NCBI GenBank assembly: GCA_012842395.1 | Contig: DUSX01000037.1 | Coordinates: 1 to 64,000 of the forward strand | Length of the DNA stretch: 64,000 bases | Origin: Bacillota bacterium | Lineage (GTDB): Bacteria > Bacillota > SHA-98 > UBA4971 | Direction of reading: 5' to 3' | Part shown: one piece after another, positions 1-64,000 of the stretch | Layout of the letters: each line of letters starts with the position of its first letter | How positions within the stretch are numbered: position 1 is the stretch's first letter | The notes under the pieces: model-generated | What the model was told of the DNA's origin: nothing | Database searches by the model: none | What the model saw: the letters and a program-made list of their open reading frames with translations, nothing else | Program-made: the position numbers and the translations under genes

Positions 1-197
1 ACTGGGAGAGGTACTCGAGCCGCCAGGATACCCGGATGAAGTTGGGTGGACTTGTGGGCACCGCGACTTACGAGTTCCACGACGCCAGCCTGGCCGAATT
101 CTTTCTGCCGTGGCTGGTTCTCGGAGAGTACATCCATGTTGGCAAGGGGTGCACCTTCGGACTTGGGTGGCTGAACGTGACGTTTGATTCGAAGTAA
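1..197 (+). CDS. cas6: Cas6 CRISPR RNA endonuclease, C-terminal end (cut by window edge)
   Basis: Reading from base 3 in frame gives about 64 residues ending at TAA 195-197. The end has the Cas6 C-terminal pattern: MKLGGLVGTATYEF, a hydrophobic stretch FFLPWLVLGEY, then the glycine-rich loop VGKGCTFGLGW. That loop is the family hallmark of the RAMP-fold endoribonuclease that cuts the CRISPR transcript within the repeats. The N-terminal ferredoxin fold and the catalytic region lie to the left of the window. Its place just before cas1 fits a locus that otherwise has no crRNA-processing enzyme. The identification rests on the C-terminal motif alone but the match is good. Confidence 0.85.
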   Translation, partial: WERYSSRQDTRMKLGGLVGTATYEFHDASLAEFFLPWLVLGEYIHVGKGCTFGLGWLNVTFDSK

Positions 198-464
198 CCG
201 TGCGGCAGGTGGTTCAGGTGGTGAGAGTGCAGCGTAGCGGGGCCTCGCATGTCACGCTGTCGCGGCTGATATCGCACTATCGTGATGCTGCATCGTTTCA
301 GGCATTCTCCTCAGGCGGTACCGCTCTTGGTGACCCGGTCGTGCCAGAGTTGTACCTGGCTGCGACGCCTTTCCCGCGTGATCTATGGGAAGAGTGAAGG
401 CCTGAACGCTGCCGGCAATCCGAGCAGCTCGCGACGGAGCTCTTCGAGAGGGGTCGAAGACTGC

Positions 465-1490
465 ATGGGTGGACCAGAAGAGGGGCAGATCATCGTCTCC
501 GAGTTCGGTGCCTTCATTGGGAAAAAGAGCGAGAGGCTCGTGATTAGGCAGGGCAAGGACGTCGTCCAACAGGTCCCGTTCCACGAGGTCCAATCGATCA
601 TAATCACGGGCCCAGGAGTCTCCATCTCCACCGACGTCATCCAGGAATGTATGGAGCACGGCATCCAGATCGATTTCCTGACGTTCTCGGGGAAACCTTA
701 CGCTAAGCTGACTTCGCCGTACCTGTCCGGAACCGTGATCACGCGTCGCGAGCAGCTCCTCGCCTACCACGAGAAGCGCGGGCTGAAGCTGGCCTGCGCC
801 TTCATCGAAGGCAAGCTGCGGAATCAGCACGGTCTGCTTCACTACTTCGCGAGATATCGGAAGAGCGAAGATCCTGCCGCCTTCGAGGCGATCACCGAGA
901 TGGAAAGCAAGATACTCGAGATTGCGGGCGAGCTTGCAACGATCGAAGGCAACTGTGTGGACGACGTTAGAGAACAGCTCCTGTCTATCGAGGGCAGAGC
1001 CGGTGCTGTCTACTGGGAAGGCATACGGAAGCTCCTGGCCGGCAAGATCGACTTCGAGATCCGCGAGCACCGTGGTGCAAGTGATCCCTTCAATTCGCTC
1101 CTCAACTACGGGTATGGGATCCTTTATTCGACTGTATGGGGTGCCGTCGTGCTTGCGGGCCTCGAACCATTTGCCGGGTTCATCCACACCGACCGACCTG
1201 GTAAGCCGAGCCTCTGCCTCGACCTGGTCGAGGAGTTCCGTCAACGCGTTGTCGACCGCACCGTTGTGAGCCTTGTAAGCAAGGGAACTGCGATCAAGCT
1301 TCAGGACGGGATGTTGACCGTCCAAACCAGACGCAGACTCATCGGTAGCATTCAAGAGCGGCTCGAATCGCGCGAGACCTATCACGGCAAGCAGCAAAAG
1401 CTCAGGACCATTATCCAGCTTCAGGCTCGGCAGATCGCGAGTTTCCTGAGGGGTGAGACAAGCTACAAGCCGTTTATCGGGCGTTGGTAG
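465..1490 (+). CDS. cas1: Cas1 integrase
   Basis: Cas1 is the metal-dependent integrase that, with Cas2, inserts new spacers at the leader end of the array. The ATG at 465 follows GAGAGGGG and gives 341 residues, the usual length; the frame is open further left but that part has no family resemblance. Family features seen are the N-terminal beta domain (IIVSEFGAFIGKKSERL), the conserved glutamate in VYWEG (E185), the histidine in GFIHTDRPGKPSL (H241), and acidic residues in LDLVEEFR (D253, E256), which together form the metal site. It is followed by cas2 43 bp downstream and is probably in one transcript with cas6-cas2-cas4-csa1. Confidence 0.97.
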   Translation: MGGPEEGQIIVSEFGAFIGKKSERLVIRQGKDVVQQVPFHEVQSIIITGPGVSISTDVIQECMEHGIQIDFLTFSGKPYAKLTSPYLSGTVITRREQLLAYHEKRGLKLACAFIEGKLRNQHGLLHYFARYRKSEDPAAFEAITEMESKILEIAGELATIEGNCVDDVREQLLSIEGRAGAVYWEGIRKLLAGKIDFEIREHRGASDPFNSLLNYGYGILYSTVWGAVVLAGLEPFAGFIHTDRPGKPSLCLDLVEEFRQRVVDRTVVSLVSKGTAIKLQDGMLTVQTRRRLIGSIQERLESRETYHGKQQKLRTIIQLQARQIASFLRGETSYKPFIGRW

Positions 1491-1533
1491 GCGGCGACAT
1501 TCTGCGCGGCCCGCAGGGGAGGGTGGACCGGCC

Positions 1534-1857
1534 GTGCACACTTTGGTCATTTATGATATTCCGAGCACCAAAATCCGAGGTAAGATCGCCGAGGCCTGCA
1601 TGGACTACGGCCTCGACAGGATCCAGTGGAGCGCGTTTCTCGGGGACATCAACCATAACCGCCGTGAAGAACTTGAAGCCAGGCTTAGGAAGGTGCTCGG
1701 CAGGCGTGCGGGCACCATACAGCTGTTCCCAGTGTGCGAGAAGGATCTGAGCCTGCGGATCATCATTGAAGTCCGAAAGGAAGATGAAAAGAAAGACGAC
1801 GGCGATGAACCCAAGAAACGGCAAAGGCGCAAGAGGAAACAAGAGGCAAAGGGATGA
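1534..1857 (+). CDS. cas2: Cas2 adaptation protein
   Basis: Small ferredoxin-fold partner of Cas1 in spacer integration. The start is GTG 1534, preceded by AGGGGAGGG, and opens directly into the Cas2 signature HTLVIYDIPSTKIR with the conserved aspartate at position 8. The 107 residues include a long lysine/arginine/aspartate-rich tail (about residues 82-107) beyond the conserved core. That tail is dispensable in most Cas2 proteins and may be lineage-specific. The stop overlaps the cas4 ATG by four bases (ATGA), which points to translational coupling. Confidence 0.95.
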   Translation: MHTLVIYDIPSTKIRGKIAEACMDYGLDRIQWSAFLGDINHNRREELEARLRKVLGRRAGTIQLFPVCEKDLSLRIIIEVRKEDEKKDDGDEPKKRQRRKRKQEAKG

Positions 1858-2558
1858 GGTTACACAGACAACTCGGAAGGCAGAAAGGTCAGGCACCATT
1901 CAACCGAGAGCGAGCCACCAGGGGGAGAACAGCGAGGAGGCGACTTCGCTCAATGCTGGCCGAGCTAGAGAGACCCGCACTACTTGAACTGCGCGTGACT
2001 GATGTAAAGCAGTTTGTTTACTGCCCGCGGGTCGTTTACTTCACATACCTGATGCCCATCGAGAAGAAGGTCACCCGGAAGATGGAGTACGGCAAAGAGG
2101 AGCACGTCCAACTCGATCAACTCGAGAAGCGGCGTACATTCCGCGCGTACGGGCTCACAGATGACACTGAGCGGAGGTTCCACGTTCACCTACGCTCGGA
2201 AAGGCTCGCACTCTCTGGGGTGCTCGATATGCTGCTTGTGCAGAGAGATATCTACTACCCCGTGGAGTTCAAGTACACTCGTCGCCCGCCCGAGTTGAAC
2301 CATAAGTACCAACTCATGGCCTACGCCATGCTCCTTGAAGATACCATAGGCAAGCCCGTGAGGGCGGGCTTTGTGTATGTGACGGGGGACAGGAATGCCT
2401 ATCACGTGGAGTTTACGCAGAACATGCGCGACTTCGTTCGCGCGACCCTCGCTTCGATCCGCGACATGATTCGGCGTGAGAGCATGCCACGGCCGACTCG
2501 GCAGAAAGGGAAATGCGTTGATTGTGAGTTCCGCCGATTCTGCAATGATCTCGCGTGA
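1854..2558 (+). CDS. cas4: Cas4 Fe-S exonuclease
   Basis: PD-(D/E)XK nuclease of the Cas4/RecB family, which trims and selects PAM-containing prespacers for Cas1-Cas2. Four cysteines for the 4Fe-4S cluster are present: C57 in FVYCPR and the C-terminal trio C221, C224 and C230 in CVDCEFRRFC. The nuclease core is visible as SGVLDML followed by PVEFKYTRR and a QLMAYAML helix. The ATG at 1854 overlaps the cas2 stop. The first 33 residues are very basic and unconserved, so an internal ATG at 1953, with AGGAGG some 12 bases upstream, is an alternative start that gives a more typical length of about 200 residues. Confidence 0.93.
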   Translation: MRLHRQLGRQKGQAPFNRERATRGRTARRRLRSMLAELERPALLELRVTDVKQFVYCPRVVYFTYLMPIEKKVTRKMEYGKEEHVQLDQLEKRRTFRAYGLTDDTERRFHVHLRSERLALSGVLDMLLVQRDIYYPVEFKYTRRPPELNHKYQLMAYAMLLEDTIGKPVRAGFVYVTGDRNAYHVEFTQNMRDFVRATLASIRDMIRRESMPRPTRQKGKCVDCEFRRFCNDLA

Positions 2559-2571
2559 ACAGGAGGTGCTC

Positions 2572-3417
2572 ATGATGTATTTCCTGACCGATGAGGAGCG
2601 TCAGAGGCTTCTTAAGGGTATCCTCCCGAAATCGCGATCTATCGAAGTGGCCCCTGAGCTTCGCGGCTGGAACTGGCACCAGCCACCGCTCGAGCCCGTG
2701 TACGAGGCCAGACTGGCGGTCTACGAAGTCGCGGGCAAATACTGCTCAACCGGCCGCGACGTCTACCTTCGTCGCGTTCAGCGTGTGCGTGGGACGCCGA
2801 ACAAGGATATGATCATGGGTTCGGCCTTCCATGAGACTCTGGCGAACATTCTAGTGAGGGCAAAGCGCCTTGTATACACCTACGGTGTGGATCATCTGTG
2901 CGATATACTCAAAGGGCTACAAGAGCCTGCAGAGGCGATCGTCGAGAAGCGAAAGTGTGATCTTTCGACCGAGGATTATGTCGAGCTTGTCCGGCGTGTC
3001 AACGCCGTGCATGGGTTCGAGACTGCGCGGCTCGCCACTCGGATCCAGGAGGCAGTGGCTAAACAGCCGTACATCAGAGAGGACTCTCTTGTCAGCACGG
3101 CCATCCCAGTCATGGTAGAGCAGAGACTCGACGGGTCGTTCCTGGGCCTTAGCCAGATGCTGAGCGTGGACGCGTTCGTTCTTCCGGAGCCGATGATTAT
3201 GGACCTCAAGTACGGCGAGCCGCGGAAGTTCCACCGGCTCGGGACCACTGGCTACGCTCTGGTAATGGAGTCGCTCTACGAGTACCCGGTCAACCTCGGC
3301 TGTATTGTTTACCTCACGTTCAATGGTGACCGCATCACCATCTCAAAGGACATCCACATTGTCGATGACGAGCTCCGGCAGTGGTTCATAGAGGAGCGTG
3401 ATCAGAGGCACGCATGA
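2572..3417 (+). CDS. csa1: Csa1-type Cas4-like nuclease, 3' end out of frame
   Basis: Second Cas4-like nuclease, of the Csa1 family found with type I-A systems. Features: RGWNWHQPPL near residue 31, the N-terminal Fe-S cysteine in VAGKYCSTGRDVYLRR (C58), GSAFHE (H87), and a DLKYG nuclease motif. AGGAGGT at 2561-2567 is best spaced for ATG 2575, with ATG 2572 also possible. The reading frame stops at TGA 3415-3417, right after RDQRHA, before the three C-terminal cysteines the family needs. Those cysteines are encoded one base back in frame, in 3414-3491. The gene is therefore either frameshifted, split into two coupled polypeptides, or affected by a one-base sequence error. Confidence 0.85.
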   Translation: MMYFLTDEERQRLLKGILPKSRSIEVAPELRGWNWHQPPLEPVYEARLAVYEVAGKYCSTGRDVYLRRVQRVRGTPNKDMIMGSAFHETLANILVRAKRLVYTYGVDHLCDILKGLQEPAEAIVEKRKCDLSTEDYVELVRRVNAVHGFETARLATRIQEAVAKQPYIREDSLVSTAIPVMVEQRLDGSFLGLSQMLSVDAFVLPEPMIMDLKYGEPRKFHRLGTTGYALVMESLYEYPVNLGCIVYLTFNGDRITISKDIHIVDDELRQWFIEERDQRHA

Positions 3418-3491
3418 TCTACGAAGAAATTGATCCCGGCATCGCGGGGGATTGCTATCCCACGTGCCCGTTCAGGAAACATTGCGCATAG
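3414..3491 (+). CDS. Detached Csa1 C-terminal cysteine cluster
   Basis: A 25-codon frame starts at ATG 3414, overlapping the csa1 stop as ATGA, and ends at TAG 3489-3491. It reads DPGIAGDCYPTCPFRKHCA, which is the C-x3-C-x5-C ending of Cas4/Csa1 proteins that holds three of the four iron-sulfur ligands. It sits in the -1 frame relative to csa1. A joined product would need a -1 shift just before the TGA; no classic slippery heptamer is visible there. It could otherwise be a separately translated mini-protein. Confidence 0.7.
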   Translation: MIYEEIDPGIAGDCYPTCPFRKHCA

Positions 3492-3529
3492 ACGGTTGGC
3501 TTAGCGCACGAAGCTTTGCTGCAAAACTG

Positions 3530-3548
3530 CCCGTGGTGCGTCCACGGG
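3530..3548 (+). terminator. Hairpin after csa1
   Basis: CCCGTGG and CCACGGG form a perfect 7-bp stem around a 5-base loop 39 bases after the Csa1 tail. No T run follows, so it is only a weak terminator candidate at the end of the adaptation operon. Confidence 0.35.
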
Positions 3549-3726
3549 ACAATCGGTACGCTGTCCAGGTGCGGATTTGTTGCGTAGTCCTTTAGTGTTG
3601 GAGTTCTGTGAGTTTCAGACCACGCTTCTAGTAGGGGTTCGTGTAGAATCTAATGGGGCGGGAGACCGGGGTCTTGGGGTAGCAATGTAGAGGGCTCGAA
3701 CTTCCCTGTAAGAAGGCGAGGTCTCT

Positions 3727-3882
3727 ATGCCAGCAAGTACCGGTAAAGCCAGCCTTGAGGCAATTGTACGTATATTGGATGGTACCCGCGATTTCAAGGC
3801 CCTTGAGCAGAAGTGCTTTGCTCTGGGGATGGCGCCTGGCGGCTCAGATACTCGAGGGTGTGCTTACGTGTCTTCTAGATAG
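3727..3882 (+). pseudogene. Remnant resembling the start of a UPF0236/ISLre2-type transposase
   Basis: A 51-codon frame reads MPASTGKASLEAIVRILDG followed by TRDFKALEQKCFAL, then becomes non-descript and stops. The segment LEAIVRILDGTRDFKALEQ resembles the N-terminus of UPF0236 (ISLre2 family) transposases, which begin with a helix containing a (R/T)DF..LE motif. The rest of the expected 400-500 residue protein is absent. I infer an old insertion-sequence scar within the CRISPR leader region. The resemblance is judged from memory of the family and is weak. Confidence 0.35.
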
Positions 3883-3897
3883 GACGAGGCGTTGGCA

Positions 3898-3926
3898 TTG
3901 CAGGAAAACTATACACAAAGTAGAAT
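3898..3926 (+). promoter_or_regulatory. Sigma-A-like promoter candidate in CRISPR leader
   Basis: TTGCAG (3898-3903), a 17-base spacer and TAGAAT (3921-3926) match a housekeeping promoter and point toward the array. The distance from the expected start to repeat 1 would be about 260 bases, so a closer promoter for the pre-crRNA cannot be excluded. Confidence 0.4.
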
Positions 3927-4194
3927 ACGTATGACGAACCGGGCAGGTGGCAGGATTTGTCTCTTGAATCCCCCGGTTTTTGCACGAAACGACTGTCCGA
4001 ATGCTCTTGGGAGTATATGGCAGAGTGGCCCTAAACCCTTGTGGGACAATGGGAAGAGGCTCTGAACCGACATGTTAGAATCCCCGGGGTTTTCGCGCAC
4101 AGACGTGATTTTAACATGGAGGAGGTAATTGCAGATGTCTGGACGAACGCAAAACCCAATAGCGACGCGGGGTGGGCTCGCGCGCCGGGGTCGG

Positions 4195-5199
4195 GTTGCA
4201 CCGCTTGACTCGATGACGAGAGGACTGAAAGTCTATAGGTATAGTACCACTGACCAGAACAGCGCGGGTTGCACCGCTTGACTCGATGACGAGAGGACTG
4301 AAAGGATTAGGGGAGCTTCGGTCAACGACCTTGCTGTTACGGTTGCACCGCTTGACTCGATGACGAGAGGACTGAAAGAACGTGGTGCATGCTGCCCTGC
4401 AGAGGCACGGACTGGTTGCACCGCTTGACTCGATGACGAGAGGACTGAAAGGATCGTCAGCGATAGCATACAGCGCAGTTAGGCATGCTGTTGCACCGCT
4501 TGACTCGATGACGAGAGGACTGAAAGCGCCTTGATCCGCGCGATCTCGGCCTCCGCAAGCTCGTTGCACCGCTTGACTCGATGACGAGAGGACTGAAAGT
4601 CCACGCCCCGAAGTGCCCGGCCCAGCCAAGTTCAAGGTTGCACCGCTTGACTCGATGACGAGAGGACTGAAAGCTGTCAGCGTGTCATCTCGCCACGCCG
4701 CCGCCCCTGGTTGCACCGCTTGACTCGATGACGAGAGGACTGAAAGTGTACAATCCTTGTGCCTTCGGTCCGCAGATTTTGGAGTTGCACCGCTTGACTC
4801 GATGACGAGAGGACTGAAAGGCCGTAGTGGGCGATCTGCTCTACGCCACGCGCTACGCGTTGCACCGCTTGACTCGATGACGAGAGGACTGAAAGACGTC
4901 TCACTTATCAACCCTGTGAGCTAGGGTCTGCAGGTTGCACCGCTTGACTCGATGACGAGAGGACTGAAAGGGCCTTGTGACCCAATCTTTCATTAAGGGT
5001 GACTCGATCAGTTGCACCGCTTGACTCGATGACGAGAGGACTGAAAGATTTGCTGAGAATGGCTGAGACCCGCGCTAAGGCACGAGGTTGCACCGCTTGA
5101 CTCGATGACGAGAGGACTGTAAGCCTTGGTTACCTCATTGCGGTTTCCGGCTCCCTCGTCGGGTTGCACCGCTTGACTCGATGAGAATGGGCCTCAAAG
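4195..5199 (+). CRISPR. CRISPR array, 14 repeats of 37 bp and 13 spacers
   Basis: Repeats start at 4195, 4268, 4342, 4415, 4490, 4563, 4637, 4710, 4784, 4859, 4934, 5011, 5087 and 5163. The 37-bp repeat begins GTTGCACCGCTTGACTCGAT and ends GGACTGAAAG; the final eight bases resemble the ATTGAAA(C/G) 5' handle left on crRNAs by Cas6. Spacers are 36-40 bases long. The first twelve repeats look identical. Repeat 13 has one change (CTGTAAG), and repeat 14 keeps its first 22 bases but has a diverged 3' part. Degeneration at the right end puts the leader on the left and transcription on the plus strand. The array separates the adaptation genes from the interference genes. Confidence 0.99.
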
Positions 5200-5494
5200 A
5201 GGACCTAGACGGTATGACTATCAGCGCGTTAGTGGCCGCATGTTGTCCCTTAGCGCCCTGACTCCCCAGGCCCCCAGGACTTCCACTTGCCCCGTGGTGG
5301 ATTCGTGCTGGATCCAGAAGGAAATCTAGTTCGGCTTAAGAACCTTCAGTCCAAGAGTGATCTACGACCTGTGTGCGGGTGCGGCACGTCCTGAACGTGA
5401 ACGCCGCGCGCACGACTAGAGATGTCGGACGCTGCGGGCGCAGGTTGGAGCGCGTTGCATTCCGCTGGCTAGGAACGTAAGGTCGGCACAGCAA

Positions 5495-8182
5495 GTGGGC
5501 AGCGAGGAGCGGGTAGACGATCCAAAGATGCGACTAGCAGGGGATGCGTTCAGCAGAATGGGCCTCGGATTTGAGCCCTATGCTTTCCAGGAGAAAGTGG
5601 CCGAGCTCTTGGCCGCCGGCCGCAACGTCCTCCTCACGGCTCCGACAGGTTCAGGGAAGACCTTGACGGCGCTTGCTCCGGTGATTGCCGCGCGCAGCCA
5701 CGGGAATAGATGGATCGACCGGGTTATTTACGCGCTTCCGCTTCGAACCCTTGTCTCAAGCATCGCAGAGGACGCACGCGGATATCTTGAGCCCTTGGGG
5801 CTCAAGGTAACCGTGCAGATGGGCTCTCAGCCGGACGACCCTCTGTTCGACGACGGCGACGTCATTTTCACGACCATCGATCAAGTCCTGAGTTCATACA
5901 TCGGCCAAGCCTGCTCGGTAGCTCGTGGGCAGAGAAACATGGTGCCGGGTGCCCTTCTCGGGGCGCTCGTGGTATTCGACGAGTTTCACTTGATGGATGC
6001 AGCAGGATCTCTGTCCACTGCAGTCGACCTGGCGATCCGGCTATCAGCGGTTACACAGGTCTTGCTTATGACTGCTACCTGCCCATACGAGGTTGCCTGT
6101 GAACTTGCGCGACGTACCGCTAGCGACATCGTCCGTGTAGGGCCTCAGGAGCTGGCAAGGATACCCTCACAGGCCAACAAGGTGAGGAGTGTTCATACTT
6201 GCGACCGCGCGCTTACGGCGGAGGATGTCATCCGGTGCCATCGAGGCAGGAGCCTTGCGGTGGTCAACTCGGTGAAAAGGGCTCAGGAACTATACCAGGG
6301 TCTCAAGGATTGGGCAACCGGAAACGGAATACATCTTAGTCTAATCCATTCCAGGTTCTTGCCGAGAGACCGCATCACCAAGGAACGTGAGCTCAGGGAG
6401 TTCTTTGGCCGTGGCCGTTCCGGCAGAGGTGTAGTTATTGCGACTCAAGTGGTGGAAGCCGGGATGGATGTCTCGTTCGACACCCTTCATACTGAGATCG
6501 CACCAGCAAACTCGATCGTTCAGAGGATTGGTAGATGCGCGAGGTATGCCGGCGAAACCGGCACGGTCTATGTGTACCCGCTTACCACAGACGAAAACGG
6601 TCGGCCGCAATATGGGCCCTACGCTGACCTGAGAATCGAAGTAGATACCACCTTCAAGGCCCTTTGCGCTCTCCAAGGCTCGTCCATCGACTACGTCGCG
6701 GAATGCAACCTCGTTGACATCGTTCATACGCAAAGGGGACTGTCAGACCTGCACAGCATCCGCACAGAGGACTGGTCTACCCGCGTGAGGGCATCAATTG
6801 AGAATTCAACTGCCGGCGCAACAAGCGAGCTGGTTAGGGGCGCCTGGTCGGTGGCGTTCATCCTGTCAGATGACCCGTCTCGGATTCGAGACCCTTACGC
6901 GGTAGATCGTTTTTCTGTAGACCATGTGGTCTTGCGTGGTCTTTTGAGTGCCCTGGATCTGGCTGGTGACCATGCAAAGATGGTATGGTACCCTGAGGAG
7001 ATCCCCGAAGAGAGCCAGGGCACGGAAGGGCCCGCGATACGGTGGAGGGCTGCAACCAGTGTGGCTGAGGCCCTTGTCCATCCGTTTCTGGCGGTGTCGC
7101 CGCGCATCGCCCGGTATGACCCTGACTTGGGTTTAGTTCTCGGGGTGCCAGGGGCATACGAATCCCAGCCGGACCCCGCAAGGGTAAGGACGCAGAAAAC
7201 CTGGCGGTATATCAAGGAGTCCTACATGGAGCACGTGGACCGGAGTCTTCGGTGCTTTTGGCTAAGAAGTGCCAGACACCAGGTTGCCTTTGAGAAGGTC
7301 GCGTTCCTCGCTGCCTCCGACCCTTGGAAACTGAAGCTTTTGATGTCTTTTGCCGTAGCCCTCCATGATGTGGGTAAGCTTGACGAGTCCTGGCAGAGGG
7401 TAATATGGGCATGGCAGCGCGCGAAAGAGCGTGCGAAAGATCGACAGCTTGCGTCGGGCGAGGGGGAGTTGTCGGGTGCCGTGGCGGGTACTTTGGAAGA
7501 CAGGTCGCCGGGTACTACCGAGCTAAGCACCGCGCCGCCCGTGAGACCGGCGGTTTTTGAGCCGCTGGCCCATGCCGACTATTTCTCCGATGCCGATGAG
7601 AACGAGGCTCGCAAGACAGAATACCGCAGGCCGCCGCACGCTGCAGAGGGGGCCTACATTGCTGCCGCGTTTTTCGAAGAGATGATCCGAGCCCTCACAA
7701 CGGAACCTACGGCCGGTGGCTGCCGAGATGCAAGTGAGGACCTATGCGATGAGGTGCTACTTGGGGTACTGGCCGCTATCGCACATCATCACGGCGGTCG
7801 GGGGCGACCGGGGCAATTCAAGCTCGTGAGATCTGCCATCGACGTTGCAAGAAGATCTCTTAAGAAGGCCTTGCAAGTCTACACCGCCACGTATGCGAGC
7901 GCATATACTCACGGGTCTGCGGGCCCTACTTCGGCCGGATGTGCCCTTCCTGCTGGAGACGGCAGCGATCGTTCAGCGATGACTCCCCTGTCCGAGATTC
8001 GGAGCGTTGTCCGGGAGTTCCGGCTGAACGAGGTCCCGCCGGACGCCATTGCAGCTGCGGACTTCGCCGAAGACCTGTCTAGTGTTGCCCGGACCAGAGT
8101 GAGACTCATGGTGTATTGGCTTACGTCGAGACTGCTGCGCCTCGCAGACCATGAGGCGACGGCATGGGCGAACATGTTGTGA
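5495..8182 (+). CDS. cas3: Cas3 helicase-nuclease with C-terminal HD domain
   Basis: Cas3 is the helicase-nuclease recruited by Cascade to unwind and shred target DNA. The 895 residues start at GTG 5495 (ATG 5528 is an alternative). The SF2 helicase comes first: Walker A APTGSGKT at 49-56, the DEFH box at 162-165, MTATCP near 192-197 and QRIGRCARYAG about residue 345. The HD nuclease is at the C-terminal side: ALHDVGK with H624-D625, then HAAEGAY near 715 and AHHHGGRGRPG near 766. Most Cas3 proteins have HD first; type I-A usually has separate Cas3' and Cas3''. A low-complexity stretch occurs at about residues 640-690. cas8 follows 16 bases later. Confidence 0.95.
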   Translation: MGSEERVDDPKMRLAGDAFSRMGLGFEPYAFQEKVAELLAAGRNVLLTAPTGSGKTLTALAPVIAARSHGNRWIDRVIYALPLRTLVSSIAEDARGYLEPLGLKVTVQMGSQPDDPLFDDGDVIFTTIDQVLSSYIGQACSVARGQRNMVPGALLGALVVFDEFHLMDAAGSLSTAVDLAIRLSAVTQVLLMTATCPYEVACELARRTASDIVRVGPQELARIPSQANKVRSVHTCDRALTAEDVIRCHRGRSLAVVNSVKRAQELYQGLKDWATGNGIHLSLIHSRFLPRDRITKERELREFFGRGRSGRGVVIATQVVEAGMDVSFDTLHTEIAPANSIVQRIGRCARYAGETGTVYVYPLTTDENGRPQYGPYADLRIEVDTTFKALCALQGSSIDYVAECNLVDIVHTQRGLSDLHSIRTEDWSTRVRASIENSTAGATSELVRGAWSVAFILSDDPSRIRDPYAVDRFSVDHVVLRGLLSALDLAGDHAKMVWYPEEIPEESQGTEGPAIRWRAATSVAEALVHPFLAVSPRIARYDPDLGLVLGVPGAYESQPDPARVRTQKTWRYIKESYMEHVDRSLRCFWLRSARHQVAFEKVAFLAASDPWKLKLLMSFAVALHDVGKLDESWQRVIWAWQRAKERAKDRQLASGEGELSGAVAGTLEDRSPGTTELSTAPPVRPAVFEPLAHADYFSDADENEARKTEYRRPPHAAEGAYIAAAFFEEMIRALTTEPTAGGCRDASEDLCDEVLLGVLAAIAHHHGGRGRPGQFKLVRSAIDVARRSLKKALQVYTATYASAYTHGSAGPTSAGCALPAGDGSDRSAMTPLSEIRSVVREFRLNEVPPDAIAAADFAEDLSSVARTRVRLMVYWLTSRLLRLADHEATAWANML

Positions 8183-8198
8183 AAGGAGGGGTGCTGGT

Positions 8199-9989
8199 GT
8201 GTCGGGAACCGCGCTGATCTGGGAGAAACGTACGGGCACGTACGCTGATACCCTGGCGGCAATAGGACTAGCAGTGACGTTGAACACGCTGACAGGTGAG
8301 GATGTCGAGATCGGCGACCGTGGGCACGCCTTTTCGCTCCAGCTTGAAAGGGCGATCGACTTCGACCGGCTGGACTATCGGGTTCTTCAGCGAGCTCCGG
8401 GTTTCAGGTTCATCAAGACGCCCAAGTGGGAGGCCGATGCCCCGCCCGACTCGGTCGACTATGCGCGCGAGCGAGAGAGGCTTCTTGCTTATCGAAAGAT
8501 GCGGGAGGGCCTCAGGAAGAATCCCGGTGCCGATGACGAGGTCCGCAGAATGGTCGAGGAAGCCGCCCCGCTCGGAGGCCGGTTGGGCCGTTGGTACACG
8601 ATTCAAAACATTAACGTGCTTGGGGCCATAGACGGAGTTAACAAGCTACACAGGGCTATCCGGCAGGCTGATCCAGGCGAGTTTGCCCGCTATGTCACAG
8701 ACCGGCTGAAGAGGCTTGCTGCATGCGGGCTTGAGCCAGGCCTGGCTGATCATGCAGCCTCACGGGGACGAGGGGGTCTTGACCTCGATGCTTCGTCACT
8801 TCAGGTTTTCAACCCAACTGTAGGCAAGGGTGTCTCCAGACCAAAGGCTGCTGCAGCGTCGCCGTCTTCGCTTCCAGGCTATTTCGTTGACTGGTTCGAG
8901 GAATGGATGAAGTACGTCGGGATGGAGAACGCTGGAAGGCTTCTCGGAATCGGCAAGGACGTAAAGGCGGCTGTGATCTCCCCCATGAGGGTGCGGGTCA
9001 GGGAGTTGAAGGTTCAGGCAGAGAGCTGGCTCGACTTGATGCCACCGTGGAGTCCAATCAAGTTTGACATCTTCCTTGTAATTGGGTTGGCCCGCATACT
9101 GTTGGAGCAATCCGAGTTTGCAGCCCGGGACGGTGGTGGGTGGAGAAGGCGCAGCCCGAGGTCCATCGTTGCCGGAATGCACACGGCGCACTTCAAGTCC
9201 ATGGGACCATCCAGGTCGCTGTTCAACACGTCGTTCATAGCGCTTCCCGGCTGGATTCCGGCGCCGGATAGGGAAAGCGTTGCGACTTGGCTTGAGGTCC
9301 TGGATGAACATTGGGCGGTTCTTAGGCCGCTGGACGAGGACAAGTCTGAGGACGCCGAAATTCTCAAGTCCTACCGTGACTTCCTTTCCGGCCCCACGAC
9401 GGAGACGCTTTGCGGCTTTTCCTCCGACTTCGGCGTGTACGCCATGCGCAAGCTGGCCGCAGGCAAACCATGCAAGCGTTTTTCGACGGAATCGTTTGAA
9501 AGGGTGGTGGAGCAAGTGGACAGCACACTGGCGGATCTCGTGAAGGACCCGGCCTTCCAGGAGATAGCGGGAGCGATCAGGAAAGCCACTGTGACCGAAC
9601 AAGCTTACAAGCGGATGGGCAACCAGGAGTTCGAGATCCACTATGGGCTTCTGCCAGAACTCAGAAGGAAGGCACAATTCCCAGAGCAATTCATCGCAGC
9701 GCTCTCGGATTTCATTGCGAAGTACAATGCTGAGACGGCGAGGCACTTCGAAAGCGGTAGAGGTAAACGGAGGAGGGCCAGGGTATCTGAGGAGGCGCTG
9801 GAAGGGATAGTCCCGCTGATTCTGGAACACGGGCGCCCGGCAGCTCTACTTCTCATCGCCTATGCGACATGCAAGGCCAAGCGAGAGGAACTGGATGAAT
9901 CCACGGCGTCCTACGAAAGCGACAGCATGGGCGACGAATACGGCGACCAAGTTGACGAGGGCATCCACGATGATGGCGAAGAATTCTGA
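8199..9989 (+). CDS. Cas8-like large subunit of the type I effector (tentative)
   Basis: 596-residue protein, start GTG 8199 preceded by AGGAGG. It lies exactly where the Cascade large subunit is expected, between cas3 and cas7. I do not recognise a specific Cas8 family; landmarks are LQVFNPTVGKG near residue 207, GYFVDWFEEWMKYVGM near 230, and LPGWIPAPDRESV. The C-terminal third is helical and basic, then ends in an acidic tail (DEYGDQVDEG). No separate small subunit (Csa5) gene is present, so that role may be carried by this C-terminal helical part. The Cas8 call is from gene order, length and neighbours more than from motifs. Confidence 0.7.
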   Translation: MSGTALIWEKRTGTYADTLAAIGLAVTLNTLTGEDVEIGDRGHAFSLQLERAIDFDRLDYRVLQRAPGFRFIKTPKWEADAPPDSVDYARERERLLAYRKMREGLRKNPGADDEVRRMVEEAAPLGGRLGRWYTIQNINVLGAIDGVNKLHRAIRQADPGEFARYVTDRLKRLAACGLEPGLADHAASRGRGGLDLDASSLQVFNPTVGKGVSRPKAAAASPSSLPGYFVDWFEEWMKYVGMENAGRLLGIGKDVKAAVISPMRVRVRELKVQAESWLDLMPPWSPIKFDIFLVIGLARILLEQSEFAARDGGGWRRRSPRSIVAGMHTAHFKSMGPSRSLFNTSFIALPGWIPAPDRESVATWLEVLDEHWAVLRPLDEDKSEDAEILKSYRDFLSGPTTETLCGFSSDFGVYAMRKLAAGKPCKRFSTESFERVVEQVDSTLADLVKDPAFQEIAGAIRKATVTEQAYKRMGNQEFEIHYGLLPELRRKAQFPEQFIAALSDFIAKYNAETARHFESGRGKRRRARVSEEALEGIVPLILEHGRPAALLLIAYATCKAKREELDESTASYESDSMGDEYGDQVDEGIHDDGEEF

Positions 9990-10019
9990 CATCTCAGCAG
10001 CCAGGGAGGGATCGTGATC

Positions 10020-10967
10020 ATGATGGCTAGCCCGACGATGATCAGCATCAGCGCAAGGCTGACCCTGAACCTTCACGACCTGAACAACGAGGCGTCCGAG
10101 GGTAATCAGGTGCAGACGAGGATGGTCCATGTTGTGGACGAGCACGGGGAGCTTGCCGTGGTAAATGCGGTGTCCGGCGACATGCTCAAGCATGTCCAGG
10201 CAGGTTACCTCCAAAGGGTGGCCCTCGAGGAGGGGCTCCCTCTCTGCACCGGGTGCAGGCTCTTCGATGCCAACCGGATCAACAGGGATGAAGAGTTCTT
10301 CAAAGAGCTCGGGGATGAAAAGGACGCGTCGAAGACCCTGGACAGAGTGATCCCTGCATGCGTGCTGGACGACGCAGAGGGATTCCTTATCACAGTCGGC
10401 AAACGTTCGGTGCCGAGAAAGTCCACGGTGGAGTTCGGGTGGCTCGTAGGTATCCCCAGCCGGACACAGACAGAATCCTATTTCCATGTGAAGTACGACC
10501 CATCGCGAGCCGCTGGATCCGGAGATGAGACAGGCGCAAATCTTGGACAAGCTATCTTCTATAGGCCAGCTAACTCCGGAGTCTATGCGCTTGTAGCCAC
10601 GTTCGAGGCAGCTCGCATCGGGTTCAACGACATATCCCGGCAATATGTCTTGAGCGAGTCCGAGCGCGCTTCAAGGGTAAGGGCGGTCTTGAAGAGTCTC
10701 GTCTACACTCTGGTGAGGACCGAGGGTGCGCAGCGAAACGCTCAACACCCGCATATCTCGGCTGCCGAGGGCGTTATCGCCATTTCCAGGGACGTGCGGC
10801 CTGCCCCTACCGCAAGCCCGCTCAAGGACGGTTACCGGGAGGACGTGATCGCCACTTGTAAGCAGCTTGACCGAATGGGGGGCAAGCACGAATTCGAGAC
10901 CAGGACGTTCGATTCCATGAGCGAGCTTGCCTCAATCGCAGCCGACCTCGTCGACACGTTGGCGTAG
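10020..10967 (+). CDS. cas7: Cas7 (DevR/Csa2-type) backbone subunit
   Basis: Cas7 polymerises along the crRNA to form the Cascade backbone. The start of the protein, SISARLTLNLHDLNNEASEGN, is the DevR/Csa2 signature, followed by TRMVHVVDEHGELAVVNAVSGDMLKH. ATG 10020 is nine bases after GGGAGGG; GTG 10014 and ATG 10023 are in the same frame. Length (315 residues) is typical. It follows the large-subunit gene by 30 bases and precedes cas5 by 11, so the four interference genes form one operon. Confidence 0.93.
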   Translation: MMASPTMISISARLTLNLHDLNNEASEGNQVQTRMVHVVDEHGELAVVNAVSGDMLKHVQAGYLQRVALEEGLPLCTGCRLFDANRINRDEEFFKELGDEKDASKTLDRVIPACVLDDAEGFLITVGKRSVPRKSTVEFGWLVGIPSRTQTESYFHVKYDPSRAAGSGDETGANLGQAIFYRPANSGVYALVATFEAARIGFNDISRQYVLSESERASRVRAVLKSLVYTLVRTEGAQRNAQHPHISAAEGVIAISRDVRPAPTASPLKDGYREDVIATCKQLDRMGGKHEFETRTFDSMSELASIAADLVDTLA

Positions 10968-10978
10968 GGGGCCTTCAC

Positions 10979-11806
10979 ATGTGGTTGCTTGCGAAATTCG
11001 AGCCTTCGGGGCTTTTCACGCTGAGGTCATCGGCTACCACAAGCATGGGCGGGAAGACTCTCCTCGTGCCCACCATGTACGCGGTCAAGATGGCTCTGCT
11101 GTCCGCCGCCTTCGCATCAGGGCGAGATGTCGAGGCTTTGTTTCCGACGATACGAGGTCTTGTCATAAGATTTCTTCCCCCTCGAAAAGCGGTTGTAACT
11201 CATAGTTTGGTCCGAATGCTCAGAGAAGACCGAAGCGGCAAGGCTGAGTTCATCTCGGCGCCTGTGTACAGGGAATTCGTCTACTACGACGGGGAGCTCA
11301 CAATCGCGTTCTCAGCACGCCCGTCAGCGGACGGTAGGGGCGGGCCACGACGGACGATAGGAGTGGGACGTTCGCACAGCGAAGGCAGGATAGGGCCCGC
11401 GCCGGCCGCCGCGGCCGCCGCGGCCGCTGCTGACGCTGCTGACGCCGTTGGTGCTGCAGGGGATCAGTGCTCGGTGTCAGCTCTGCGGTCAATCGAGGAT
11501 CTCCTTCCGATGGTCAACTACTTCGGGAAAAGGGCGAGCTTCTTCCAGTTCAAGGGATGCGAGTGGCGGGAAGACCTAGACGAGGCCTTCTCGTTTGTGA
11601 TCGAAGATAACAGGCCATGGTTACCGGGGGACCACATCATCCAGTACCTGGATGATATGGCGGCAGCGATGACGCTTGAAAGAGCGAATGCCTATACGGA
11701 CGCCGAGGTGAAGCTCGGTAGAGACCGGGTCTTCGTGGCAATGGCCGTACCGTATAGGCTTGTAGCGTCAGGCCACGCGTACACTGCCTATGAGAGGACA
11801 GCATAG
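10979..11806 (+). CDS. cas5: Cas5-like subunit with alanine-rich insert
   Basis: Cas5 caps the 5' handle end of crRNA in Cascade. The N-terminus MWLLAKFEPSGLFTLRSS, then LLVPTMYAVKMALLSAAF, and the downstream LPMVNYFGKRASFFQFKGCEW fit type I-A Cas5 proteins. About residues 115-163 form a Gly/Arg then Ala-rich insert, including a run of alanines encoded by GCCGCCGCGGCC repeats near 11400-11450, between conserved halves. No Cas6-type glycine loop is present, so it is not the processing enzyme. Last gene of the interference operon. Confidence 0.8.
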   Translation: MWLLAKFEPSGLFTLRSSATTSMGGKTLLVPTMYAVKMALLSAAFASGRDVEALFPTIRGLVIRFLPPRKAVVTHSLVRMLREDRSGKAEFISAPVYREFVYYDGELTIAFSARPSADGRGGPRRTIGVGRSHSEGRIGPAPAAAAAAAAADAADAVGAAGDQCSVSALRSIEDLLPMVNYFGKRASFFQFKGCEWREDLDEAFSFVIEDNRPWLPGDHIIQYLDDMAAAMTLERANAYTDAEVKLGRDRVFVAMAVPYRLVASGHAYTAYERTA

Positions 11807-11895
11807 CAAGCAAGTGCCCCTCGACGGAGGGGACTACGCCTTGGTAGACTCGACCATGTCTTGCGTATCCTGAACGAGCTGAAGTATGGGGATCT

Positions 11896-12021
<126 letters not shown>

Positions 12022-13004
12022 TCAGTGAATCATACATTCTCAGGGAGTCGGCGAGAGTTCCGTACACGAACGCATCGTTATAGACCGAGAATATGTCCGG
12101 TATCTGGACGCAATTGGGGCAAGGGATGCAATAGCGGCATTCGCTGCAGGTGACCTTGATCCTCCGCTTATAGATCTCGCGGGCCTGCGCAATCAGGTCT
12201 AGTTCAGCGGCGGTGAGAGAGAGGGGGAGGGCGTCCTCGGCGACGCGGACGTTCTCCCTGACCTGGTCCAAAGTGCTCATGCCGCTCAGGACGACGGTCA
12301 CCTCGGGATGGTTCCAGACCCAGCGAAGGCCCCACTCGGCTGGTGTCCTCTTGACAGGCGCGCGGTCCCACACGCCCATCACGTCGTCCGGCACAACTTT
12401 GGTCAGCCGACCGCCTCGAAGAGGCTCCATGACGACCACGGCGAGCCCTTTCGCCGCTGCGTATTTCAGCCCTTCCGTGCCGGCCTGGTAGTTGTCGTCG
12501 ACGTAGTTGTAGTGAATCTGCGCGAGACTCCAATCGTAGGAATCAACTATCTCCCGGAACAGGGCGAAGCTGTCATGGAAGGAGAAGCCCGCGTATTTGA
12601 TGCGGCCATCGGCAAGCGCGCGATCAAGGAAAGCGAGGGCGCCGAGAGCCTTCGCCTTCGCCCAGTGGTCCCTCGTGAGCGAGTGTAGCAGATAGAAATC
12701 AATGTAGTCCGTCTCCAACTTCGAGAGCTGTTCATCGAGGTACCGCTCGAAGTCGCCTGGCTCCTTACAGACCCAGACTGGGGACTTGGTGGCGATCTTG
12801 ACTTTCCCTCGAAGTCCGCCACGAAGCGCCTTGCCGACGAGGAGTTCCGACTGGCCATCGTGGTACCTGTATGCGGTGTCTATATAGTCCACGCCTTGAG
12901 CGATCGCATACCGGAGCATGGCTATGGCCTCATCCTCGTCGATCCTAGGCGCGCTGGCGTGTGAGGCGCTTCCGGAGAACCCAGCGTTGGGCGCATGCAG
13001 AGTG

Positions 13005-13036
13005 GGAAGCCTCATGCACCGGAAGCCTCATGCACC
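13005..13036. repeat. Exact 16-bp tandem duplication
   Basis: GGAAGCCTCATGCACC occurs twice in a row. Removing one copy restores a continuous reductase frame through LGFGCMRLPTL, so the duplication is the frameshifting lesion. Confidence 0.95.
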
Positions 13037-13091
13037 CGAAACCCAGGGCGGAAACGGCGAAACCGTGACATCCGAATTTCCTATATTGCAC

Positions 13092-13574
13092 GCCAAGCCC
13101 TCTCCTTTCGGTTTCAGGCTGGGTTTATCTATAGCTGGCCAGCTTGTAGCCGGTTGCTCTGGCCCGAGCGGTCGCCCGCTTTCATGCCAAGGCGGGGGCG
13201 CTGGCGACCTGTCGACGGTGGTATCGGCGGCGTCATCCTGCTGTCTCCTTGTCTTGGTGTCATCCGTTGTGACGTCATCCCGTCGGCCCCGCCCGTGCGC
13301 GTTGGGATGTGCCGGGCTGTGTCGTGTCGCGGCAGAGCGCCGCCGCCTCGAGCTAGCTCGCGGCGGTCCTGGTCGCGCGACGGCGCTACGCACATGATAC
13401 CACGGATCTCGCCCACATGACAAAGGCTGACAAGGGCGCAGGAAGCGCGGCTGCGCACGCCTGCGGCGACGCTCGCCGACGGAAAAGCGCATACTTGAGC
13501 CTAGGCAGGGCAAGACTGTGGACGAGGGCGCGCAGCTGCGCGCGAAACGCTGCACAACGGAGGCACATGAGGGC
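13092..13574. other. Intergenic region upstream of the reductase
   Basis: About 480 bases without a supported gene. It holds a perfect 12-bp palindrome AGCTGGCCAGCT at 13133-13144, about 42 bases upstream of the reductase GTG and next to a TATAGAT that could be its -10 box on the minus strand, so an operator is possible. A GC hairpin CCGCCGC / GCGGCGG lies near 13342-13366. Nothing else is clear. Confidence 0.4.
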
Positions 13575-13814
13575 ATGGTCACGGCGGAGGTATCGCTGTA
13601 TCCTATGGAAACCCCGCGGTCCGACGACATCATAAACTCCTCGCTTACAGCACTTGCGGTGGGCGGGCTTTCATACGACGTGGGGCCTCTGAGCACTCGG
13701 ATATCAGGGCCCGAGGACGAGGTCTGGACCGCCTTGCGGTCTATGTTCGAGCGCGCTTGTGGTCATGGCACGGAGGTGGCAATGGTCATCACCCTTGCGA
13801 ACTCCTCCGTGTAA
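13575..13814 (+). CDS. Thiamine-binding-fold protein, MTH1187/YkoF family
   Basis: 79-residue protein beginning MVTAEVSLYPMETPRSDDII, then LSYDVGPLSTRISGPEDEVW and VAMVITLANSSV. This is the complete short MTH1187/YqgV family (thiamine_BP fold), whose members bind small ligands such as thiamine or hydroxymethylpyrimidine; the role in the cell is often unknown. ATG 13575 is preceded by GGAGG at 13559-13563; the frame is open upstream to ATG 13518 but without family similarity. No thiamine genes are nearby. Confidence 0.85.
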   Translation: MVTAEVSLYPMETPRSDDIINSSLTALAVGGLSYDVGPLSTRISGPEDEVWTALRSMFERACGHGTEVAMVITLANSSV

Positions 13815-14032
13815 CGCGGCGTGGCTCCGTGGCACTGCGTGCGGCCGGTGAGCAAGCTCAGTAAGCTGGCGCGCAACATGGCTTCGGCCCTCGCAGCCTG
13901 GCTTGCTGCGGCGCTCAGCAGGGTGCGACCAGCTAGGCTCGAGGCTGGCTGAGAGACTCTGGCGTGTCTGTCCACAGTTGTTCCATGCGCCACTCCACGA
14001 GCTACGAGGCCGGACGGTGATGTAGGACATAG

Positions 14033-14496
14033 GTTCCTCGGCAGGCGTTCTGCCCGTCAGCGGAGTGCGTCGACAATGCTCGCGCAGCCTTCCTTCAGAA
14101 CCCGGATACCGGCGAGGCCCTCGAATATGACCGCTACTACCCTTCCCATAAAGTCGCATTCGAGTTCCAAGGGTTGCCGCATTTCGGGCCCACGAGATTC
14201 TATCCGAATCAGGATCAATTTAGGGAAACCAGGAAACGGGATGTGATAAAGCGCGGTTTGAGCAGCGAGAACGAGGTCGTACTCCTGACAGTTGCCTCCG
14301 ACGACCTCACTCTCCAGAAGATGCTTGAGAAAATCCCACCGTGCTACCCAAAGCCGTCGTCGACCCCAAGAGTCCCTACGTAGAAGCACTCGAGAGATTG
14401 TTGGCGGAGTATCGAGCTGGGCTAAAAAGGGCCGTGTTGAAGGAAGGCGGCGACGAGCGGAAGCCAGCCCGCGGAGACGACGGTCGACTGAGGTAG
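14033..14496 (+). pseudogene. Frameshifted PD-(D/E)XK-like nuclease remnant
   Basis: From 14033 one frame reads through EALEYDRYYPSHKVAFEFQG, LPHFGPTRFYP and VVLLTVASDDLTLQKMLEKIP to a stop at 14381-14383. The pattern of an early D, then FEFQG, is like VSR/DUF559-type endonucleases. After a -1 shift near 14335-14344 the sequence continues LPKAVVDPKSPYVEALERLL and LAEYRAGLKRAVLKEGGDER to TAG 14494-14496. The two parts read as one ancestral protein C-terminal region. A start and N-terminus are not apparent upstream (13815-14032), so the gene is truncated and frameshifted. Confidence 0.6.
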
Positions 14497-14725
14497 CCGG
14501 AGGCGGCGCGTCGAGCGATAGCGATTGTGAACTGTGACCGGCTTGTGTTGACAATTGGCGGAGCAACTGCCGCGTCTGGCGAGCTATTCGGACGAGACAG
14601 AGCAGCGCGTGTGCTCTGACAGGTGATGGGTTGAACGGGTTGCAGGGGACGCGTGACCTGGGAAACAAGCGGCCAGGCGGCAATGACGGCCGTCGCGAGT
14701 CAAGCGGGCTTGCGTGACCCACGTC

Positions 14726-14746
14726 ACATTTCACGGCAAGAAATGT
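14726..14746. promoter_or_regulatory. Inverted repeat ACATTTC-N7-GAAATGT
   Basis: Perfect 7-bp arms separated by seven bases, 70 bases before the CCGGTT palindromes. It could be a binding site for a dimeric regulator; no regulator is assigned. Confidence 0.35.
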
Positions 14747-14815
14747 CAACGAACGTGCGAAAAAGAAATCGTGTCGTCCTGAAGGAGATCCGGGAAGGAC
14801 GTCGAAGAAGAAGAT

Positions 14816-14850
14816 ACCGGTTACGTAACCGGTTACGTAACCGGTAACGT
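14816..14850. promoter_or_regulatory. Tandem palindromic operator, LacI-like
   Basis: Overlapping palindromes built on ACCGGTTACGTAACCGGT (14816-14833), repeated with a 12-base period to about 14845. LacI/GalR-family operators are short palindromes centred on CG, as in AACCGGTT here. The adjacent gene downstream encodes a LacI-family repressor, so this is a candidate autoregulatory or operon operator, though it lies about 500 bases before that gene's start. Confidence 0.6.
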
Positions 14851-15353
14851 CGAGCGAGCAAAGCGCTTTCGACCAGCAGGTCCGCCGCAGCAGTCCATCG
14901 CGCCGGTATGCGAATGCTCGCCCGCGACGGCTCTTGGGTGTTAAATAACCGCAGCATGCTGACCGCTCGCTGGCCGGTTGGTCGGTCGGCCGGCAGATGG
15001 TGCCACGGTCACGATGAGCAGGACGGGCATGTTGGGAGCGACGGGCCGCGGGCGGGCGTGGACGCGCAGGGCGATGCTGCTGCGTGAGGTTCCTCAATAA
15101 AGCAATGGACATGTAGGACAAGTGGATACGTAGGAGACTGGAGACCTGTGATTGGAGATGGAAGCCGCTGAACTTTCCTAGTGCCCACGAGATGGACCGA
15201 GCACTGCGACGACTCTGCTGGCGCTGGCCCCAATCGGGCGGAGGTGACATGGGGCGGCACAATGTGGGAAAGTTCAACGGCCTCACGCGGAAAGACGCAC
15301 CAGAGATCCCACCGGAGAAGATCCGGAGACCAAATGCACCGAGGTGTGATGCA

Positions 15354-16394
15354 ATGGCCAACATCCGCGAGGTGGCGCGGCTGGCCGGGGTGTCAACAGC
15401 CACCGTATCGCGAGTCATCAACGAGTCCGGGTTCGTCGCAGAGGAGCTGAAGGAGCGAGTCAGGCGGGCGATGGCGGAACTCAACTATCGCCCGAACAAC
15501 CTCGCGCGTTCCTTCAGGCAGAACCGCAGTTTCATGATCGCCCTCATGATCTCGGACATCTCTAACCCGTTCTTCACGTCGCTCGTCCGTGGCGTTGAGG
15601 ACGTGGTGAAAGAAGGCGGCCTCAACCTCCTCCTTTGTAACACCGACGAAGACCCTGAAAAAGAGCGCTCGTATGTGGAGGTCCTCATCGGTAACCGCAT
15701 CGACGGCGTCATAATGGCCCCTACCGGGAAGGCCCAGGCGAGCGTGGAAGCGTTCGGGCGGCACGGCATTCCGGTGGTCTTCATAGACCGGCACCTGCCA
15801 GGGATGAAGGTGGACGCGGTGCTCATCGACAACGTGTCCGGGGCTTACGAGGCCACCACCCACCTCCTCCGCCTCGGACACCGGCGCGTCGGGATCATCA
15901 CGGGTCTCGAGAACGTGTCGACCTCCCAGGAACGTGAGGAAGGCTACCGCAGGGCGCTCGCGGATTTCGGCGTTACGCCAGACGAGCGGCTCATCGCCCG
16001 CGGTAACTCGCGCATCGAGGGCGGTATACGGCAGACTCAGGCGCTCCTCTCGCTTCCGCCTGACGTGCGGCCGACAGCCCTCTTTACTAGCAACAACCTC
16101 CTCACCATCGGTGCCATGCTGGCGTTACGCGAGGCGGGGGTAAAGGTGCCTCACGACATGGCGGTGGTCGGCTTCGATGAGTTCGAATCTACGCCGATCA
16201 TCGATCCGCCGCTCACGGTGGTGGCGCAGCCCACTTACGAGATCGGCATGCGCGCGGCCAAGAGGCTCTTCAAGCACCTGCGCGGCGAGGTCCGCGGCGA
16301 TCACAGACCGGTGGTGGTGCGACTCAGGCCGCAGCTAATAGTCAGAGAGTCGTGCGGGGCACGCCGGAGTTCGAGTCTTCCCCCCGGGCTCTAA
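15354..16394 (+). CDS. LacI-family transcriptional regulator
   Basis: 346-residue repressor. ATG 15354 follows GAGGTG by seven bases and opens with the LacI DNA-binding helix-turn-helix ANIREVARLAGVSTATVSRV and the hinge NYRPNNLARSFRQ. The rest is the periplasmic-binding-like sugar domain (MIALMISDISNPFF, VIMAPTGK, PTALFTSNNLLTIGAM, VVGFDEFESTPIIDPPLT). The effector is probably a sugar or polyol. It is followed by an FAD oxidoreductase and an ABC importer on the same strand that it likely controls. Confidence 0.96.
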   Translation: MANIREVARLAGVSTATVSRVINESGFVAEELKERVRRAMAELNYRPNNLARSFRQNRSFMIALMISDISNPFFTSLVRGVEDVVKEGGLNLLLCNTDEDPEKERSYVEVLIGNRIDGVIMAPTGKAQASVEAFGRHGIPVVFIDRHLPGMKVDAVLIDNVSGAYEATTHLLRLGHRRVGIITGLENVSTSQEREEGYRRALADFGVTPDERLIARGNSRIEGGIRQTQALLSLPPDVRPTALFTSNNLLTIGAMLALREAGVKVPHDMAVVGFDEFESTPIIDPPLTVVAQPTYEIGMRAAKRLFKHLRGEVRGDHRPVVVRLRPQLIVRESCGARRSSSLPPGL

Positions 16395-16647
16395 CGTACG
16401 CATCATTATGTGGACCTACGTATGCAACCATGATTCCTGCAGCCCGGGGGGATTGAGACGTGCACATATGCGTCGGAGGGGGTGGTATGTGATCCGATCT
16501 TGTGCACGCGTGCGGATGCAGCCGTTGAGGTTTCCAGCAGAGAGACGTGGGCTTGACGCAGGAGAGACTGTCTATCGAATGCCAGCACCATAGAGGTTTG
16601 TCAGTCGTCGAATGGATTGTCAGAGAATCTCAGGGAGGGGGCAAAGA
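16395..16647 (+). other. Intergenic region before FAD oxidoreductase
   Basis: About 250 bases. TTGACG occurs near 16553 with a TATCGA 14 bases later, a poor promoter match. Variants of ACGTATGC / GCATACGT recur (near 16400-16475), possibly operator half-sites, but no clear palindrome pair is seen. Confidence 0.25.
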
Positions 16648-18021
16648 ATGCGCACTTACACGTTCCAGAAGATGATTCCTGTTCGAGACGGGATCGATGT
16701 GCTAGTAGTCGGCGCGGGTCCAGCCGGATTTGCTGCAGCTATTGCCGCGAGCAGGAATGGCGCCAAGACCATGCTCATCGAGAAGTATGGGTGCATCGGA
16801 GGCATGGCCACCGTCGGGTTGGTGGGTCCTTTCATGACGAGTTTCGATGCCACAGGAGAAACCCAGATAATCAGAGGGTTGTTCGAGGAACTCGTCACGC
16901 GACTTGAGGAACGCGGGGGTGCGATTCATCCCTCGAAGGTCCGCTGTGGCACATCCTATTGTGCCTTTATTACACCTGGACATGACCATGTTACCCCCTT
17001 TGACCCTGAGTGGCTCAAGCTCATTGCGACGGAAATGGTCCTCGAGTCGGGTGTGGAATTGCTTCTTCACACCCAGTGTCTGGACGCCATCAAAGAAGGA
17101 GACAGAATCACTGGGATCGTCATCGCTAACAAGTCAGGCCTTCAGGCGATAAGGGCCTCGGTCATCATCGATTGTACTGGCGACGCTGACGTGGCGGAAT
17201 GGGCCGGGGTTCCTACGGTGCTAGGTAGGCGAGACGACCACGGAATGCAACCGGCAACGATGTTCTTTAGGATTTGTAACGTGGATTCGGATAGGGTCAA
17301 AGAGTACATTGAACAGAACCGGCATCTGGTCGGAAGGCCATTCCACGGTCCGTTCAGCTGGATCGTCAAAGAAGCGCGGGAAAGAGGTGAGTGGGACATC
17401 CCCCGGGGCGAGATCAACATGTACGAGACTCCAAATCCGGGGGAGTGGAGGGTCAACACAACCAGGATTCTGAACGTCGACGGGACCAAGACACAAGACT
17501 TGACAAGGGCGGAGATCGAGGGCAGAAAGCAAGCAAGGAAGGTCTTCGAGTTTATAAGGTCCCACATACCGGGATGTGAACAAGCAAGGCTCATGGACAC
17601 TGCCGCTGTTGTCGGAATACGCGAGACCAGACACATTGTCGGCGAGTACGTTGTAACCAAGGAAGATGTGCTGAGTGGCCGGGTATTTGATGACAGCATC
17701 CTGTTGGCTTCCAACTCGATCGACATTCACTCCAAGGATGCCGAAAGCGGAGAATACACTACCATTAGCGGAAAGTGGTACGGCATCCCCTACCGATCTC
17801 TAGTACCGCTGGCGGTTGACAATCTCTTGGTGGCAGGGCGACCCATCTCGGCTACGTCGGAGGCCTCGTCGGCGTTTCGGGTTATGCCATGTTGTGTCGG
17901 CACGGGGCAGGCAGCCGGCACAGCCGCTGCATTGGCGGTCAAGTTGGGCTTGACCCCGCGTAAGGTGGATGCGGGCAGGCTCCGGGATCTCCTCAGAACA
18001 CAGGGAGTTTATCTTGGTTAG
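16648..18021 (+). CDS. FAD-dependent oxidoreductase (FAD_oxidored family)
   Basis: 457 residues. Start ATG 16648 follows GGGAGGGGGC. The N-terminus carries the dinucleotide-binding GxGxxG motif (DVLVVGAGPAGFAAAIAASR) and GCIGGMATVGLVGPF, and the C-terminus has DNLLVAGRPISATSEASSAF and TGQAAGTAAALAVKLG, all typical of PF12831-type flavoproteins that are often linked to carbohydrate uptake loci. The substrate is unknown; such enzymes frequently oxidise sugars or hydroxy acids. It precedes a three-gene ABC importer and is probably in one operon with it. Confidence 0.9.
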   Translation: MRTYTFQKMIPVRDGIDVLVVGAGPAGFAAAIAASRNGAKTMLIEKYGCIGGMATVGLVGPFMTSFDATGETQIIRGLFEELVTRLEERGGAIHPSKVRCGTSYCAFITPGHDHVTPFDPEWLKLIATEMVLESGVELLLHTQCLDAIKEGDRITGIVIANKSGLQAIRASVIIDCTGDADVAEWAGVPTVLGRRDDHGMQPATMFFRICNVDSDRVKEYIEQNRHLVGRPFHGPFSWIVKEARERGEWDIPRGEINMYETPNPGEWRVNTTRILNVDGTKTQDLTRAEIEGRKQARKVFEFIRSHIPGCEQARLMDTAAVVGIRETRHIVGEYVVTKEDVLSGRVFDDSILLASNSIDIHSKDAESGEYTTISGKWYGIPYRSLVPLAVDNLLVAGRPISATSEASSAFRVMPCCVGTGQAAGTAAALAVKLGLTPRKVDAGRLRDLLRTQGVYLG

Positions 18022-18091
18022 GACGTGTTCCATTAGGGCATGTCATATCAGCGAAGAGGCACAAAGATTGGAGAGACGGAGGCGGTTCATT

Positions 18092-19339
18092 ATGTTGAGA
18101 GTTCGGAGGCATAGACCATCGCTACTGCTGGGGTTCATCGCTCTTGTGCTGCTATCTGCGGTTTCGTTTGCCCAAGCCCAAGAAAAGGTGAAAGTGACGT
18201 TTTGGACTTGGCTTAGTAACGAAGCCATGGTTGAGGAGTTTAACCGTCTTCACCCGAATATCCAGGTGGAACACGTAAAGATGGGTGCCTACGATGCGCA
18301 GAATAAGTTCCTCGTGGCTCTGTCCTCGGGCACAGGAGCTCCTGACGTCATACAACTCATGGCGAGACACTTTAGTCTCTTCTCGACGACCGGAAAGCTC
18401 GTCGATATCACAGACAAGGTCAAGGACATAAGAGACGGCTATCCCGCGAACCTCATAGAATCCGTGAGCTATAACTCCAAGATATATGGACTGCCAGCTG
18501 ATGTCAGTCCGGGCGTGGTTTGGTACCGAAGGGATATCTTCAAGAAGTATGGGATCCAAGTACCTTTTGCTACGTGGGATGACTTCGTGAAAGCAGCCGA
18601 GGTTCTGAAGAAGAACGGCGTTACCATGATGCCGTTGTTCTATCCAGCCGGAAGCTGGGGCGCCAACGCGCTGGTGATGTACCTGCACTCTCGCGGAGGG
18701 AACATCTACACGCCTGATGGTAAAGTCATTCGGAACAACAAGGAGCTCGAGTATACACTACAGTGGCTCTACGACCTCTACAAGGCTGGCATGGCCGAGG
18801 GGATTACCTTCTTCACACCGGAGTTCTGGGGTGCACTGAAGTCAGGCCAGTTCGCGTGTTGGCCTATGAATGTGGCCGAGGGAGCCAACATCAGGCAATA
18901 CATGCCGGAGCTCTCTGGAAACTGGGGTGTGATGCCATTCCCGAGATGGTCAGACAAGAAGGAACAGACCACCGGAATATGGGGAGGCACTGTTCTGGCC
19001 GTCCCAACGCAGTCCAAAGTGAGAGACGCTGCCCTGACCTTCGTTAAGTGGGTAGCGGGAACTGTACAGGGCCAGGTATGGGCGAGCAAGACATGGAACG
19101 CAGTGCCCGCGTACTCCCCGGCCTACAAAGACAGCTTCTATGCGCTCGGCGACCCATATTACGGTGGCGACAACGTCTACAAGATGATCAATCCTGTGAA
19201 GCCCTTCTACTATTTCGATTGGGCGATTACTGAGCGGATCATCGGCAAACAGCTTGACCTGATGTTTGCCGGAAAAGTGACACCTGCGGCAGCGAGAGCC
19301 GCAATAGAGGCCGAGCTCATCGATGAGACGAACCGGTAA
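18092..19339 (+). CDS. ABC importer extracellular solute-binding protein (family 1)
   Basis: 415-residue sugar-type solute receptor. ATG 18092 lies eight bases after GGAGG. A basic start, a hydrophobic stretch LLLGFIALVLLSAVSFAQAQ and an AQA-like cleavage site make a signal peptide, with no lipobox cysteine evident. The mature part begins KVKVTFWTWLSNEAMVEEF, typical of MalE-like receptors. Two permease genes follow; no ATPase gene is present, so a shared MsmK/MalK-type ATPase elsewhere is likely. A strong hairpin downstream may keep its transcript more abundant than the permeases. Confidence 0.95.
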   Translation: MLRVRRHRPSLLLGFIALVLLSAVSFAQAQEKVKVTFWTWLSNEAMVEEFNRLHPNIQVEHVKMGAYDAQNKFLVALSSGTGAPDVIQLMARHFSLFSTTGKLVDITDKVKDIRDGYPANLIESVSYNSKIYGLPADVSPGVVWYRRDIFKKYGIQVPFATWDDFVKAAEVLKKNGVTMMPLFYPAGSWGANALVMYLHSRGGNIYTPDGKVIRNNKELEYTLQWLYDLYKAGMAEGITFFTPEFWGALKSGQFACWPMNVAEGANIRQYMPELSGNWGVMPFPRWSDKKEQTTGIWGGTVLAVPTQSKVRDAALTFVKWVAGTVQGQVWASKTWNAVPAYSPAYKDSFYALGDPYYGGDNVYKMINPVKPFYYFDWAITERIIGKQLDLMFAGKVTPAAARAAIEAELIDETNR

Positions 19340-19356
19340 TGCCGCGAACGAGCAGG

Positions 19357-19396
19357 CACTGTCCCGGGCCCAGCGTGGCTCGGGCCCGGGACAGTG
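19357..19396 (+). promoter_or_regulatory. Strong hairpin between receptor and permease genes
   Basis: A perfect 15-bp stem (CACTGTCCCGGGCCC and its complement) with a 10-base loop sits just after the receptor stop and 20 bases before the first permease. No T run follows. Similar hairpins after malE-type genes stabilise the upstream mRNA or partly block reading into the permeases. Confidence 0.75.
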
Positions 19397-19415
19397 TGCA
19401 GCGGAGGCAGAGCTG

Positions 19416-20300
19416 ATGAAGCAAGTATCACTGACTATCGACAAGCACTGGGCACCCTATGTATTTCTCCTTCCATTCCTGGTGTTCTTCGTCGCTTTTC
19501 GTGTCGGCCCAATCCTCTGGTCACTCCTCGTCAGTTTCACGAAATGGAGTGGCATGGATGACGCGGTGTTCGTGGGGTTCCAAAACTACTTGCGAATCTT
19601 CAAGGACGGCCGGTTTTGGACAGCGACCTACAACACGTTGTACTTTGTTGTGGTTTACAACGCCATCATGATATTCCTCGCGCTTGTGCTGGCTGTTCTG
19701 CTGAACTCGTCCCTATTGAGGGCCAGGGGATTCTACCGTTCAGCTTACTTCATGCCTATAACCATGTCCCTCCCGGTGGTCGCTATGGTCTTTGACTTGA
19801 TCCTTGCACGGGGATCAGGGTTACTGGCCGTTTTGTTGAGATACTTGGGCGTCTCGCTCAATGTTCGTTGGTTCAGTGACACGTCCCTGGCTATGTGGGG
19901 CATAATCATGATGAGAGTCTGGAGAGGGACAGGATACTACTCTGCGTACTTCCTGGCCGGCCTGTCCAGCATCCCAAGTGAGATCTACGAATCAGCAAGG
20001 GTAGATGGCGCCTCAGCCTGGACGGTGTTTACCAGGATATCTTTACCTCTCTTGAAGCCAATGCTAGTGTTTGTTCTGATCATGTCCACCATCCTGTCCT
20101 TTCAGATTTTCGATGAACCGTGGATCCTCACACAGGGTGGCCCGGCCGATGCTACGCTGATGCTCCAGATATACCTGTACCAGACCAGCTTTCTTGAGGG
20201 AAACCTCGGACGGGGCTGTGCCATATCGTACATGATGACCATCTTAATGATGGGAGCATCCGTACTATACGTTAAGGGACTTGAGGAGAGAAATGGCTAG
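19416..20300 (+). CDS. ABC importer permease, MalF type
   Basis: 294-residue inner-membrane permease with six predicted membrane segments. ATG 19416 follows GGAGG closely. The coupling-helix (EAA) motif is ESARVDGASAWTVFTRISLPLL, which docks the ATPase. TM starts: YVFLLPFLVFFVAFRVGPIL. It overlaps the second permease gene by eight bases (ATG 20293), which suggests translational coupling. Confidence 0.95.
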   Translation: MKQVSLTIDKHWAPYVFLLPFLVFFVAFRVGPILWSLLVSFTKWSGMDDAVFVGFQNYLRIFKDGRFWTATYNTLYFVVVYNAIMIFLALVLAVLLNSSLLRARGFYRSAYFMPITMSLPVVAMVFDLILARGSGLLAVLLRYLGVSLNVRWFSDTSLAMWGIIMMRVWRGTGYYSAYFLAGLSSIPSEIYESARVDGASAWTVFTRISLPLLKPMLVFVLIMSTILSFQIFDEPWILTQGGPADATLMLQIYLYQTSFLEGNLGRGCAISYMMTILMMGASVLYVKGLEERNG

Positions 20301-21147
20301 CATGACTGTGCGAAAACGCATACGCGAGAGCTATCTCAAAGTGTTCTTGCATGTTCTTATGCTGGTAGGAGCCGTGATTGTCCTTCTGCCGTTTTACTGG
20401 ATGATCGTGAGCTCGCTCAAAGACATGGGAGAATTCTTCAGTCCAAAACCGTCTCTATTCCCCGACAAGGCAACTGTCGCTAACTACGTGAAGCTCTTCC
20501 GGGAGACGCAGTTCGTTCGGTGGCTTTTTAATAGCGGCATGGTGAGCGTCCTGTCGTTGGTTCTCGGCTTGGTTATATGCTCGCTTGCTGGCTTTGGTTT
20601 TGCTGTATATGACTTCAAGGGTAAAGCGATCTTGTTTTGGACGGTCTTGGTCTCTGTTGCGATTCCAGAGATCGTCACGATCATACCTGTTTTCAGGCTT
20701 ATGGTCTTTACCCGGATGGTGGATACATACTCCTCTCTGGTTCTACCATACTCAATGAATGTGTTTGGCATCTTCCTGATGAAGCAGTATATTGCCTCGA
20801 CTCTGCCCAAAGAGCTCTTGGAAGCAGCAAGGATCGACGGCTGTTCGGAATTCGGCATCTATCTGCGGATCGCAATGCCTCTGGTTAGGCCAGGCCTGGG
20901 GGTTCTCGGGATTTACTTGTGGCTGAACTCTTGGAGCGGGTATTTCTGGCCACTCATTATGGTCAAGTCGCGCGAGATGATGACGTTGCCGCTCGGCCTC
21001 GCGACGCTTTATGCTGACCCATGGAACTTGCAGTACGGCATGTTGATGGCGGGCGCGTTCCTGTCCACCCTGCCGATCGTCATCATATTCTTAACCGCTC
21101 AACGACAGTTTATTGCTGGCCTGACGGGAGGGGCTCTAAAGGCGTGA
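20293..21147 (+). CDS. ABC importer permease, MalG type
   Basis: 284-residue partner permease; ATG 20293 follows GAGGAGAG. The EAA loop is EAARIDGCSEFGIYLRIAMPL. It ends TAQRQFIAGLTGGALKA, the usual MalG/UgpE-like tail. With the upstream receptor and permease it forms the sugar importer of this region. A 206-base gap with no gene and a CCCC-N6-GGGG hairpin follows before the dehydrogenase. Confidence 0.95.
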   Translation: MASMTVRKRIRESYLKVFLHVLMLVGAVIVLLPFYWMIVSSLKDMGEFFSPKPSLFPDKATVANYVKLFRETQFVRWLFNSGMVSVLSLVLGLVICSLAGFGFAVYDFKGKAILFWTVLVSVAIPEIVTIIPVFRLMVFTRMVDTYSSLVLPYSMNVFGIFLMKQYIASTLPKELLEAARIDGCSEFGIYLRIAMPLVRPGLGVLGIYLWLNSWSGYFWPLIMVKSREMMTLPLGLATLYADPWNLQYGMLMAGAFLSTLPIVIIFLTAQRQFIAGLTGGALKA

Positions 21148-21353
21148 ACTCGAAAGCCCCACCGCAGGGGTTGCGATACCTTGGAGTATCCCCGTTAGAT
21201 TAACTCACGCAAGCTCTCACGCGGGAGTGTGGCCGTACAAAGGAGTCTGCCCCGGGTGGTATATGCCGAAGAGGCTCGTGGGGGGGTTCTGCGCGCTTGA
21301 GAAAAATCAGGCTGTCGGTGGCGCGGGAGGACACTAGGAGGAAGGTAGCGGTC

Positions 21354-22547
21354 ATGAAGCGAATGAGCATGGTTGAGCCGGGGGTGCTGCGCCTCGAGGA
21401 TGCGCCGGTGCCTGCGCCGGGAGAAGGGGAAGCCCTTGTCGAGGTCAAGGTGGTGGGCGTGTGCGGGTCCGACGTGCATGCGTTCCGCGGGAAACACCCG
21501 TTCATCTCGTGCCCGATCGTTCCCGGGCATGAGTTCTCGGGCGTTGTAAGGGGTGTTGGCCCTCTTGGACCTGCATCCGCTGCGATGAACGCACTCGAGC
21601 CCACCCACGCAGGGAGGACAGACCGGGTTCTGCATCCCCAGGTTGACGGCGTTGGTGGTTCTCGCGGGAATGCCGGGGCGGCTGCGGAGCAACCCGGCCC
21701 AGGGACAGAGCCGAAGGCGGGAGAGATGGGAGTCATGCGCGACGCCGCCCTCATCGGCAAGCGGGTCACAGGCCTACCATCGCTAGTATGCGGCACGTGC
21801 TATAACTGCAGGCACGGCAGGTATAACATATGCAACTCCTTACGTGTCGTGGGGTGCCAGGCGGACGGTGCGTTGGCCGAGCTTGTGCGCGTCCCGGCCG
21901 AATTCCTGGTGCCCCTTCCGGACGGCCTTACCTTTGAGGATGGCGCTATGGTGGAACCCGTAGCAGTCGGCGTACATGCTGTGAGGCGGGCCGGGGCGGG
22001 CGTAGGGGGAGCGCGCGTGATGGTTCTGGGCAGCGGGACCATCGGGCTGGTCGTCGTCCAGGTGTTGAAGGCATACGGCGCGCGCGAGGTCATAGTCACC
22101 GACCTCAACGAACGGAGGCTTGCGCTTGCCAGCGAGCTTGGCGCGGACTACACGATCAACGTGCGCGACGTGGACCCTGTGGCACGGGTCCACGAGTGGT
22201 TCGGGCGTGACGGCATCGACCTTTCGTTTGAGTGTGTCGGCATCGGTCCTACGGTTCGTCAAGCCATCCTGGCGAACCGGAAAGGCACAAAGGTCATCAT
22301 AGTCGGGGTTTTCGAGGAAGAGGTGCCGGTCCCGATGGGCCTCGTGCAGGACAGGGAAATCGAGCTCGTGGGCACTCTCATGTATACCTTGGACGATTTC
22401 ATCGAGGCCGCGCGGCTTGTCGCGAGGGGGCTGGTGCACGTGGCGCCGCTCGTGACCCACAGGTTCCGCCTCGAGGAGGCGCAGCAGGCGTTCGAGACGG
22501 CGGCGGACCCGGCGAGCGGGGCCATCAAAGTGCTCATTACAGTGTGA
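21354..22547 (+). CDS. Zinc-dependent alcohol/polyol dehydrogenase with large insert
   Basis: 397-residue medium-chain dehydrogenase. ATG 21354 follows AGGAGGAAGG. Catalytic zinc ligands are in VGVCGSDVHAF and VPGHEFSG; the structural zinc quartet is CGTCYNCRHGRYNIC. The NAD fold has VLGSGTIGLVVVQ. Between GVVRGVGPL and GKRVTGLPSLVCG, where relatives have about ten residues, there is a hydrophilic stretch of some 60 residues (PASAAMNALEPTHAGRTD ...). It heads a cluster with a PfkB kinase and a second dehydrogenase, a likely polyol oxidation and phosphorylation route. Confidence 0.93.
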   Translation: MKRMSMVEPGVLRLEDAPVPAPGEGEALVEVKVVGVCGSDVHAFRGKHPFISCPIVPGHEFSGVVRGVGPLGPASAAMNALEPTHAGRTDRVLHPQVDGVGGSRGNAGAAAEQPGPGTEPKAGEMGVMRDAALIGKRVTGLPSLVCGTCYNCRHGRYNICNSLRVVGCQADGALAELVRVPAEFLVPLPDGLTFEDGAMVEPVAVGVHAVRRAGAGVGGARVMVLGSGTIGLVVVQVLKAYGAREVIVTDLNERRLALASELGADYTINVRDVDPVARVHEWFGRDGIDLSFECVGIGPTVRQAILANRKGTKVIIVGVFEEEVPVPMGLVQDREIELVGTLMYTLDDFIEAARLVARGLVHVAPLVTHRFRLEEAQQAFETAADPASGAIKVLITV

Positions 22548-22875
22548 AGGATGCAGTGCGAAGGATGCAAAGGGACGGGTGCTCAACGCCGGAAGCCGAG
22601 GCTGAAGCGAAAGCAGAGGCAGAACCGGAACCGGAAGCGGAACCGGAAGCGCAGGCGGGGACGGAGATGGAGGGGGGAGGGGGGAGGGGGGAGCTAAAGC
22701 GGGAGCGGGAGGCAGGGCGTCCACCGGGAGATGGTGAGGGAAGCGGACGGCGCTGCGCCCAAACCAACCGAGAAACGGCGGCGGCAGTGCAGGTGTTGAC
22801 AGGCGCGCGCCACGTGGTGGTTTTGGTTGAGTCGTGCTATCTCCGGGCGCGTTTTTGGGGGGAGTAGATGATGCG
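22548..22875 (+). repeat. Purine-rich low-complexity region with G runs
   Basis: About 330 bases without a gene. At about 22600-22660 there is a run of GAAGCN/GAACCN hexamer-like units, which in one frame would encode Glu-Ala/Glu-Pro repeats. It is followed at about 22669-22693 by three GGGGGGA units, a G-quadruplex-like motif. The 3' end supplies the GGGGGAG ribosome site for the PfkB gene. Confidence 0.7.
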
Positions 22876-24126
22876 TTGATTGATGTAGTGGCCATGGGAG
22901 AGCTTCTCATAGACTTTGTCTCCGTTGCTACCGGGGTGTCCCTCAAGGACTCACCAGGGTTCACGAAAGCCCCTGGCGGCGCCCCCGCGAACGTCGCAGT
23001 GGGAGTGAGACGGCTGGGCCGCACGTCCGGTTTCATCGGCAAGGTAGGGAACGATGATTTCGGTGTTTTCTTGTGGGAGACCCTCGCCCGCGAGGGCGTT
23101 GACACGCGCGGCGTAAAGTACGAGGACAGGGCCAGGACGATGCTGGCCTTTGTCTCGCTCCGGGACGACGGTGAGCGGGAGTTCATGTTCTACAGGCATC
23201 CAAGCGCCGACATGCTTCTCGAGCCAAGCGAGGTGGACGTCGACCTCCTCACGGAGGCTCGGGTATTCCACCATGGGTCTATCTCACTCATCACTGAGCC
23301 CTCGCGGTCGGCGACCCTCGCCGCTGCAAGAGCGGCTAGAGCCGCCGGGGCCTTGATCTCCTATGACCCAAACATACGACTTCCGCTGTGGCCCGCGCCC
23401 GACGAGGCCCGGGCCGTTATCCTCGCCGCAGCCTCCTCGGCCGATATCATAAAGGTTAGTGAGGAAGAGCTGGCTTTTCTCACAGGCACGGACGACATCG
23501 CAGAGGGTGTCGGAAGGTTGCGCACTGCGGCAAGCAGTGCAGCAAGGCCCGCCAAGTGTGCCATCGTGGTAACCCGCGGCAGGAAGGGGTGTGTGCTCGC
23601 CTTGGACGACAGCGACCCTGTGAGCGCGCGCGACGTCACGCGGCAACGCGAGGTCACGCAGCAACACGACGATGCGAGGCGACGACGCCTCACTGAGCCA
23701 CAGGTGCCGCAAGGCAATGGCGCGCAGCACGACGGGAGTGGCGGGCAGGGCGGCGGCAGCGAGCGACACGACAGTGGGCGGCGAGGCCGCGGTGAGCTTT
23801 GGCTGGAGGTCCCTGGGTTCAGCGTCCAGACCGTGGACACAACGGGCGCTGGAGATGCCTTCGTGGCAGGTCTTCTCGTGGGCGTGATCGAGGAGGCGAC
23901 CAGCCGCAAGGCTGCCGCTGCGGCGACAGCGAAAGAGATGATAGCAAAGGAGACGCTGCGCGCCCTCGGCGAGGCGGAATGGAGGCGGGTGCTCACGCTG
24001 GCGAATGCTGTGGGCGCCTTGTGCACTACGAAATACGGCGCCATTCCGGCTCTGCCTACCATGGAGGAAGTGCGGGCGTTTCTGAATGAATGCGAGAAGC
24101 GGGGTGCTAAGGATGCAAACCGGTGA
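22876..24126 (+). CDS. PfkB-family carbohydrate kinase with large insert
   Basis: About 416-residue sugar kinase of the ribokinase family. The start is uncertain: TTG 22876 (LIDVVAMGELLIDFV) is 11 bases after GGGGGAG; GTG 22834 and ATG 22894 are in frame. Motifs: MGELLIDF, GGAPANVAVGVRRLG, YDPNIRLPLW, and the ATP/catalytic signature DTTGAGDAFVAGLLVG with catalytic Asp. A roughly 70-residue hydrophilic segment (SARDVTRQREVTQQHDD... through SERHDSGRRGRGE) is inserted before VPGFSVQTVDTTG. Probably phosphorylates the product of the flanking dehydrogenases (fructokinase or 2-keto-gluconate kinase-like). Overlaps the next gene. Confidence 0.93.
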   Translation: MIDVVAMGELLIDFVSVATGVSLKDSPGFTKAPGGAPANVAVGVRRLGRTSGFIGKVGNDDFGVFLWETLAREGVDTRGVKYEDRARTMLAFVSLRDDGEREFMFYRHPSADMLLEPSEVDVDLLTEARVFHHGSISLITEPSRSATLAAARAARAAGALISYDPNIRLPLWPAPDEARAVILAAASSADIIKVSEEELAFLTGTDDIAEGVGRLRTAASSAARPAKCAIVVTRGRKGCVLALDDSDPVSARDVTRQREVTQQHDDARRRRLTEPQVPQGNGAQHDGSGGQGGGSERHDSGRRGRGELWLEVPGFSVQTVDTTGAGDAFVAGLLVGVIEEATSRKAAAAATAKEMIAKETLRALGEAEWRRVLTLANAVGALCTTKYGAIPALPTMEEVRAFLNECEKRGAKDANR

Positions 24127-25180
24127 GGCTGAAACGCGCAAAGTCCCTGGCAGGATGTCGGCGGCCGTGTTCAAGGAGCCTGGGAGAATCGACGTGGAAG
24201 AGCGCGCCGTTCCCACGCCCGGGCCTGGAGAGGTCCTTGTGAAGGTCGAGGCGTGCGGCGTGTGCGGCACCGACTTCCATATCTTCAAGGGCGAAGCCCC
24301 GGCCCGCCCGCCTGTGGTCCTGGGGCACGAGTACTGTGGCGAGGTTGTCGCAGTCGGGGAGGGCCTTGACCGCCCGCGTCCAGGGGACCGGGTGGCCGTG
24401 GATCCCAATATCGCGTGTGGGCGGTGCTATCAGTGCAGGCTGGGCAAGGTGCATCTTTGCGAGTCCATGGAGGCTCTCGGCGTCACCCTGGACGGCGGAT
24501 TTGCCGAGTACTCCATAGCCCCTGCCGCGCAGTGCCACGTGTTGCCAGTAGACATGCCAGCTGCCCAGGGTGCATTTGTTGAGCCGGTCGCGTGCTGCGT
24601 CCACGGGATTGACCTCGCCGGGATCAGGCCCGGCTACAGCGTCGTTGTCATGGGCGGCGGCACGATCGGACTCATCCTGCTACAGCTCGCACGGATAAGC
24701 GGTGCGGCGACGCTCATCGTGAGCGAGCCGGTGCGCAAGAAGCGCGAGCTTGCTCTCGAGCTCGGGGCGACCCTCGCTGTGGACCCCCTGTCCTCGGATC
24801 TGGAGTCGGAGGTACGCGCGGTTTTGCCCGCGGGGGCCGACGTCGTCATAGAGGCGGTCGGGCGCCCGGAGACCGTCGAGGCCGCACTAGGCATCGCAAC
24901 TAGAGGGGGATGTGTCCTTCTTTTCGGTGTTTCCCCGGAGGGTGCGAAGGTCACCGTCAGCCCATTTGCGATCTATAAGAAAGAGCTGCGGGTCCAGGGC
25001 TCTTATGTCAACCCGTTCACGTTTTCCCGGGCGATATCGCTCCTCGCAAGCGGCGCGGTTAAGGTTGAGCCGCTTGTGGAGCGGGTCGTGTCGCTCGGCG
25101 ATCTGCCCTTGGTGCTGGCCTCCGGGCCGTCCGCGGGCGGCGCGAAGACGCTCGTCGGCGTAAACGCGGCTCGCGCGTGA
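24113..25180 (+). CDS. Zinc-dependent sorbitol/threonine dehydrogenase-like enzyme
   Basis: 355-residue medium-chain dehydrogenase. ATG 24113 overlaps the kinase end by 14 bases; ATG 24155 (MSAAVFKEPG) is an alternative. It has VEACGVCGTDFHIFKG, LGHEYCGEV, the structural-zinc cysteines CGRCYQCRLGKVHLC, and the nucleotide fold VVMGGGTIGLILLQ. It lacks the insert of its paralogue upstream, which shows that the insert is dispensable to the fold. Together with the first dehydrogenase and PfkB kinase it suggests breakdown of a polyol or sugar acid. Confidence 0.93.
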   Translation: MQTGEAETRKVPGRMSAAVFKEPGRIDVEERAVPTPGPGEVLVKVEACGVCGTDFHIFKGEAPARPPVVLGHEYCGEVVAVGEGLDRPRPGDRVAVDPNIACGRCYQCRLGKVHLCESMEALGVTLDGGFAEYSIAPAAQCHVLPVDMPAAQGAFVEPVACCVHGIDLAGIRPGYSVVVMGGGTIGLILLQLARISGAATLIVSEPVRKKRELALELGATLAVDPLSSDLESEVRAVLPAGADVVIEAVGRPETVEAALGIATRGGCVLLFGVSPEGAKVTVSPFAIYKKELRVQGSYVNPFTFSRAISLLASGAVKVEPLVERVVSLGDLPLVLASGPSAGGAKTLVGVNAARA

Positions 25181-25211
25181 GCTTGCGAGCGACGGGCGGA
25201 CGCATTGCCTC

Positions 25212-25261
25212 TTGACAGGCTATGTGGGGCCTCATAGAATGGATATGAGAATGATTCTCAT
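25212..25261 (+). promoter_or_regulatory. feoAB promoter overlapped by Fur-like box
   Basis: TTGACA (25212-25217), a 17-base spacer and TAGAAT (25235-25240) form a near-consensus sigma-A promoter. Four bases downstream, 25245-25261 is the perfect palindrome ATGAGAAT-G-ATTCTCAT, a 7-1-7-like Fur box that would cover the transcription start. Iron-replete repression of the Feo transporter is the expected consequence. Confidence 0.85.
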
Positions 25262-25360
25262 TACTTGCGGCGTCTAGGAACCACGCCAAAGACCCTAAAG
25301 ACCTACGAGACGCAGTCCGAACACGTTGAAGGAAACAGATCAGGGAGTGGGTGACGAGAG

Positions 25361-25717
25361 ATGGGGGAAAGAGATGGCGAGCTGATTCCCCTGGTCCATG
25401 TCCGGGCAGGCCAGGAGGTCCAGGTCGTTGAGATCCTCGGCGGGCACGGCCTGGTGGGGCGCCTTGAGGCCCTTGGCATCAGGCCTGGGACGCGGATGAG
25501 GAAGATAACCTCGGTGTTCTTGCGCGGGCCAGTCACGGTGGAAGTGCACGACACGAAAGTGGCTATGGGATACGGTATGGCTGGAAAGGTGCTCGTCCGG
25601 CCACTTGACCGTATCGGGGATGAAGAAGGTGTCACGCGTGAGGAAGGCGGGAAGGGGGCCGCGGCCCAGCACCGCCGTGCCGACGCCGCGGGCGCGCATC
25701 GCGAAACGTCGCGGTGA
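25361..25717 (+). CDS. feoA: FeoA ferrous iron transport accessory protein
   Basis: 118 residues; the first 85 make an SH3-like FeoA domain (LIPLVHVRAGQEVQVVEILG, RLEALGIRPGTRMRKI, VTVEVHDTKVAMGYGMAGKV). FeoA supports the FeoB ferrous iron channel. The last 30 residues are a hydrophilic Arg/Ala/Glu-rich tail absent from most FeoA proteins. ATG 25361 is preceded by GACGAGAG, a modest ribosome site. feoB starts 50 bases downstream in the same operon. Confidence 0.93.
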   Translation: MGERDGELIPLVHVRAGQEVQVVEILGGHGLVGRLEALGIRPGTRMRKITSVFLRGPVTVEVHDTKVAMGYGMAGKVLVRPLDRIGDEEGVTREEGGKGAAAQHRRADAAGAHRETSR

Positions 25718-25766
25718 ACGTTACGGTGATGAACGTTACGATCAATGAGCAGGGAGGACGGAGCGG

Positions 25767-27605
25767 ATGAGGATCCTGCTGATGGGGAACCCCAACGTCG
25801 GCAAGAGTGTCGTTTTTTCCCGTCTCACCGGCACGCAGGTTATCACCTCCAACTACCCGGGCACCACGGTGGAATTCACGAAGGGCACGACGAGGCTGAC
25901 GACGGGCGAGAGAGCGGAGGTCATCGACGTCCCGGGCACGTACAGTCTCGAGCCCACCTGCAAAGCCGAGGAGGTGGCGGTGAGCCTCCTGGACGGCCTG
26001 CAGGAAGGCGACGTCGTCGTGAACGTGGTGGATGCCACCCATCTCGAAAGGAACCTCCACCTGACCCTCGAGCTTCTCGAACGGGGTGTGCCGCTGGTCG
26101 TGGCGCTCAACCTATGGGACGAAGCGCGCCACGAGGGGATCACCATCGACGTGAGGAGGCTGGAAGCTCTCCTGGGCGTCCCTGTGGTGCCGACCGTGGC
26201 TCTTACGGGCGAGGGCATGGACGTATTGCTGGACAAGGTGGATAAGGCCAAGGTGCGTCGCGCCAGGGCTGGAGGGCCGAAGCGCACTGCGGACGAGCGT
26301 TGGGCCGAGGTCGGCCGCATTACACGCGCGGTTCAAGCCATTGCCCACCGGCACCATTCCGTGAGAGACGCGCTCGAGGATGCCAGCATGCGGCCGGTAA
26401 CAGGCCTCATTGTGGCAGCAGTGGTCCTCGCCGTGTCGTTCGGGGCTATAAGGCTCATCGGCGAAGGCCTCATCACATATGTCTTCGATCCTGCGTTCGA
26501 AAGGCTCGTCCGCCCGCTCGTCACGGCTCTTGACGCAGCGCTGCGGCCGACGGGCTTCGTCCATGACATCCTCATCGGGCACCCCGTCGGCGGGCAGGTG
26601 GACTTCGTGGAGTCGCTGGGCCTTCTGACCACGGGTCTGTACGTGCCCATCGCGATGGTGCTGCCGTACGTGCTGGCTTTTTACGTCGTGCTGAGCGTGC
26701 TCGAGGACGTCGGATACCTGCCGCGGCTCGCCGTGCTCCTGGACAACCTCATGCACGTCCTCGGGATGCACGGGTACGCCATCGTTCCAATGATCCTAGG
26801 CCTCGGGTGCAACGTCCCCGCTGTTCTGGCCACGCGGGTCCTTGAGAGCAGACGCGAGAAGTTCATCGCCGCGACGATGGTGTCCATCGGTGTACCGTGC
26901 ATGGCCCAGAGCGCCGTGATCGTAGGGCTCGTGGGACCACACGGCATCTCATACATCGCGTATATCTATGGGACCTTGTTCGTTCTCTGGCTCTCGCTTG
27001 GGCTTGTGCTGAACTCTGTTGTGCCGGGCCAGAGCCCGCCGTTGCTCATCGAGATCCCGCCCTACCGGTTTCCGTACCTTCCCGGGCTCTGGAAGAAGAT
27101 CTGGATGCGCGTGCGGGCGTTCCTCACCGACGCGGTTCCGTATGTCCTGCTCGGCGTCCTTATCGTCAACGTGCTCTACGCGTCCGGCCTCATGAATGTC
27201 ATAAGCAGCCTGCTAACGCCGGTTGTCACGGGGCTCCTCGGCCTCCCACCCGACGCAGCGGTGGCCCTGCTGATGGGATTTCTCAGGAAGGACGTGGCCG
27301 TCGGGATGCTGGGCGCGCTGGGCCTCACCGCGCGCCAGCTCGCGGTGGCGAGCGTGGTTCTGACCGCATACTTTCCCTGCGCAGCGACGTTTGTGGTGCT
27401 TCTGCGCGAACTAGGGGGCGCCGATATGGTCAAGGCAGCGGGGATAATGATAGTCGCGGCGCTGGGAGCAGGGACTGCGCTGAACCTCGTGCTGTCGGGA
27501 GCGGTCTCGGCCGGACTCGTGCTTGCGGCCGTCGCCGCTTTGGTCGCCTCGACCTACCTCGTCCGGCGCCGTGAGGGGCGCGACGCGAGTGCGGCAGGTC
27601 AATAG
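25767..27605 (+). CDS. feoB: FeoB ferrous iron transporter GTPase
   Basis: 612-residue membrane transporter with an N-terminal G domain: G1 GNPNVGKS (7-14), G3 DVPGTYSLEP, G4-like NLWD. It then has membrane gate motifs VLEDVGYLPRLAVLLD and GLGCNVPAVLATR, the second gate AYFPCAATFVVLLRELG, and the usual helical bundle. ATG 25767 follows GGAGGACGGAGCGG. It transports Fe(II) under anaerobic conditions; the Fur-like box before feoA should control it. It ends before a hairpin shared with the convergent proC operon. Confidence 0.97.
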   Translation: MRILLMGNPNVGKSVVFSRLTGTQVITSNYPGTTVEFTKGTTRLTTGERAEVIDVPGTYSLEPTCKAEEVAVSLLDGLQEGDVVVNVVDATHLERNLHLTLELLERGVPLVVALNLWDEARHEGITIDVRRLEALLGVPVVPTVALTGEGMDVLLDKVDKAKVRRARAGGPKRTADERWAEVGRITRAVQAIAHRHHSVRDALEDASMRPVTGLIVAAVVLAVSFGAIRLIGEGLITYVFDPAFERLVRPLVTALDAALRPTGFVHDILIGHPVGGQVDFVESLGLLTTGLYVPIAMVLPYVLAFYVVLSVLEDVGYLPRLAVLLDNLMHVLGMHGYAIVPMILGLGCNVPAVLATRVLESRREKFIAATMVSIGVPCMAQSAVIVGLVGPHGISYIAYIYGTLFVLWLSLGLVLNSVVPGQSPPLLIEIPPYRFPYLPGLWKKIWMRVRAFLTDAVPYVLLGVLIVNVLYASGLMNVISSLLTPVVTGLLGLPPDAAVALLMGFLRKDVAVGMLGALGLTARQLAVASVVLTAYFPCAATFVVLLRELGGADMVKAAGIMIVAALGAGTALNLVLSGAVSAGLVLAAVAALVASTYLVRRREGRDASAAGQ

Positions 27606-27644
27606 CAAGCAATAGCAAGCCCGTGCACCACCGTGGCATGTCCA

Positions 27645-27685
27645 CCGCGGCATGTCATGCCACGCCCTGGCATGACATACCGCGG
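27645..27685. terminator. Hairpin between convergent feoB and proC
   Basis: CCGCGGCATGTCATGCCA and its near-complement (one mismatch in 18) flank a CGCCC loop. It lies 40 bases after feoB and 35 before the proC stop and could end transcription from both sides. No long T run is present. Confidence 0.6.
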
Positions 27686-27719
27686 CATGTGCTATGCCCG
27701 GGGCTCTATGCCAGAAGCT

Positions 27720-28568
27720 CTATGCCAGGAGCTCGCGGGCTTTCTTGCGTTCCTCCGCGAGGATCTGGCCAAGCTCCTTGGACCGCTCCGCCGCGGCAAC
27801 CACGGCGTCCATGATCGAGGCCCGGAGGGACCCGCGCTCCAGAGCGTGGAGCCCGGCGATGGCCGTTCCACCGGGCGAGGTCACCATGTCACGCAGACAC
27901 GCCGGATGTGAGCCTGTTTCGAGGACCATTTTCGCCGCTCCCAACACGGTTTGGGCCGCCAACTGCAGCGCCACGCTGCGGGAGAACCCCACCCTCACCC
28001 CGCCGTCGGCGAGAGCCTCGATCATCGTATACACGAACGCAGGCCCGCTCCCGCTCAGAGCGGTCACCGAATCCATCAGGTCCTCTTGCACCGTCACGAT
28101 CTTCCCGAGGGGCGCGAGGAGTTCGGAGAGCTCCGTGACATCCTTGGGCCCTGCGTGCCTTCCGATTGAAACCGCGATCACACCTTCCATTACGAGGCAA
28201 GGGGTATTCGGCATGATGCGCAGAATCCTTGGTCTGCGGGGGAACGCGCTCTCGAGGGACTCCGTGGTCACTCCGGCCACCGGCGACACCACGAGCTGGT
28301 CAGCCCTGACGTGCCGGGATACCTCGTCCACCACGCAATCTATGACTTGCGGCTTCACCGTGAGAAAGAGAACGCCTGCTGCGTCGACCACAGCCTTGTT
28401 GCTCCTCGCAGCCCTGATGCCCGTCTCCTCGACAAGCCGGCTGAGGCGGTCCGCGTCCACGTCACTTGCCACTATGTCCTCGGCCCTTGCCGAACCCGCC
28501 TTGATCATACCCTTGATGAGGACGTTGGCAAGGGTCCCCGAACCTATGAATCCGACAGTTCTTGCCAT
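27720..28568 (-). CDS. proC: Pyrroline-5-carboxylate reductase
   Basis: Last step of proline synthesis, reducing pyrroline-5-carboxylate with NAD(P)H. 282 residues from ATG 28568, eight bases after GGAGG. The Rossmann motif is TVGFIGSGTLANVLIKGM, with VKPQVIDCVV and the signature IMPNTPCLVMEG, then TALSGSGPAFVYTMIEAL and DMVTSPGGTAIAGLHALE. It is the last gene after the leu-ilvE operon with a 115-base gap, so it may be read from that operon or from its own promoter. Confidence 0.97.
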   Translation of the reverse strand: MARTVGFIGSGTLANVLIKGMIKAGSARAEDIVASDVDADRLSRLVEETGIRAARSNKAVVDAAGVLFLTVKPQVIDCVVDEVSRHVRADQLVVSPVAGVTTESLESAFPRRPRILRIMPNTPCLVMEGVIAVSIGRHAGPKDVTELSELLAPLGKIVTVQEDLMDSVTALSGSGPAFVYTMIEALADGGVRVGFSRSVALQLAAQTVLGAAKMVLETGSHPACLRDMVTSPGGTAIAGLHALERGSLRASIMDAVVAAAERSKELGQILAEERKKARELLA

Positions 28569-28683
28569 CTGGCGCGCCTCCATACCTGTGCATCAGCTTT
28601 TATGTATCACCTTTGCACTAACATCCTTCTCGGACTTGCCTTTCTTGTCTCGCTGTGGGCTCGCCCCCATTAGAACCCGCCGT

Positions 28684-29616
28684 TTAGACCGTCTTCCGGA
28701 CGGGCGTCAGCCACGAGTGCGAGTCTGGAACCCGCCCCTGGACTATCGCAAAGAACGCTTCCTTCAACTTCAGTGTGATGGGCCCGGGCCGTCCGTTCCC
28801 CACAGGGATTCTGTCAACGGAGCGCACCGGGGTGATCTCCGCGGCCGTGCCCGTCAGGAAGACCTCGTCCGCGATGTACAGCATCTCCCTTGGGAGGGGC
28901 TCTTCGACCGCAGGGATTCCGAGCTCGCGTGCGAGCGTGAGGACCGTGCTCCGGGTTATGCCGCCCAGTATAGACGAGGCAAGCTGGGGAGTGTAGATGG
29001 TGCCGTCGCGCACCACGAAGAGGTTCTCGCCAGTGCCCTCTGATAACAACCCGTCCGTCCCGACGGCGATCGCCTCATGGTATCCGTCGACGATCGCCTG
29101 CATCTTCATGAGTTGGGAGTTGATGTAGTTCCCGCAGGCTTTGGCCATCGGAGGAATGGTGTTCGGAGCCATGCGGTTCCAGGAAGACACCACGACGTCA
29201 ACGCCCTGGTCGTCGGCACCGGACGCGAGATACGTGCCCCACCCCCATACCGCGATGACCGTATGTACGGGGCTTGCGAGCGCATTCAGCCCAAGCTCGT
29301 GATACCCTCGAAACACGAGCGGCCTTATGTAGCAGGAGTCAAAACCGTTTCGCGCGACGGTCTCGGTTATCGCCCGGGCCAGGTCTTCCTGGGAGTAGGG
29401 TATGTCCATGCGGTATATCTTCGCTGAATCATACAGCCGTCTCACATGGTCGCCCAAGCGAAACACCGCGGTGCCGGCGGGGGTCTTGTACGCCCTGATC
29501 CCTTCGAACACCCCCGAGCCGTAATGCACGACATGGCTCAAAACGTGGATCTTCGCGTCCTCCCACTTGACGAACTCCCCGTCGAACCATATGTAAGTAC
29601 CTTCCACCCATGCCAT
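28684..29616 (-). CDS. ilvE: Branched-chain amino acid aminotransferase
   Basis: PLP enzyme of fold type IV that makes leucine, isoleucine and valine from their keto acids with glutamate. 310 residues. HYGSGVFEGIRAY, the PLP lysine in PPMAKACGNYINSQL, LSEGTGENLFVV and GITRSTVLTLARELGIPAVEE are typical, as is EVFLTGTAAEITPV. Being next to leuB and under the same T-box leader puts it in the leucine operon. Confidence 0.97.
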   Translation of the reverse strand: MAWVEGTYIWFDGEFVKWEDAKIHVLSHVVHYGSGVFEGIRAYKTPAGTAVFRLGDHVRRLYDSAKIYRMDIPYSQEDLARAITETVARNGFDSCYIRPLVFRGYHELGLNALASPVHTVIAVWGWGTYLASGADDQGVDVVVSSWNRMAPNTIPPMAKACGNYINSQLMKMQAIVDGYHEAIAVGTDGLLSEGTGENLFVVRDGTIYTPQLASSILGGITRSTVLTLARELGIPAVEEPLPREMLYIADEVFLTGTAAEITPVRSVDRIPVGNGRPGPITLKLKEAFFAIVQGRVPDSHSWLTPVRKTV

Positions 29617-29696
29617 TTCGGCCTCACCTCGTTTTGTTAGTTGACAGTTGCAGATACCCTAGATGCCGGGGGCCTCGAGAGCCCCCCGAAACCTGC

Positions 29697-30806
29697 TCAG
29701 CCTAGGATCTCGTCCACTATGAGATCTCCCATCTCAGCGGTGCCGACGAGTGTCGTCCCCTCAGTGAAGATATCCGCGGTGCGATACCCTTTTCGCAGGA
29801 CCGCCGTCACGGCGGCCTCAAGGGATTCCGCCTCTTTGCCCAGGCCGAAGGAATACCTCAGGAGCAGCCCTGCGGAGAGCACCGCCCCCAGCGGGTTGGC
29901 CACGTTCTTTCCCGCGATGTCGGGTGCGGAACCGTGCACCGGTTCGTACAGGCCCGTCCGGCCGCAGCCGAGGCTGGCGGAGGGCAGCATGCCGAGGGAG
30001 CCCGCCAGCGTGGCCGCCTCGTCGCTGAGGATGTCCCCGAACATGTTCTCGGTGAGTATCACATCGAACCGACCCGGGTCGCGGACGAGCTGCATCGCGC
30101 AGTTGTCTACGTACATGTGGGCGAGCTCGACGTCCGGGTAGTCCTTACCGACCTTCGTGACCACCTCTCGCCAAAGCCGCGAGCTTTCTAACACGTTGGC
30201 CTTGTCCACCGAGGTGACCTTCCGTCTCCGCTCAGAAGCCAACCGAAACGCCACCCTTGCGACGCGCTCTATCTCGTCCCAGGTGTAGACGGTCGTATCC
30301 ACGGCCCTCACCACATCCCGCCCGCTGCCGAGGTCGCGTTCGCAGAAGCGGCCCCTGGGCTGGCCGAAATACGCGCCTCCGGTCAGCTCCCTCACCACCA
30401 GCAGGTCGACGCCCTCCACCACGTGGCTCTTGAGAGTCGAGGCCCCGACAAGCTCGGGGAAGACCCGCACCGGGCGCAGGTTCGCGAATACGCCCAGGGA
30501 TTTGCGCAGGCCTAGAAGCCCGGCCTCCGGTCGCCTGTCCCCCGGAAGACCGTCCCATTTTGGGCCGCCCACCGCCCCGAGGAGCACGGCGCCGCACCTC
30601 CGGCAGGTCTCGAGAGTCTCCTCAGGCAGAGGCGTGCCGGCCGCGTCCAAGGCCGCTCCGCCCACGAGGCACTCCACGAAGTCAAACCTGCACGCGTGCT
30701 TCCTTCCGACCGCAACGAGCGCCTTCCTGGCCTCCCTTATCACTTCCGGCCCTACCCCGTCACCCGGCAGCAGGGCGATCTTGAACCCATCCATCGCCCG
30801 ACCCAA
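29697..30806 (-). CDS. leuB: 3-isopropylmalate dehydrogenase
   Basis: NAD-dependent oxidative decarboxylase of leucine synthesis. Conserved parts: [49 protein letters not shown], and the active site [18 protein letters not shown] and [15 protein letters not shown]. The start appears to be TTG 30806, eight bases after GGGAGG; the ATG 30794 is about 20 bases from that site. The gene comes after leuD with a 155-base gap holding short tandem repeats. Confidence 0.97.
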
Positions 30807-30899
30807 ACGCTACGCCTCCCTTGGTCCTTCACGCAACGCCGCGACACGCCGCCCGGCCCTCGCGTCGTCGGCCGCTCGCGCCGGTCGGCCGGCGCTAAC

Positions 30900-30960
30900 A
30901 AGCCAGCATCCAACATCCAGCACCCAACATCTAACATCGAACATCCAACAGCCAGCTCTC
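30900..30960. repeat. Short tandem CCAACATC-type repeat
   Basis: The leuD-leuB gap has six to seven degenerate copies of an 8-9 base unit (CCAACATC, CTAACATC, CGAACATC). On the minus strand it would read like MLDVGCWMLDAG. Units vary by one or two bases. No coding role is likely. Confidence 0.75.
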
Positions 30961-30961
30961 G

Positions 30962-31483
30962 TCAGCCAGCACAGGATTTACCGCTCTCTATCCTTTCGCG
31001 CACGTAATTGATGATGCCCCCACAATCCACGATCCTTTGCATGAACTCGGGGAGGGGAGCAGCGCGATACTCTTCGCCTCGAGTCACATTCCGGATCAAG
31101 CCTTCGCCGGGAGAGACCTCGACGATGTCCCCCGCCTGTATCCGCTCGGCGGCTTCCGGGCACTCCAGGATGGGCAGGCCCACGTTCAGCGCGTTGCGGA
31201 AGAATATCCGGGCAAAGGACGCGGCAATGACGCAGGATACGCCAGCAGCCTTGATAGCTATTGGGGCATGCTCCCTGGAGCTTCCGCAGCCGAAGTTCCT
31301 GCCGCCCACGATGACGTCACCCGGCCGGACCTCGCTTGCGAACCTCGGATCGGCGTCCTCCATGCAGTGCTTTGCGAGGTCCGCCGGGTCCGAGGTATAG
31401 AGGTACCTTGCGGGGATGATCGCGTCAGTGTCCACATGATCTCCGAACTTCCATGCTCTCGCTCTGATGGTCGACGTCATCAC
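30962..31483 (-). CDS. leuD: 3-isopropylmalate dehydratase small subunit
   Basis: 173-residue swivelling-domain subunit that pairs with LeuC to isomerise 2- to 3-isopropylmalate. It shows WKFGDHVDTDAIIPARYL, the substrate loop GRNFGCGSSREHAP, and ASFARIFFRNALNVGLP. It follows leuC by a 231-base gap in which only a small hairpin (GAGGTC / GACCTC near 31618-31636) is visible. Confidence 0.97.
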   Translation of the reverse strand: MMTSTIRARAWKFGDHVDTDAIIPARYLYTSDPADLAKHCMEDADPRFASEVRPGDVIVGGRNFGCGSSREHAPIAIKAAGVSCVIAASFARIFFRNALNVGLPILECPEAAERIQAGDIVEVSPGEGLIRNVTRGEEYRAAPLPEFMQRIVDCGGIINYVRERIESGKSCAG

Positions 31484-31714
31484 TGCATCACCTGCCTGCT
31501 CGGCGTTTCCGTCTGCTTACCGCTCAACGTCTCTCGGCGTGTCTCGGCGTCGGTCCATGTTCCTCGGCCCTCGCTGCCGCTCCGCCGGGTCCCACCCTAC
31601 ATGCCGCGGGCGCATGGCGAGGTCGCCGACCTCGCGCGCCGAATTCGAACGATTCGCATTCCAACGTGCCGAGCCGCAAAGAGGCGCTAGCTTTTCCAGC
31701 GGAATACTCAGAGA

Positions 31715-32974
31715 TCAGAGTTCGTCGGGGCCCGCTATGCGTCCCATGACTGCGGAGGCCGCCGCCACCGCCGCGTTTGACAAGTATACCTCGCTCTTCG
31801 GATGCCCCATCCTGCCCACGAAGTTCCGGTTGGTCGTGGATATCGCCTTCTCTCCCTCGGCGAGGATGCCCATGTGCCCTCCGAGGCACGGGCCACACGT
31901 GGGCGTGCTGACTGCCGCGCCCGCCTCGATAAAGATTTGGATGAGCCCCTCGCGTATGGCCTGCAGGTAGATCTCCTGGGTGCCAGGGAAGACCAGGAGC
32001 CGCACGCGCGGGTGGACTTTTCGCCCGCGAAGCACCTCTGCCGCAGCTCTCAAATCCTCCATCCGGCCGTTGGTGCAGGAGCCGATCACAGCCTGGTCTA
32101 TCCACACCTTGCCCGCCTCGCTGATGGGCCTCACGTTTTCGGGCAGGTGAGGGAAGGCCACTTGTGGCTCGAGGCCGCTCACGTCGAATTCGTGCACAGC
32201 ACTGTAGCGAGCGTCCGGGTCGCTCTCGAAGACCCGGTAACCTCCATTTGACCTCTCGCGCACGTACTCAAGGGTCTTCTCATCCGGCACCATGATGCCG
32301 TTTTTCGCGCCGGCCTCCACCGCCATGTTTGCCATGGTGAACCTTGAGTCCATCGAGAGGCTCCGTATCGCTTCTCCGGAGAACTCCATGGCCTTGTAGG
32401 CCGCGCCGTCCACGCCTATGCGCCCTATGGTGTGGAGGATGAGGTCCTTTCCGTACACCCAGCGGCCGGGTTTGCCGCGGTACACGAGCTTGATGCTCTC
32501 GGGGACCTTCAGCCATATCTCGCCGAGGGTCATGGCAGCGGCCATATCGGTGCTGCCTACCCCGGTGGCGAAGGCACCCAGTGCCCCGTACGTGCACGTG
32601 TGAGAATCCGCGCCGATGATGACATCGCCGGGACGCACGAGCCCTTGCTCCGGGAGAAGGCAGTGCTCGATGCCCATCCTTCCTACCTCAAAGTAGTTGG
32701 ATATCCCTTGTTCTCTGGCGAACTCCCTCAATCTCGCGCACTGCTCGGCAGACCTTATGTCCTTGTTCGGCACGAAGTGATCGGGCACGAGCGCGATCCT
32801 ATTAGGATCGAAGACCCGCTTTGCGCCGGTCTTCCTGAACTGCTCGATGGCAACGGGCGCGGTTATGTCGTTCCCCAGGACCATGTCGACCTTTACCGTG
32901 ATAAGCTCGCCGGGCTCAACGGAGTCTCGTCCAGCGTGGGCGGCTAGGATTTTCTCGGTTATCGTCATCCCCAA
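31715..32974 (-). CDS. leuC: 3-isopropylmalate dehydratase large subunit
   Basis: Aconitase-family 4Fe-4S subunit; about 420 residues, the short (prokaryotic archaeal-like) LeuC form. Cluster cysteines are in [13 protein letters not shown] and [22 protein letters not shown] and [16 protein letters not shown] are also present. TTG 32974 is nine bases after GGGGAGGGGG, with ATG 32968 as the alternative. It lies 18 bases after leuA in the same operon. Confidence 0.97.
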
Positions 32975-32992
32975 GATGCGCCACCCCCTCCC

Positions 32993-34582
32993 CTAGCTTC
33001 CCGACGTTCCCAAGGCGTCTTGGACAGGTCGGGAGACTCCGGCGGCTCCGGCAGGCGCGGCTGCCTTGCTGAAGGTCCGCCGGTTGTGGAGAAGCTTGTT
33101 GATGGCCTGCACATACGCCTTGGCGCTGGCCTCTATCACGTCCGTGCTCGTTCCGCGGCCTACGTAGGTGTCTCCGTTGTCCTTTATCCGGACCGTGGCC
33201 TCTCCCAGAGCGTCCTTGCCGCCGGTGACCGCGTTTAGGGAGTACGACACGAGATGAGTCTCCAATTTCGCGGCAGCGTCCACCGCTTTGAAGACCGCCT
33301 CCACGGGCCCGTCCCCGCATGCGGCCTCTTCCACGGAGCCGTCCACAGTCTTGAGCCTCACCGTGGCAGTGGGCACGGCATGGTTGCCGCTAATCACGTG
33401 TATGTATTCCAGCTCGAAGAAGCCCGGTGTCGCAACGAGCTCATCCTCGACGATAGCCTCGATGTCTCTGTCGCTGACCTGCTTCTTCTTGTCCGCAAGC
33501 TCGATGAAGCGGTTGAACGCTTTCTCCATCTCGTCCCGGGTCAAAGAGTACCCGAGGGCCTTCAGCTTCTCGCTGAACGCGTGTCGCCCGGAGTGTTTGC
33601 CCAGGACCAGCCTGCTTTCGGGGAGGCCCACTGACTCAGGCGTCATGATCTCGTAAGTGGTCCTCTCCTTGAGGATGCCGTCCTGGTGTATGCCGGACTC
33701 GTGGGCGAAAGCGTTGTCGCCGACCACAGCCTTGTTGGGCTGCACGAACACCGCCGTAAGCGAGCTCACCAGGCGGCTTGTGCGATAGATGTGGGTCGTA
33801 TCGATGCCCACAGAGACATCGAAGTAGTCTTTCCTCGTCCTGAGCGCCATGACGACCTCCTCAAGCGCGGCGTTCCCGGCCCTTTCGCCGAGGCCGTTTA
33901 TGGTGCACTCAACCTGGGTCGCCCCGGCCGTCACAGCGGCCAAGGAGTTCGCGACCGCGAGCCCCAGGTCGTTGTGGCAGTGGACGCTGATGGTTACCCG
34001 GTCTATGCCGGCGGTGTTGGCTTTCACGTAAGAAACGAGATCCGCGAATTCCCAGGGCGTGCTGTAGCCGACTGTGTCGGGAATGTTGATGACCGTCGCC
34101 CCCGCCTCGATCACCGCCTCGAATATCTCACGCAGGAATCCCCGGTCGCTCCTGGCGGCGTCTTCGGCGGAGAACTCCACGTCGTTTGTGAGGCTCTTAG
34201 CGTGCCGCACCGCCTCCACGGCCATTCTCAGGACCTCGTCGGGGCTCTTGCGGAGCTTATACCGCATGTGGACGGGAGATGTCGCGATGAAAGTATGGAT
34301 CCTGGGCCTCTCGGCGTATCGCAGGGCCTCCCAAGCCTTATCGATGTCCTTCTCCATTGTTCGGGCCAAGGCCGCGATGGTGGGCCCCTTTATCTGGGAG
34401 GCGACCGCCTCCACCGCCGCGAAGTCTCCGGGAGACGCAACCGGGAACCCCGCCTCGATCACATCCACCCGGAGCTTGGCGAGCTGCGTTGCTATCTCGA
34501 CCTTCTCTTCCACGTTCAAATTGACGCCGGGGGATTGTTCTCCGTCCCTGAGCGTTGTGTCAAAGATGAATACCTGCCTCAT
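32993..34582 (-). CDS. leuA: 2-isopropylmalate synthase
   Basis: 529-residue committed enzyme of leucine synthesis, condensing acetyl-CoA with 2-ketoisovalerate. TIM barrel: [54 protein letters not shown]. The C-terminal LeuA regulatory domain (about residues 380-500, [13 protein letters not shown] ... [21 protein letters not shown]) gives leucine feedback. The last 25 residues are Ala/Gly-rich. First gene of the operon behind a T-box leader. Confidence 0.97.
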
Positions 34583-34727
34583 GTCGCTCGCGATCCTCCT
34601 TCTTTCTCTTCTAGCTACTCTTCTGATTATCTGATTGCCCCTTCCAAGTGCCGCCGTCGTCCCATAACGTCCGTGACGTCAACGTCCACGACGTCGCACC
34701 CATGTCCGTGATCCCGCATCGCGTAAC

Positions 34728-35010
34728 AAAAAACCTCTCCCCCCTGATAGCCATGGGCTTTCGGGCTATCAGGGACGAGAGGATGAGCGGCTCGTGGTAC
34801 CACCCTGACTTCGTCGCCGCCTCACGGCAGCGACCTCACTGTCTCCGACCTCACCGACGCAGACTGCGACGTTTAAGCCGTCACCATTCTCCGGTCGTCT
34901 TCAGTCTTGGTCTCAAGGACACGAGAACTAGGCGGATAACGGGCGCCTCGTGGAAAACGCGGCCCGGCGAAGCCTACTCACCTGTGGGAAGCGCGACGCC
35001 TACGGCATCG
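34728..35010 (-). ncRNA. T-box leader of the leu operon
   Basis: On the minus strand the T-box sequence AGGGTGGTACCACG occupies 34806 to 34793. It is followed by a terminator: arms 34782-34764 and 34752-34734 (CCTCTC..CCTGATAGCC pairing with GGCTATCAGG..GAGAGG) and six T at 34733-34728. The upstream part contains the TGAGTAGGCTTCG (AGTA-type) element near 34980, as expected of stem I. An uncharged tRNA pairs with the T-box and prevents termination. Context makes leucine the likely amino acid; I could not assign the specifier codon. The 5' limit is approximate. Confidence 0.9.
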
Positions 35011-35274
35011 GCCCGCGGACGTTCTTGTTCTGATGCCTTGAATGCGATGCGATGCATTGCGCGGCGTAAGTCGTGCCGGCAGCGGCCGCGAACCTGTCAC
35101 GATGACCATCCCATCACAGTTTTCGGCTTGCGCGGTTCGAGGGCGAGTTCAACAGGGCCCGGCCACCGGTTCGCACCGGCCACCGGCTCTCTTGGGCCCG
35201 GCGCCCTGATTACTGCTCCCTGTCATGACCTTTGACAAGCCCCAGAATCGTGCTGGTCCCAAGTTATTACCGAT

Positions 35275-35303
35275 AGTGTATAAAGATTCATGTGCGGTGT
35301 CAA
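35275..35303 (-). promoter_or_regulatory. leu operon promoter
   Basis: On the minus strand TTGACA (35303-35298), a 17-base spacer and TACACT (35280-35275) form a near-consensus sigma-A promoter facing the T-box and leuA. The untranslated leader would be about 685 bases, of which the stretch 35010-35268 holds nothing I recognise. Confidence 0.75.
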
Positions 35304-35531
35304 GAGGCGGATTTGCATTTTCCGTGCCGCCGGTCTGTGATAGTGTCGCCCTGTAGGTGGTTTGAGAAAACGGTGCGCTGCAAGCAGTTGAGAGAAATCT
35401 GCCCCGCACGCTGCGTAGGAAGAGGTCACCTCACGCCCACGGAAGCGCCCCACTCCCCCCTGAGGACAAGGGCCCGTGAGGCTGCGAACGTATCGGTCAG
35501 ATCAGTTTGGTCGGCGGCAGGGCATCATCCG

Positions 35532-35879
35532 TCAGAACACCCGCCTGCCGAGCGGGACCTCGCGGTCAGGCTGGATGAGGACCACCTCGGTTTCGTCGCT
35601 TAGAGCGACGCCCAGGACGAGGACCTCAGACATGAAATCAGCGATCTGCCGCGGCGGGAAGTTCGTAACGGCGATCACGAGCCTCCCCACTAGTTCGTCG
35701 GGCGAGTAAAGCTTGGTGATCTGGGCGCTTGACTTCCGTACGCCGTAGTCGCCGAAGTCGACAAGCAGTTTGTACGCGGGCTTTCGAGCTTTGGTAAACG
35801 GCTCGGCCTTGATGATCCTTCCGACTCGCATCTCGACTCTGTTGAAGTCTTCGTAAGTTATCGCGCTCACGTTCTCCAT
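35532..35879 (-). CDS. csaA: CsaA-type tRNA-binding protein
   Basis: 115-residue OB-fold protein of the CsaA / Trbp111 tRNA-binding family. DFNRVEMRVGRIIKAEPFTKARKPAYKLLVDFG is followed by KSSAQITKLYSPDELVGR, VTNFPPRQIADFMSEVLVLG and the short C-terminal loop. It binds structured tRNA and has been reported as a chaperone-like export helper in bacilli. ATG 35879 follows AAGGAGAGAAGGTGG. It stands alone, divergent from cstA. Confidence 0.93.
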   Translation of the reverse strand: MENVSAITYEDFNRVEMRVGRIIKAEPFTKARKPAYKLLVDFGDYGVRKSSAQITKLYSPDELVGRLVIAVTNFPPRQIADFMSEVLVLGVALSDETEVVLIQPDREVPLGRRVF

Positions 35880-35918
35880 CCACCTTCTCTCCTTTTTGCA
35901 ACTCAGGTCGTTTTTTAT

Positions 35919-35948
35919 GCCATTCAGACGAGAACTCCTACCGTTCGG
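35919..35948 (+). promoter_or_regulatory. Candidate LytTR direct-repeat site upstream of cstA
   Basis: GCCATTCAG (35919-35927) and ACCGTTCGG (35940-35948) start exactly 21 bases apart. LytTR regulators bind two 9-base direct repeats with 12 bases between them, of the form TACCGTTNRK. The site is about 200 bases before cstA and a LytTR gene lies just beyond cstA. The second half-site fits the consensus better than the first. Confidence 0.5.
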
Positions 35949-36141
35949 CCCGAATCTCTTTCCACTTCACTCCCAGGGGTTCTAGAATGACTCTGAAGAC
36001 CCCGTACCGTGAACCTCCTCCAGCACCCTACTCGAGTGCGTCGTTGCGGAGCGCGGCTACGGAAAGACGGATGCCTGCAGCACAGTGGAACAGGGCCGGC
36101 CGGCTGCGGGACGGGTCCAACACAATAAGGAGGTGCTGTAA

Positions 36142-37590
36142 TTGGTAACCTTCATTGGGTGTATCGTCGTTCTGATCCTCGGTTATCTCTTTTACGGGGC
36201 CTTTGTGGAGAGGGTCTTCGGCGTTGACCGCGAGAAGAGCACACCCGCTTATACCCTGAGGGACGGCGTGGATTACGTTCCGATGGACTGGAAGAAGGTC
36301 TTTCTCATTCAGTTCCTCAATATCGCGGGCCTGGGCCCCGTGTACGGGGCCATCCAGGGCGCGCTCTGGGGGCCTTCGGCGTTCCTGTGGATCGTACTTG
36401 GGGGCATTCTGGTCGGGGGCGCTCACGATTACATCTCAGGCATGCTGTCAGTCAGAGAAAACGGCGCGAGCATGGGTGATGTTATCGGCAAGTATCTCGG
36501 GAACAAAGTCCGCTGGTTGATGAATGTGGTTCTCGTGGTACTGCTTATCCTGGTCGGGGTCGTGTTTGCGACGGGCCCGGCGGCTCTTCTCCAGATGATC
36601 ACGCCTTCTTGGATGACGTACAACTTTTGGGTAGCTGTCATATTCATCTATTACCTCCTTGCCACCCTTCTTCCAATTGACGCTCTAATTGGACGGATCT
36701 ACCCCTTCTTCGGTGCATGCCTTCTCATAATGGTGATTGGCATCGGCGGGGGGATGATCGTCAAGGGCATGCCTGTGCCACAAATCACCCTCGCGAACCT
36801 GCACCCGAAGAACCTGCCGATATGGCCGCTGATGTTCATCTCGATAGCATGCGGCGCGATCAGCGGGTTTCACTTTACCCAGTCACCTATGATGGCCAGA
36901 TGCATCATGAACGAAGGGTACGGACGCAGGGTGTTCTATGGAGCTATGATAGCCGAAAGCATCGTAGCCCTCACTTGGGCCGCGGCTTCGCTAACATTCT
37001 TCGAGGGGACAAGCGGTCTTTCGCAGGCGCTCGGGTCTCTTGGCGGACCAGGCGGTGTTGTGAAGGATATAGCCTTCAAGATGATGGGGACGGTGGGCGG
37101 CGTTCTCGCAGTCCTTGGCGTGGTGGTGCTGCCTATCACCACAGGCGATACCGCCTTCCGGGCATGCCGGATGATGATAGGAGAGATCCTGCACCTCGAT
37201 CCCAAGCCGATAGCGAACAGGCTGAAGATAGCGATACCTATCTTCATCATCGCCATCATCTTGACCCAGGTAAACTTCGACGTCATCTGGCGGTACTTCG
37301 CCTGGTGTAACCAGACAGTCGCCATCTTCACGTTGTTCGCGTGTTCCGCATACCTCGCGAAGAACGGCAAGTTCCACTGGGTGACGACCATCCCCGCGGG
37401 ATTCATGTGTTCGGTTTCGTTTACGTATATCCTTAACCAGCCCATCGGGTTCAATCTGCCGATGAGCATTGCTGCTCCTGTCGGCCTCGTCGCAGCGGCG
37501 GCGGTGTTTGTCCACTTCCTGTACTATCTAAAGCTCATCGCCCAGGGCACGGTGGTGTTCGAGCCGGCGTTGAAAGTGGACGGGCAGTAG
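36142..37590 (+). CDS. cstA: CstA-family carbon starvation / pyruvate transporter
   Basis: 482-residue polytopic membrane protein of the CstA (BtsT) family, which includes proton-coupled pyruvate transporters. The start TTG 36142 is eight bases after AAGGAGG. Family motifs are seen: PAYTLRDGVDYVPMDWKKVFLIQFLNIAG in part, GPVYGAIQGALWGPSAFLWI, GGAHDYISGMLSVRENGASM, and SGFHFTQSPMMARC. It is the shorter, roughly 480-residue form compared with the 700-residue enterobacterial proteins. A LytS/LytTR sensor pair convergent with it probably regulates it, as BtsSR does for btsT. Confidence 0.95.
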   Translation: MVTFIGCIVVLILGYLFYGAFVERVFGVDREKSTPAYTLRDGVDYVPMDWKKVFLIQFLNIAGLGPVYGAIQGALWGPSAFLWIVLGGILVGGAHDYISGMLSVRENGASMGDVIGKYLGNKVRWLMNVVLVVLLILVGVVFATGPAALLQMITPSWMTYNFWVAVIFIYYLLATLLPIDALIGRIYPFFGACLLIMVIGIGGGMIVKGMPVPQITLANLHPKNLPIWPLMFISIACGAISGFHFTQSPMMARCIMNEGYGRRVFYGAMIAESIVALTWAAASLTFFEGTSGLSQALGSLGGPGGVVKDIAFKMMGTVGGVLAVLGVVVLPITTGDTAFRACRMMIGEILHLDPKPIANRLKIAIPIFIIAIILTQVNFDVIWRYFAWCNQTVAIFTLFACSAYLAKNGKFHWVTTIPAGFMCSVSFTYILNQPIGFNLPMSIAAPVGLVAAAAVFVHFLYYLKLIAQGTVVFEPALKVDGQ

Positions 37591-37749
37591 AGCGGCTGCG
37601 GCGAGGATGCGATTCGTAGGTTCAAGGCTTATGAGATCCGGGCATGTGACTCGGGCGAACCAGGCTCCACGGCCGGACGAGCACGAGCCTGGCCACACGA
37701 CCGGGCGGCCCGCGCGGCCCGGTTCTCTGTAGCTCTATGGCTCTATAGT

Positions 37750-37797
37750 GCGGGGGCAGCCAAGCGTGACGTATCGCCTGCTGCCAGCTGCCCCCGC
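37750..37797. terminator. Hairpin between convergent cstA and lytTR
   Basis: GCGGGGGCAGC and GCTGCCCCCGC form a perfect 11-bp stem with a 26-base loop, followed by CTTT on the plus strand. It lies in the 404-base gap (37591-37994), which otherwise contains no gene, and could stop transcription from both sides. Confidence 0.55.
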
Positions 37798-37994
37798 CTT
37801 TAGGCAAGAAGGGAAGCGAAGGAAGGAAGAAGAAAGGAACGAGGCTAAGGGAACAACGAAACCAAGGGCTGCCTGCCGTCGGCGCCCGGCGCCCCTGGTG
37901 GCTACTACGGCAGGCGCGACAGCCACCTCTGGCTGCAGCTGCGACGAGTCTGTGGCTGCTGGGTGTGATGTGCCCGGCCTGGGCAACCACCCTA

Positions 37995-38792
37995 CTATAG
38001 CCCGAACGCCTTCTTCAGCTCCTTCACCTGGGACCTTGAGACAGGCACCTTGTTCGCGTCCTTGTCCTTCACCGCTACCATGTATGTGCCCGAAAACCAC
38101 GGGATGATCCGAGCGACCCTATCGAGGTTCACGATGAACCGCCGATGCACCCTGAGGAAACGGGGGCCAAGCCTGCGTTCGACGTCCTCCAGGGTCAGCT
38201 TGGTAACGTATTCCTTGTCAAAGGTCTTCAGCACGACCTTACCGTTCCGGGAGCAGACGTACACAAGTTCCGACGAGTCTACGAGTATCGTGGAACCGTT
38301 TTGCTCGGCGGGGAGCTTGGCTGGCTGAAATCTATGCAGGATCTCGCGCACAAGCTTCTCTGTCAGACGGTCGACCCCCTGGGAGTCGGGCGCTTGGTTC
38401 TCGTCTCTGAGCCCCTCAGCGAGCTTCTCGATGGATGCCCTGACCCGCTCCAATTCAAAGGGTTTCAGCACATAATCCACGGCCGACACCTCGAAGGCCT
38501 CCACAGCATACTCATCGTACGCCGTTGCAAACACCACCTTGGGCCGGTTAGGGTACCGTGCTGCGTGTTGCCGCCCTGACTGCCTGAGGGCCTTGGCGAT
38601 CTCAAGACCGCTCTGGTCTGGCATCTCGACGTCCAGGAAAACCGCGTCGGGACTCGTCTTGGCGACTTGCTCGAGCGCCTCCACAGCATTAGCGGCTTCT
38701 CCCACCACCTCGACGCCATCGATCGACTCTAGGAGGAATCGTAGCTCGTCCCTTGCAGGCTTCTCGTCGTCTACTATGACTACTCTAATCAC
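37995..38792 (-). CDS. LytTR-family response regulator
   Basis: 265 residues. GTG 38792 begins VIRVVIVDDEKPARDEL and overlaps the end of the sensor gene by eight bases. The receiver has phosphoacceptor DAVFLDVEMPDQSG and the KPFE lysine; the C-terminal LytTR DNA-binding domain is KVVLKTFDKEYVTKLTLEDVE ... LRVHRRFIVNLDRV, shown here in part. With the LytS-type kinase it forms a BtsSR/LytSR-like system, probably sensing a carboxylate and controlling cstA. Confidence 0.95.
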   Translation of the reverse strand: MIRVVIVDDEKPARDELRFLLESIDGVEVVGEAANAVEALEQVAKTSPDAVFLDVEMPDQSGLEIAKALRQSGRQHAARYPNRPKVVFATAYDEYAVEAFEVSAVDYVLKPFELERVRASIEKLAEGLRDENQAPDSQGVDRLTEKLVREILHRFQPAKLPAEQNGSTILVDSSELVYVCSRNGKVVLKTFDKEYVTKLTLEDVERRLGPRFLRVHRRFIVNLDRVARIIPWFSGTYMVAVKDKDANKVPVSRSQVKELKKAFGL

Positions 38793-40494
38793 CGACGGGC
38801 GCCACCTTCCTTCGGGGGATCGTGAAAGCAACCGTAGTGCCGCGGCCTGGCTGGCTCGATATGGTGAACTCGCACGCATCTCCGAAGACATTGCGTAGCC
38901 TCTCCCTGACGTTCTTCAGACCTATGCCTGCACCACAGTCGCTATGCACACAGGTGCCGGCGAGAAGGGCACCAAGCCGCTCAGGCGGCATTCCAACGCC
39001 ATCGTCAGCCACGGAGACCTCGACAACGTCACCCAGCGTGCGGGCGGATATCTTGAGCGTGCCGCCTTGCGGCAGCTTACCGATGCCGTGCTTGATGCTA
39101 TTCTCCACGACGGGCTGGAGGGTCAGCGGGGGGATGAGCACCCCTTTGACGTCGGGTTCCATGTTCGTCTCAACCTTGAGCCGCTCGCCGTACCTCGCCC
39201 CCTGAATGGCCAGGTACGACTTGATGTGCTCCAGCTCGTCTTCAAGCGTGACCAATTGGTCGGATTGGCGGAGGTTGCGCCTGAAAAACTCGGATAGCTG
39301 GATGAGGAGGTCTCTTGCCTTCATCGGGTCCGTGCGGCAGAAAGACACCACCGTGTTCAGGGCGTTGAACAAGAAGTGCGGATTGATCTGGGCCTGCAGC
39401 GCCTTGAGCTCGGCCTGGCTCACGAGCGCGGCCATAGCCTGCAGCCGTGCTATCTCGAGCTGTGTTGCAAGAAGCTGGCCGATGCCCTTCCCGAGCTCCA
39501 CCATGACCGGCGTGATCCGTTTCTTGCCGTCCTGGTACAGCTTCACGGCGCCGATGACCGTCCCGTCGGAGAAGAGGGGCACGACCACCCCGCTGCTCAA
39601 CGGGCAGTTCTTGTACGGGCAGCCGACCATGTTCCTGTCTTCGAGGACCCGGAGCGCGCCTTCTTGCAGCGCCACCTTGGTGCCCTTTGTGAGCACTGGA
39701 TCGCCAGGTTTGTGATGATCCGTGCCGGCTCCGACGAAGGCCAGGGTCTTCTCGGTGTCGGTGATCGCCACCGCGGCCACCCCGGATTCCTCCTTGATGA
39801 TCTCCGCGACCTGCCGGGCCGACTCGAAGTTCAAGCCGCTCCTTAGATACGGCAGCGTCCTCGATGCGATCTTGAGGGCTTTCTGAGCCTGCACAGCCTC
39901 GATCTTCTCGTGCTCGGCGCGCGTGGCCCGGAGCAAGGCGAGGAACATCCCGACGCCGACCGCGTTCACTGTAACCATGGGGAACATGATGATCTTCACG
40001 AGCTCCAGGGCCTCGCCAAACGGTTTTGCGAAGGTTAGGATGATGATCATCTGCAGTATCTCGCCGGCAAAACCCCAGAAAAGGCCGAGCCTGCCGCTGA
40101 TCTCGGCGTCTTTCATCCGCAGGTGCACGATCCCGCCGATGAGTCCCTCTACTGTGGTGGACAGACCACACGCGAACCCGGTGAACCCGCCTATGAAATA
40201 CCTGTGAACCCCGCCGATGAACCCCGCGAGGAATCCGACTACGGGCCCTCCGAGGAGGCCTGCTGATATCGCTCCGATCGCGCGAGTGTTGGCAATGGCT
40301 CCTCGCACCGGAATTCCCGTGTATGTTCCGATGATGGACAGGATGCCGAAGAACGCCACCAGGATCGCCTTGTCTCTTGTGGTGGCCTGGCGGTTTAGGG
40401 CATTCTTGAAGGCTTGCGTCCGCCCCATCAAGCACGCAAGAACCGCTATGACGGACATCTCTTGGAGCAGCAGCACGAACAGCCTCGGCGCCAT
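38785..40494 (-). CDS. lytS: LytS-type sensor histidine kinase
   Basis: 569 residues. N-terminal 5TM-LYT sensor (residues 1-200: GIPVRGAIANTRAIGAISAGL, GFIGGVHRYFIGGFTGFACG), a GAF domain (about 215-345, with VGCPYKNCPLSSGVVVPLF), and the His_kinase/HATPase module (QINPHFLFNALNTVVSF with the phospho-His, then VENSIKHGIGKLPQGG and GIGLKNVRERL). Related kinases sense pyruvate (BtsS). ATG 40494. The response regulator overlaps its 3' end; the cstA transporter is the likely target. Confidence 0.96.
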   Translation of the reverse strand: MAPRLFVLLLQEMSVIAVLACLMGRTQAFKNALNRQATTRDKAILVAFFGILSIIGTYTGIPVRGAIANTRAIGAISAGLLGGPVVGFLAGFIGGVHRYFIGGFTGFACGLSTTVEGLIGGIVHLRMKDAEISGRLGLFWGFAGEILQMIIILTFAKPFGEALELVKIIMFPMVTVNAVGVGMFLALLRATRAEHEKIEAVQAQKALKIASRTLPYLRSGLNFESARQVAEIIKEESGVAAVAITDTEKTLAFVGAGTDHHKPGDPVLTKGTKVALQEGALRVLEDRNMVGCPYKNCPLSSGVVVPLFSDGTVIGAVKLYQDGKKRITPVMVELGKGIGQLLATQLEIARLQAMAALVSQAELKALQAQINPHFLFNALNTVVSFCRTDPMKARDLLIQLSEFFRRNLRQSDQLVTLEDELEHIKSYLAIQGARYGERLKVETNMEPDVKGVLIPPLTLQPVVENSIKHGIGKLPQGGTLKISARTLGDVVEVSVADDGVGMPPERLGALLAGTCVHSDCGAGIGLKNVRERLRNVFGDACEFTISSQPGRGTTVAFTIPRRKVAPVGD

Positions 40495-40830
40495 CGAGCC
40501 ATCCCCCTTGCTTCGGAGGATTCCGAACTATTGTTTGATTCGCTTTCTCGACGAAGTTTCCTTCAAGCAAGGTGGTACACAGGCATTTTCCCTGCTCCGG
40601 CTCAACGCTCCGGCTCAACGAGGAAGGCGAACGGGCGGTACGGAAATGGAAGCCGTCGCGGGCAAGGTCAAGGACAAAAGCAGGAGCAGGGAAGTTGCGA
40701 TCAGCAATCGTGCCTGCCGCCGTGGACAAGACGGCCCCGTACAGGCGGGCGCTGCCAGCGAGCGGGCCGGTCGCTAGTCGCCGGGCAGGCCTGCTGGCAG
40801 GGGACGTCTGTGAGGCGCCTCAGGGATGCG
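40495..40830 (-). other. Intergenic region upstream of lytS
   Basis: 336 bases between the end of the phosphatase fusion gene and lytS, both on the minus strand. It must hold the lytS promoter and probably a terminator; GC-rich inverted segments occur near 40735-40800 but no clear T-tailed hairpin or promoter was found. Confidence 0.4.
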
Positions 40831-43800
40831 TCAGAAGTCAAGCTGTGTCAGGTACCTCAGGGCGTTGCTTGCAAATGACCGCACGGCAGGGTCGGAAAGC
40901 ATTTCTCGCGTCAGTATGTCCGCGCCTATGTAGAGAGAGGCTCCCTTTGCTGCCACGGCAACGTTGAAGGGGTCGGGGTGCGTGGGGCTGCCGTCTGCGT
41001 CGACCCAAACGGCCAACTCGACCGAGCCCGGAAGGCACCTTGCTATCACACCCTGCGACGCGGGCAGGCGCAAGGGCGTTTCGATCCCCGCCCAGAGCGC
41101 ATGAGCGGCGGCGCAAGGATCGGGGCCAGGGCCACCGGCAGTCCCGCAAGGGGCCATGGCAACGCCGGAGATGCCCGATGGCTGGCTAGCGACGGTCTGT
41201 CGTTCCGGGGCCAGCGCGTCGTCGCCAGCGCGGCCCGCCGTCGCGGGGGCGATAGCGCCGTGCAGCGGCGCGACACCCTGCCATCCTGCGAACGCCACGC
41301 CGAGAAGGTCCGCAAGCTGAAAGCCGTGGGATCCGCCCGGCTGCTCGTCGCAGGTCTTCAGGGACGTTTGACCTGTCGCTAGAAGGCGGCCCCCCGCGGC
41401 GACGAAGTCCCTCACAGCCTGTGCTTGGTCTGGCGACAAGCGGCGCAGGTTCGACAGGATCAGCACGGCCGGACGGGTCGGACGCATCCCGGCGATGACC
41501 GGAAGCCGGCCGAGGTCCTGCTCCGATATCTCCGCTAGGTCAAATCCGAGCGAGGTCACGAATTCGGCGAGGGCGCTCGTGTCATCCTCGTAGTCCCACC
41601 GCATGTCTTTGTACCAAGCCTTGTTAGCTTCGGTCGTCAAGATTACGACGAGAGGAGCAGGAGAGTCGCCTGCAAGGCCGCCTTGCGGTCCGGGTGCCGT
41701 CGTCGTGGGGGGCTTGGCAGCGGCCATCCAGGGGAGCTCGATCGTAGCGACGTAGGGGAGGTGGTCCGAGGCCAGGGTGCGTGGCACCCGGGCTGCGCCC
41801 GGCTCTGCCACTATCTTGATGTCGAATGACGTGAGGATGTAATCTATCCGCCTCGCGGGGTCGTATGCGTCGTACGTGTAGCCGCCTTTCAGATAATCCC
41901 TGGAGAATAGGCCTTCTTTTACGAGCTCCGCGCTGTCAACGAGCACCCGGTACACTTGCTGCGTGTCGTTGAAGTCGTGCAACAGCGTTGCGATCTCCGG
42001 GCTGCCCGTGGGGGGCGCGTTGAGATCTCCCATTACGACCTTTGGCCCTGCGGCGGTCGAAGCGGTCTCGGCGAGGGCGCGTGCCTGGGCACGCCTAGAG
42101 TCGGCATACTCCACGTCGAGGTGGGTCACGAAGACGTTCAGGATCGCGCCACCCCCAGCGCCTCCCAAGTCAATCTGCGCCTCGAGGACCCCTCGCGGCT
42201 CGTTCCCGTGGATGTTCGGGAGAGGGTGATTCACAGACGAGACAATCGGATAGCGGCTCAGGACCGCGTTTCCGAACGCGCCCCCGTCGTACCACAAATT
42301 CGGACCATACGCATAGTAGTAACCAAGCCTCTCAGCTATGTACCGGGCCTGATCCACCTGCCCGGAGCGCCTCGTTCCTTGGTCCACTTCGCACAAGCCC
42401 ACGATGTCGGCTCTCTCGTTCCTGATGAGGTCGGCGATCCTGTCGAGATCCAGCTTGAGGTCGGCCCCTACTCCGCTGTGGATGTTGTAGGTCATGACGA
42501 CAAGGCGCGTGGCTGGCGCCAGGCCCTCGGGTTTCACGGCTGATTCCTCCGTTGCAAGAGCGTCCGCACTCGCTGGGGATGCTACTTTGGCGCCGGCATC
42601 GGCTTGGGCGCTACCTTCAGCCCCAGCTCCGGCTTCAGTCTCAGCTTTAGATTCAAGTTCAGGCTTGGGTTCAGCTTCAACTCCAGGCCCAGGCTCAGGC
42701 TTGGGTTCAGGCTCAGCCCCAGCGTAGGCAGCATAAGCGTCCTGTGCGGTCGGCTCTTGCAGCGTTTCGAGGCCCGCGGCTGCCGCGATGATCTTGGGCA
42801 CATCGGTGTTGTCGAGATGGCCTGCGAAGAGCTCCTGGCCCGGTCCCTCGGCGAAGAGAGACACTTCGATGTCCGTATGCCCGTCCGTTCCGAATGCGAA
42901 CTCCCCACCGGCGCCCGCACCTGCACTCATGCTCAAACGGCCCGTCTCGTGATCCGCAGTCACGACGACGAGCGTATCATTCCTCTCCCGGGCGAAGGCC
43001 AAGGCTTGTGCGACGGCGTCATCTAGCGCCCTCATCTCGCCGAATAGAGCCTCGATGTCGTTGTCGTGGCACGCATGGTCCACGAGACCGCCCTCTACTA
43101 TCAAGAGAAACCTATTATCGGTGGAGGAGAGAAGGCGGATGGCTTTCTGAGTCATCTCCGCGAGGCTGGGTTGACGGCCTGGGTCCCTGTCCCGCTCGTA
43201 GTCTAGGTCGGTCGTGGCGAAGAGGCCCAGGAACGGCAGGGAAGAGGCCTCGTCAAAGCCCTTGCGATCCAGGGCAACCGCGTAGCCCAAGTCGCGCGCG
43301 AGGTCTATCGGGGCTCTACCTTTGACGAACAACGTCGGAAGGAAATCCGCTGCCCCGCCGCCCATGATGAGGTCGATGCCGGCACCGACCATGGCCTCGG
43401 CTATCTTGCGCGTTTCGCGGCGGCTTTCGACGTGTGTGGCAAATGCTGCGGGGGTCGCGTCAGTGACCGAGCACGTGGTGACGATGCCCACGAGCCATCC
43501 CGCATCACGCGCGGCCTCGAGGATCGTGCGTACCGGCGTGCCGTCAGGGAGCACAGCGATGGCACTGTTCACGGTCTTGTGCCCGGTCGCGAGGGCTGTA
43601 GCGGCGGCCGCGGAGTCAGTGATGTTGCCTCCCCAGGACGTCGTCGTGACCGTGGCTCGCACAGGCATGGACTCCACGACGAGCGGTCCGCCCTTCGCAA
43701 CCTGTCCCGCGGCGAGCTGGCCAGGGCCCATCCCGTCTCCGATGAAGAGTATGACGTTTCGTGCTGCCTCGCGCCCGGCCGCGCAACACATCGCGCACGA

Positions 43801-43959
43801 CGCACACGGTGATCGCGTTGGCCGCAGCGATGAGGACGAGGAAGCGGCGGCCATGGCGTCTTGGCCCGGGACGCACACCTCGCACGAAAGCGTCAGGAAA
43901 GCCACTAGCCCCAACGCTGTGACGAGCAAGAGCGTGACCTGGGACCTTCTACGCAGCAC
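40831..43959 (-). CDS. Exported alkaline phosphatase / EEP phosphatase / GATase-like fusion
   Basis: 1042 residues from GTG 43959, nine bases after GGGAGG. A signal or anchor (SQVTLLLVTALGLVAFLTL) is followed by an alkaline phosphatase domain: VILFIGDGMGPGQ, nucleophile in TDSAAAATALATGHKT (S116), and LVVVTADHETG. A Glu-Pro/Glu-Ala linker (about residues 415-485) leads to an endonuclease/exonuclease/phosphatase domain with MTYNIHSGVGAD, GLCEVDQG, VVMGDLNAPP and ASDHLPYV. The C-terminal third (LVVILTTEANKAWYKD ... VLILSNLRRLSPDQAQAVRDF) resembles class I glutamine amidotransferase-like folds. Likely releases phosphate and a polyol or sugar from phosphodiesters outside the cell, next to an importer. 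Confidence 0.9.
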   Translation of the reverse strand: MLRRRSQVTLLLVTALGLVAFLTLSCEVCVPGQDAMAAASSSSSLRPTRSPCASCAMCCAAGREAARNVILFIGDGMGPGQLAAGQVAKGGPLVVESMPVRATVTTTSWGGNITDSAAAATALATGHKTVNSAIAVLPDGTPVRTILEAARDAGWLVGIVTTCSVTDATPAAFATHVESRRETRKIAEAMVGAGIDLIMGGGAADFLPTLFVKGRAPIDLARDLGYAVALDRKGFDEASSLPFLGLFATTDLDYERDRDPGRQPSLAEMTQKAIRLLSSTDNRFLLIVEGGLVDHACHDNDIEALFGEMRALDDAVAQALAFARERNDTLVVVTADHETGRLSMSAGAGAGGEFAFGTDGHTDIEVSLFAEGPGQELFAGHLDNTDVPKIIAAAAGLETLQEPTAQDAYAAYAGAEPEPKPEPGPGVEAEPKPELESKAETEAGAGAEGSAQADAGAKVASPASADALATEESAVKPEGLAPATRLVVMTYNIHSGVGADLKLDLDRIADLIRNERADIVGLCEVDQGTRRSGQVDQARYIAERLGYYYAYGPNLWYDGGAFGNAVLSRYPIVSSVNHPLPNIHGNEPRGVLEAQIDLGGAGGGAILNVFVTHLDVEYADSRRAQARALAETASTAAGPKVVMGDLNAPPTGSPEIATLLHDFNDTQQVYRVLVDSAELVKEGLFSRDYLKGGYTYDAYDPARRIDYILTSFDIKIVAEPGAARVPRTLASDHLPYVATIELPWMAAAKPPTTTAPGPQGGLAGDSPAPLVVILTTEANKAWYKDMRWDYEDDTSALAEFVTSLGFDLAEISEQDLGRLPVIAGMRPTRPAVLILSNLRRLSPDQAQAVRDFVAAGGRLLATGQTSLKTCDEQPGGSHGFQLADLLGVAFAGWQGVAPLHGAIAPATAGRAGDDALAPERQTVASQPSGISGVAMAPCGTAGGPGPDPCAAAHALWAGIETPLRLPASQGVIARCLPGSVELAVWVDADGSPTHPDPFNVAVAAKGASLYIGADILTREMLSDPAVRSFASNALRYLTQLDF

Positions 43960-44011
43960 GGTACTCAGCCTCCCGTCTTCCTGCCGTATTCCGCAAGAAG
44001 GGCCCACGTGT

Positions 44012-44908
44012 CTACGATTTGAGGCCCGTGAGGGCGATGCCTTGCACGAAATAACGCTGTGTGAACATGAACAGCACAAGCACCGGCGCTATAGACATGA
44101 GCGAGGCCGCGTTGATGAGGTTCTGGAAACTGAAGTACTGTCCCGAGAAATACGGAATCGCCAGCGGTAACGTGCGCAGCCGGTCGGAGTTCACCACTAT
44201 GAGGGGCCAGATGTATGCACCCCAATGGCTCGTGAACGTGAACAGGGTCAGTGTCGCCACGGCCGGCTTCGTGAGCGGCATCACGACCTGAAGGAAGATG
44301 CGGAACTCGCTTGCCCCGTCTATCCTGGCTGCGTCGAGCAGCTCGTCAGGGATGCTCATGATGAACTGGCGCATCATGAAGATGCCGAACGCGCTCGAGA
44401 GGCCCACCACGATGAGCCCGGCGTACGTGTTCACGAGGCCGGCCCTCGAGACCATCACATAGAGCGGAACGATCGTGGCGGGGAATGGCACCATCATTGT
44501 GGAGAGGATGATCCAGAATAGGAGCGATCTTCCCGCGAATCGGTACTTGGCAAACCCCATTCCCGTCATGGAGCTGGTTAGAACGGTTGCCACCGTAGGG
44601 ATGACCGACGTGATGATGCTGTTCAGGTAATACCTCCCGAAGGGGATCATGCTGAATACCTCTCGGAAGTTGGAGAACACGGGCTTTTTCGGAAAGAAGG
44701 TTGGCGGGAAGAGCACGACTTCTTGGAGCGACTTGAACGAGGATAGGATGAGCCAGACAAAGGGGGTCGCGGTCGCGACCGCACCGGCCGCGACAAGGAC
44801 GTACGTGAGGATGCGTCCCAAGACCTGCACGAACGTGCGACCGCCTCGCCTGGATGTCTTAGTGCGTCTACCTGCCGCAGCTATGAGGACGCTGTCTGCT
44901 CGGGTCAT
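44012..44908 (-). CDS. ABC importer permease, MalG type
   Basis: 298-residue sugar permease. ATG 44908 follows GGGAGGT and overlaps the stop of the partner permease (ATGA). Six membrane segments are expected; the coupling loop is DAARIDGASEFRIFLQVVMPL, and it ends FTQRYFVQGIALTGLKS. With the next two genes upstream it makes a second carbohydrate importer that also lacks its own ATPase gene here. Confidence 0.95.
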   Translation of the reverse strand: MTRADSVLIAAAGRRTKTSRRGGRTFVQVLGRILTYVLVAAGAVATATPFVWLILSSFKSLQEVVLFPPTFFPKKPVFSNFREVFSMIPFGRYYLNSIITSVIPTVATVLTSSMTGMGFAKYRFAGRSLLFWIILSTMMVPFPATIVPLYVMVSRAGLVNTYAGLIVVGLSSAFGIFMMRQFIMSIPDELLDAARIDGASEFRIFLQVVMPLTKPAVATLTLFTFTSHWGAYIWPLIVVNSDRLRTLPLAIPYFSGQYFSFQNLINAASLMSIAPVLVLFMFTQRYFVQGIALTGLKS

Positions 44909-45831
44909 TCGTAGCTGACCTCCCTTCCGACCAGCTTCCATTGGATTGCCGTTATTACGAGGATTATTGCGAAGAGCACGAAGGACGCCGCGGCCGCGAG
45001 GCCGAACTGCAGGTCTCCGAAGGCGCGCTTGTAGATGTAGTACACCACAACGTTCGTGGCGTCCAACGGGCCGCCCTGGGTAAGGACGTTGACGAGGCTG
45101 AAGACCTGGAAAGAGCTCATGACGCTCGTCACGAGCACGAAGAGCGTGGCGGGCTTCAGAAGCGGAAGCGTGATATGCCTGAACAACGCGAACCCCGAGG
45201 CGCCATCTATCATCGCGGCTTCGTAGTAGGTCTGTGGAACTCCTTGAAGTGCCGCCAGGAAGATGACCATCCGGTAACCCACGCCGGACCATATACCTAC
45301 GATTACCACCGCAAGCATCGCCGTGCCGATCTCCTGGAGCCAGTCGTGGGTGGGGAGCCGGAGCACTCGCATCAACCAGTTAAAGAGCCCGACATGGGGG
45401 TGATATATCCACTGCCATATCACCGCTGAAATGGAGAGGGGCGTTACAACGGGCAGGTAATAAAGAAGCCGGAAGATGCCCCGTCCGCGCAGCTTGGTGT
45501 TCAAAAGGAGCGCGACCATGAGCGCAAGCGCCACCTCCACCGGCACAACGCCTGCCGTGTAGACAGCCGTGTTACGCAGCGAGGTCCAAAAGAGGTCCTC
45601 GGTGAGAAGGGCCCGGTAGTTGGCAAGGCCTACCCAGGGATGTGCAGGCCAGATGATGCTCCACTTGTGAAAGCTGATCCAAAACCCCCAGATCATAGGT
45701 ATGATCGTCACCATCAGGTAAAAGATCACACCGGGGGATATGAAGACGTAAGGCGCTACCAGCTTCTGCAGCCGGTGCCAGGTGAATGGACGCCTCCTCA
45801 CAGCAACCACTGCGGAAGAACCCGGGTTCAT
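44905..45831 (-). CDS. ABC importer permease, MalF type
   Basis: 308 residues from ATG 45831, preceded by GGAGG. PYVFISPGVIFYLMVTIIPM is the first membrane segment and EAAMIDGASGFALFRHITLPLL the ATPase-coupling loop. A 230-base gap separates it from the receptor gene upstream; a duplicated 16-base sequence lies in it. Confidence 0.95.
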   Translation of the reverse strand: MNPGSSAVVAVRRRPFTWHRLQKLVAPYVFISPGVIFYLMVTIIPMIWGFWISFHKWSIIWPAHPWVGLANYRALLTEDLFWTSLRNTAVYTAGVVPVEVALALMVALLLNTKLRGRGIFRLLYYLPVVTPLSISAVIWQWIYHPHVGLFNWLMRVLRLPTHDWLQEIGTAMLAVVIVGIWSGVGYRMVIFLAALQGVPQTYYEAAMIDGASGFALFRHITLPLLKPATLFVLVTSVMSSFQVFSLVNVLTQGGPLDATNVVVYYIYKRAFGDLQFGLAAAASFVLFAIILVITAIQWKLVGREVSYE

Positions 45832-46018
45832 GTTCCGCCATCCTCCTTCCGGAGCCCAGTTCGGCGCGGCCGACGCGAAAGGCTCGGTGACAGATGCGAG
45901 CCGGGCCAGCCGGCGGACAGACCTGCCCTGACATGCCTTACATGCCTTGGTAGCGGTGGCAGGGTTGTTACGTGAGAGGGCCGTGGCCTATCCGCCGACT
46001 TGCCTTCGACAGTCTCTC

Positions 46019-46057
46019 GAGCCTGTTCAACGCAGACCCCTGAGCCTCTTCAACGCA
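46019..46057. repeat. Imperfect tandem duplication
   Basis: GAGCCTGTTCAACGCA (46019-46034) and GAGCCTCTTCAACGCA (46042-46057) differ by one base and lie just after the receptor stop. This small duplication within the receptor-permease gap has no evident function. Confidence 0.8.
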
Positions 46058-46061
46058 TCAT

Positions 46062-47330
46062 CTAGGGCTGAGCAAGAGCCCTCTGCTCCTTCTCAGCCTT
46101 GACCGCCTCTTCGGAGAGCCACTTCATGGCCTGTGCCGGGGTCTCGTTCTTAAGAATGACGCGCTCATAAGCCTGGCGAGGAAGCTCGTCATCGAGTCGC
46201 CGCGTGGTCCACGGGACGGGAACGCTGTTCTTCATGGATTCCATGCACGGTCCGAGCAACGGGTCGTTCTTGTACTCCGGAAGGTCAAGGAGAGCCTTAC
46301 GCGTGGGGAGGTCCCCGGTCTTCGTGATCCACCGCTTCTGAGCATCCGCCGAAGTGAGGTAGGCGACCCACTTCGAGGCCGCTTCAGAGGGCGCCTTCTT
46401 CGACACGACGTAGGCCCACGAGGTAAGAAGCGTCGTTCGCGGTCCGCCCGGCTTTGGCGCGGGGATCTGCGCAATGTTGAACACGAGGTCCGGCACGGTT
46501 GACCTGAAGCTACCTATCATGGCGGGGTGGGCGAATACCATCCCGAGCTTGCTCTGGCGGAAGGCATTCCATCTCGACCCCATCTGTCTGTCCTCGACCT
46601 TGTACGTGGTGACGAGGTCTGTCGCAAACTTCAGGGCTTCGATCGCCGCCGGGGAATTGAAATCGGGGAGATCGGTTTGGTTGTTCCAGAGTGACGCGCC
46701 ATTCTGCAGCATGAGAGACGCGAGGACGGGTCCGTACCCGCCGGTGGCCACGCCCATGCACGTCGTCACGCCGTTTGCGTCTCGGCGCGTCATCGCCTTG
46801 GCGTACTCGATGAGCTCGGCCCACGTCTGCGGGGGCTTGGCCGGGTCAAGTCCGGCCTCCTTGAAGAGCTGTGGGTTGTAGAAGAGGACTATCGTCTGTG
46901 TGTCGATAGGGAAGCCGTAGTAGTTGTCACCCACCTTGAGGCGCTTTATGGCCGACGGCACAAAGTCCGCCTCAATCTGCGCAGCAGTCGCGACCTTCGG
47001 GCTGATCGGCTGGAGCACCCCAGTCGCTGCGTACGACGACACTTGGCCCGCTGGGATCTGGAACGTGTCAGGCCCAGAACCCGCTGCAAGGGCGGGGAGA
47101 AGCTTCTGGAAATAGTCGGCCTCAGGTATCGACTCGATCTGGATCTCAATGTCTGGGTTCTTCTCCATGAACTCTGCGGCGAATGCTTCCACCATTTCCT
47201 TGCGGGCCGGGGAGTGGTGCTGCCAGTGCACTATCGTGGTTTTCTTGGCGAGGACCGCCCCGCTTGCAATTCCCAAGACGAGCAGGGCGGCAATGCTGAA
47301 CGCAAGAACCCGTCGCATCTTTCTGGTCAC
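46062..47330 (-). CDS. ABC importer extracellular solute-binding protein (family 1)
   Basis: 422-residue receptor. GTG 47330 is eight bases after AAGGAGG. A signal peptide MTRKMRRVLAFSIAALLVLG ending near VLA|KK precedes TTIVHWQHHSPARKEMVEAF, typical of sugar-binding family 1 proteins. It is followed by two permeases and the phosphatase fusion, and preceded by two Gfo/Idh dehydrogenases. The ligand is probably a sugar, a polyol such as inositol, or a derivative. Confidence 0.95.
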   Translation of the reverse strand: MTRKMRRVLAFSIAALLVLGIASGAVLAKKTTIVHWQHHSPARKEMVEAFAAEFMEKNPDIEIQIESIPEADYFQKLLPALAAGSGPDTFQIPAGQVSSYAATGVLQPISPKVATAAQIEADFVPSAIKRLKVGDNYYGFPIDTQTIVLFYNPQLFKEAGLDPAKPPQTWAELIEYAKAMTRRDANGVTTCMGVATGGYGPVLASLMLQNGASLWNNQTDLPDFNSPAAIEALKFATDLVTTYKVEDRQMGSRWNAFRQSKLGMVFAHPAMIGSFRSTVPDLVFNIAQIPAPKPGGPRTTLLTSWAYVVSKKAPSEAASKWVAYLTSADAQKRWITKTGDLPTRKALLDLPEYKNDPLLGPCMESMKNSVPVPWTTRRLDDELPRQAYERVILKNETPAQAMKWLSEEAVKAEKEQRALAQP

Positions 47331-47363
47331 GGTTCATACCTCCTTGAAAGGCCCAGTGTAATG

Positions 47364-47385
47364 GCCCTGGTCTGCGGGCCAGGGC
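47364..47385 (-). other. Hairpin before receptor gene
   Basis: GCCCTGG and CCAGGGC flank an 8-base loop between the dehydrogenase pair and the receptor gene. It may attenuate or stabilise the transcript; there is no T run. Confidence 0.4.
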
Positions 47386-47548
47386 GCATGTCCTGATCCA
47401 TGCTACGCACACCACTTCTTCTCGTTCCCGCAAGTCCGGGTGTTCTCATCAACCCCCTTTCGTTTCGTGGCCGCTTCCCTTTCGTCGCCTCGTCATCGCG
47501 CGCCGGCGTTCGAACTTCGAATGGTACCCGCGTGTTGCTTTCTCGTCC

Positions 47549-48577
47549 TCAAATGGGATGGGACAGCTCGACAGGCTCGCCGCGCCTCGCCGACTCGTAG
47601 GCTGCCAGGGCTATCTCGAGCGCTTTCATGCCGTCGAAGCCGCTTGCCGCGGGAGACCGGCCCTCCCGCACCGACTCTACGAAGTCCGTCACGAGCGCGA
47701 GGTCCATATCATCGCCCCAAGGCCTGTAAAGGACGGCGTTCCGCGCATCACTGGCGTGCACGAGGACCTGCGCGAAAACATCCAGCGACACCACGCCGGA
47801 GGTCCCCACTATCTCCATGGTCACGTCCCCCCAAGTGGGGTACGCTTTGGGTCTCGACCAGCTTGGGTCGAGCGTCGCGAACACGCCCTTCTCGAACTCT
47901 ATGCTCAGGGTACCGCAGTCGTCGATCGCGATGTCGTGCATCCTCGTGTCTACCTCGGCATAGACGCGCCTGGCTTCGTCCGCGAGGAACCACCTCAGGA
48001 GATCGGCCACGTGGACCGTGTGATCAAGCACCGCCCCGCCACCGGACAAGGCACGGTCGATGAACCAGCCGCCGGGCATCCTTCCGTGGTTGGTGGCGCT
48101 TACCGCGATGACCCTTCCGATCTTGCCTTCGTCGATGAGCTGCTTGGCTCTGACCACAGGAGGCGCATGTCGAACGGGAAACGCTATGCCAAGCTCGACG
48201 CCCTTATCACGGCACTCGTTCACCATGATCGACGCGTCGTCCAGCGTGGTCGCTATCGGCTTCTCGCATAGCACGTGCTTGCCCGCCGCGGCGGCCGCAA
48301 GGACATGCTCCTTGTGGCGGGCATTCTCTGAACAGATTATGACAGCGTCGATGTCTGTGACAAGAAGATCGTCAATGCTGCGGTAATACGGTGCCTCGAA
48401 CTCACGTGATGCTGCCAGCCCGCGCTCCTCCGAGTCATCTGTGATTCCAGCGAGGATCGCGCCAGGAATGGAGCGCACGGCCCGTGCGTAACTGTACGCG
48501 TGCATGTGGGCGAAGCTCACGATTCCGATGCGGACCTCGCTGTGCTTGCAGCCTCTGCAGCCTGTCGCGCGCGTCAT
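47549..48577 (-). CDS. Gfo/Idh/MocA-family dehydrogenase (second gene)
   Basis: 342-residue NAD(P)-dependent sugar or polyol dehydrogenase. Rossmann start VRIGIVSFAHMHAYSYARAV departs from the usual GxGxxG; the family motif GKHVLCEKPIATTLDDA (catalytic Lys) is intact, as is the GGAVLDHTVHVADLLRWF region. The N-terminal dozen residues (cysteine-rich RATGCRGCKHSE) are unusual, and an internal GTG start just before RIGIVS is possible. It overlaps the preceding dehydrogenase gene by four bases. Confidence 0.92.
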   Translation of the reverse strand: MTRATGCRGCKHSEVRIGIVSFAHMHAYSYARAVRSIPGAILAGITDDSEERGLAASREFEAPYYRSIDDLLVTDIDAVIICSENARHKEHVLAAAAAGKHVLCEKPIATTLDDASIMVNECRDKGVELGIAFPVRHAPPVVRAKQLIDEGKIGRVIAVSATNHGRMPGGWFIDRALSGGGAVLDHTVHVADLLRWFLADEARRVYAEVDTRMHDIAIDDCGTLSIEFEKGVFATLDPSWSRPKAYPTWGDVTMEIVGTSGVVSLDVFAQVLVHASDARNAVLYRPWGDDMDLALVTDFVESVREGRSPAASGFDGMKALEIALAAYESARRGEPVELSHPI

Positions 48578-49596
48578 GATACACTCACCACCTTGCCAGT
48601 GAGCGCCGAGCGGGTGGCAGCCAAGCTTATCTCGAGCGCGGCCACGGCGTCTTCCGGGAGGACTCGCGGCGTGCTTTCCCCACGCACATACGCGAGGAAA
48701 TCGCGGATCTCGCGAAGGTAGGGCTCCCTGCTTTTCAGGGGGCTTTCGGGAACAGCAACGCCGCCCGGCGTTCCGCTTCCCGCTGCGCTCGCGCCTCCAC
48801 GCGGACTTACCGGAGCAGGTGCGGTTACCACGGATAGCGGGCGGGCTTTTAGACTGTCATACTCGACCATCCCCGCGCTCCCGCATACCTCGAACTTGTA
48901 GGAGAACGGCCCCGGGTGAGCCCAGCTTCCTTCGACATGAGCGATGACTCCGTTTTTCATACGCACTACAACGAGGGCGTACTCGAGAGGTCTATCATTG
49001 CGTGCTTTGCGGGCGTACACATGATCCACCGGCCCGAAGCACCATCTGAGGAAGTCAAAATCATGAATGGAGAGGTCAAGCAGCAATCCGCCGCTTCGCG
49101 TTTCATCTGCGTACCAGTCCGTCCAACCCCTCGGGAACGGCCCCACCCTGGAGAGACGTACTGTGCCGATCTGCCCCAGCTCTCCGGAGGTTATCATTTG
49201 ATGTACGGTCTCATACTCGGGGAAATAACGCACGACGTGGGCTACGCCGAGCTTCACGCCGCAGGCTCTGCATGTTTCTAGCATGGCCTTTGCATCGTCG
49301 ATAGATAGAGCCGCGGGCTTCTCGCACAAGACATGCTTTCCTGCGCGCGCAGCCTCTTCCACGGCCTCTCTGTGGAGGTAAGTCGGTAGGCAGACGTCCA
49401 CCACGTCGACCTCAGGGTCTAGGAGTGCGGCAGCCGGCTCGCCTATGGCGCGAGCCCCGCACGTAGCGGCGAGTTCTTGGGCTTTCGTTGGGTCCTGATC
49501 GATGACGTACGCCACGCGGGCTTCTTCACTGCGCTGGTAGCAGCCGGCATGCACTCGCCCCATGGTGCCGGCGCCCCAGATGGCAACTTTGTGCAC
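48574..49596 (-). CDS. Gfo/Idh/MocA-family dehydrogenase (first gene)
   Basis: 340 residues from GTG 49596, after GAGAGGGGTG. VHKVAIWGAGTMGRVHAGCY is the NAD-binding fold, GKHVLCEKPAALSIDDA the catalytic lysine motif, and LLLDLSIHDFDFLRWCFGPV the substrate side. A Gly/Ala/Pro/Ser-rich insert of about 30 residues (PVSPRGGASAAGSGTPGG) sits near residue 265. Two such dehydrogenases in tandem with an importer are common in inositol or modified-sugar catabolism; the substrate cannot be read from sequence. Confidence 0.93.
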   Translation of the reverse strand: MHKVAIWGAGTMGRVHAGCYQRSEEARVAYVIDQDPTKAQELAATCGARAIGEPAAALLDPEVDVVDVCLPTYLHREAVEEAARAGKHVLCEKPAALSIDDAKAMLETCRACGVKLGVAHVVRYFPEYETVHQMITSGELGQIGTVRLSRVGPFPRGWTDWYADETRSGGLLLDLSIHDFDFLRWCFGPVDHVYARKARNDRPLEYALVVVRMKNGVIAHVEGSWAHPGPFSYKFEVCGSAGMVEYDSLKARPLSVVTAPAPVSPRGGASAAGSGTPGGVAVPESPLKSREPYLREIRDFLAYVRGESTPRVLPEDAVAALEISLAATRSALTGKVVSVS

Positions 49597-50060
49597 CGTA
49601 ACACCCCTCTCGCGTGAATTCCCCGGCTCGCCTGGTGCCCGTCCTTCCTTCAACCAGCGCGCCCTCGTCGACGCACGCTCGTCGTCCCCGGGGCGTCCTG
49701 TTGAGTCAAGGCTTGCGGGATGGGACGATAAGAGCCGCGCGGACCCCGAGCCTCCCTCCGCGTCTGCGACGGCAACCGCGTCGTCAGTCGGGTGAAGCGG
49801 CGAGCGGATTATTGCGAGGCTCGAACAAATGTCTTTCGTGTCGAGCCGTGCCTAACCGAAGTATATCAATAATACCCAGGAGAGTCAAGCTTGTCCTATG
49901 CAGGGCTGGTTGTCCAGCATAAGCGGAATATGGATGGCGATGCATTATAATGTTGAAATGCCAGCCAACGTGTCGTATGATGTGGATAGGAGCCTGTTCG
50001 CAGTATTTCTTGTGGTCTCGAACTATGCCACACAACGCCGGATCGGAGAGGTAATGTGCG
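49597..50060. promoter_or_regulatory. Divergent promoter region between dehydrogenase and ROK genes
   Basis: 464 bases. The palindrome CATTATAATG at 49943-49952 offers a TATAAT -10 box on both strands. A GCTGG-N4-CCAGC inverted repeat lies near 49904-49917. The position between a ROK regulator and the operon it probably controls makes this the likely regulatory region, but -35 boxes are poor on both strands. Confidence 0.45.
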
Positions 50061-51218
50061 ATGGCCAGCCTTAAGCGGACCGCCGACTCGACCCTCGCCA
50101 AGAAGGTCAACACCATGCTTGTGCTGGATGCGGTCAGGAAGTACTCGCCCTTGTCCCGGGCCGACGTGGCGAAGCTCACCAAGCTCAGCCCGTCCACGGT
50201 CTCCGCAATAGTATCGGAGCTCGTGAGCGCCGGCCTCGTGACCGAGGCCAAGGGCGCTCCCACCGGCGTCGCCGGGAGGCGGCCCATCCTCTTGAGTCTA
50301 AACGCAGGCGCCAGCCTCGCTGCCATCATTGACGTCCAGGTGACGAGGATCCTATACGGCGTGATCGACCTCGCGGGGAATCCTGTCTCCATCATGAAGG
50401 AGGAGGCGGACCTCTCGAGCCCTGCCAACACGGTGGATCAGATCCTCAAAGCGGCCGCGCGGGCCCTCTCGCGTCTTCCGCGGGCGAGCGCCGGTGCCGC
50501 CGCCGGTATAGGTGTCGCAGTGCCCGGAATGGTGGATACAAGGACCGGCGTGATCTTGAGGTCAACCAGGCTCCGTTGGGTAAACCTCGCGCTCGCACAG
50601 CGACTTGAGCGCGAGTTCGGCCTGCCGGTTCTGGTGGAGCGCGATGTGCGCGCGGCAGCGTGGGGCGAGAGATGCTATGGGCACGCCCGGAACGTGGCCG
50701 ACTTTGTTTACGTGACGGTGGGCGAGGGCGGATTCGGCGCCGGGCTCGTGATGAACGGAAAACCATACGTCGGCGCTCGAATGCATGCGGGCGAGCTCGG
50801 ACACATGACCGTGGACATGCGGGGTCAGAGGTGCTCGTGCGGCAACATCGGGTGCCTCGCGGAGGTGGCTTCGTCGGCGATCCGCGAGTGGAAGGCCGGA
50901 GGGGCCGGCGATGCGCTCGTCGAATACACTGCTACTGGCCTCGTGAGCCTCATCAACCTGCTCGACCCGGAGCTCGCGGTGCTCGGCGGCGACATCGGTA
51001 GCTTGCCCGAATTCGCGGCGCGCGTGGAGGCAGTGGCCAGAGAACGAGCCCTCCTGGCCCCAGGCCAGATGCCTCGCGTTGTCTCGTCGCAGCTCGGAGA
51101 CATGGGGGTCGCTCTCGGGCTTGCAGGCCTCGTTTTCGATAAGTTCTACTGGGGTGAGGCATTGGCTCACGACCTTCCTGCGGTCGCCGAACGCGCGACT
51201 GTGAGCTACCGCTCTTGA
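50061..51218 (+). CDS. ROK-family transcriptional regulator
   Basis: 385-residue NagC/XylR-like repressor. ATG 50061 follows GGAGAGGT. A winged helix (LSRADVAKLTKLSPSTVSAIVSEL) precedes the ROK sugar-binding domain: GIGVAVPGMVDTRTG, VERDVRAAAWGE, HAGELGHMTVD, and the zinc motif CSCGNIGCLAE. The kinase-type ATP motif seems degraded, as usual in regulators. Divergent from the dehydrogenase-transporter-phosphatase operon, which it probably represses until the sugar binds. Confidence 0.95.
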   Translation: MASLKRTADSTLAKKVNTMLVLDAVRKYSPLSRADVAKLTKLSPSTVSAIVSELVSAGLVTEAKGAPTGVAGRRPILLSLNAGASLAAIIDVQVTRILYGVIDLAGNPVSIMKEEADLSSPANTVDQILKAAARALSRLPRASAGAAAGIGVAVPGMVDTRTGVILRSTRLRWVNLALAQRLEREFGLPVLVERDVRAAAWGERCYGHARNVADFVYVTVGEGGFGAGLVMNGKPYVGARMHAGELGHMTVDMRGQRCSCGNIGCLAEVASSAIREWKAGGAGDALVEYTATGLVSLINLLDPELAVLGGDIGSLPEFAARVEAVARERALLAPGQMPRVVSSQLGDMGVALGLAGLVFDKFYWGEALAHDLPAVAERATVSYRS

Positions 51219-51420
51219 CGGCGCCGCATCCGCGCTTCGCCTTCTACGCTGCGCGCGACCCCGCGCCTCGTGCGCGCGGTCGCCTCCTGGCAAGCTGCGT
51301 CGTGTCGTCGTCCCGTCATGTGCGGGGCTTGCCGAGCGCAGGGCTTGCCGAGCGGCTGCAGTGCAGCGTCGGGTTGCGCGGCGCGGCGGAGGAATCGAGA
51401 GGCGGTACGGCGGTGATAAG

Positions 51421-53064
51421 ATGAAATGGCAGTTCAGACTGCTTTTGTTCGGCGCCGCGTGTGTGTTTCTACTCGGGGTCGCGCTCCTCTTGGCGAGCTC
51501 GTCGCCGGGGCGTCCAGCCGCGCCGGCCCTCGGGGGCTCGCTGGTGAGCGCGGCCGCAGACGTTGCTGTGCCGGATGGCGCCGAAGCCGCCGAGATCGGG
51601 GAGACAGGGGATATAGACGACAGCAAAGCTGGTGATGAAATGACACGTGAACCGGAGCCGTCTCGTGGCCCGGAAGACGCGACTGGCGCCCTTGCGGACT
51701 ACGTGATATACATCAACTGGGACGGGTTCGCGTACGATTACTATGTATGGGCCAACTCCTCTGGTGGCCCCGGCACGCCCGTGCTCAACTTCCTGGCCTC
51801 GCGCGGCGTCCTCTTTACAGCTACCCGCAATGGTTTTCCGAGCATCACCAATCCCATGCAGACCAGCATCGTCACGGGGGCATGGCCCGCCACGCACGGG
51901 AACACATACCGCTATTACGACGCGGCCGAGAACATCGTGAAGCAGACTGGCAGGGAGAATGCCGCTGAGACGATCGCGGAAGCGGTCGAGGCCTCGGGAA
52001 TGTCATGCGCCTCGGTTCAGCAGTTTACGCTGGACGGTCGCGGGGCCTACGCCCGAGACCCGTCTCATCTCTACATCCAGCCTGGCGGGCCCTGGCGTTC
52101 GAGAGTCGCCGAAGCCGTCAAGCTCTTGCGTAGGGAACCTGTCAACACTCCAGATGGTCCCGTCGTGGTGCCGGAGATCCCCAGATTTCTTGCCATTTAC
52201 GCCGATGACCTCGACGCAGCCGGGCACAATTCGGGGATCGGGTACGGCCTGTCCCTGGTCTTCAACTACGACGCGTGGAAGACGAAGATGATCAAGCAGC
52301 TCGCGGCCATGGACCGGGATCTTGGTTCACTCGTGGATGCGTTGATGGATCTCGGGATCTTCGAGAGGACCGCCGTCGTGCTCACGGCGGACCACGGTAT
52401 GTCGCCTGTTTCCGGAAAGTCCAGCCTGCCGGATCTTCTGGCCACCCTCTCCCAGCTCGGCTACACATGCGAGTTGCTTGCCCCCGGGGAGCGGGCGAGG
52501 GACGGGACCGACCTCGTTCTCGTGAGCTCGGGGCTTGCCGTCCAGTTCTACTTCAGGCGGGACATTACGCTCTCTCAATACGACGCAGTCATCGAAGCCC
52601 TGTCGGCCAAGCCGTACTTCGGGGGTTACATGTCCCTGCACGAGCTGAGGAAGGCCGGCGCCCACCCCATGCTCGGGCAGCTCCTGATATGGCCTGAGCC
52701 TCCGCATCACTTCAAGACCCAGGGATTGTTCTTCGGAATAGCCGGGCAGCACGATTCCGGCGACGACACGTCTCGCCACGTGTTCATGTTGTTGAGCGGA
52801 GCGGGCGTGAGGAACGGGGCCGTCGTTGACGGGCCGGTTGAGATAATCGACGTAGCGCCCACCATCTCACGGCTTCTCGGGATAAGGCCGCCCGCGAACG
52901 CCACAGGGCGCGTGCTGACCGAGGCGCTGCTGCCTGCGGGCGCTCCAGCGTCAGACCTCCAACGCGAGACACGCAGCGAGGAACGCAGTGGCCCCGGCGC
53001 GTTGCCTAGAGCCCAAGAGCTGCCTGGAGGGCGGACCACCCGGCGCGATTACATTTCGGATTGA
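51421..53064 (+). CDS. Membrane-anchored type I phosphodiesterase (alkaline phosphatase superfamily)
   Basis: 547 residues from ATG 51421; the ribosome site is weak. Residues 5-26 are one membrane segment or signal anchor, and residues 30-85 are an acidic linker. The catalytic domain of the NPP / type I phosphodiesterase group follows: YVIYINWDGFAYDYY, FPSITNPMQTSIVTGAWPATHG with the Thr/Ser nucleophile region, YADDLDAAGHNSG, TADHGMSPVSG and GQHDSGDD for metals. It would hydrolyse or transfer phosphodiester groups outside the membrane. Next gene is a PIG-L deacetylase. Confidence 0.88.
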   Translation: MKWQFRLLLFGAACVFLLGVALLLASSSPGRPAAPALGGSLVSAAADVAVPDGAEAAEIGETGDIDDSKAGDEMTREPEPSRGPEDATGALADYVIYINWDGFAYDYYVWANSSGGPGTPVLNFLASRGVLFTATRNGFPSITNPMQTSIVTGAWPATHGNTYRYYDAAENIVKQTGRENAAETIAEAVEASGMSCASVQQFTLDGRGAYARDPSHLYIQPGGPWRSRVAEAVKLLRREPVNTPDGPVVVPEIPRFLAIYADDLDAAGHNSGIGYGLSLVFNYDAWKTKMIKQLAAMDRDLGSLVDALMDLGIFERTAVVLTADHGMSPVSGKSSLPDLLATLSQLGYTCELLAPGERARDGTDLVLVSSGLAVQFYFRRDITLSQYDAVIEALSAKPYFGGYMSLHELRKAGAHPMLGQLLIWPEPPHHFKTQGLFFGIAGQHDSGDDTSRHVFMLLSGAGVRNGAVVDGPVEIIDVAPTISRLLGIRPPANATGRVLTEALLPAGAPASDLQRETRSEERSGPGALPRAQELPGGRTTRRDYISD

Positions 53065-53112
53065 GGCCCGGGCTGAGGCCGAACCGCGAGGATCGGAGCG
53101 TCGCGGGCGAAG

Positions 53113-53121
53113 TGCTATAAT
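53113..53121 (+). promoter_or_regulatory. Extended -10 promoter just before deacetylase ATG
   Basis: TGCTATAAT (TGn plus consensus TATAAT, 53116-53121) lies seven bases before ATG 53129, so transcription would start at or just before the start codon. There is no good -35 box, as is common for extended -10 promoters. Confidence 0.55.
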
Positions 53122-53128
53122 ACGTACT

Positions 53129-54775
53129 ATGCGAGTCCAGATGCTCGACCTCCGATCGAAGCCGGGAGTTGGGACGACCCGTGGTGGCCGCAAGGCCGGG
53201 GGCCCGACGATCGGGCCGGCTAGAGGCAGAGGAGAGGGAAGAGGGGCCGGCGCGATAGTCCGGGTTGCGACAAAGATGCTCGCCCGTGCCGCCCTCGTAG
53301 TCGTTGCCTGCTCGCTGTTGTACTCGTACGCTCTTTGGCGAGAACGTCCTACGACCGGGCCCTCGGGCGTGCCGCGGCTCTCGCTTGTCCCTCCTACGGC
53401 ACACGACAGGATACTTGTGGTCGCTCCCCACTGCGACGACGAAACCCTCGGTGCGGGAGGGTTCGTTTTCGACGCCTCGAGGCAAGGCGCTACCGTGTAC
53501 GTCGCGCTCATGACCAACGGAGACGGGTTCACGCTCGGGGCGCGGAGGGAGTTTCTGTCCCTGCGCACAAACCCGGCACGCCTCGTGGAGTTCGGGTACC
53601 TTCGACAGGCGGAGTCGTTGCGTGCCCTCGGTATCTTGGGCGTTCAGGCCAGCCACGTGTTTTTTCTGGGCTATCCCGATAGAGGGCTTGCCGCCATGTG
53701 GCACGAGCACTGGGACCAGCGGAATCCCTACGTATCCAAATACACCAGGACCTCGGCCAGCCCGTACGCCAATAGCTACCACAAGAACGCTCCTTACTAC
53801 GGCGAGGACGTCGTGCGAGCCCTCGAGGACATCATCGTGAAGACGCACCCGACCACCATACTTGCCTCAGCTCCCGTGGACGGACACGCGGACCATTGGG
53901 CGACTTACAATTTCGTTGTGTATGCCTGTGAGGACCTACACGAGCGAGGCCTCTTGACGTCCGGGCAGCCGCGCGTCCTGTGGTATGTCGTCCATAGGGG
54001 CGAGTGGCCTTATCCCAAGGGACTCAGGCCGGACATGGAGCTATGGCCGCCGCGCGGCCTTGGGATCGAGGATGTCCCGTGGCTGTCGTACCGCCTTTCG
54101 AGAGACGCTGTTCTGGCGAAGGCCGACGCCATCAGGAAGTACAGGAGCCAAATGCTCATCATGGCGAGGTACCTGTTAAGTTTCGCCCGCACCACAGAGC
54201 TGTTCGCCGAAGCGACCACCGAGCGCGTCCCGTGGGTGACGGATCCTGGGCCCGATGTCGATGGGCGCTTAGCTGACTGGACATCAGCGGTGGGGGCAGC
54301 AATGCACGTGCACGCTGAGCCCACCAGCGATTCGCTTCTGAGGCAGTTCGGAGGCGCCGGCGATTTCACCGGGATGGTGGTGGCTCGGGACAAGGCCGAC
54401 CTCTACATCGGCCTTCTCGTGAGGCGGGCGGCGTCGAGGGAGATTGTGTACCGCCTTCATCTTCATCCAGTTGACGCCGCACGCAGTGGCCATGTGGGTT
54501 CGGAGGGCGACATTGACGTTACTTTCAGGCCCGGGCGCACGGCGGCTGTTTCGGTAGAAAGCTCCGCAGGATCTGCTGGCGGTGGCCGGGACCTTTCGGC
54601 CGTCGAGGCAGCGAGCCAGGGCAGAGAGATCGAGATGAGAATACCCCTCGAGCTTCTCGGAGATCCCGGGACGCTCTTCGTAGCTGTGGAAAGTAGGTTC
54701 CAAGGGATCATGATCGACCAAACCATGTGGCGCGTCCTTGACCTCAGACAGCCTAAGGAGGCAGGAACCCACTAG
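53129..54775 (+). CDS. Membrane-anchored PIG-L family deacetylase with CBM9-like domain
   Basis: 548 residues from ATG 53129; ATG 53276 is an alternative that would begin at the membrane segment. Residues 50-69 (MLARAALVVVACSLLYSYAL) are a signal anchor after a Gly/Arg-rich start. The LmbE/PIG-L zinc site is ILVVAPHCDDETLGAGG, with APVDGHADHWATYN as the second metal and catalytic part. About residues 375-545 (PDVDGRLADWTSAVGA ... ADLYIGLLVR) resemble a CBM9-type carbohydrate-binding domain. It would remove N-acetyl groups from an amino sugar at the cell surface. Confidence 0.88.
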   Translation: MRVQMLDLRSKPGVGTTRGGRKAGGPTIGPARGRGEGRGAGAIVRVATKMLARAALVVVACSLLYSYALWRERPTTGPSGVPRLSLVPPTAHDRILVVAPHCDDETLGAGGFVFDASRQGATVYVALMTNGDGFTLGARREFLSLRTNPARLVEFGYLRQAESLRALGILGVQASHVFFLGYPDRGLAAMWHEHWDQRNPYVSKYTRTSASPYANSYHKNAPYYGEDVVRALEDIIVKTHPTTILASAPVDGHADHWATYNFVVYACEDLHERGLLTSGQPRVLWYVVHRGEWPYPKGLRPDMELWPPRGLGIEDVPWLSYRLSRDAVLAKADAIRKYRSQMLIMARYLLSFARTTELFAEATTERVPWVTDPGPDVDGRLADWTSAVGAAMHVHAEPTSDSLLRQFGGAGDFTGMVVARDKADLYIGLLVRRAASREIVYRLHLHPVDAARSGHVGSEGDIDVTFRPGRTAAVSVESSAGSAGGGRDLSAVEAASQGREIEMRIPLELLGDPGTLFVAVESRFQGIMIDQTMWRVLDLRQPKEAGTH

Positions 54776-54876
54776 ACCGCAGTTGTGGCGGAGGTGAGAT
54801 GCCCCTGGGCCGTCTTTCGGGGCCTTGCCGCCGATCCTTCGAGGAACGCTGCGCTATGGGAGGATGAAATGACGCC

Positions 54877-55908
54877 ATGACCGTTCTGCCCGAGGTGCTG
54901 CTTGGTCTCGAGGAAGAGATCTTCATAACCGAACCTACGCTGCCTTCCATCGCGTCGCTGTGGTATCTCGCAAAGCTGCTCTGGAGCCGCCCGTCGTACT
55001 ACTACACGCACTCGGCCTCGAACTTCGCGCGCGGCAAAGACCTCCGTCAAGGCGTGATGAGCGGAGTGGAGGTCTCCACCGCGGTCCATTCGAGCGCGGC
55101 TGACCTGGTACGCGACCTCGCCGAGAGGAGGAAGGAGCTCGCCGGGGTTTCGGGAGGGCTCATGGTGGCCACAGGTCACCTTTTTGACATCGACGCACCC
55201 ACGAACACGTGTGGCTTGCATATACACGTAGGGCCGGTGGACGAGAAGGACCTGGAGCGCACATACTCCACCCTGGCCCGGTTCTTGCCGCTTCTGTCGC
55301 TCCTCACCGCGAGTTCGCCGCTGCGAGGAGGACGCCGGTTCGGCCAGTCCTACCGCGTGGCGCGATCGTATGCCATAGGCCCGCTGCGCGCGACCGACAA
55401 GAAGTATCGTTTTCAGGACATGATCATTTCGAAGCGCCTCGGGACCATCGAGCTCCGGGTGTTTGACCCGGTATGGGACCTCGAGAGGATCCGAGTGCTT
55501 GCCGAATGCATCCAGGGTCTGGTGAGGGCTGCGGCGGAGCCGGGGTGCGCCTTTTCGTGGGACGAGCATACCTATGCGGAGGAGAGACGTGTTGCGGCGA
55601 CGCGGGGCTACGCGGGAAGCCTGCGGCAGCGTTACGCAGAGCTGCGTGACGTCGTGGACGTGCCCGAGCAGCTGTTTGCTCGGACTGTCTCGGATGAGCT
55701 GTATGAATGCTGGCGCCGCTACGGGACGCTTGTCACCTATACAGCCCTAGACCGCGCGTACCGGCACGGCGTGTTCGACCCTGGCTGGGCGGCTGCTGCG
55801 ACCTGTACGCCCGGCGCGTTGGGCCTTGTCCGAGGTCTGGCTGGATTCGCATGTTACTATGTTCCGAAGTTGCCGTATATAATCTTCAAGGGACTGAAGG
55901 AGCACTAA
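54877..55908 (+). CDS. Glutamate-cysteine ligase family 2 (GCS2/YbdK-like)
   Basis: 343-residue ATP-dependent carboxylate-amine ligase. LLGLEEEIFI carries the metal glutamates; TCGLHIHVGPVDEKD and TIELRVFDPVWD are the other hallmark motifs. YbdK-like proteins have weak gamma-glutamylcysteine activity; true substrates vary. ATG 54877 follows a 101-base gap. It is followed by a decarboxylase gene five bases downstream, so the two are probably translated together. Confidence 0.85.
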   Translation: MTVLPEVLLGLEEEIFITEPTLPSIASLWYLAKLLWSRPSYYYTHSASNFARGKDLRQGVMSGVEVSTAVHSSAADLVRDLAERRKELAGVSGGLMVATGHLFDIDAPTNTCGLHIHVGPVDEKDLERTYSTLARFLPLLSLLTASSPLRGGRRFGQSYRVARSYAIGPLRATDKKYRFQDMIISKRLGTIELRVFDPVWDLERIRVLAECIQGLVRAAAEPGCAFSWDEHTYAEERRVAATRGYAGSLRQRYAELRDVVDVPEQLFARTVSDELYECWRRYGTLVTYTALDRAYRHGVFDPGWAAAATCTPGALGLVRGLAGFACYYVPKLPYIIFKGLKEH

Positions 55909-55912
55909 AGAG

Positions 55913-56797
55913 ATGAGCGTTGGTGCAGTGATGTTGATGGTAGTGGGGGTCGGAGCCGCGCTCGTGGGCGCGCTGGTTCTTTTCTTGAGGCGCGTATGGT
56001 TTTACCGGGACCCCGTGAGGGTCCCGCCTGACGACCCTGCGGCCATCCTGGCGCCGGCGGACGGCAAGCTCATATACGCCCGCAGGTTCACGGGCGGGAA
56101 GGTCTTTGTGGAGAAGCTGGGGAAGACGATTCCCGTGACCGAGTTATCCGGAACTGATTTCGGTGCGGGCGAATCCGGCTGGATCATAGGGGTATACATG
56201 ACGCCGCTCGACGTTCATTTCAACTACGCTCCCGTGGCAGGCACCGTGTCGCGTGTGGTTCACACTCCCGCGGCGGTGAACCTGCCGATGTTGGACCTTT
56301 GGGAATACGTCAAGCTCACTTACCTGAGGCAAGCCATCGATCTTTTCGGGCGCAGGTACCACCTGTCCAACGAGCGCAATACCATATTCATCAACGTGGA
56401 GCGGCCGTGCTCGCAAGGCCCCGGGGCTGCGGGTGGCACGGTGGGTGTGCCTGGCGCCAGGCGGACCATGATTGCCGTAGTCGAGATCGCTGATAAATTC
56501 GTCAACAAGATACGGTGCTTCGTGAAGGAGGGCGACATCCTGCGGCCCGGTCAGAAGCTGTCGTTCATAGAACGTGGGTCGCAAGTGGACCTCGTGATCC
56601 CCGGGGATGACGTCGAAATCGTTGCAAAGGTGGGGCAGCAGGTATACGGCGCCCGCACGGTGATAGCGAGGTTCAGAAACAGGGGGACGACGGGAGAGAC
56701 GGGAGAGGAAGTGCCAGAAATGGCGGAGGCGGGGCGAAGGATAGAGGGGACTACGGGGACTGCGGCGGCGGCGGGGCCGGCGGAGCCGGCGGGTTAG
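55913..56797 (+). CDS. psd: Phosphatidylserine decarboxylase-like enzyme
   Basis: 294 residues. One N-terminal membrane segment (6-26), then RVWFYRDPVRVPP and ILAPADGKLIYARR, MTPLDVHFNYAPVAG (H102), LSNERNTIFINVER, VVEIADKFVNKIRCF, and the autocleavage region FIERGSQVDLVIP with the serine at about 223 in RGS rather than the usual LGS or FGS. These pyruvoyl enzymes make phosphatidylethanolamine from phosphatidylserine. A Gly-rich insert lies at 166-182, and the last 45 residues are low-complexity. No phosphatidylserine synthase gene is nearby. Confidence 0.88.
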   Translation: MSVGAVMLMVVGVGAALVGALVLFLRRVWFYRDPVRVPPDDPAAILAPADGKLIYARRFTGGKVFVEKLGKTIPVTELSGTDFGAGESGWIIGVYMTPLDVHFNYAPVAGTVSRVVHTPAAVNLPMLDLWEYVKLTYLRQAIDLFGRRYHLSNERNTIFINVERPCSQGPGAAGGTVGVPGARRTMIAVVEIADKFVNKIRCFVKEGDILRPGQKLSFIERGSQVDLVIPGDDVEIVAKVGQQVYGARTVIARFRNRGTTGETGEEVPEMAEAGRRIEGTTGTAAAAGPAEPAG

Positions 56798-56928
56798 CGA
56801 ACGGGGGCCGCGCAAGGGGCTGCAACGACGATGGTGGGAGCGTTGGCGACGGCCGCCCAGCACGAGGCTGAGGCCTGAGCCCGTGAGACCCGGACGGGCG
56901 CGGGGCGCGGGGGCGCGAGGGCGTCGGG

Positions 56929-57774
56929 ATGCTACAGGATACGGCGGTGCTGCTGCACCAATACGGATACCTTGTCATATTCGTGGTTCTCGCCATAGAG
57001 GGAACAGGAATGCCGGGCATTCCCTTGGAGATCGTGTTCCTCGGAGCGGGTTATTTGATCCAGCACGGCCAGATGAGATTTGAATACGCCGTTGCTGCGG
57101 CGGCGCTTGGGAACACTTTTGGCAACCTCCTGGGTTACATGATGGGCGCTGCTGTACGGGTGATTGCCGGCCGTCGCAGGGATGCCCTTCACCGCCCGGG
57201 TGACCGTCAGAGCGGCGGCAGGGGGCGGCGCGGCGGGGGCGCGGACCCGGGCGAGTGCGCCGTTAACGCCCTCAAGGGAAGTGACGAGCGCCGTGCGAGG
57301 GATGTGGGCGAGCGCTACACCCGCTGTCTTTCTAAAGGTGCACCGCTCGAGGCATCCGGCCCTTCCTCCAAGCATGAGACACAAAGGCTGCCTCGACGGC
57401 TTGCTCGGGAGGGCATCCTGTCCCGAGTCGATCTCTCAGGAGTGGAGGACTGGTTCTGTAAGTACGGCGCCGCCACCGTGTTCATCGGACGCTGGTTCGG
57501 GCCCATCAGGACGCCCGCTATACTGGCGTCGGGTTTCATAGGGATTGACATACGGAAATACCTGGCGGCATCAGCCTTGGCTTCCTTCTCATGGTGTCTC
57601 ACGTGGCAACTCGGCGCATGGAAACTCGGCGAGGCGGTGGTTCGCCTGCTTGAGCCCCACGTGCTCGGGGCGCTCTGGCCGTGGCGGTGGGAGCTGTTGG
57701 CAGCCGGGGTGCTCTTTGCCACCGTCGCGCTATTAGCCCTGCGACTTATCCCCAGACCAGGTGCGTCCAAGTAA
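56929..57774 (+). CDS. DedA-family membrane protein with large hydrophilic insert
   Basis: 281 residues. DedA/SNARE-associated features are YLVIFVVLAIEGTGMPGIPLE, LGNTFGNLLGYMMG and, further on, FIGRWFGPIRTPAILASGF, which in the family are parts of the re-entrant helices involved in lipid scrambling or flipping. Between YMMGAAVRV and VEDWFCKYG some 90 residues of Arg/Gly/Ser-rich sequence replace the usual loop of about 20. It closes the cluster of phosphodiesterase, deacetylase, ligase and decarboxylase genes. Confidence 0.9.
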   Translation: MLQDTAVLLHQYGYLVIFVVLAIEGTGMPGIPLEIVFLGAGYLIQHGQMRFEYAVAAAALGNTFGNLLGYMMGAAVRVIAGRRRDALHRPGDRQSGGRGRRGGGADPGECAVNALKGSDERRARDVGERYTRCLSKGAPLEASGPSSKHETQRLPRRLAREGILSRVDLSGVEDWFCKYGAATVFIGRWFGPIRTPAILASGFIGIDIRKYLAASALASFSWCLTWQLGAWKLGEAVVRLLEPHVLGALWPWRWELLAAGVLFATVALLALRLIPRPGASK

Positions 57775-57917
57775 TTTTGCTTGATGTGCGAGGCTACAAC
57801 TGACGGGACAGACATCATCGGGGCGGCAGGATCGTGCGTTGTCCGTGTCGAAAGGTACCATTGTGCTTAGGTACTAGCGGTGGCTTCCTCTTGAAATTGA
57901 AAGGATGAGGATAGCTC

Positions 57918-58466
57918 GTGAGATTGTCTGTGGTCGATACGGAGAGGTGCATCGGCTGCCAGAGCTGCATGTTCGCGTGCGCGAGACGACTCGGGAAAGG
58001 CGGCCTCGCTGGCACGTGCATTGGGGTGAGATCCATCGGCGGCATGGAGCGGGGTTTCAAGGTGGTCGTGTGCCGAGCATGCGACGACCCACCGTGCGCG
58101 AGGGTCTGCCCTGTGGGCGCGCTTCAGGTCCGCAGGGGCGGGGGTGTGCGCCTCGATGAAGCGCGGTGCATCGGGTGCGGCCACTGCCGTGACGCCTGTG
58201 TCATCGGCGCGGTTTTCTGGGACGACGAAACGGGGAAGCCGATGATCTGCGTCCACTGCGGCTATTGCGCGAAGTTCTGCCCGCACGGCGTGCTTACCAT
58301 AGAGAGGGCCGACACGACTGAGAGCGCTGCTGCGCGCGTTGGCATGGCCACCGGAACCAGAGGAGAGAGGGCGGAGGGGCAGGAGAGCCTGGAGAGGGCC
58401 CTTGAGGCGAGCAATGTGGCACACGCAACAGAGAAGAGTGCGGAGGGGGCTGGAGCAAATGCTTAG
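57918..58466 (+). CDS. Multi-cluster 4Fe-4S ferredoxin
   Basis: 182 residues from GTG 57918. Cysteine motifs occur as CIGCQSCMFAC, CRACDDPPCARVCP, CIGCGHCRDAC and CVHCGYCAKFCP, enough for about four 4Fe-4S clusters, as in DmsB/HycB-type electron carriers. The last 45 residues are a low-complexity tail. The next gene, an aldehyde ferredoxin oxidoreductase, begins before this one ends, so the protein is very probably its electron acceptor. Confidence 0.93.
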   Translation: MRLSVVDTERCIGCQSCMFACARRLGKGGLAGTCIGVRSIGGMERGFKVVVCRACDDPPCARVCPVGALQVRRGGGVRLDEARCIGCGHCRDACVIGAVFWDDETGKPMICVHCGYCAKFCPHGVLTIERADTTESAAARVGMATGTRGERAEGQESLERALEASNVAHATEKSAEGAGANA

Positions 58467-60240
58467 GGGCGATCCTCTCGCAAACGTCCTCTACATAGAC
58501 CTTTCCAAGAAGAAGCATTGGGTCGAGCGGCGGGAGGACCTCTTCGAGAAGAGCATAGGAGGCGCGGGCGCGGCGGTCGAGCTCCTGCACGAGGAGTGCC
58601 CCCGGGGTGCCGATCCGTTTTCCCCCGAGAACCCAATCGTCTTCGCCGTGGGCCCGTTGACGGGGCTGTTTCCCCTGGCCTCGAAGACCGTTGCCATGTT
58701 CAAGTCCCCCCACACCGGTAACCTCGGCGAGAGCCATGCCGGAGGGCGAAGCGCCGTCGCCATTCGCACGGCAGGGTACGGGGCGATCGTCATCCGGGGG
58801 GCGAACGATATCCCGGGGTATGTGGCTATCCACGGCAGCGAGGTCCACTTCCGCGACGCCCGTACCCTCTGGGGCATGAGGGACAGCTTCACCGTTGGTC
58901 GCATCATCCGGGAGAACGAGCCGGCGGCCGGGCTTCGCAGCATCATGCGCATCGGCAGGGCGGGCGAGAAACTGATACCGTACGCTTGCGTTACCACGGA
59001 GAGCTACAGACATTTTGGCAGGCTGGGGCTCGGCGCGGTCTTCGGCAGCAAAAAGCTGAAGGCGGTCGTGGTGTCGGGCAAGCACTCGCTGCCGGTGGGA
59101 GGGGGAGAGGGCGCGGGGGGCGCCGCGGAATACCGGCGCGTGTACGACCAGATATACCAGGAAGCCGTTGCCTCGCCGGTCATGAAGAAATACCACGACC
59201 TCGGGACGCCGGAAAACGTCCTGCCCTTGAACGCCCTCGGTGGACTGCCAACACGTAACCTGAAGGACGCCAGGTTTGAGGGGGCTGACCGCATCTCCGG
59301 GGAGGCGCTGGCCGAGCATTACCTGGGGCGGAGGCTGGCCTGCTCCCACTGTCCGGTGGGGTGCATACACATTGCGGCGCTCCGGGAGCCTGACGAAAAC
59401 GAGCCTTACTTTTACAAGACCAGCATGATCTCTTACGACTACGAGCTTATCTACGCGCTTGGCTCTATGCTCGGCGGCTCGGACCCCGAGGGCCTTCTGA
59501 AGCTCATCGACCGCATCGAGGTCTACGGGCTTGACGCCATGAGCACAGGCGTGGTGCTGGCCTGGGCGACCGAGGCCCAGGAGCGCGGCCTCGTATCTGA
59601 GGACGCGGCAGGCGGCCTTCGGCTTGCCTGGGGCGATTATCCCGCCTACCTCGAGGCGGTGCGGCGGATCATCGAGCAGCCGAACGAGTTCTACGCGGCG
59701 CTCGCGCGCGGCGTTGAGCACGCTGCCTCGGTATACGGGGGCGAGGACTTTGCCCTCGCCTTCGGTGGCAACGAGATGCCGGGATATCACACGGGCCCCG
59801 GGGCGCACTTGGGGTTTCTGGTGGGAGCGCGGCACAGCCACCTGGACAGCGCAGGTTACAGCGTGGACCAGAAGGTGCTCATGAAGAGGCAGATCCCTCC
59901 GGACGAACTCGCGCGCGAGATCCTCAAGGAGGAACGCTGGAGGCAGGTCCTGTCCAGCCTGGTGGCGTGCTTCTTCGCGAGGGGCATATACAGCCCTGAG
60001 AGGACCGCCGCGGCCCTGCGGGTGGCCGGGTTCGAGTACACCGCCGATGACCTCAAGAGGATCGGCGCAGACATACACAGACGGAAGTACGCCTTCAAAT
60101 TCCGCGAGGGGTTTTCGTTCGAGACGCTCCGCGTGCCTGGGCGGATTTTCGAGACTCCGAGCCCAGTCGGCGCGTTGCATGAGAGGTACCTGCAGGCGGC
60201 CATTTCCAGCATCGGGGAGACAGTCGGGGCTGGTGACTAG
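58459..60240 (+). CDS. Aldehyde ferredoxin oxidoreductase (tungsten AOR family)
   Basis: 593 residues, ATG 58459 after GGAGGGGGCTGGAG, overlapping the ferredoxin gene by eight bases. The N-terminal tungstopterin-binding domain has KSIGGAGAAVELLHEECP, VGPLTGLFPLASKTVAMFKSP and GGRSAVAIRTAGYGAIVIRG. The 4Fe-4S cysteines start with CSHCPVGC, and DSAGYSVDQ follows at the C-terminal side. It oxidises aldehydes to acids (or reduces acids) with ferredoxin; the substrate is unknown. Confidence 0.95.
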   Translation: MLRGDPLANVLYIDLSKKKHWVERREDLFEKSIGGAGAAVELLHEECPRGADPFSPENPIVFAVGPLTGLFPLASKTVAMFKSPHTGNLGESHAGGRSAVAIRTAGYGAIVIRGANDIPGYVAIHGSEVHFRDARTLWGMRDSFTVGRIIRENEPAAGLRSIMRIGRAGEKLIPYACVTTESYRHFGRLGLGAVFGSKKLKAVVVSGKHSLPVGGGEGAGGAAEYRRVYDQIYQEAVASPVMKKYHDLGTPENVLPLNALGGLPTRNLKDARFEGADRISGEALAEHYLGRRLACSHCPVGCIHIAALREPDENEPYFYKTSMISYDYELIYALGSMLGGSDPEGLLKLIDRIEVYGLDAMSTGVVLAWATEAQERGLVSEDAAGGLRLAWGDYPAYLEAVRRIIEQPNEFYAALARGVEHAASVYGGEDFALAFGGNEMPGYHTGPGAHLGFLVGARHSHLDSAGYSVDQKVLMKRQIPPDELAREILKEERWRQVLSSLVACFFARGIYSPERTAAALRVAGFEYTADDLKRIGADIHRRKYAFKFREGFSFETLRVPGRIFETPSPVGALHERYLQAAISSIGETVGAGD

Positions 60241-60369
60241 GCTCTTGAGAGGCCATTTGCCGCTGCTGTCGTGCGGAGGCGGGGACGCAGACCATTCTCC
60301 TCCCAGGAGGACGTGCCTCAGCAATAGCCCGACAGGGGCACGGGGGATGCCACCGCGTTGCTGAGACAT

Positions 60370-60996
60370 TGCGCTGCTTGCGTACCTGCTGCTCCCCATC
60401 CTTGTCATGCGGCGCTTCATCACCGCGTGTGGGTTGGACCCTTGTGCTCGGAGCAGTGACAGACCGACGGAGACTAGGGTACCTTCGCCCGAAAGCGTGA
60501 AGAACGACAATCCACAGTCGTCTTGCACTCCGTTAAGGACTTCGAAGAGACCGTCCCAGTCACCTTTGAGCATATCCTTGTTCAGCTCGAATACCACAGT
60601 CTGGACTGCTGCCTTGCGCAGGAGTCATTACATCCCGAGGAGCGCATGGTACTCCCTGCCTTCGGTGTCTGTCCTTATCAGGTCTATATGGTGGACGCGA
60701 CCTAGTAGGCTGTCTAGTGGTTCAGACGGCGTTTCGATGGTTTCGATGCCGTCCACATAGTTCTCGAAGTAATCGTCCCCGTGTTCATGAATCGACGAGT
60801 TGCCTACGAATCGGTTGGCGAAGTGGGAAACGACGGTTCCTTCTGAAGAGTACACGGCCATGTTGATGACATGACATCATTCGCACAAGTAGTTTATCGA
60901 CAGGTTGTCCTTGACTATCAGGACAATGTGAGGATTAGCTTCGTACGCAAGTACCCGTCCTGTCCGACCCACAAGATGCCCCGACAGATTCACCAC
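60370..60996 (-). pseudogene. FkbM-family methyltransferase remnant
   Basis: Reading one minus-strand frame from 60996 gives LSGHLVGRTGRVLAYEANPH, then INMAVYSSEGTVVSHFANRF, VHHIDLIRTDTEGREYHALL and VVFELNKDMLKGDWDGLFEV, an FkbM methyltransferase C-terminal two-thirds (the D-x-EG-E motif is kept). The frame is interrupted by TGA at 60877-60879 and by TAA-TGA at 60625-60630. The SAM motif I region is missing; the remnant begins right at the stop of the glycosyltransferase gene. It is a 5'-truncated pseudogene, unless the stops are read through. Confidence 0.8.
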
Positions 60997-63002
60997 TAGT
61001 CAATCCACTCTACCAAACTAGGATGCGGGTCGAGGATGGATTCGTATTGCTGCTTGATACCGTATCGTGCGTTTGGATCCAGCATCTTGTATCTCCGGTA
61101 CTTGAGCTCTCGGTCAGCAGGCGTTGCCCAGCCGAAATGCTTCACTCGCAGCTCTGACCGGGCGCCGGGCAGAGCGGTCACGTTATTCGGAAGCCTGCCA
61201 CAGTGCAGCGGGGTCTCTTGCCACGTGTACTTGAACCTGGGTTGGTAGCGCACGAGGAAGACCCTGTAGGTCTTGTGAGCCTGCCAGTACGGATCTTCAC
61301 GATAGTGTGTCGGATCCCAGAAGTCGTAGAGTCGGAATGAGTAATAGTCGTAGAACGGCTGGTTGATGAGGTCGCGTATGGCAGACGTGGCCCTGTCCTC
61401 GAGCATTTCGTCTGCATCGAGAACGAGGATCCAATCCGGATTGGTGCTCACGGTGAGCTCCCACTGCTGCCTCCTCAGTTCGACCTCGTTGTGAAAACCG
61501 TGCTTCGAGTTCGAGACGATTGTCGTGGGAATGTTGCTTAGCGCCTGTCTGCACACTTCGACGGTGTCATCCTCGCTCGCGTCATCGAGAATCACGGCGG
61601 CGTCGATGTATTGCGCGGCGTGTTCGAGTACTCTGCGGAGATACCTGCCAGCTTCGTTCCGAACCAGCATGGACAGGGTGAGCCTGTTACCCTCGTACTT
61701 TGTTACTCTGGTCTGCATGAAATCTGGCAAATCGGGCTCGGGCACCCTCGTGAACTCCACCCCTCTTACCAGCCACCTTGTTTCCTTCTCAGGTCTGGTT
61801 ACGAGGACCCGGCAGTCATACAACTCGCGGAAATACCTGTCTTGTTCGACACCATGAGTCAAGACGCGGCCGGTCACAAGCGCTTCCGTTGCCTCGGAGT
61901 CTATCAAAGCCAGGCGGGAGCTCAGCACGTCAGTCCTCGAGATGAGTCTTGCTTGCATGGAAGCTCTCAGATCGTCTTCAAGACCCTTTGAGATCTCCGA
62001 CCAATAGTCTGGTGCGAGAAGCTCCATTCCGTCGTCGCGTCTTGGGTCCCTGAAGTCGAAACTCCAGAACCGTTCGACCGCTCGTTTTGCTGCAGAGAGA
62101 ATCTTGTTCATCTCGCTGCGAATCCCGTGGGATTTCAGCAACGTAGCAGCGGCCTTATGAACCGGGGCTTGCGCTTCGGTGCGGTTGGCTTCTCGGTAGT
62201 CCTTGACACGTTCGAGATCTGACTCCCTGTAAATGTGATAGGCGGGATAGCATGTGTCAACATAGAGCCTCAATCCGAGTGCTGCCGCCCGTATGCAGAA
62301 GTGTCTGTCCTCTCCCCAGAAAGACACGTTAGGGACTTCCCGAAACGAGACGCCTTTCTGAAGAGCCTCTCTCGATATCAATGTGCACGCGCCCAACCCG
62401 CCCACCTCGTACAATCCGGGCGTCTTCAGACTCTCCAGAAACGCCCGAGTCCTGGACTGGGCCTCTTCTTGGGAAATACGTTCCCCGCGTGCGTGCTCGA
62501 ACAGAGTGTATTGGTCCTGGAGCCAGACCTGGGGCAGCGGAGGCGAGTCAGGCTGCCACTGTGTCCAGAATATCTCGGACACAATCGCCCTCCCACAGGT
62601 GATGAGGTGTCGGAGGGTATCCGGGTGCAGAACGAGGTCGGAGTCGATCAAGAAGAGGTAGTCATACTCGTTTTCAAGAGCGAACCGAATCATCCGGTCC
62701 TTGTGCTCTGCGACCCTCCACACGAGGTCTTCGTTCCATCGATGGGTCTTGTCATCACAGACATAGTCTTGTCTGCCTGTCCCCACTGCACCGGTTGCAC
62801 TCTCCAAGATGAAGACCCGGCTGCCTTCCCGGTGGAACGCAGCGAGCATGGCGGATGAGTCCGGATTCTGGTTGTCATCGACGAAGGCGAAATCGGTCAA
62901 TGTACCGGAGACATCCAGCTCGGACAGGGATTTGAGGAACTCGGCCAAGATTGGCGGCTTCTGGTTTACTGGGCTTCCGATGAGCACCCTCTGAACGGTC
63001 AA
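60996..63002 (-). CDS. Two-domain glycosyltransferase
   Basis: About 668 residues. TTG 63002 (LTVQRVLIGSPVNQKPPIL) or GTG 62987 is the likely start; the frame is open further upstream to 63305 without family similarity. The N-terminal half is a GT-A glycosyltransferase (YLFLIDSDLVLHPDTLRHL, VGGLGACTLISREAL, FWGEDRHFCIRAAALG). The C-terminal half is a GT2 enzyme (LTLSMLVRNEAGRYLRRVLE, VILDDASEDDTVEVC, ILVLDADEMLEDRATS with the DxD). It probably decorates a surface glycan. The FkbM pseudogene directly downstream suggests a former glycan-modification cassette. Confidence 0.9.
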   Translation of the reverse strand: MTVQRVLIGSPVNQKPPILAEFLKSLSELDVSGTLTDFAFVDDNQNPDSSAMLAAFHREGSRVFILESATGAVGTGRQDYVCDDKTHRWNEDLVWRVAEHKDRMIRFALENEYDYLFLIDSDLVLHPDTLRHLITCGRAIVSEIFWTQWQPDSPPLPQVWLQDQYTLFEHARGERISQEEAQSRTRAFLESLKTPGLYEVGGLGACTLISREALQKGVSFREVPNVSFWGEDRHFCIRAAALGLRLYVDTCYPAYHIYRESDLERVKDYREANRTEAQAPVHKAAATLLKSHGIRSEMNKILSAAKRAVERFWSFDFRDPRRDDGMELLAPDYWSEISKGLEDDLRASMQARLISRTDVLSSRLALIDSEATEALVTGRVLTHGVEQDRYFRELYDCRVLVTRPEKETRWLVRGVEFTRVPEPDLPDFMQTRVTKYEGNRLTLSMLVRNEAGRYLRRVLEHAAQYIDAAVILDDASEDDTVEVCRQALSNIPTTIVSNSKHGFHNEVELRRQQWELTVSTNPDWILVLDADEMLEDRATSAIRDLINQPFYDYYSFRLYDFWDPTHYREDPYWQAHKTYRVFLVRYQPRFKYTWQETPLHCGRLPNNVTALPGARSELRVKHFGWATPADRELKYRRYKMLDPNARYGIKQQYESILDPHPSLVEWID

Positions 63003-63591
63003 CGGCTGTTCACACACCTTTGGTCTAGTTGGATCTCTCGGCAAGTCTCGCGCCTGAGCTACATCGACACGACCGAGTTGATGGCACCTGCGCCGAACGC
63101 ACACGGGGCATGACGCCGGACCTGTGCGACGGGCCTCAAAAACACTGAAGGCATGCAAATGACGTGCCATTCTAACGGGGGAGGGCTTCGAACTCGCAAA
63201 GTCCGGGAGTCCTACGTCTGCCAAGTGAGGATACGCATCAACTCGGCCCCTGCGCGTTGCGGCCAGTGAGAAATACCTGCGCGTTGCTGATCCCAAATGT
63301 ATCACCTAGTTCGTGTGACTCTGCCGCCCTGGGAGATCCGCTTCCTTCCTCGCTCCCTCCGCTCGTGCGGCGGTACGATGTCTTGTCTGGGAGGGCGTAC
63401 GTCGCGGGGCGACATATCATAGAAGTTAATCTGCATGTCAATAATATTAATATATGCATTGACAATGTTTGGGGCGAGATCTATGATTGATTCCGGCGGC
63501 ATCAGGAGGCGCCGAGGGGCAGCACGAGGAGGCGTGCCTTGGTTTAGATCAATCCAGGTGGTCCCGCGGAGGCGATGGGCAAGTGGCGGAC
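63003..63591. other. Intergenic region with plus-strand promoter
   Basis: About 590 bases. No supported gene. An unusually AT-rich patch at 63425-63490 contains the promoter listed next; the rest has no recognisable element. Confidence 0.5.
63459..63487 (+). promoter_or_regulatory. Sigma-A promoter for the ABC ATPase gene
   Basis: TTGACA (63459-63464), a 17-base spacer and TATGAT (63482-63487) match a housekeeping promoter and face the ABC ATPase gene, about 100 bases ahead of its start. Confidence 0.75.
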
Positions 63592-64000
63592 ATGCGAGGA
63601 AGAGCGGCGTTCGCAGTGGAGGCGATACACCTCCGTAAGGAATTTCCGAAGCGCCATACAAGACTGAGCGTGTGGGGGCTGTGGATGCGCCGGGAGGGAA
63701 GGGACGGCCAGACTGGGCGCAACGGAAGTTGCAGGCAGGTTGTCGTCGCCGTACGGGACGTGTCGTTCGCGGTGCAGCCGGGCGAGGTGTTCGGGCTCCT
63801 CGGCCCGAACGGCGCGGGCAAGACCACCACTATCCGGATGCTCTGCACGCTTCTCGAGCCAACCAGTGGCAGCGCGACCGTCAACGGCTACGATACTGTT
63901 CGCGAAGCCCCCATGGTGCGACGCAGCCTGGGGACGGTACTCACAGGCGAACGAAGTACATACTGGAAGCTGACAGGTCGCGAGAACCTCGAGTACTTCG
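63592..64000 (+). CDS. ABC transporter ATP-binding protein, N-terminal part
   Basis: Partial gene running off the window. From ATG 63592 it reads AFAVEAIHLRKEFPKR, a hydrophilic segment of about 25 residues, then VVVAVRDVSFAVQPGEVFGL with Walker A GPNGAGKTTTIRML and LGTVLTGERSTYWKLTGREN, which is typical of NatA/CcmA-like drug or daunorubicin-type export ATPases. The signature and Walker B lie outside the window. GTG 63613 is an alternative start. Confidence 0.9.
   Translation, partial: MRGRAAFAVEAIHLRKEFPKRHTRLSVWGLWMRREGRDGQTGRNGSCRQVVVAVRDVSFAVQPGEVFGLLGPNGAGKTTTIRMLCTLLEPTSGSATVNGYDTVREAPMVRRSLGTVLTGERSTYWKLTGRENLEYF

Follow-up and report, generated by a model that had tools for sequence, protein, structure and literature searches.

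Two described systems are among those closest to the locus analysed here. HexSDF of C. difficile (PMC10128005) and GpgSDF of P. aeruginosa (PMC12713373) each consist of a glycosyltransferase, a deacetylase and a flippase that together yield an amino-sugar lipid altering surface charge or drug response. According to the published annotation, which sets them apart from the families found here, GpgS is a GT4 enzyme, GpgD belongs to COG3233 and GpgF to COG0392, HexD is a polysaccharide deacetylase and HexF is MprF-like. Moreover, neither system contains a ligase or a decarboxylase, unlike the cluster in the window (the whole 64,000-nucleotide stretch of Bacillota DNA that we analysed). In the literature, we found no article linking the families of this cluster (an earlier mention in a 2009 amidoligase survey is possible); the partners go unmentioned in a pupylation survey (PMC2588565), and the Moorella lipid literature yielded nothing useful.

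The cluster comprises five consecutive genes on the + strand (51421–57774), and both the open reading frames and the Pfam matches agree with the families assigned to them in the sequence-only reading. The first gene (51421..53064) encodes a membrane-anchored protein of the phosphodiesterase type I/alkaline-phosphatase superfamily (PF01663, 3e-30) with a hydrophobic N-terminal segment. It is followed by the genes for a PIG-L deacetylase (53129..54775, start uncertain; PF02585, 2.8e-22), a GCS2/YbdK-like carboxylate-amine ligase (54877..55908; a short match to PF04107, 4e-6), a PSD-like pyruvoyl decarboxylase of a divergent subfamily with an N-terminal transmembrane helix (55913..56797; PF02666, 9.5e-33) and a DedA/VTT lipid transporter-like protein containing a long loop of low complexity (56929..57774; PF09335, 5.5e-10). 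No consensus promoters were found. Upstream, on the same strand, lies a gene for a ROK-family repressor (50061..51218; PF00480, 3.4e-48), which is kept at this position only in the same genus (G002); at the genus-mate locus L018 the neighbour is 73% identical. The repressor is probably a regulator of the cluster and not part of its core. The 4Fe-4S ferredoxin-like protein and aldehyde:ferredoxin oxidoreductase encoded downstream (57918..60240, + strand) were not seen at other surveyed clusters; this pair is a separate unit and not a cluster member.

Conservation of the gene neighbourhood was followed in a same-phylum sample of 398 genomes, 23 of which carry the ligase. The PSD-like subfamily was present in all 23 and in none of the 375 ligase-negative genomes (Fisher 8e-38), the two genes were essentially always adjacent, and with the exception of one extra copy the subfamily never occurred in this sample without the ligase. 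In Armatimonadota, the decarboxylase was encoded in 14 of 15 ligase-positive genomes (adjacent to the ligase in 13) and in 0 of 20 ligase-negative genomes, and in Fimbriimonadales the two genes co-occur even when they are unlinked (3/5 MAGs). A membrane-anchored PIG-L was adjacent at 19 of 24 Bacillota loci and DedA lay downstream at ∼22 of 24. Gene order and strand recur in ∼20 genomes from several families, which exceeds chance, and the genes frequently overlap by 4–16 bases. PIG-L, GCS2, PSD and DedA are a genuine, widely conserved unit, in which the ligase and the decarboxylase form the universal core and PIG-L and DedA belong to the core in Bacillota. As the ligase and the decarboxylase stand nearly always side by side in two phyla, they probably act in membrane lipid synthesis and export.

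The sequence-only reading had set co-conservation of all five genes as its test, and this held for these four. The phosphodiesterase failed it: its cluster-associated homologue occurs only in the window's genus (G002), and we rejected it as a core gene because clusters outside the genus have no homologue. It is a genus-specific accessory. This bears on a GPI-anchor-like glycolipid, for which PIG-L would generate free glucosamine, PSD would make PE, DedA would provide movement and the phosphodiesterase would transfer ethanolamine phosphate to the glycan. The PF01663 fold family includes the eukaryotic ethanolamine-phosphate transferases, and PIG-L family membership and the extracytoplasmic anchors also speak for this part of the earlier glycolipid-anchor idea. 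The ethanolamine-phosphate step, however, would rest on a protein missing at every cluster outside the genus, GCS2 would be left without a role and most cluster genomes have no recognisable PS synthase; we consider this reading improbable.

The GS/GCL/PafA superfamily classically activates the γ-carboxylate of glutamate. The window's ligase resembles the YbdK/GCS2 members of this superfamily in its motifs (GLEEE, GxHxHxG, GTxExR) and predicted fold. By reading, GLEEE, GLHIHVG and GTIELR are intact; GxEEE, HxH and GTxExR, aligned with E. coli YbdK, are invariant or nearly so, and the fold is that of YbdK/GCL/PafA/GS (with 1tt4 and 1r8g as top PDB hits, E ∼1e-8, for a model with a pLDDT of only 71.5). 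In contrast, its identity to YbdK is 17–18%, its middle region differs and its TIGR02050 score is 53.8 bits, below the curated equivalog cut-off of 176.4. It also differs from GCS2/YbdK ligases in having a conserved hydrophobic C-terminal tail (GYYxPKLPYxxxKxxxE) and an obligate decarboxylase partner. Activation of a γ-carboxylate would leave the α-amino-carboxylate free, as the pyruvoyl enzyme requires.

The decarboxylase shares with canonical short bacterial and archaeal PSDs (PF02666) the pyruvoyl-enzyme fold, the GS self-cleavage site, the catalytic-region His and the N-terminal membrane helix. Compared with these enzymes, VHxNR is changed in its subfamily to VH(F/Y)NY (VHFNY) and IARRI to F(V/I)NKI (FVNKI) in 9/9 subfamily rows versus 8 canonical short PSDs, IKFGSCTE is replaced by IERGSQVD (every aligned subfamily row keeps RGSQVD), two Arg residues that canonical PSDs conserve are lost and two insertions are present. 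In the same-phylum sample the subfamily is also set off by score (at least 307 bits versus at most 165 for the others). Unlike canonical PSDs it is nearly always accompanied by the ligase, while the PS synthase partner is missing. The PSD-like protein is the sole PF02666 protein in 8/8 cluster genomes tested, and three genus-mates without the cluster have no PF02666 protein. No CDP-alcohol transferase (PF01066) was matched in the window's genome and nine other cluster genomes, and the remaining cluster genomes have at most one. Among the cluster genomes searched, most had no recognisable PS synthase and several lacked PgsA; most also had no full cardiolipin-synthase/PssA-type PLD protein, the matches elsewhere being low-scoring. 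As candidates for a PS synthase are scarce or absent, PS is an unlikely substrate.

Could the cluster nevertheless be a PE module? In such a module, the PSD-like enzyme would make PE from PS, DedA would export PE and the ligase would γ-glutamylate the amine of ethanolamine. The DedA protein of B. subtilis, encoded with pssA and psd, is a proposed PE mover, and in the window PSD and DedA likewise adjoin, the GS site and the His are retained in a PF02666 homolog and a PSD-then-ligase order is chemically sensible. The window's cluster differs from the B. subtilis operon in having no pssA and in the added ligase and PIG-L. Beyond a PgsA-like gene there is no PssA-type CDP-alcohol transferase (none whatever in 10 cluster genomes), PLD-type enzymes are almost absent, the canonical Arg positions are gone and the decarboxylase does not occur without the ligase, bar the one extra copy. 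A PE module appears unlikely, and we set canonical PE synthesis aside as the favoured reading, given the failure to find a PS synthase and the divergence of the PSD subfamily.

In the PIG-L protein the motifs PHCDDE and HADH are intact by reading, the metal-ligand positions H101, D104 and H256 are invariant and the structure model matches the MshB/BshB/LnmX folds. The sequence-only reading had given this protein a sugar-binding domain, which was not borne out: no Pfam model matched the C-terminus as sugar-binding, and it is modelled as a beta-sandwich whose only fold matches are Ig-like and weak. The N-terminus is an Arg/Lys-rich signal anchor, and by the positive-inside rule the predicted orientation is N-in with the catalytic domain outside. 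This orientation bears on the thiol route also proposed earlier, in which a deacetylase would work with a cysteine-type ligase, and which we took to resemble the bacillithiol or ergothioneine routes. Both families are known in thiol pathways and weak BshB1 and YbdK model matches exist, but every match, MshB included, is far under its curated cut-off (BshB 32.0 bits versus 182.5), BshB is a cytosolic enzyme whereas this PIG-L is predicted to face outward, PSD and DedA are membrane-lipid proteins and the conserved neighbourhood holds no cysteine-specific partner gene. On the scores and the topology we rejected the thiol route, which is very improbable. DedA itself exceeds the cut-off of the VTT domain model (PF09335, 40.2 bits versus 33.9), and its match to the UptA equivalog is weak (42 versus the required 250).

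A GT2 glycosyltransferase extends the unit. Moorellaceae and relatives have a GT2–PIG-L fusion, beside which DedA is encoded in Moorellaceae, and in Armatimonadota the same GT2 family stands in an operon with the ligase and the decarboxylase at most loci; the fusion and operon GT2s fall in one clade (98/97). The GT2 was found in 23/23 ligase-positive genomes, and the window's genome encodes it at the cdsA locus, apart from the cluster. The Moorellaceae arrangement shares the logic of HexSDF and GpgSDF; in the window's genome the GT2 lies elsewhere. HMM matches relate it to the polyprenyl-phosphate glycosyltransferases PpgS (mycobacterial) and AglJ (archaeal), with scores far under those cut-offs and slightly below that of the glucosyl-3-phosphoglycerate synthase model; in the Moorella fusion this GT2 domain precedes a membrane anchor and a deacetylase. 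About 60% of the phylum carries the GT2, so its role is wider than the cluster. The ligase–PSD pair might be a functional unit of its own, with PIG-L, GT2 and DedA serving a separate envelope task and being co-transcribed for general envelope reasons. In line with this, the GT2 is common in genomes without the pair, Armatimonadota clusters have no adjacent PIG-L or DedA, and in genome G264 the neighbour at the DedA position proved to be a Nudix protein and PIG-L is absent from the locus. On the other hand, the PIG-L and DedA counts at Bacillota loci, in several families and in near-constant order, and two independent arrangements joining the GT2 to the pair argue against a separate task, which we regard as possible but doubtful.

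Our preferred reading, to which we give roughly one chance in three, is that PIG-L, the ligase, the PSD-like enzyme and DedA make up an operon that acts on the GT2 product to decorate and export a membrane lipid. We infer its topology, substrates, step order, amine acceptor and product function as follows. On the cytoplasmic side, the GT2 would draw on a nucleotide sugar to attach an N-acetylated amino sugar to a lipid. The ligase, with its hydrophobic tail keeping it at the membrane, would then use ATP to join the side-chain carboxylate of an amino acid (most likely glutamate, through its γ-carboxylate, leaving the α-amino-carboxylate free) to an amine on the lipid. The membrane-anchored pyruvoyl decarboxylase would strip the α-carboxylate to leave a primary amine (a 4-aminobutyryl amide in the case of glutamate), DedA would bring the lipid to the outer leaflet and the external PIG-L would remove the N-acetyl group, giving a cationic, amine-rich surface glycolipid. 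As PIG-L appears to be external, the amine that it makes is out of reach of a cytosolic ATP-dependent ligase, and the acceptor must be another amine. A decarboxylase-first order fits the gene data equally well. Counting against the model are the Armatimonadota clusters lacking adjacent PIG-L and DedA, the wider GT2 role and the patchy presence of the cluster, even inside the window's genus.

The reading first suggested, a surface glycolipid or amino-acylated lipid that is as yet undescribed, is still the best, and the GT2 fusion and operon lend it further weight; the membrane lipid of the cluster is probably one not yet described. Going by public names, one of these proteins would be a PE enzyme and another a glutamate-cysteine ligase, and the genomic evidence opposes both. 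More tentatively, this may be a new head-group chemistry, in which a ligase and then a pyruvoyl decarboxylase would install a decarboxylated amino acid (e.g. 4-aminobutyryl) on a membrane glycolipid, yielding cationic aminoglycolipids in Bacillota and Armatimonadota with little or no synthesis of phosphatidylglycerol or PE. For thermophilic acetogens, including the culturable Moorella and Thermanaeromonas, and for Armatimonadota, the ligase–decarboxylase pair offers a compact way into the study of a membrane lipid not yet described, and the cluster is relevant to membrane construction in bacteria that have no recognisable PgsA or PssA.

The open reading frames of the window showed that positions 51421-57774 are filled by the five consecutive genes that the sequence-only reading had noted, all on the + strand. 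Its family calls also held in Pfam: a type I phosphodiesterase (51421-53064), a PIG-L deacetylase (53129-54775), a GCS2 ligase (54877-55908, with a weak and short GCS2 match), a decarboxylase of the phosphatidylserine decarboxylase (PSD) type (55913-56797) and a DedA/VTT protein (56929-57774). The 'sugar-binding' label given to the PIG-L C-terminus is not established, because this part had no match in the Pfam search; it is modeled as a beta-sandwich, with weak fold matches to Ig-like domains only. A ROK repressor lies upstream of the cluster, and a ferredoxin (4Fe-4S protein) and aldehyde:ferredoxin oxidoreductase pair (the latter a tungsten or molybdenum enzyme) lies just downstream (57918-60240). 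In a 769-aa protein on the - strand (60996-63305), the C-terminal half holds a glycosyltransferase family 2 (GT2) domain, and the N-terminal half also has a region that resembles a glycosyltransferase (Anp1-like). DedA (57190-57440, ~80 residues) and the PSD-like protein (56410-56470) contain in-frame low-complexity G/R/A-rich loops that are missing in relatives outside the genus; similar loops are found in the same-genus genome G002.

Linkage of the cluster genes is strong and unequal among the five. The ligase was present in 8 of 41 relatives, and also in other Bacillota and in Fimbriimonadales. In the phylum sample, 23/398 genomes carried it, and the same 23 carried a distinct PSD subfamily (≥307 bits; all other PSDs ≤165 bits), with the two genes essentially adjacent in every genome; in G173 contig ends split the pair (ligase end beside PSD on one contig, ligase start on another), and G245 had one additional PSD copy. 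In Armatimonadota the ligase occurred in 15/201 genomes, and the PSD subfamily in 14 of these 15 (13 adjacent) versus 0/20 ligase-negative genomes. In an initial set of five Fimbriimonadales MAGs, three carried both genes, unlinked. Because the genomes counted are related, Fisher values overstate independence, and the recurrence of the pattern in two phyla is the stronger argument. The next-nearest PSD relatives (~160 bits; loci L064 and L065) are in a different cluster without the ligase, which holds repeated c38 genes (B12-binding radical SAM-like) and a methyltransferase.

Moorellaceae, family f30, UBA4795 and the window's genus all keep the order PIG-L, ligase, PSD, DedA; f23 has PIG-L after DedA. 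Overlaps of 4-16 bases are frequent between cluster genes. By our count, PIG-L was adjacent at 19 and DedA downstream at 22 of 24 Bacillota ligase loci, several of the loci without such a neighbor ending at contig ends. The phosphodiesterase was at the cluster in the window's genus only; thus the proposed five-gene unit stands as a four-gene core, with the phosphodiesterase as an accessory gene.

A further partner is encoded beyond the window: PIG-L carries a GT2 fused to its N-terminus in Moorellaceae, family f30 and UBA4795. This GT2 falls short of the cut-off of each of its nearest NCBIfam models, which are glucosyl-3-phosphoglycerate synthase, AglJ and PpgS, a polyprenyl-phosphate GalNAc synthase. 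A GT2 of the same family lies near ligase and PSD at ten Armatimonadota loci, nine of them ordered ligase, PSD, small protein, GT2; the small protein (~130 aa; L131:10626-11021, L132:7368-7787 and relatives) has an N-terminal anchor and is helical-looking. The window's genome has a single-copy, GpgS/AglJ-like homolog (G000:C4:172163-172774, L125) in a cdsA-ispG-proS neighborhood; in the single-contig Moorella-group genome G268 the cdsA-ispG place has no GT2 and the fused copy is present instead. Fused, cdsA-linked and Armatimonadota copies formed one clade (98/97), separate from the other GT2s tested. As this GT2 was found in 246/396 phylum genomes (~60%, threshold 1e-40), the ligase-PSD pair looks like a decoration added to a product of wider occurrence.

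YbdK is the first fold match of the ligase model (pLDDT 71.5), followed by glutathione-type ligases, PafA and glutamine synthetase, and metal and acid motifs are retained. Its hydrophobic C-terminal tail, GYYxPKLPYxxxKxxxE, is conserved over all relatives and therefore suggests contact with the membrane. In PIG-L the metal-ligand positions are kept, and because a positively charged N-terminus precedes the anchor, the catalytic domain should be outside, a topology that agrees with a cytosolic GT2 in the fused protein. Aligned with eight canonical PSDs of the phylum, the PSD subfamily retains the GS cleavage site and the VH histidine, with two conserved Arg positions changed and two insertions.

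Eight cluster genomes were tested for PF02666 proteins, and each had this PSD subfamily alone. The lipid background of these bacteria is uncommon. CdsA was found in 30/30 genomes searched, including those without detected PgsA/PssA. The PF01066 family (PgsA, PssA), found in 14/14 control genomes, was not found in ten cluster genomes, the window's own and G268 among them, in a search that a divergent enzyme may escape and in genomes that are mostly drafts. CDP-alcohol phosphatidyltransferases (PgsA/PssA) were not detected in G000 (the window's genome), G002-G007, G013, G015, G043, G111, G221, G268, G354 and G391; genus-mates of the single-contig Moorella-group genome do have PgsA. As PF01066 is either missing or represented by one PgsA-like gene or divergent relative (in the other cluster genomes), and PLD-type enzymes are nearly absent from the genomes searched, phosphatidylserine is an unlikely substrate.

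Ligases of the GS/GCL fold classically activate the glutamate gamma-carboxylate, and pyruvoyl decarboxylases require a free alpha-amine beside the carboxylate. If the ligase acted first, it would form a gamma-glutamyl amide, which has such an amine and carboxylate, so that a two-step route from ligase to decarboxylase, yielding a 4-aminobutyryl amide, is consistent; linkage of the amino acid through its alpha position would not fit. The reverse order, with the decarboxylase first and the ligase second, may also operate. Export of the product would fall to DedA, and PIG-L would unmask an amine on the product's sugar; every substrate named here is inferred.

Glycosyltransferase, deacetylase and flippase together make amino-sugar lipids in C. 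difficile (HexSDF, PMC10128005) and P. aeruginosa (GpgSDF, PMC12713373). The likeness of both systems to the cluster is functional, whereas by published annotation they consist of other protein families and include neither ligase nor decarboxylase. Our literature search found no paper on the present cluster. Its gene linkage is firm, and the cluster is a real, conserved operon, probably for an envelope lipid and apparently undescribed.
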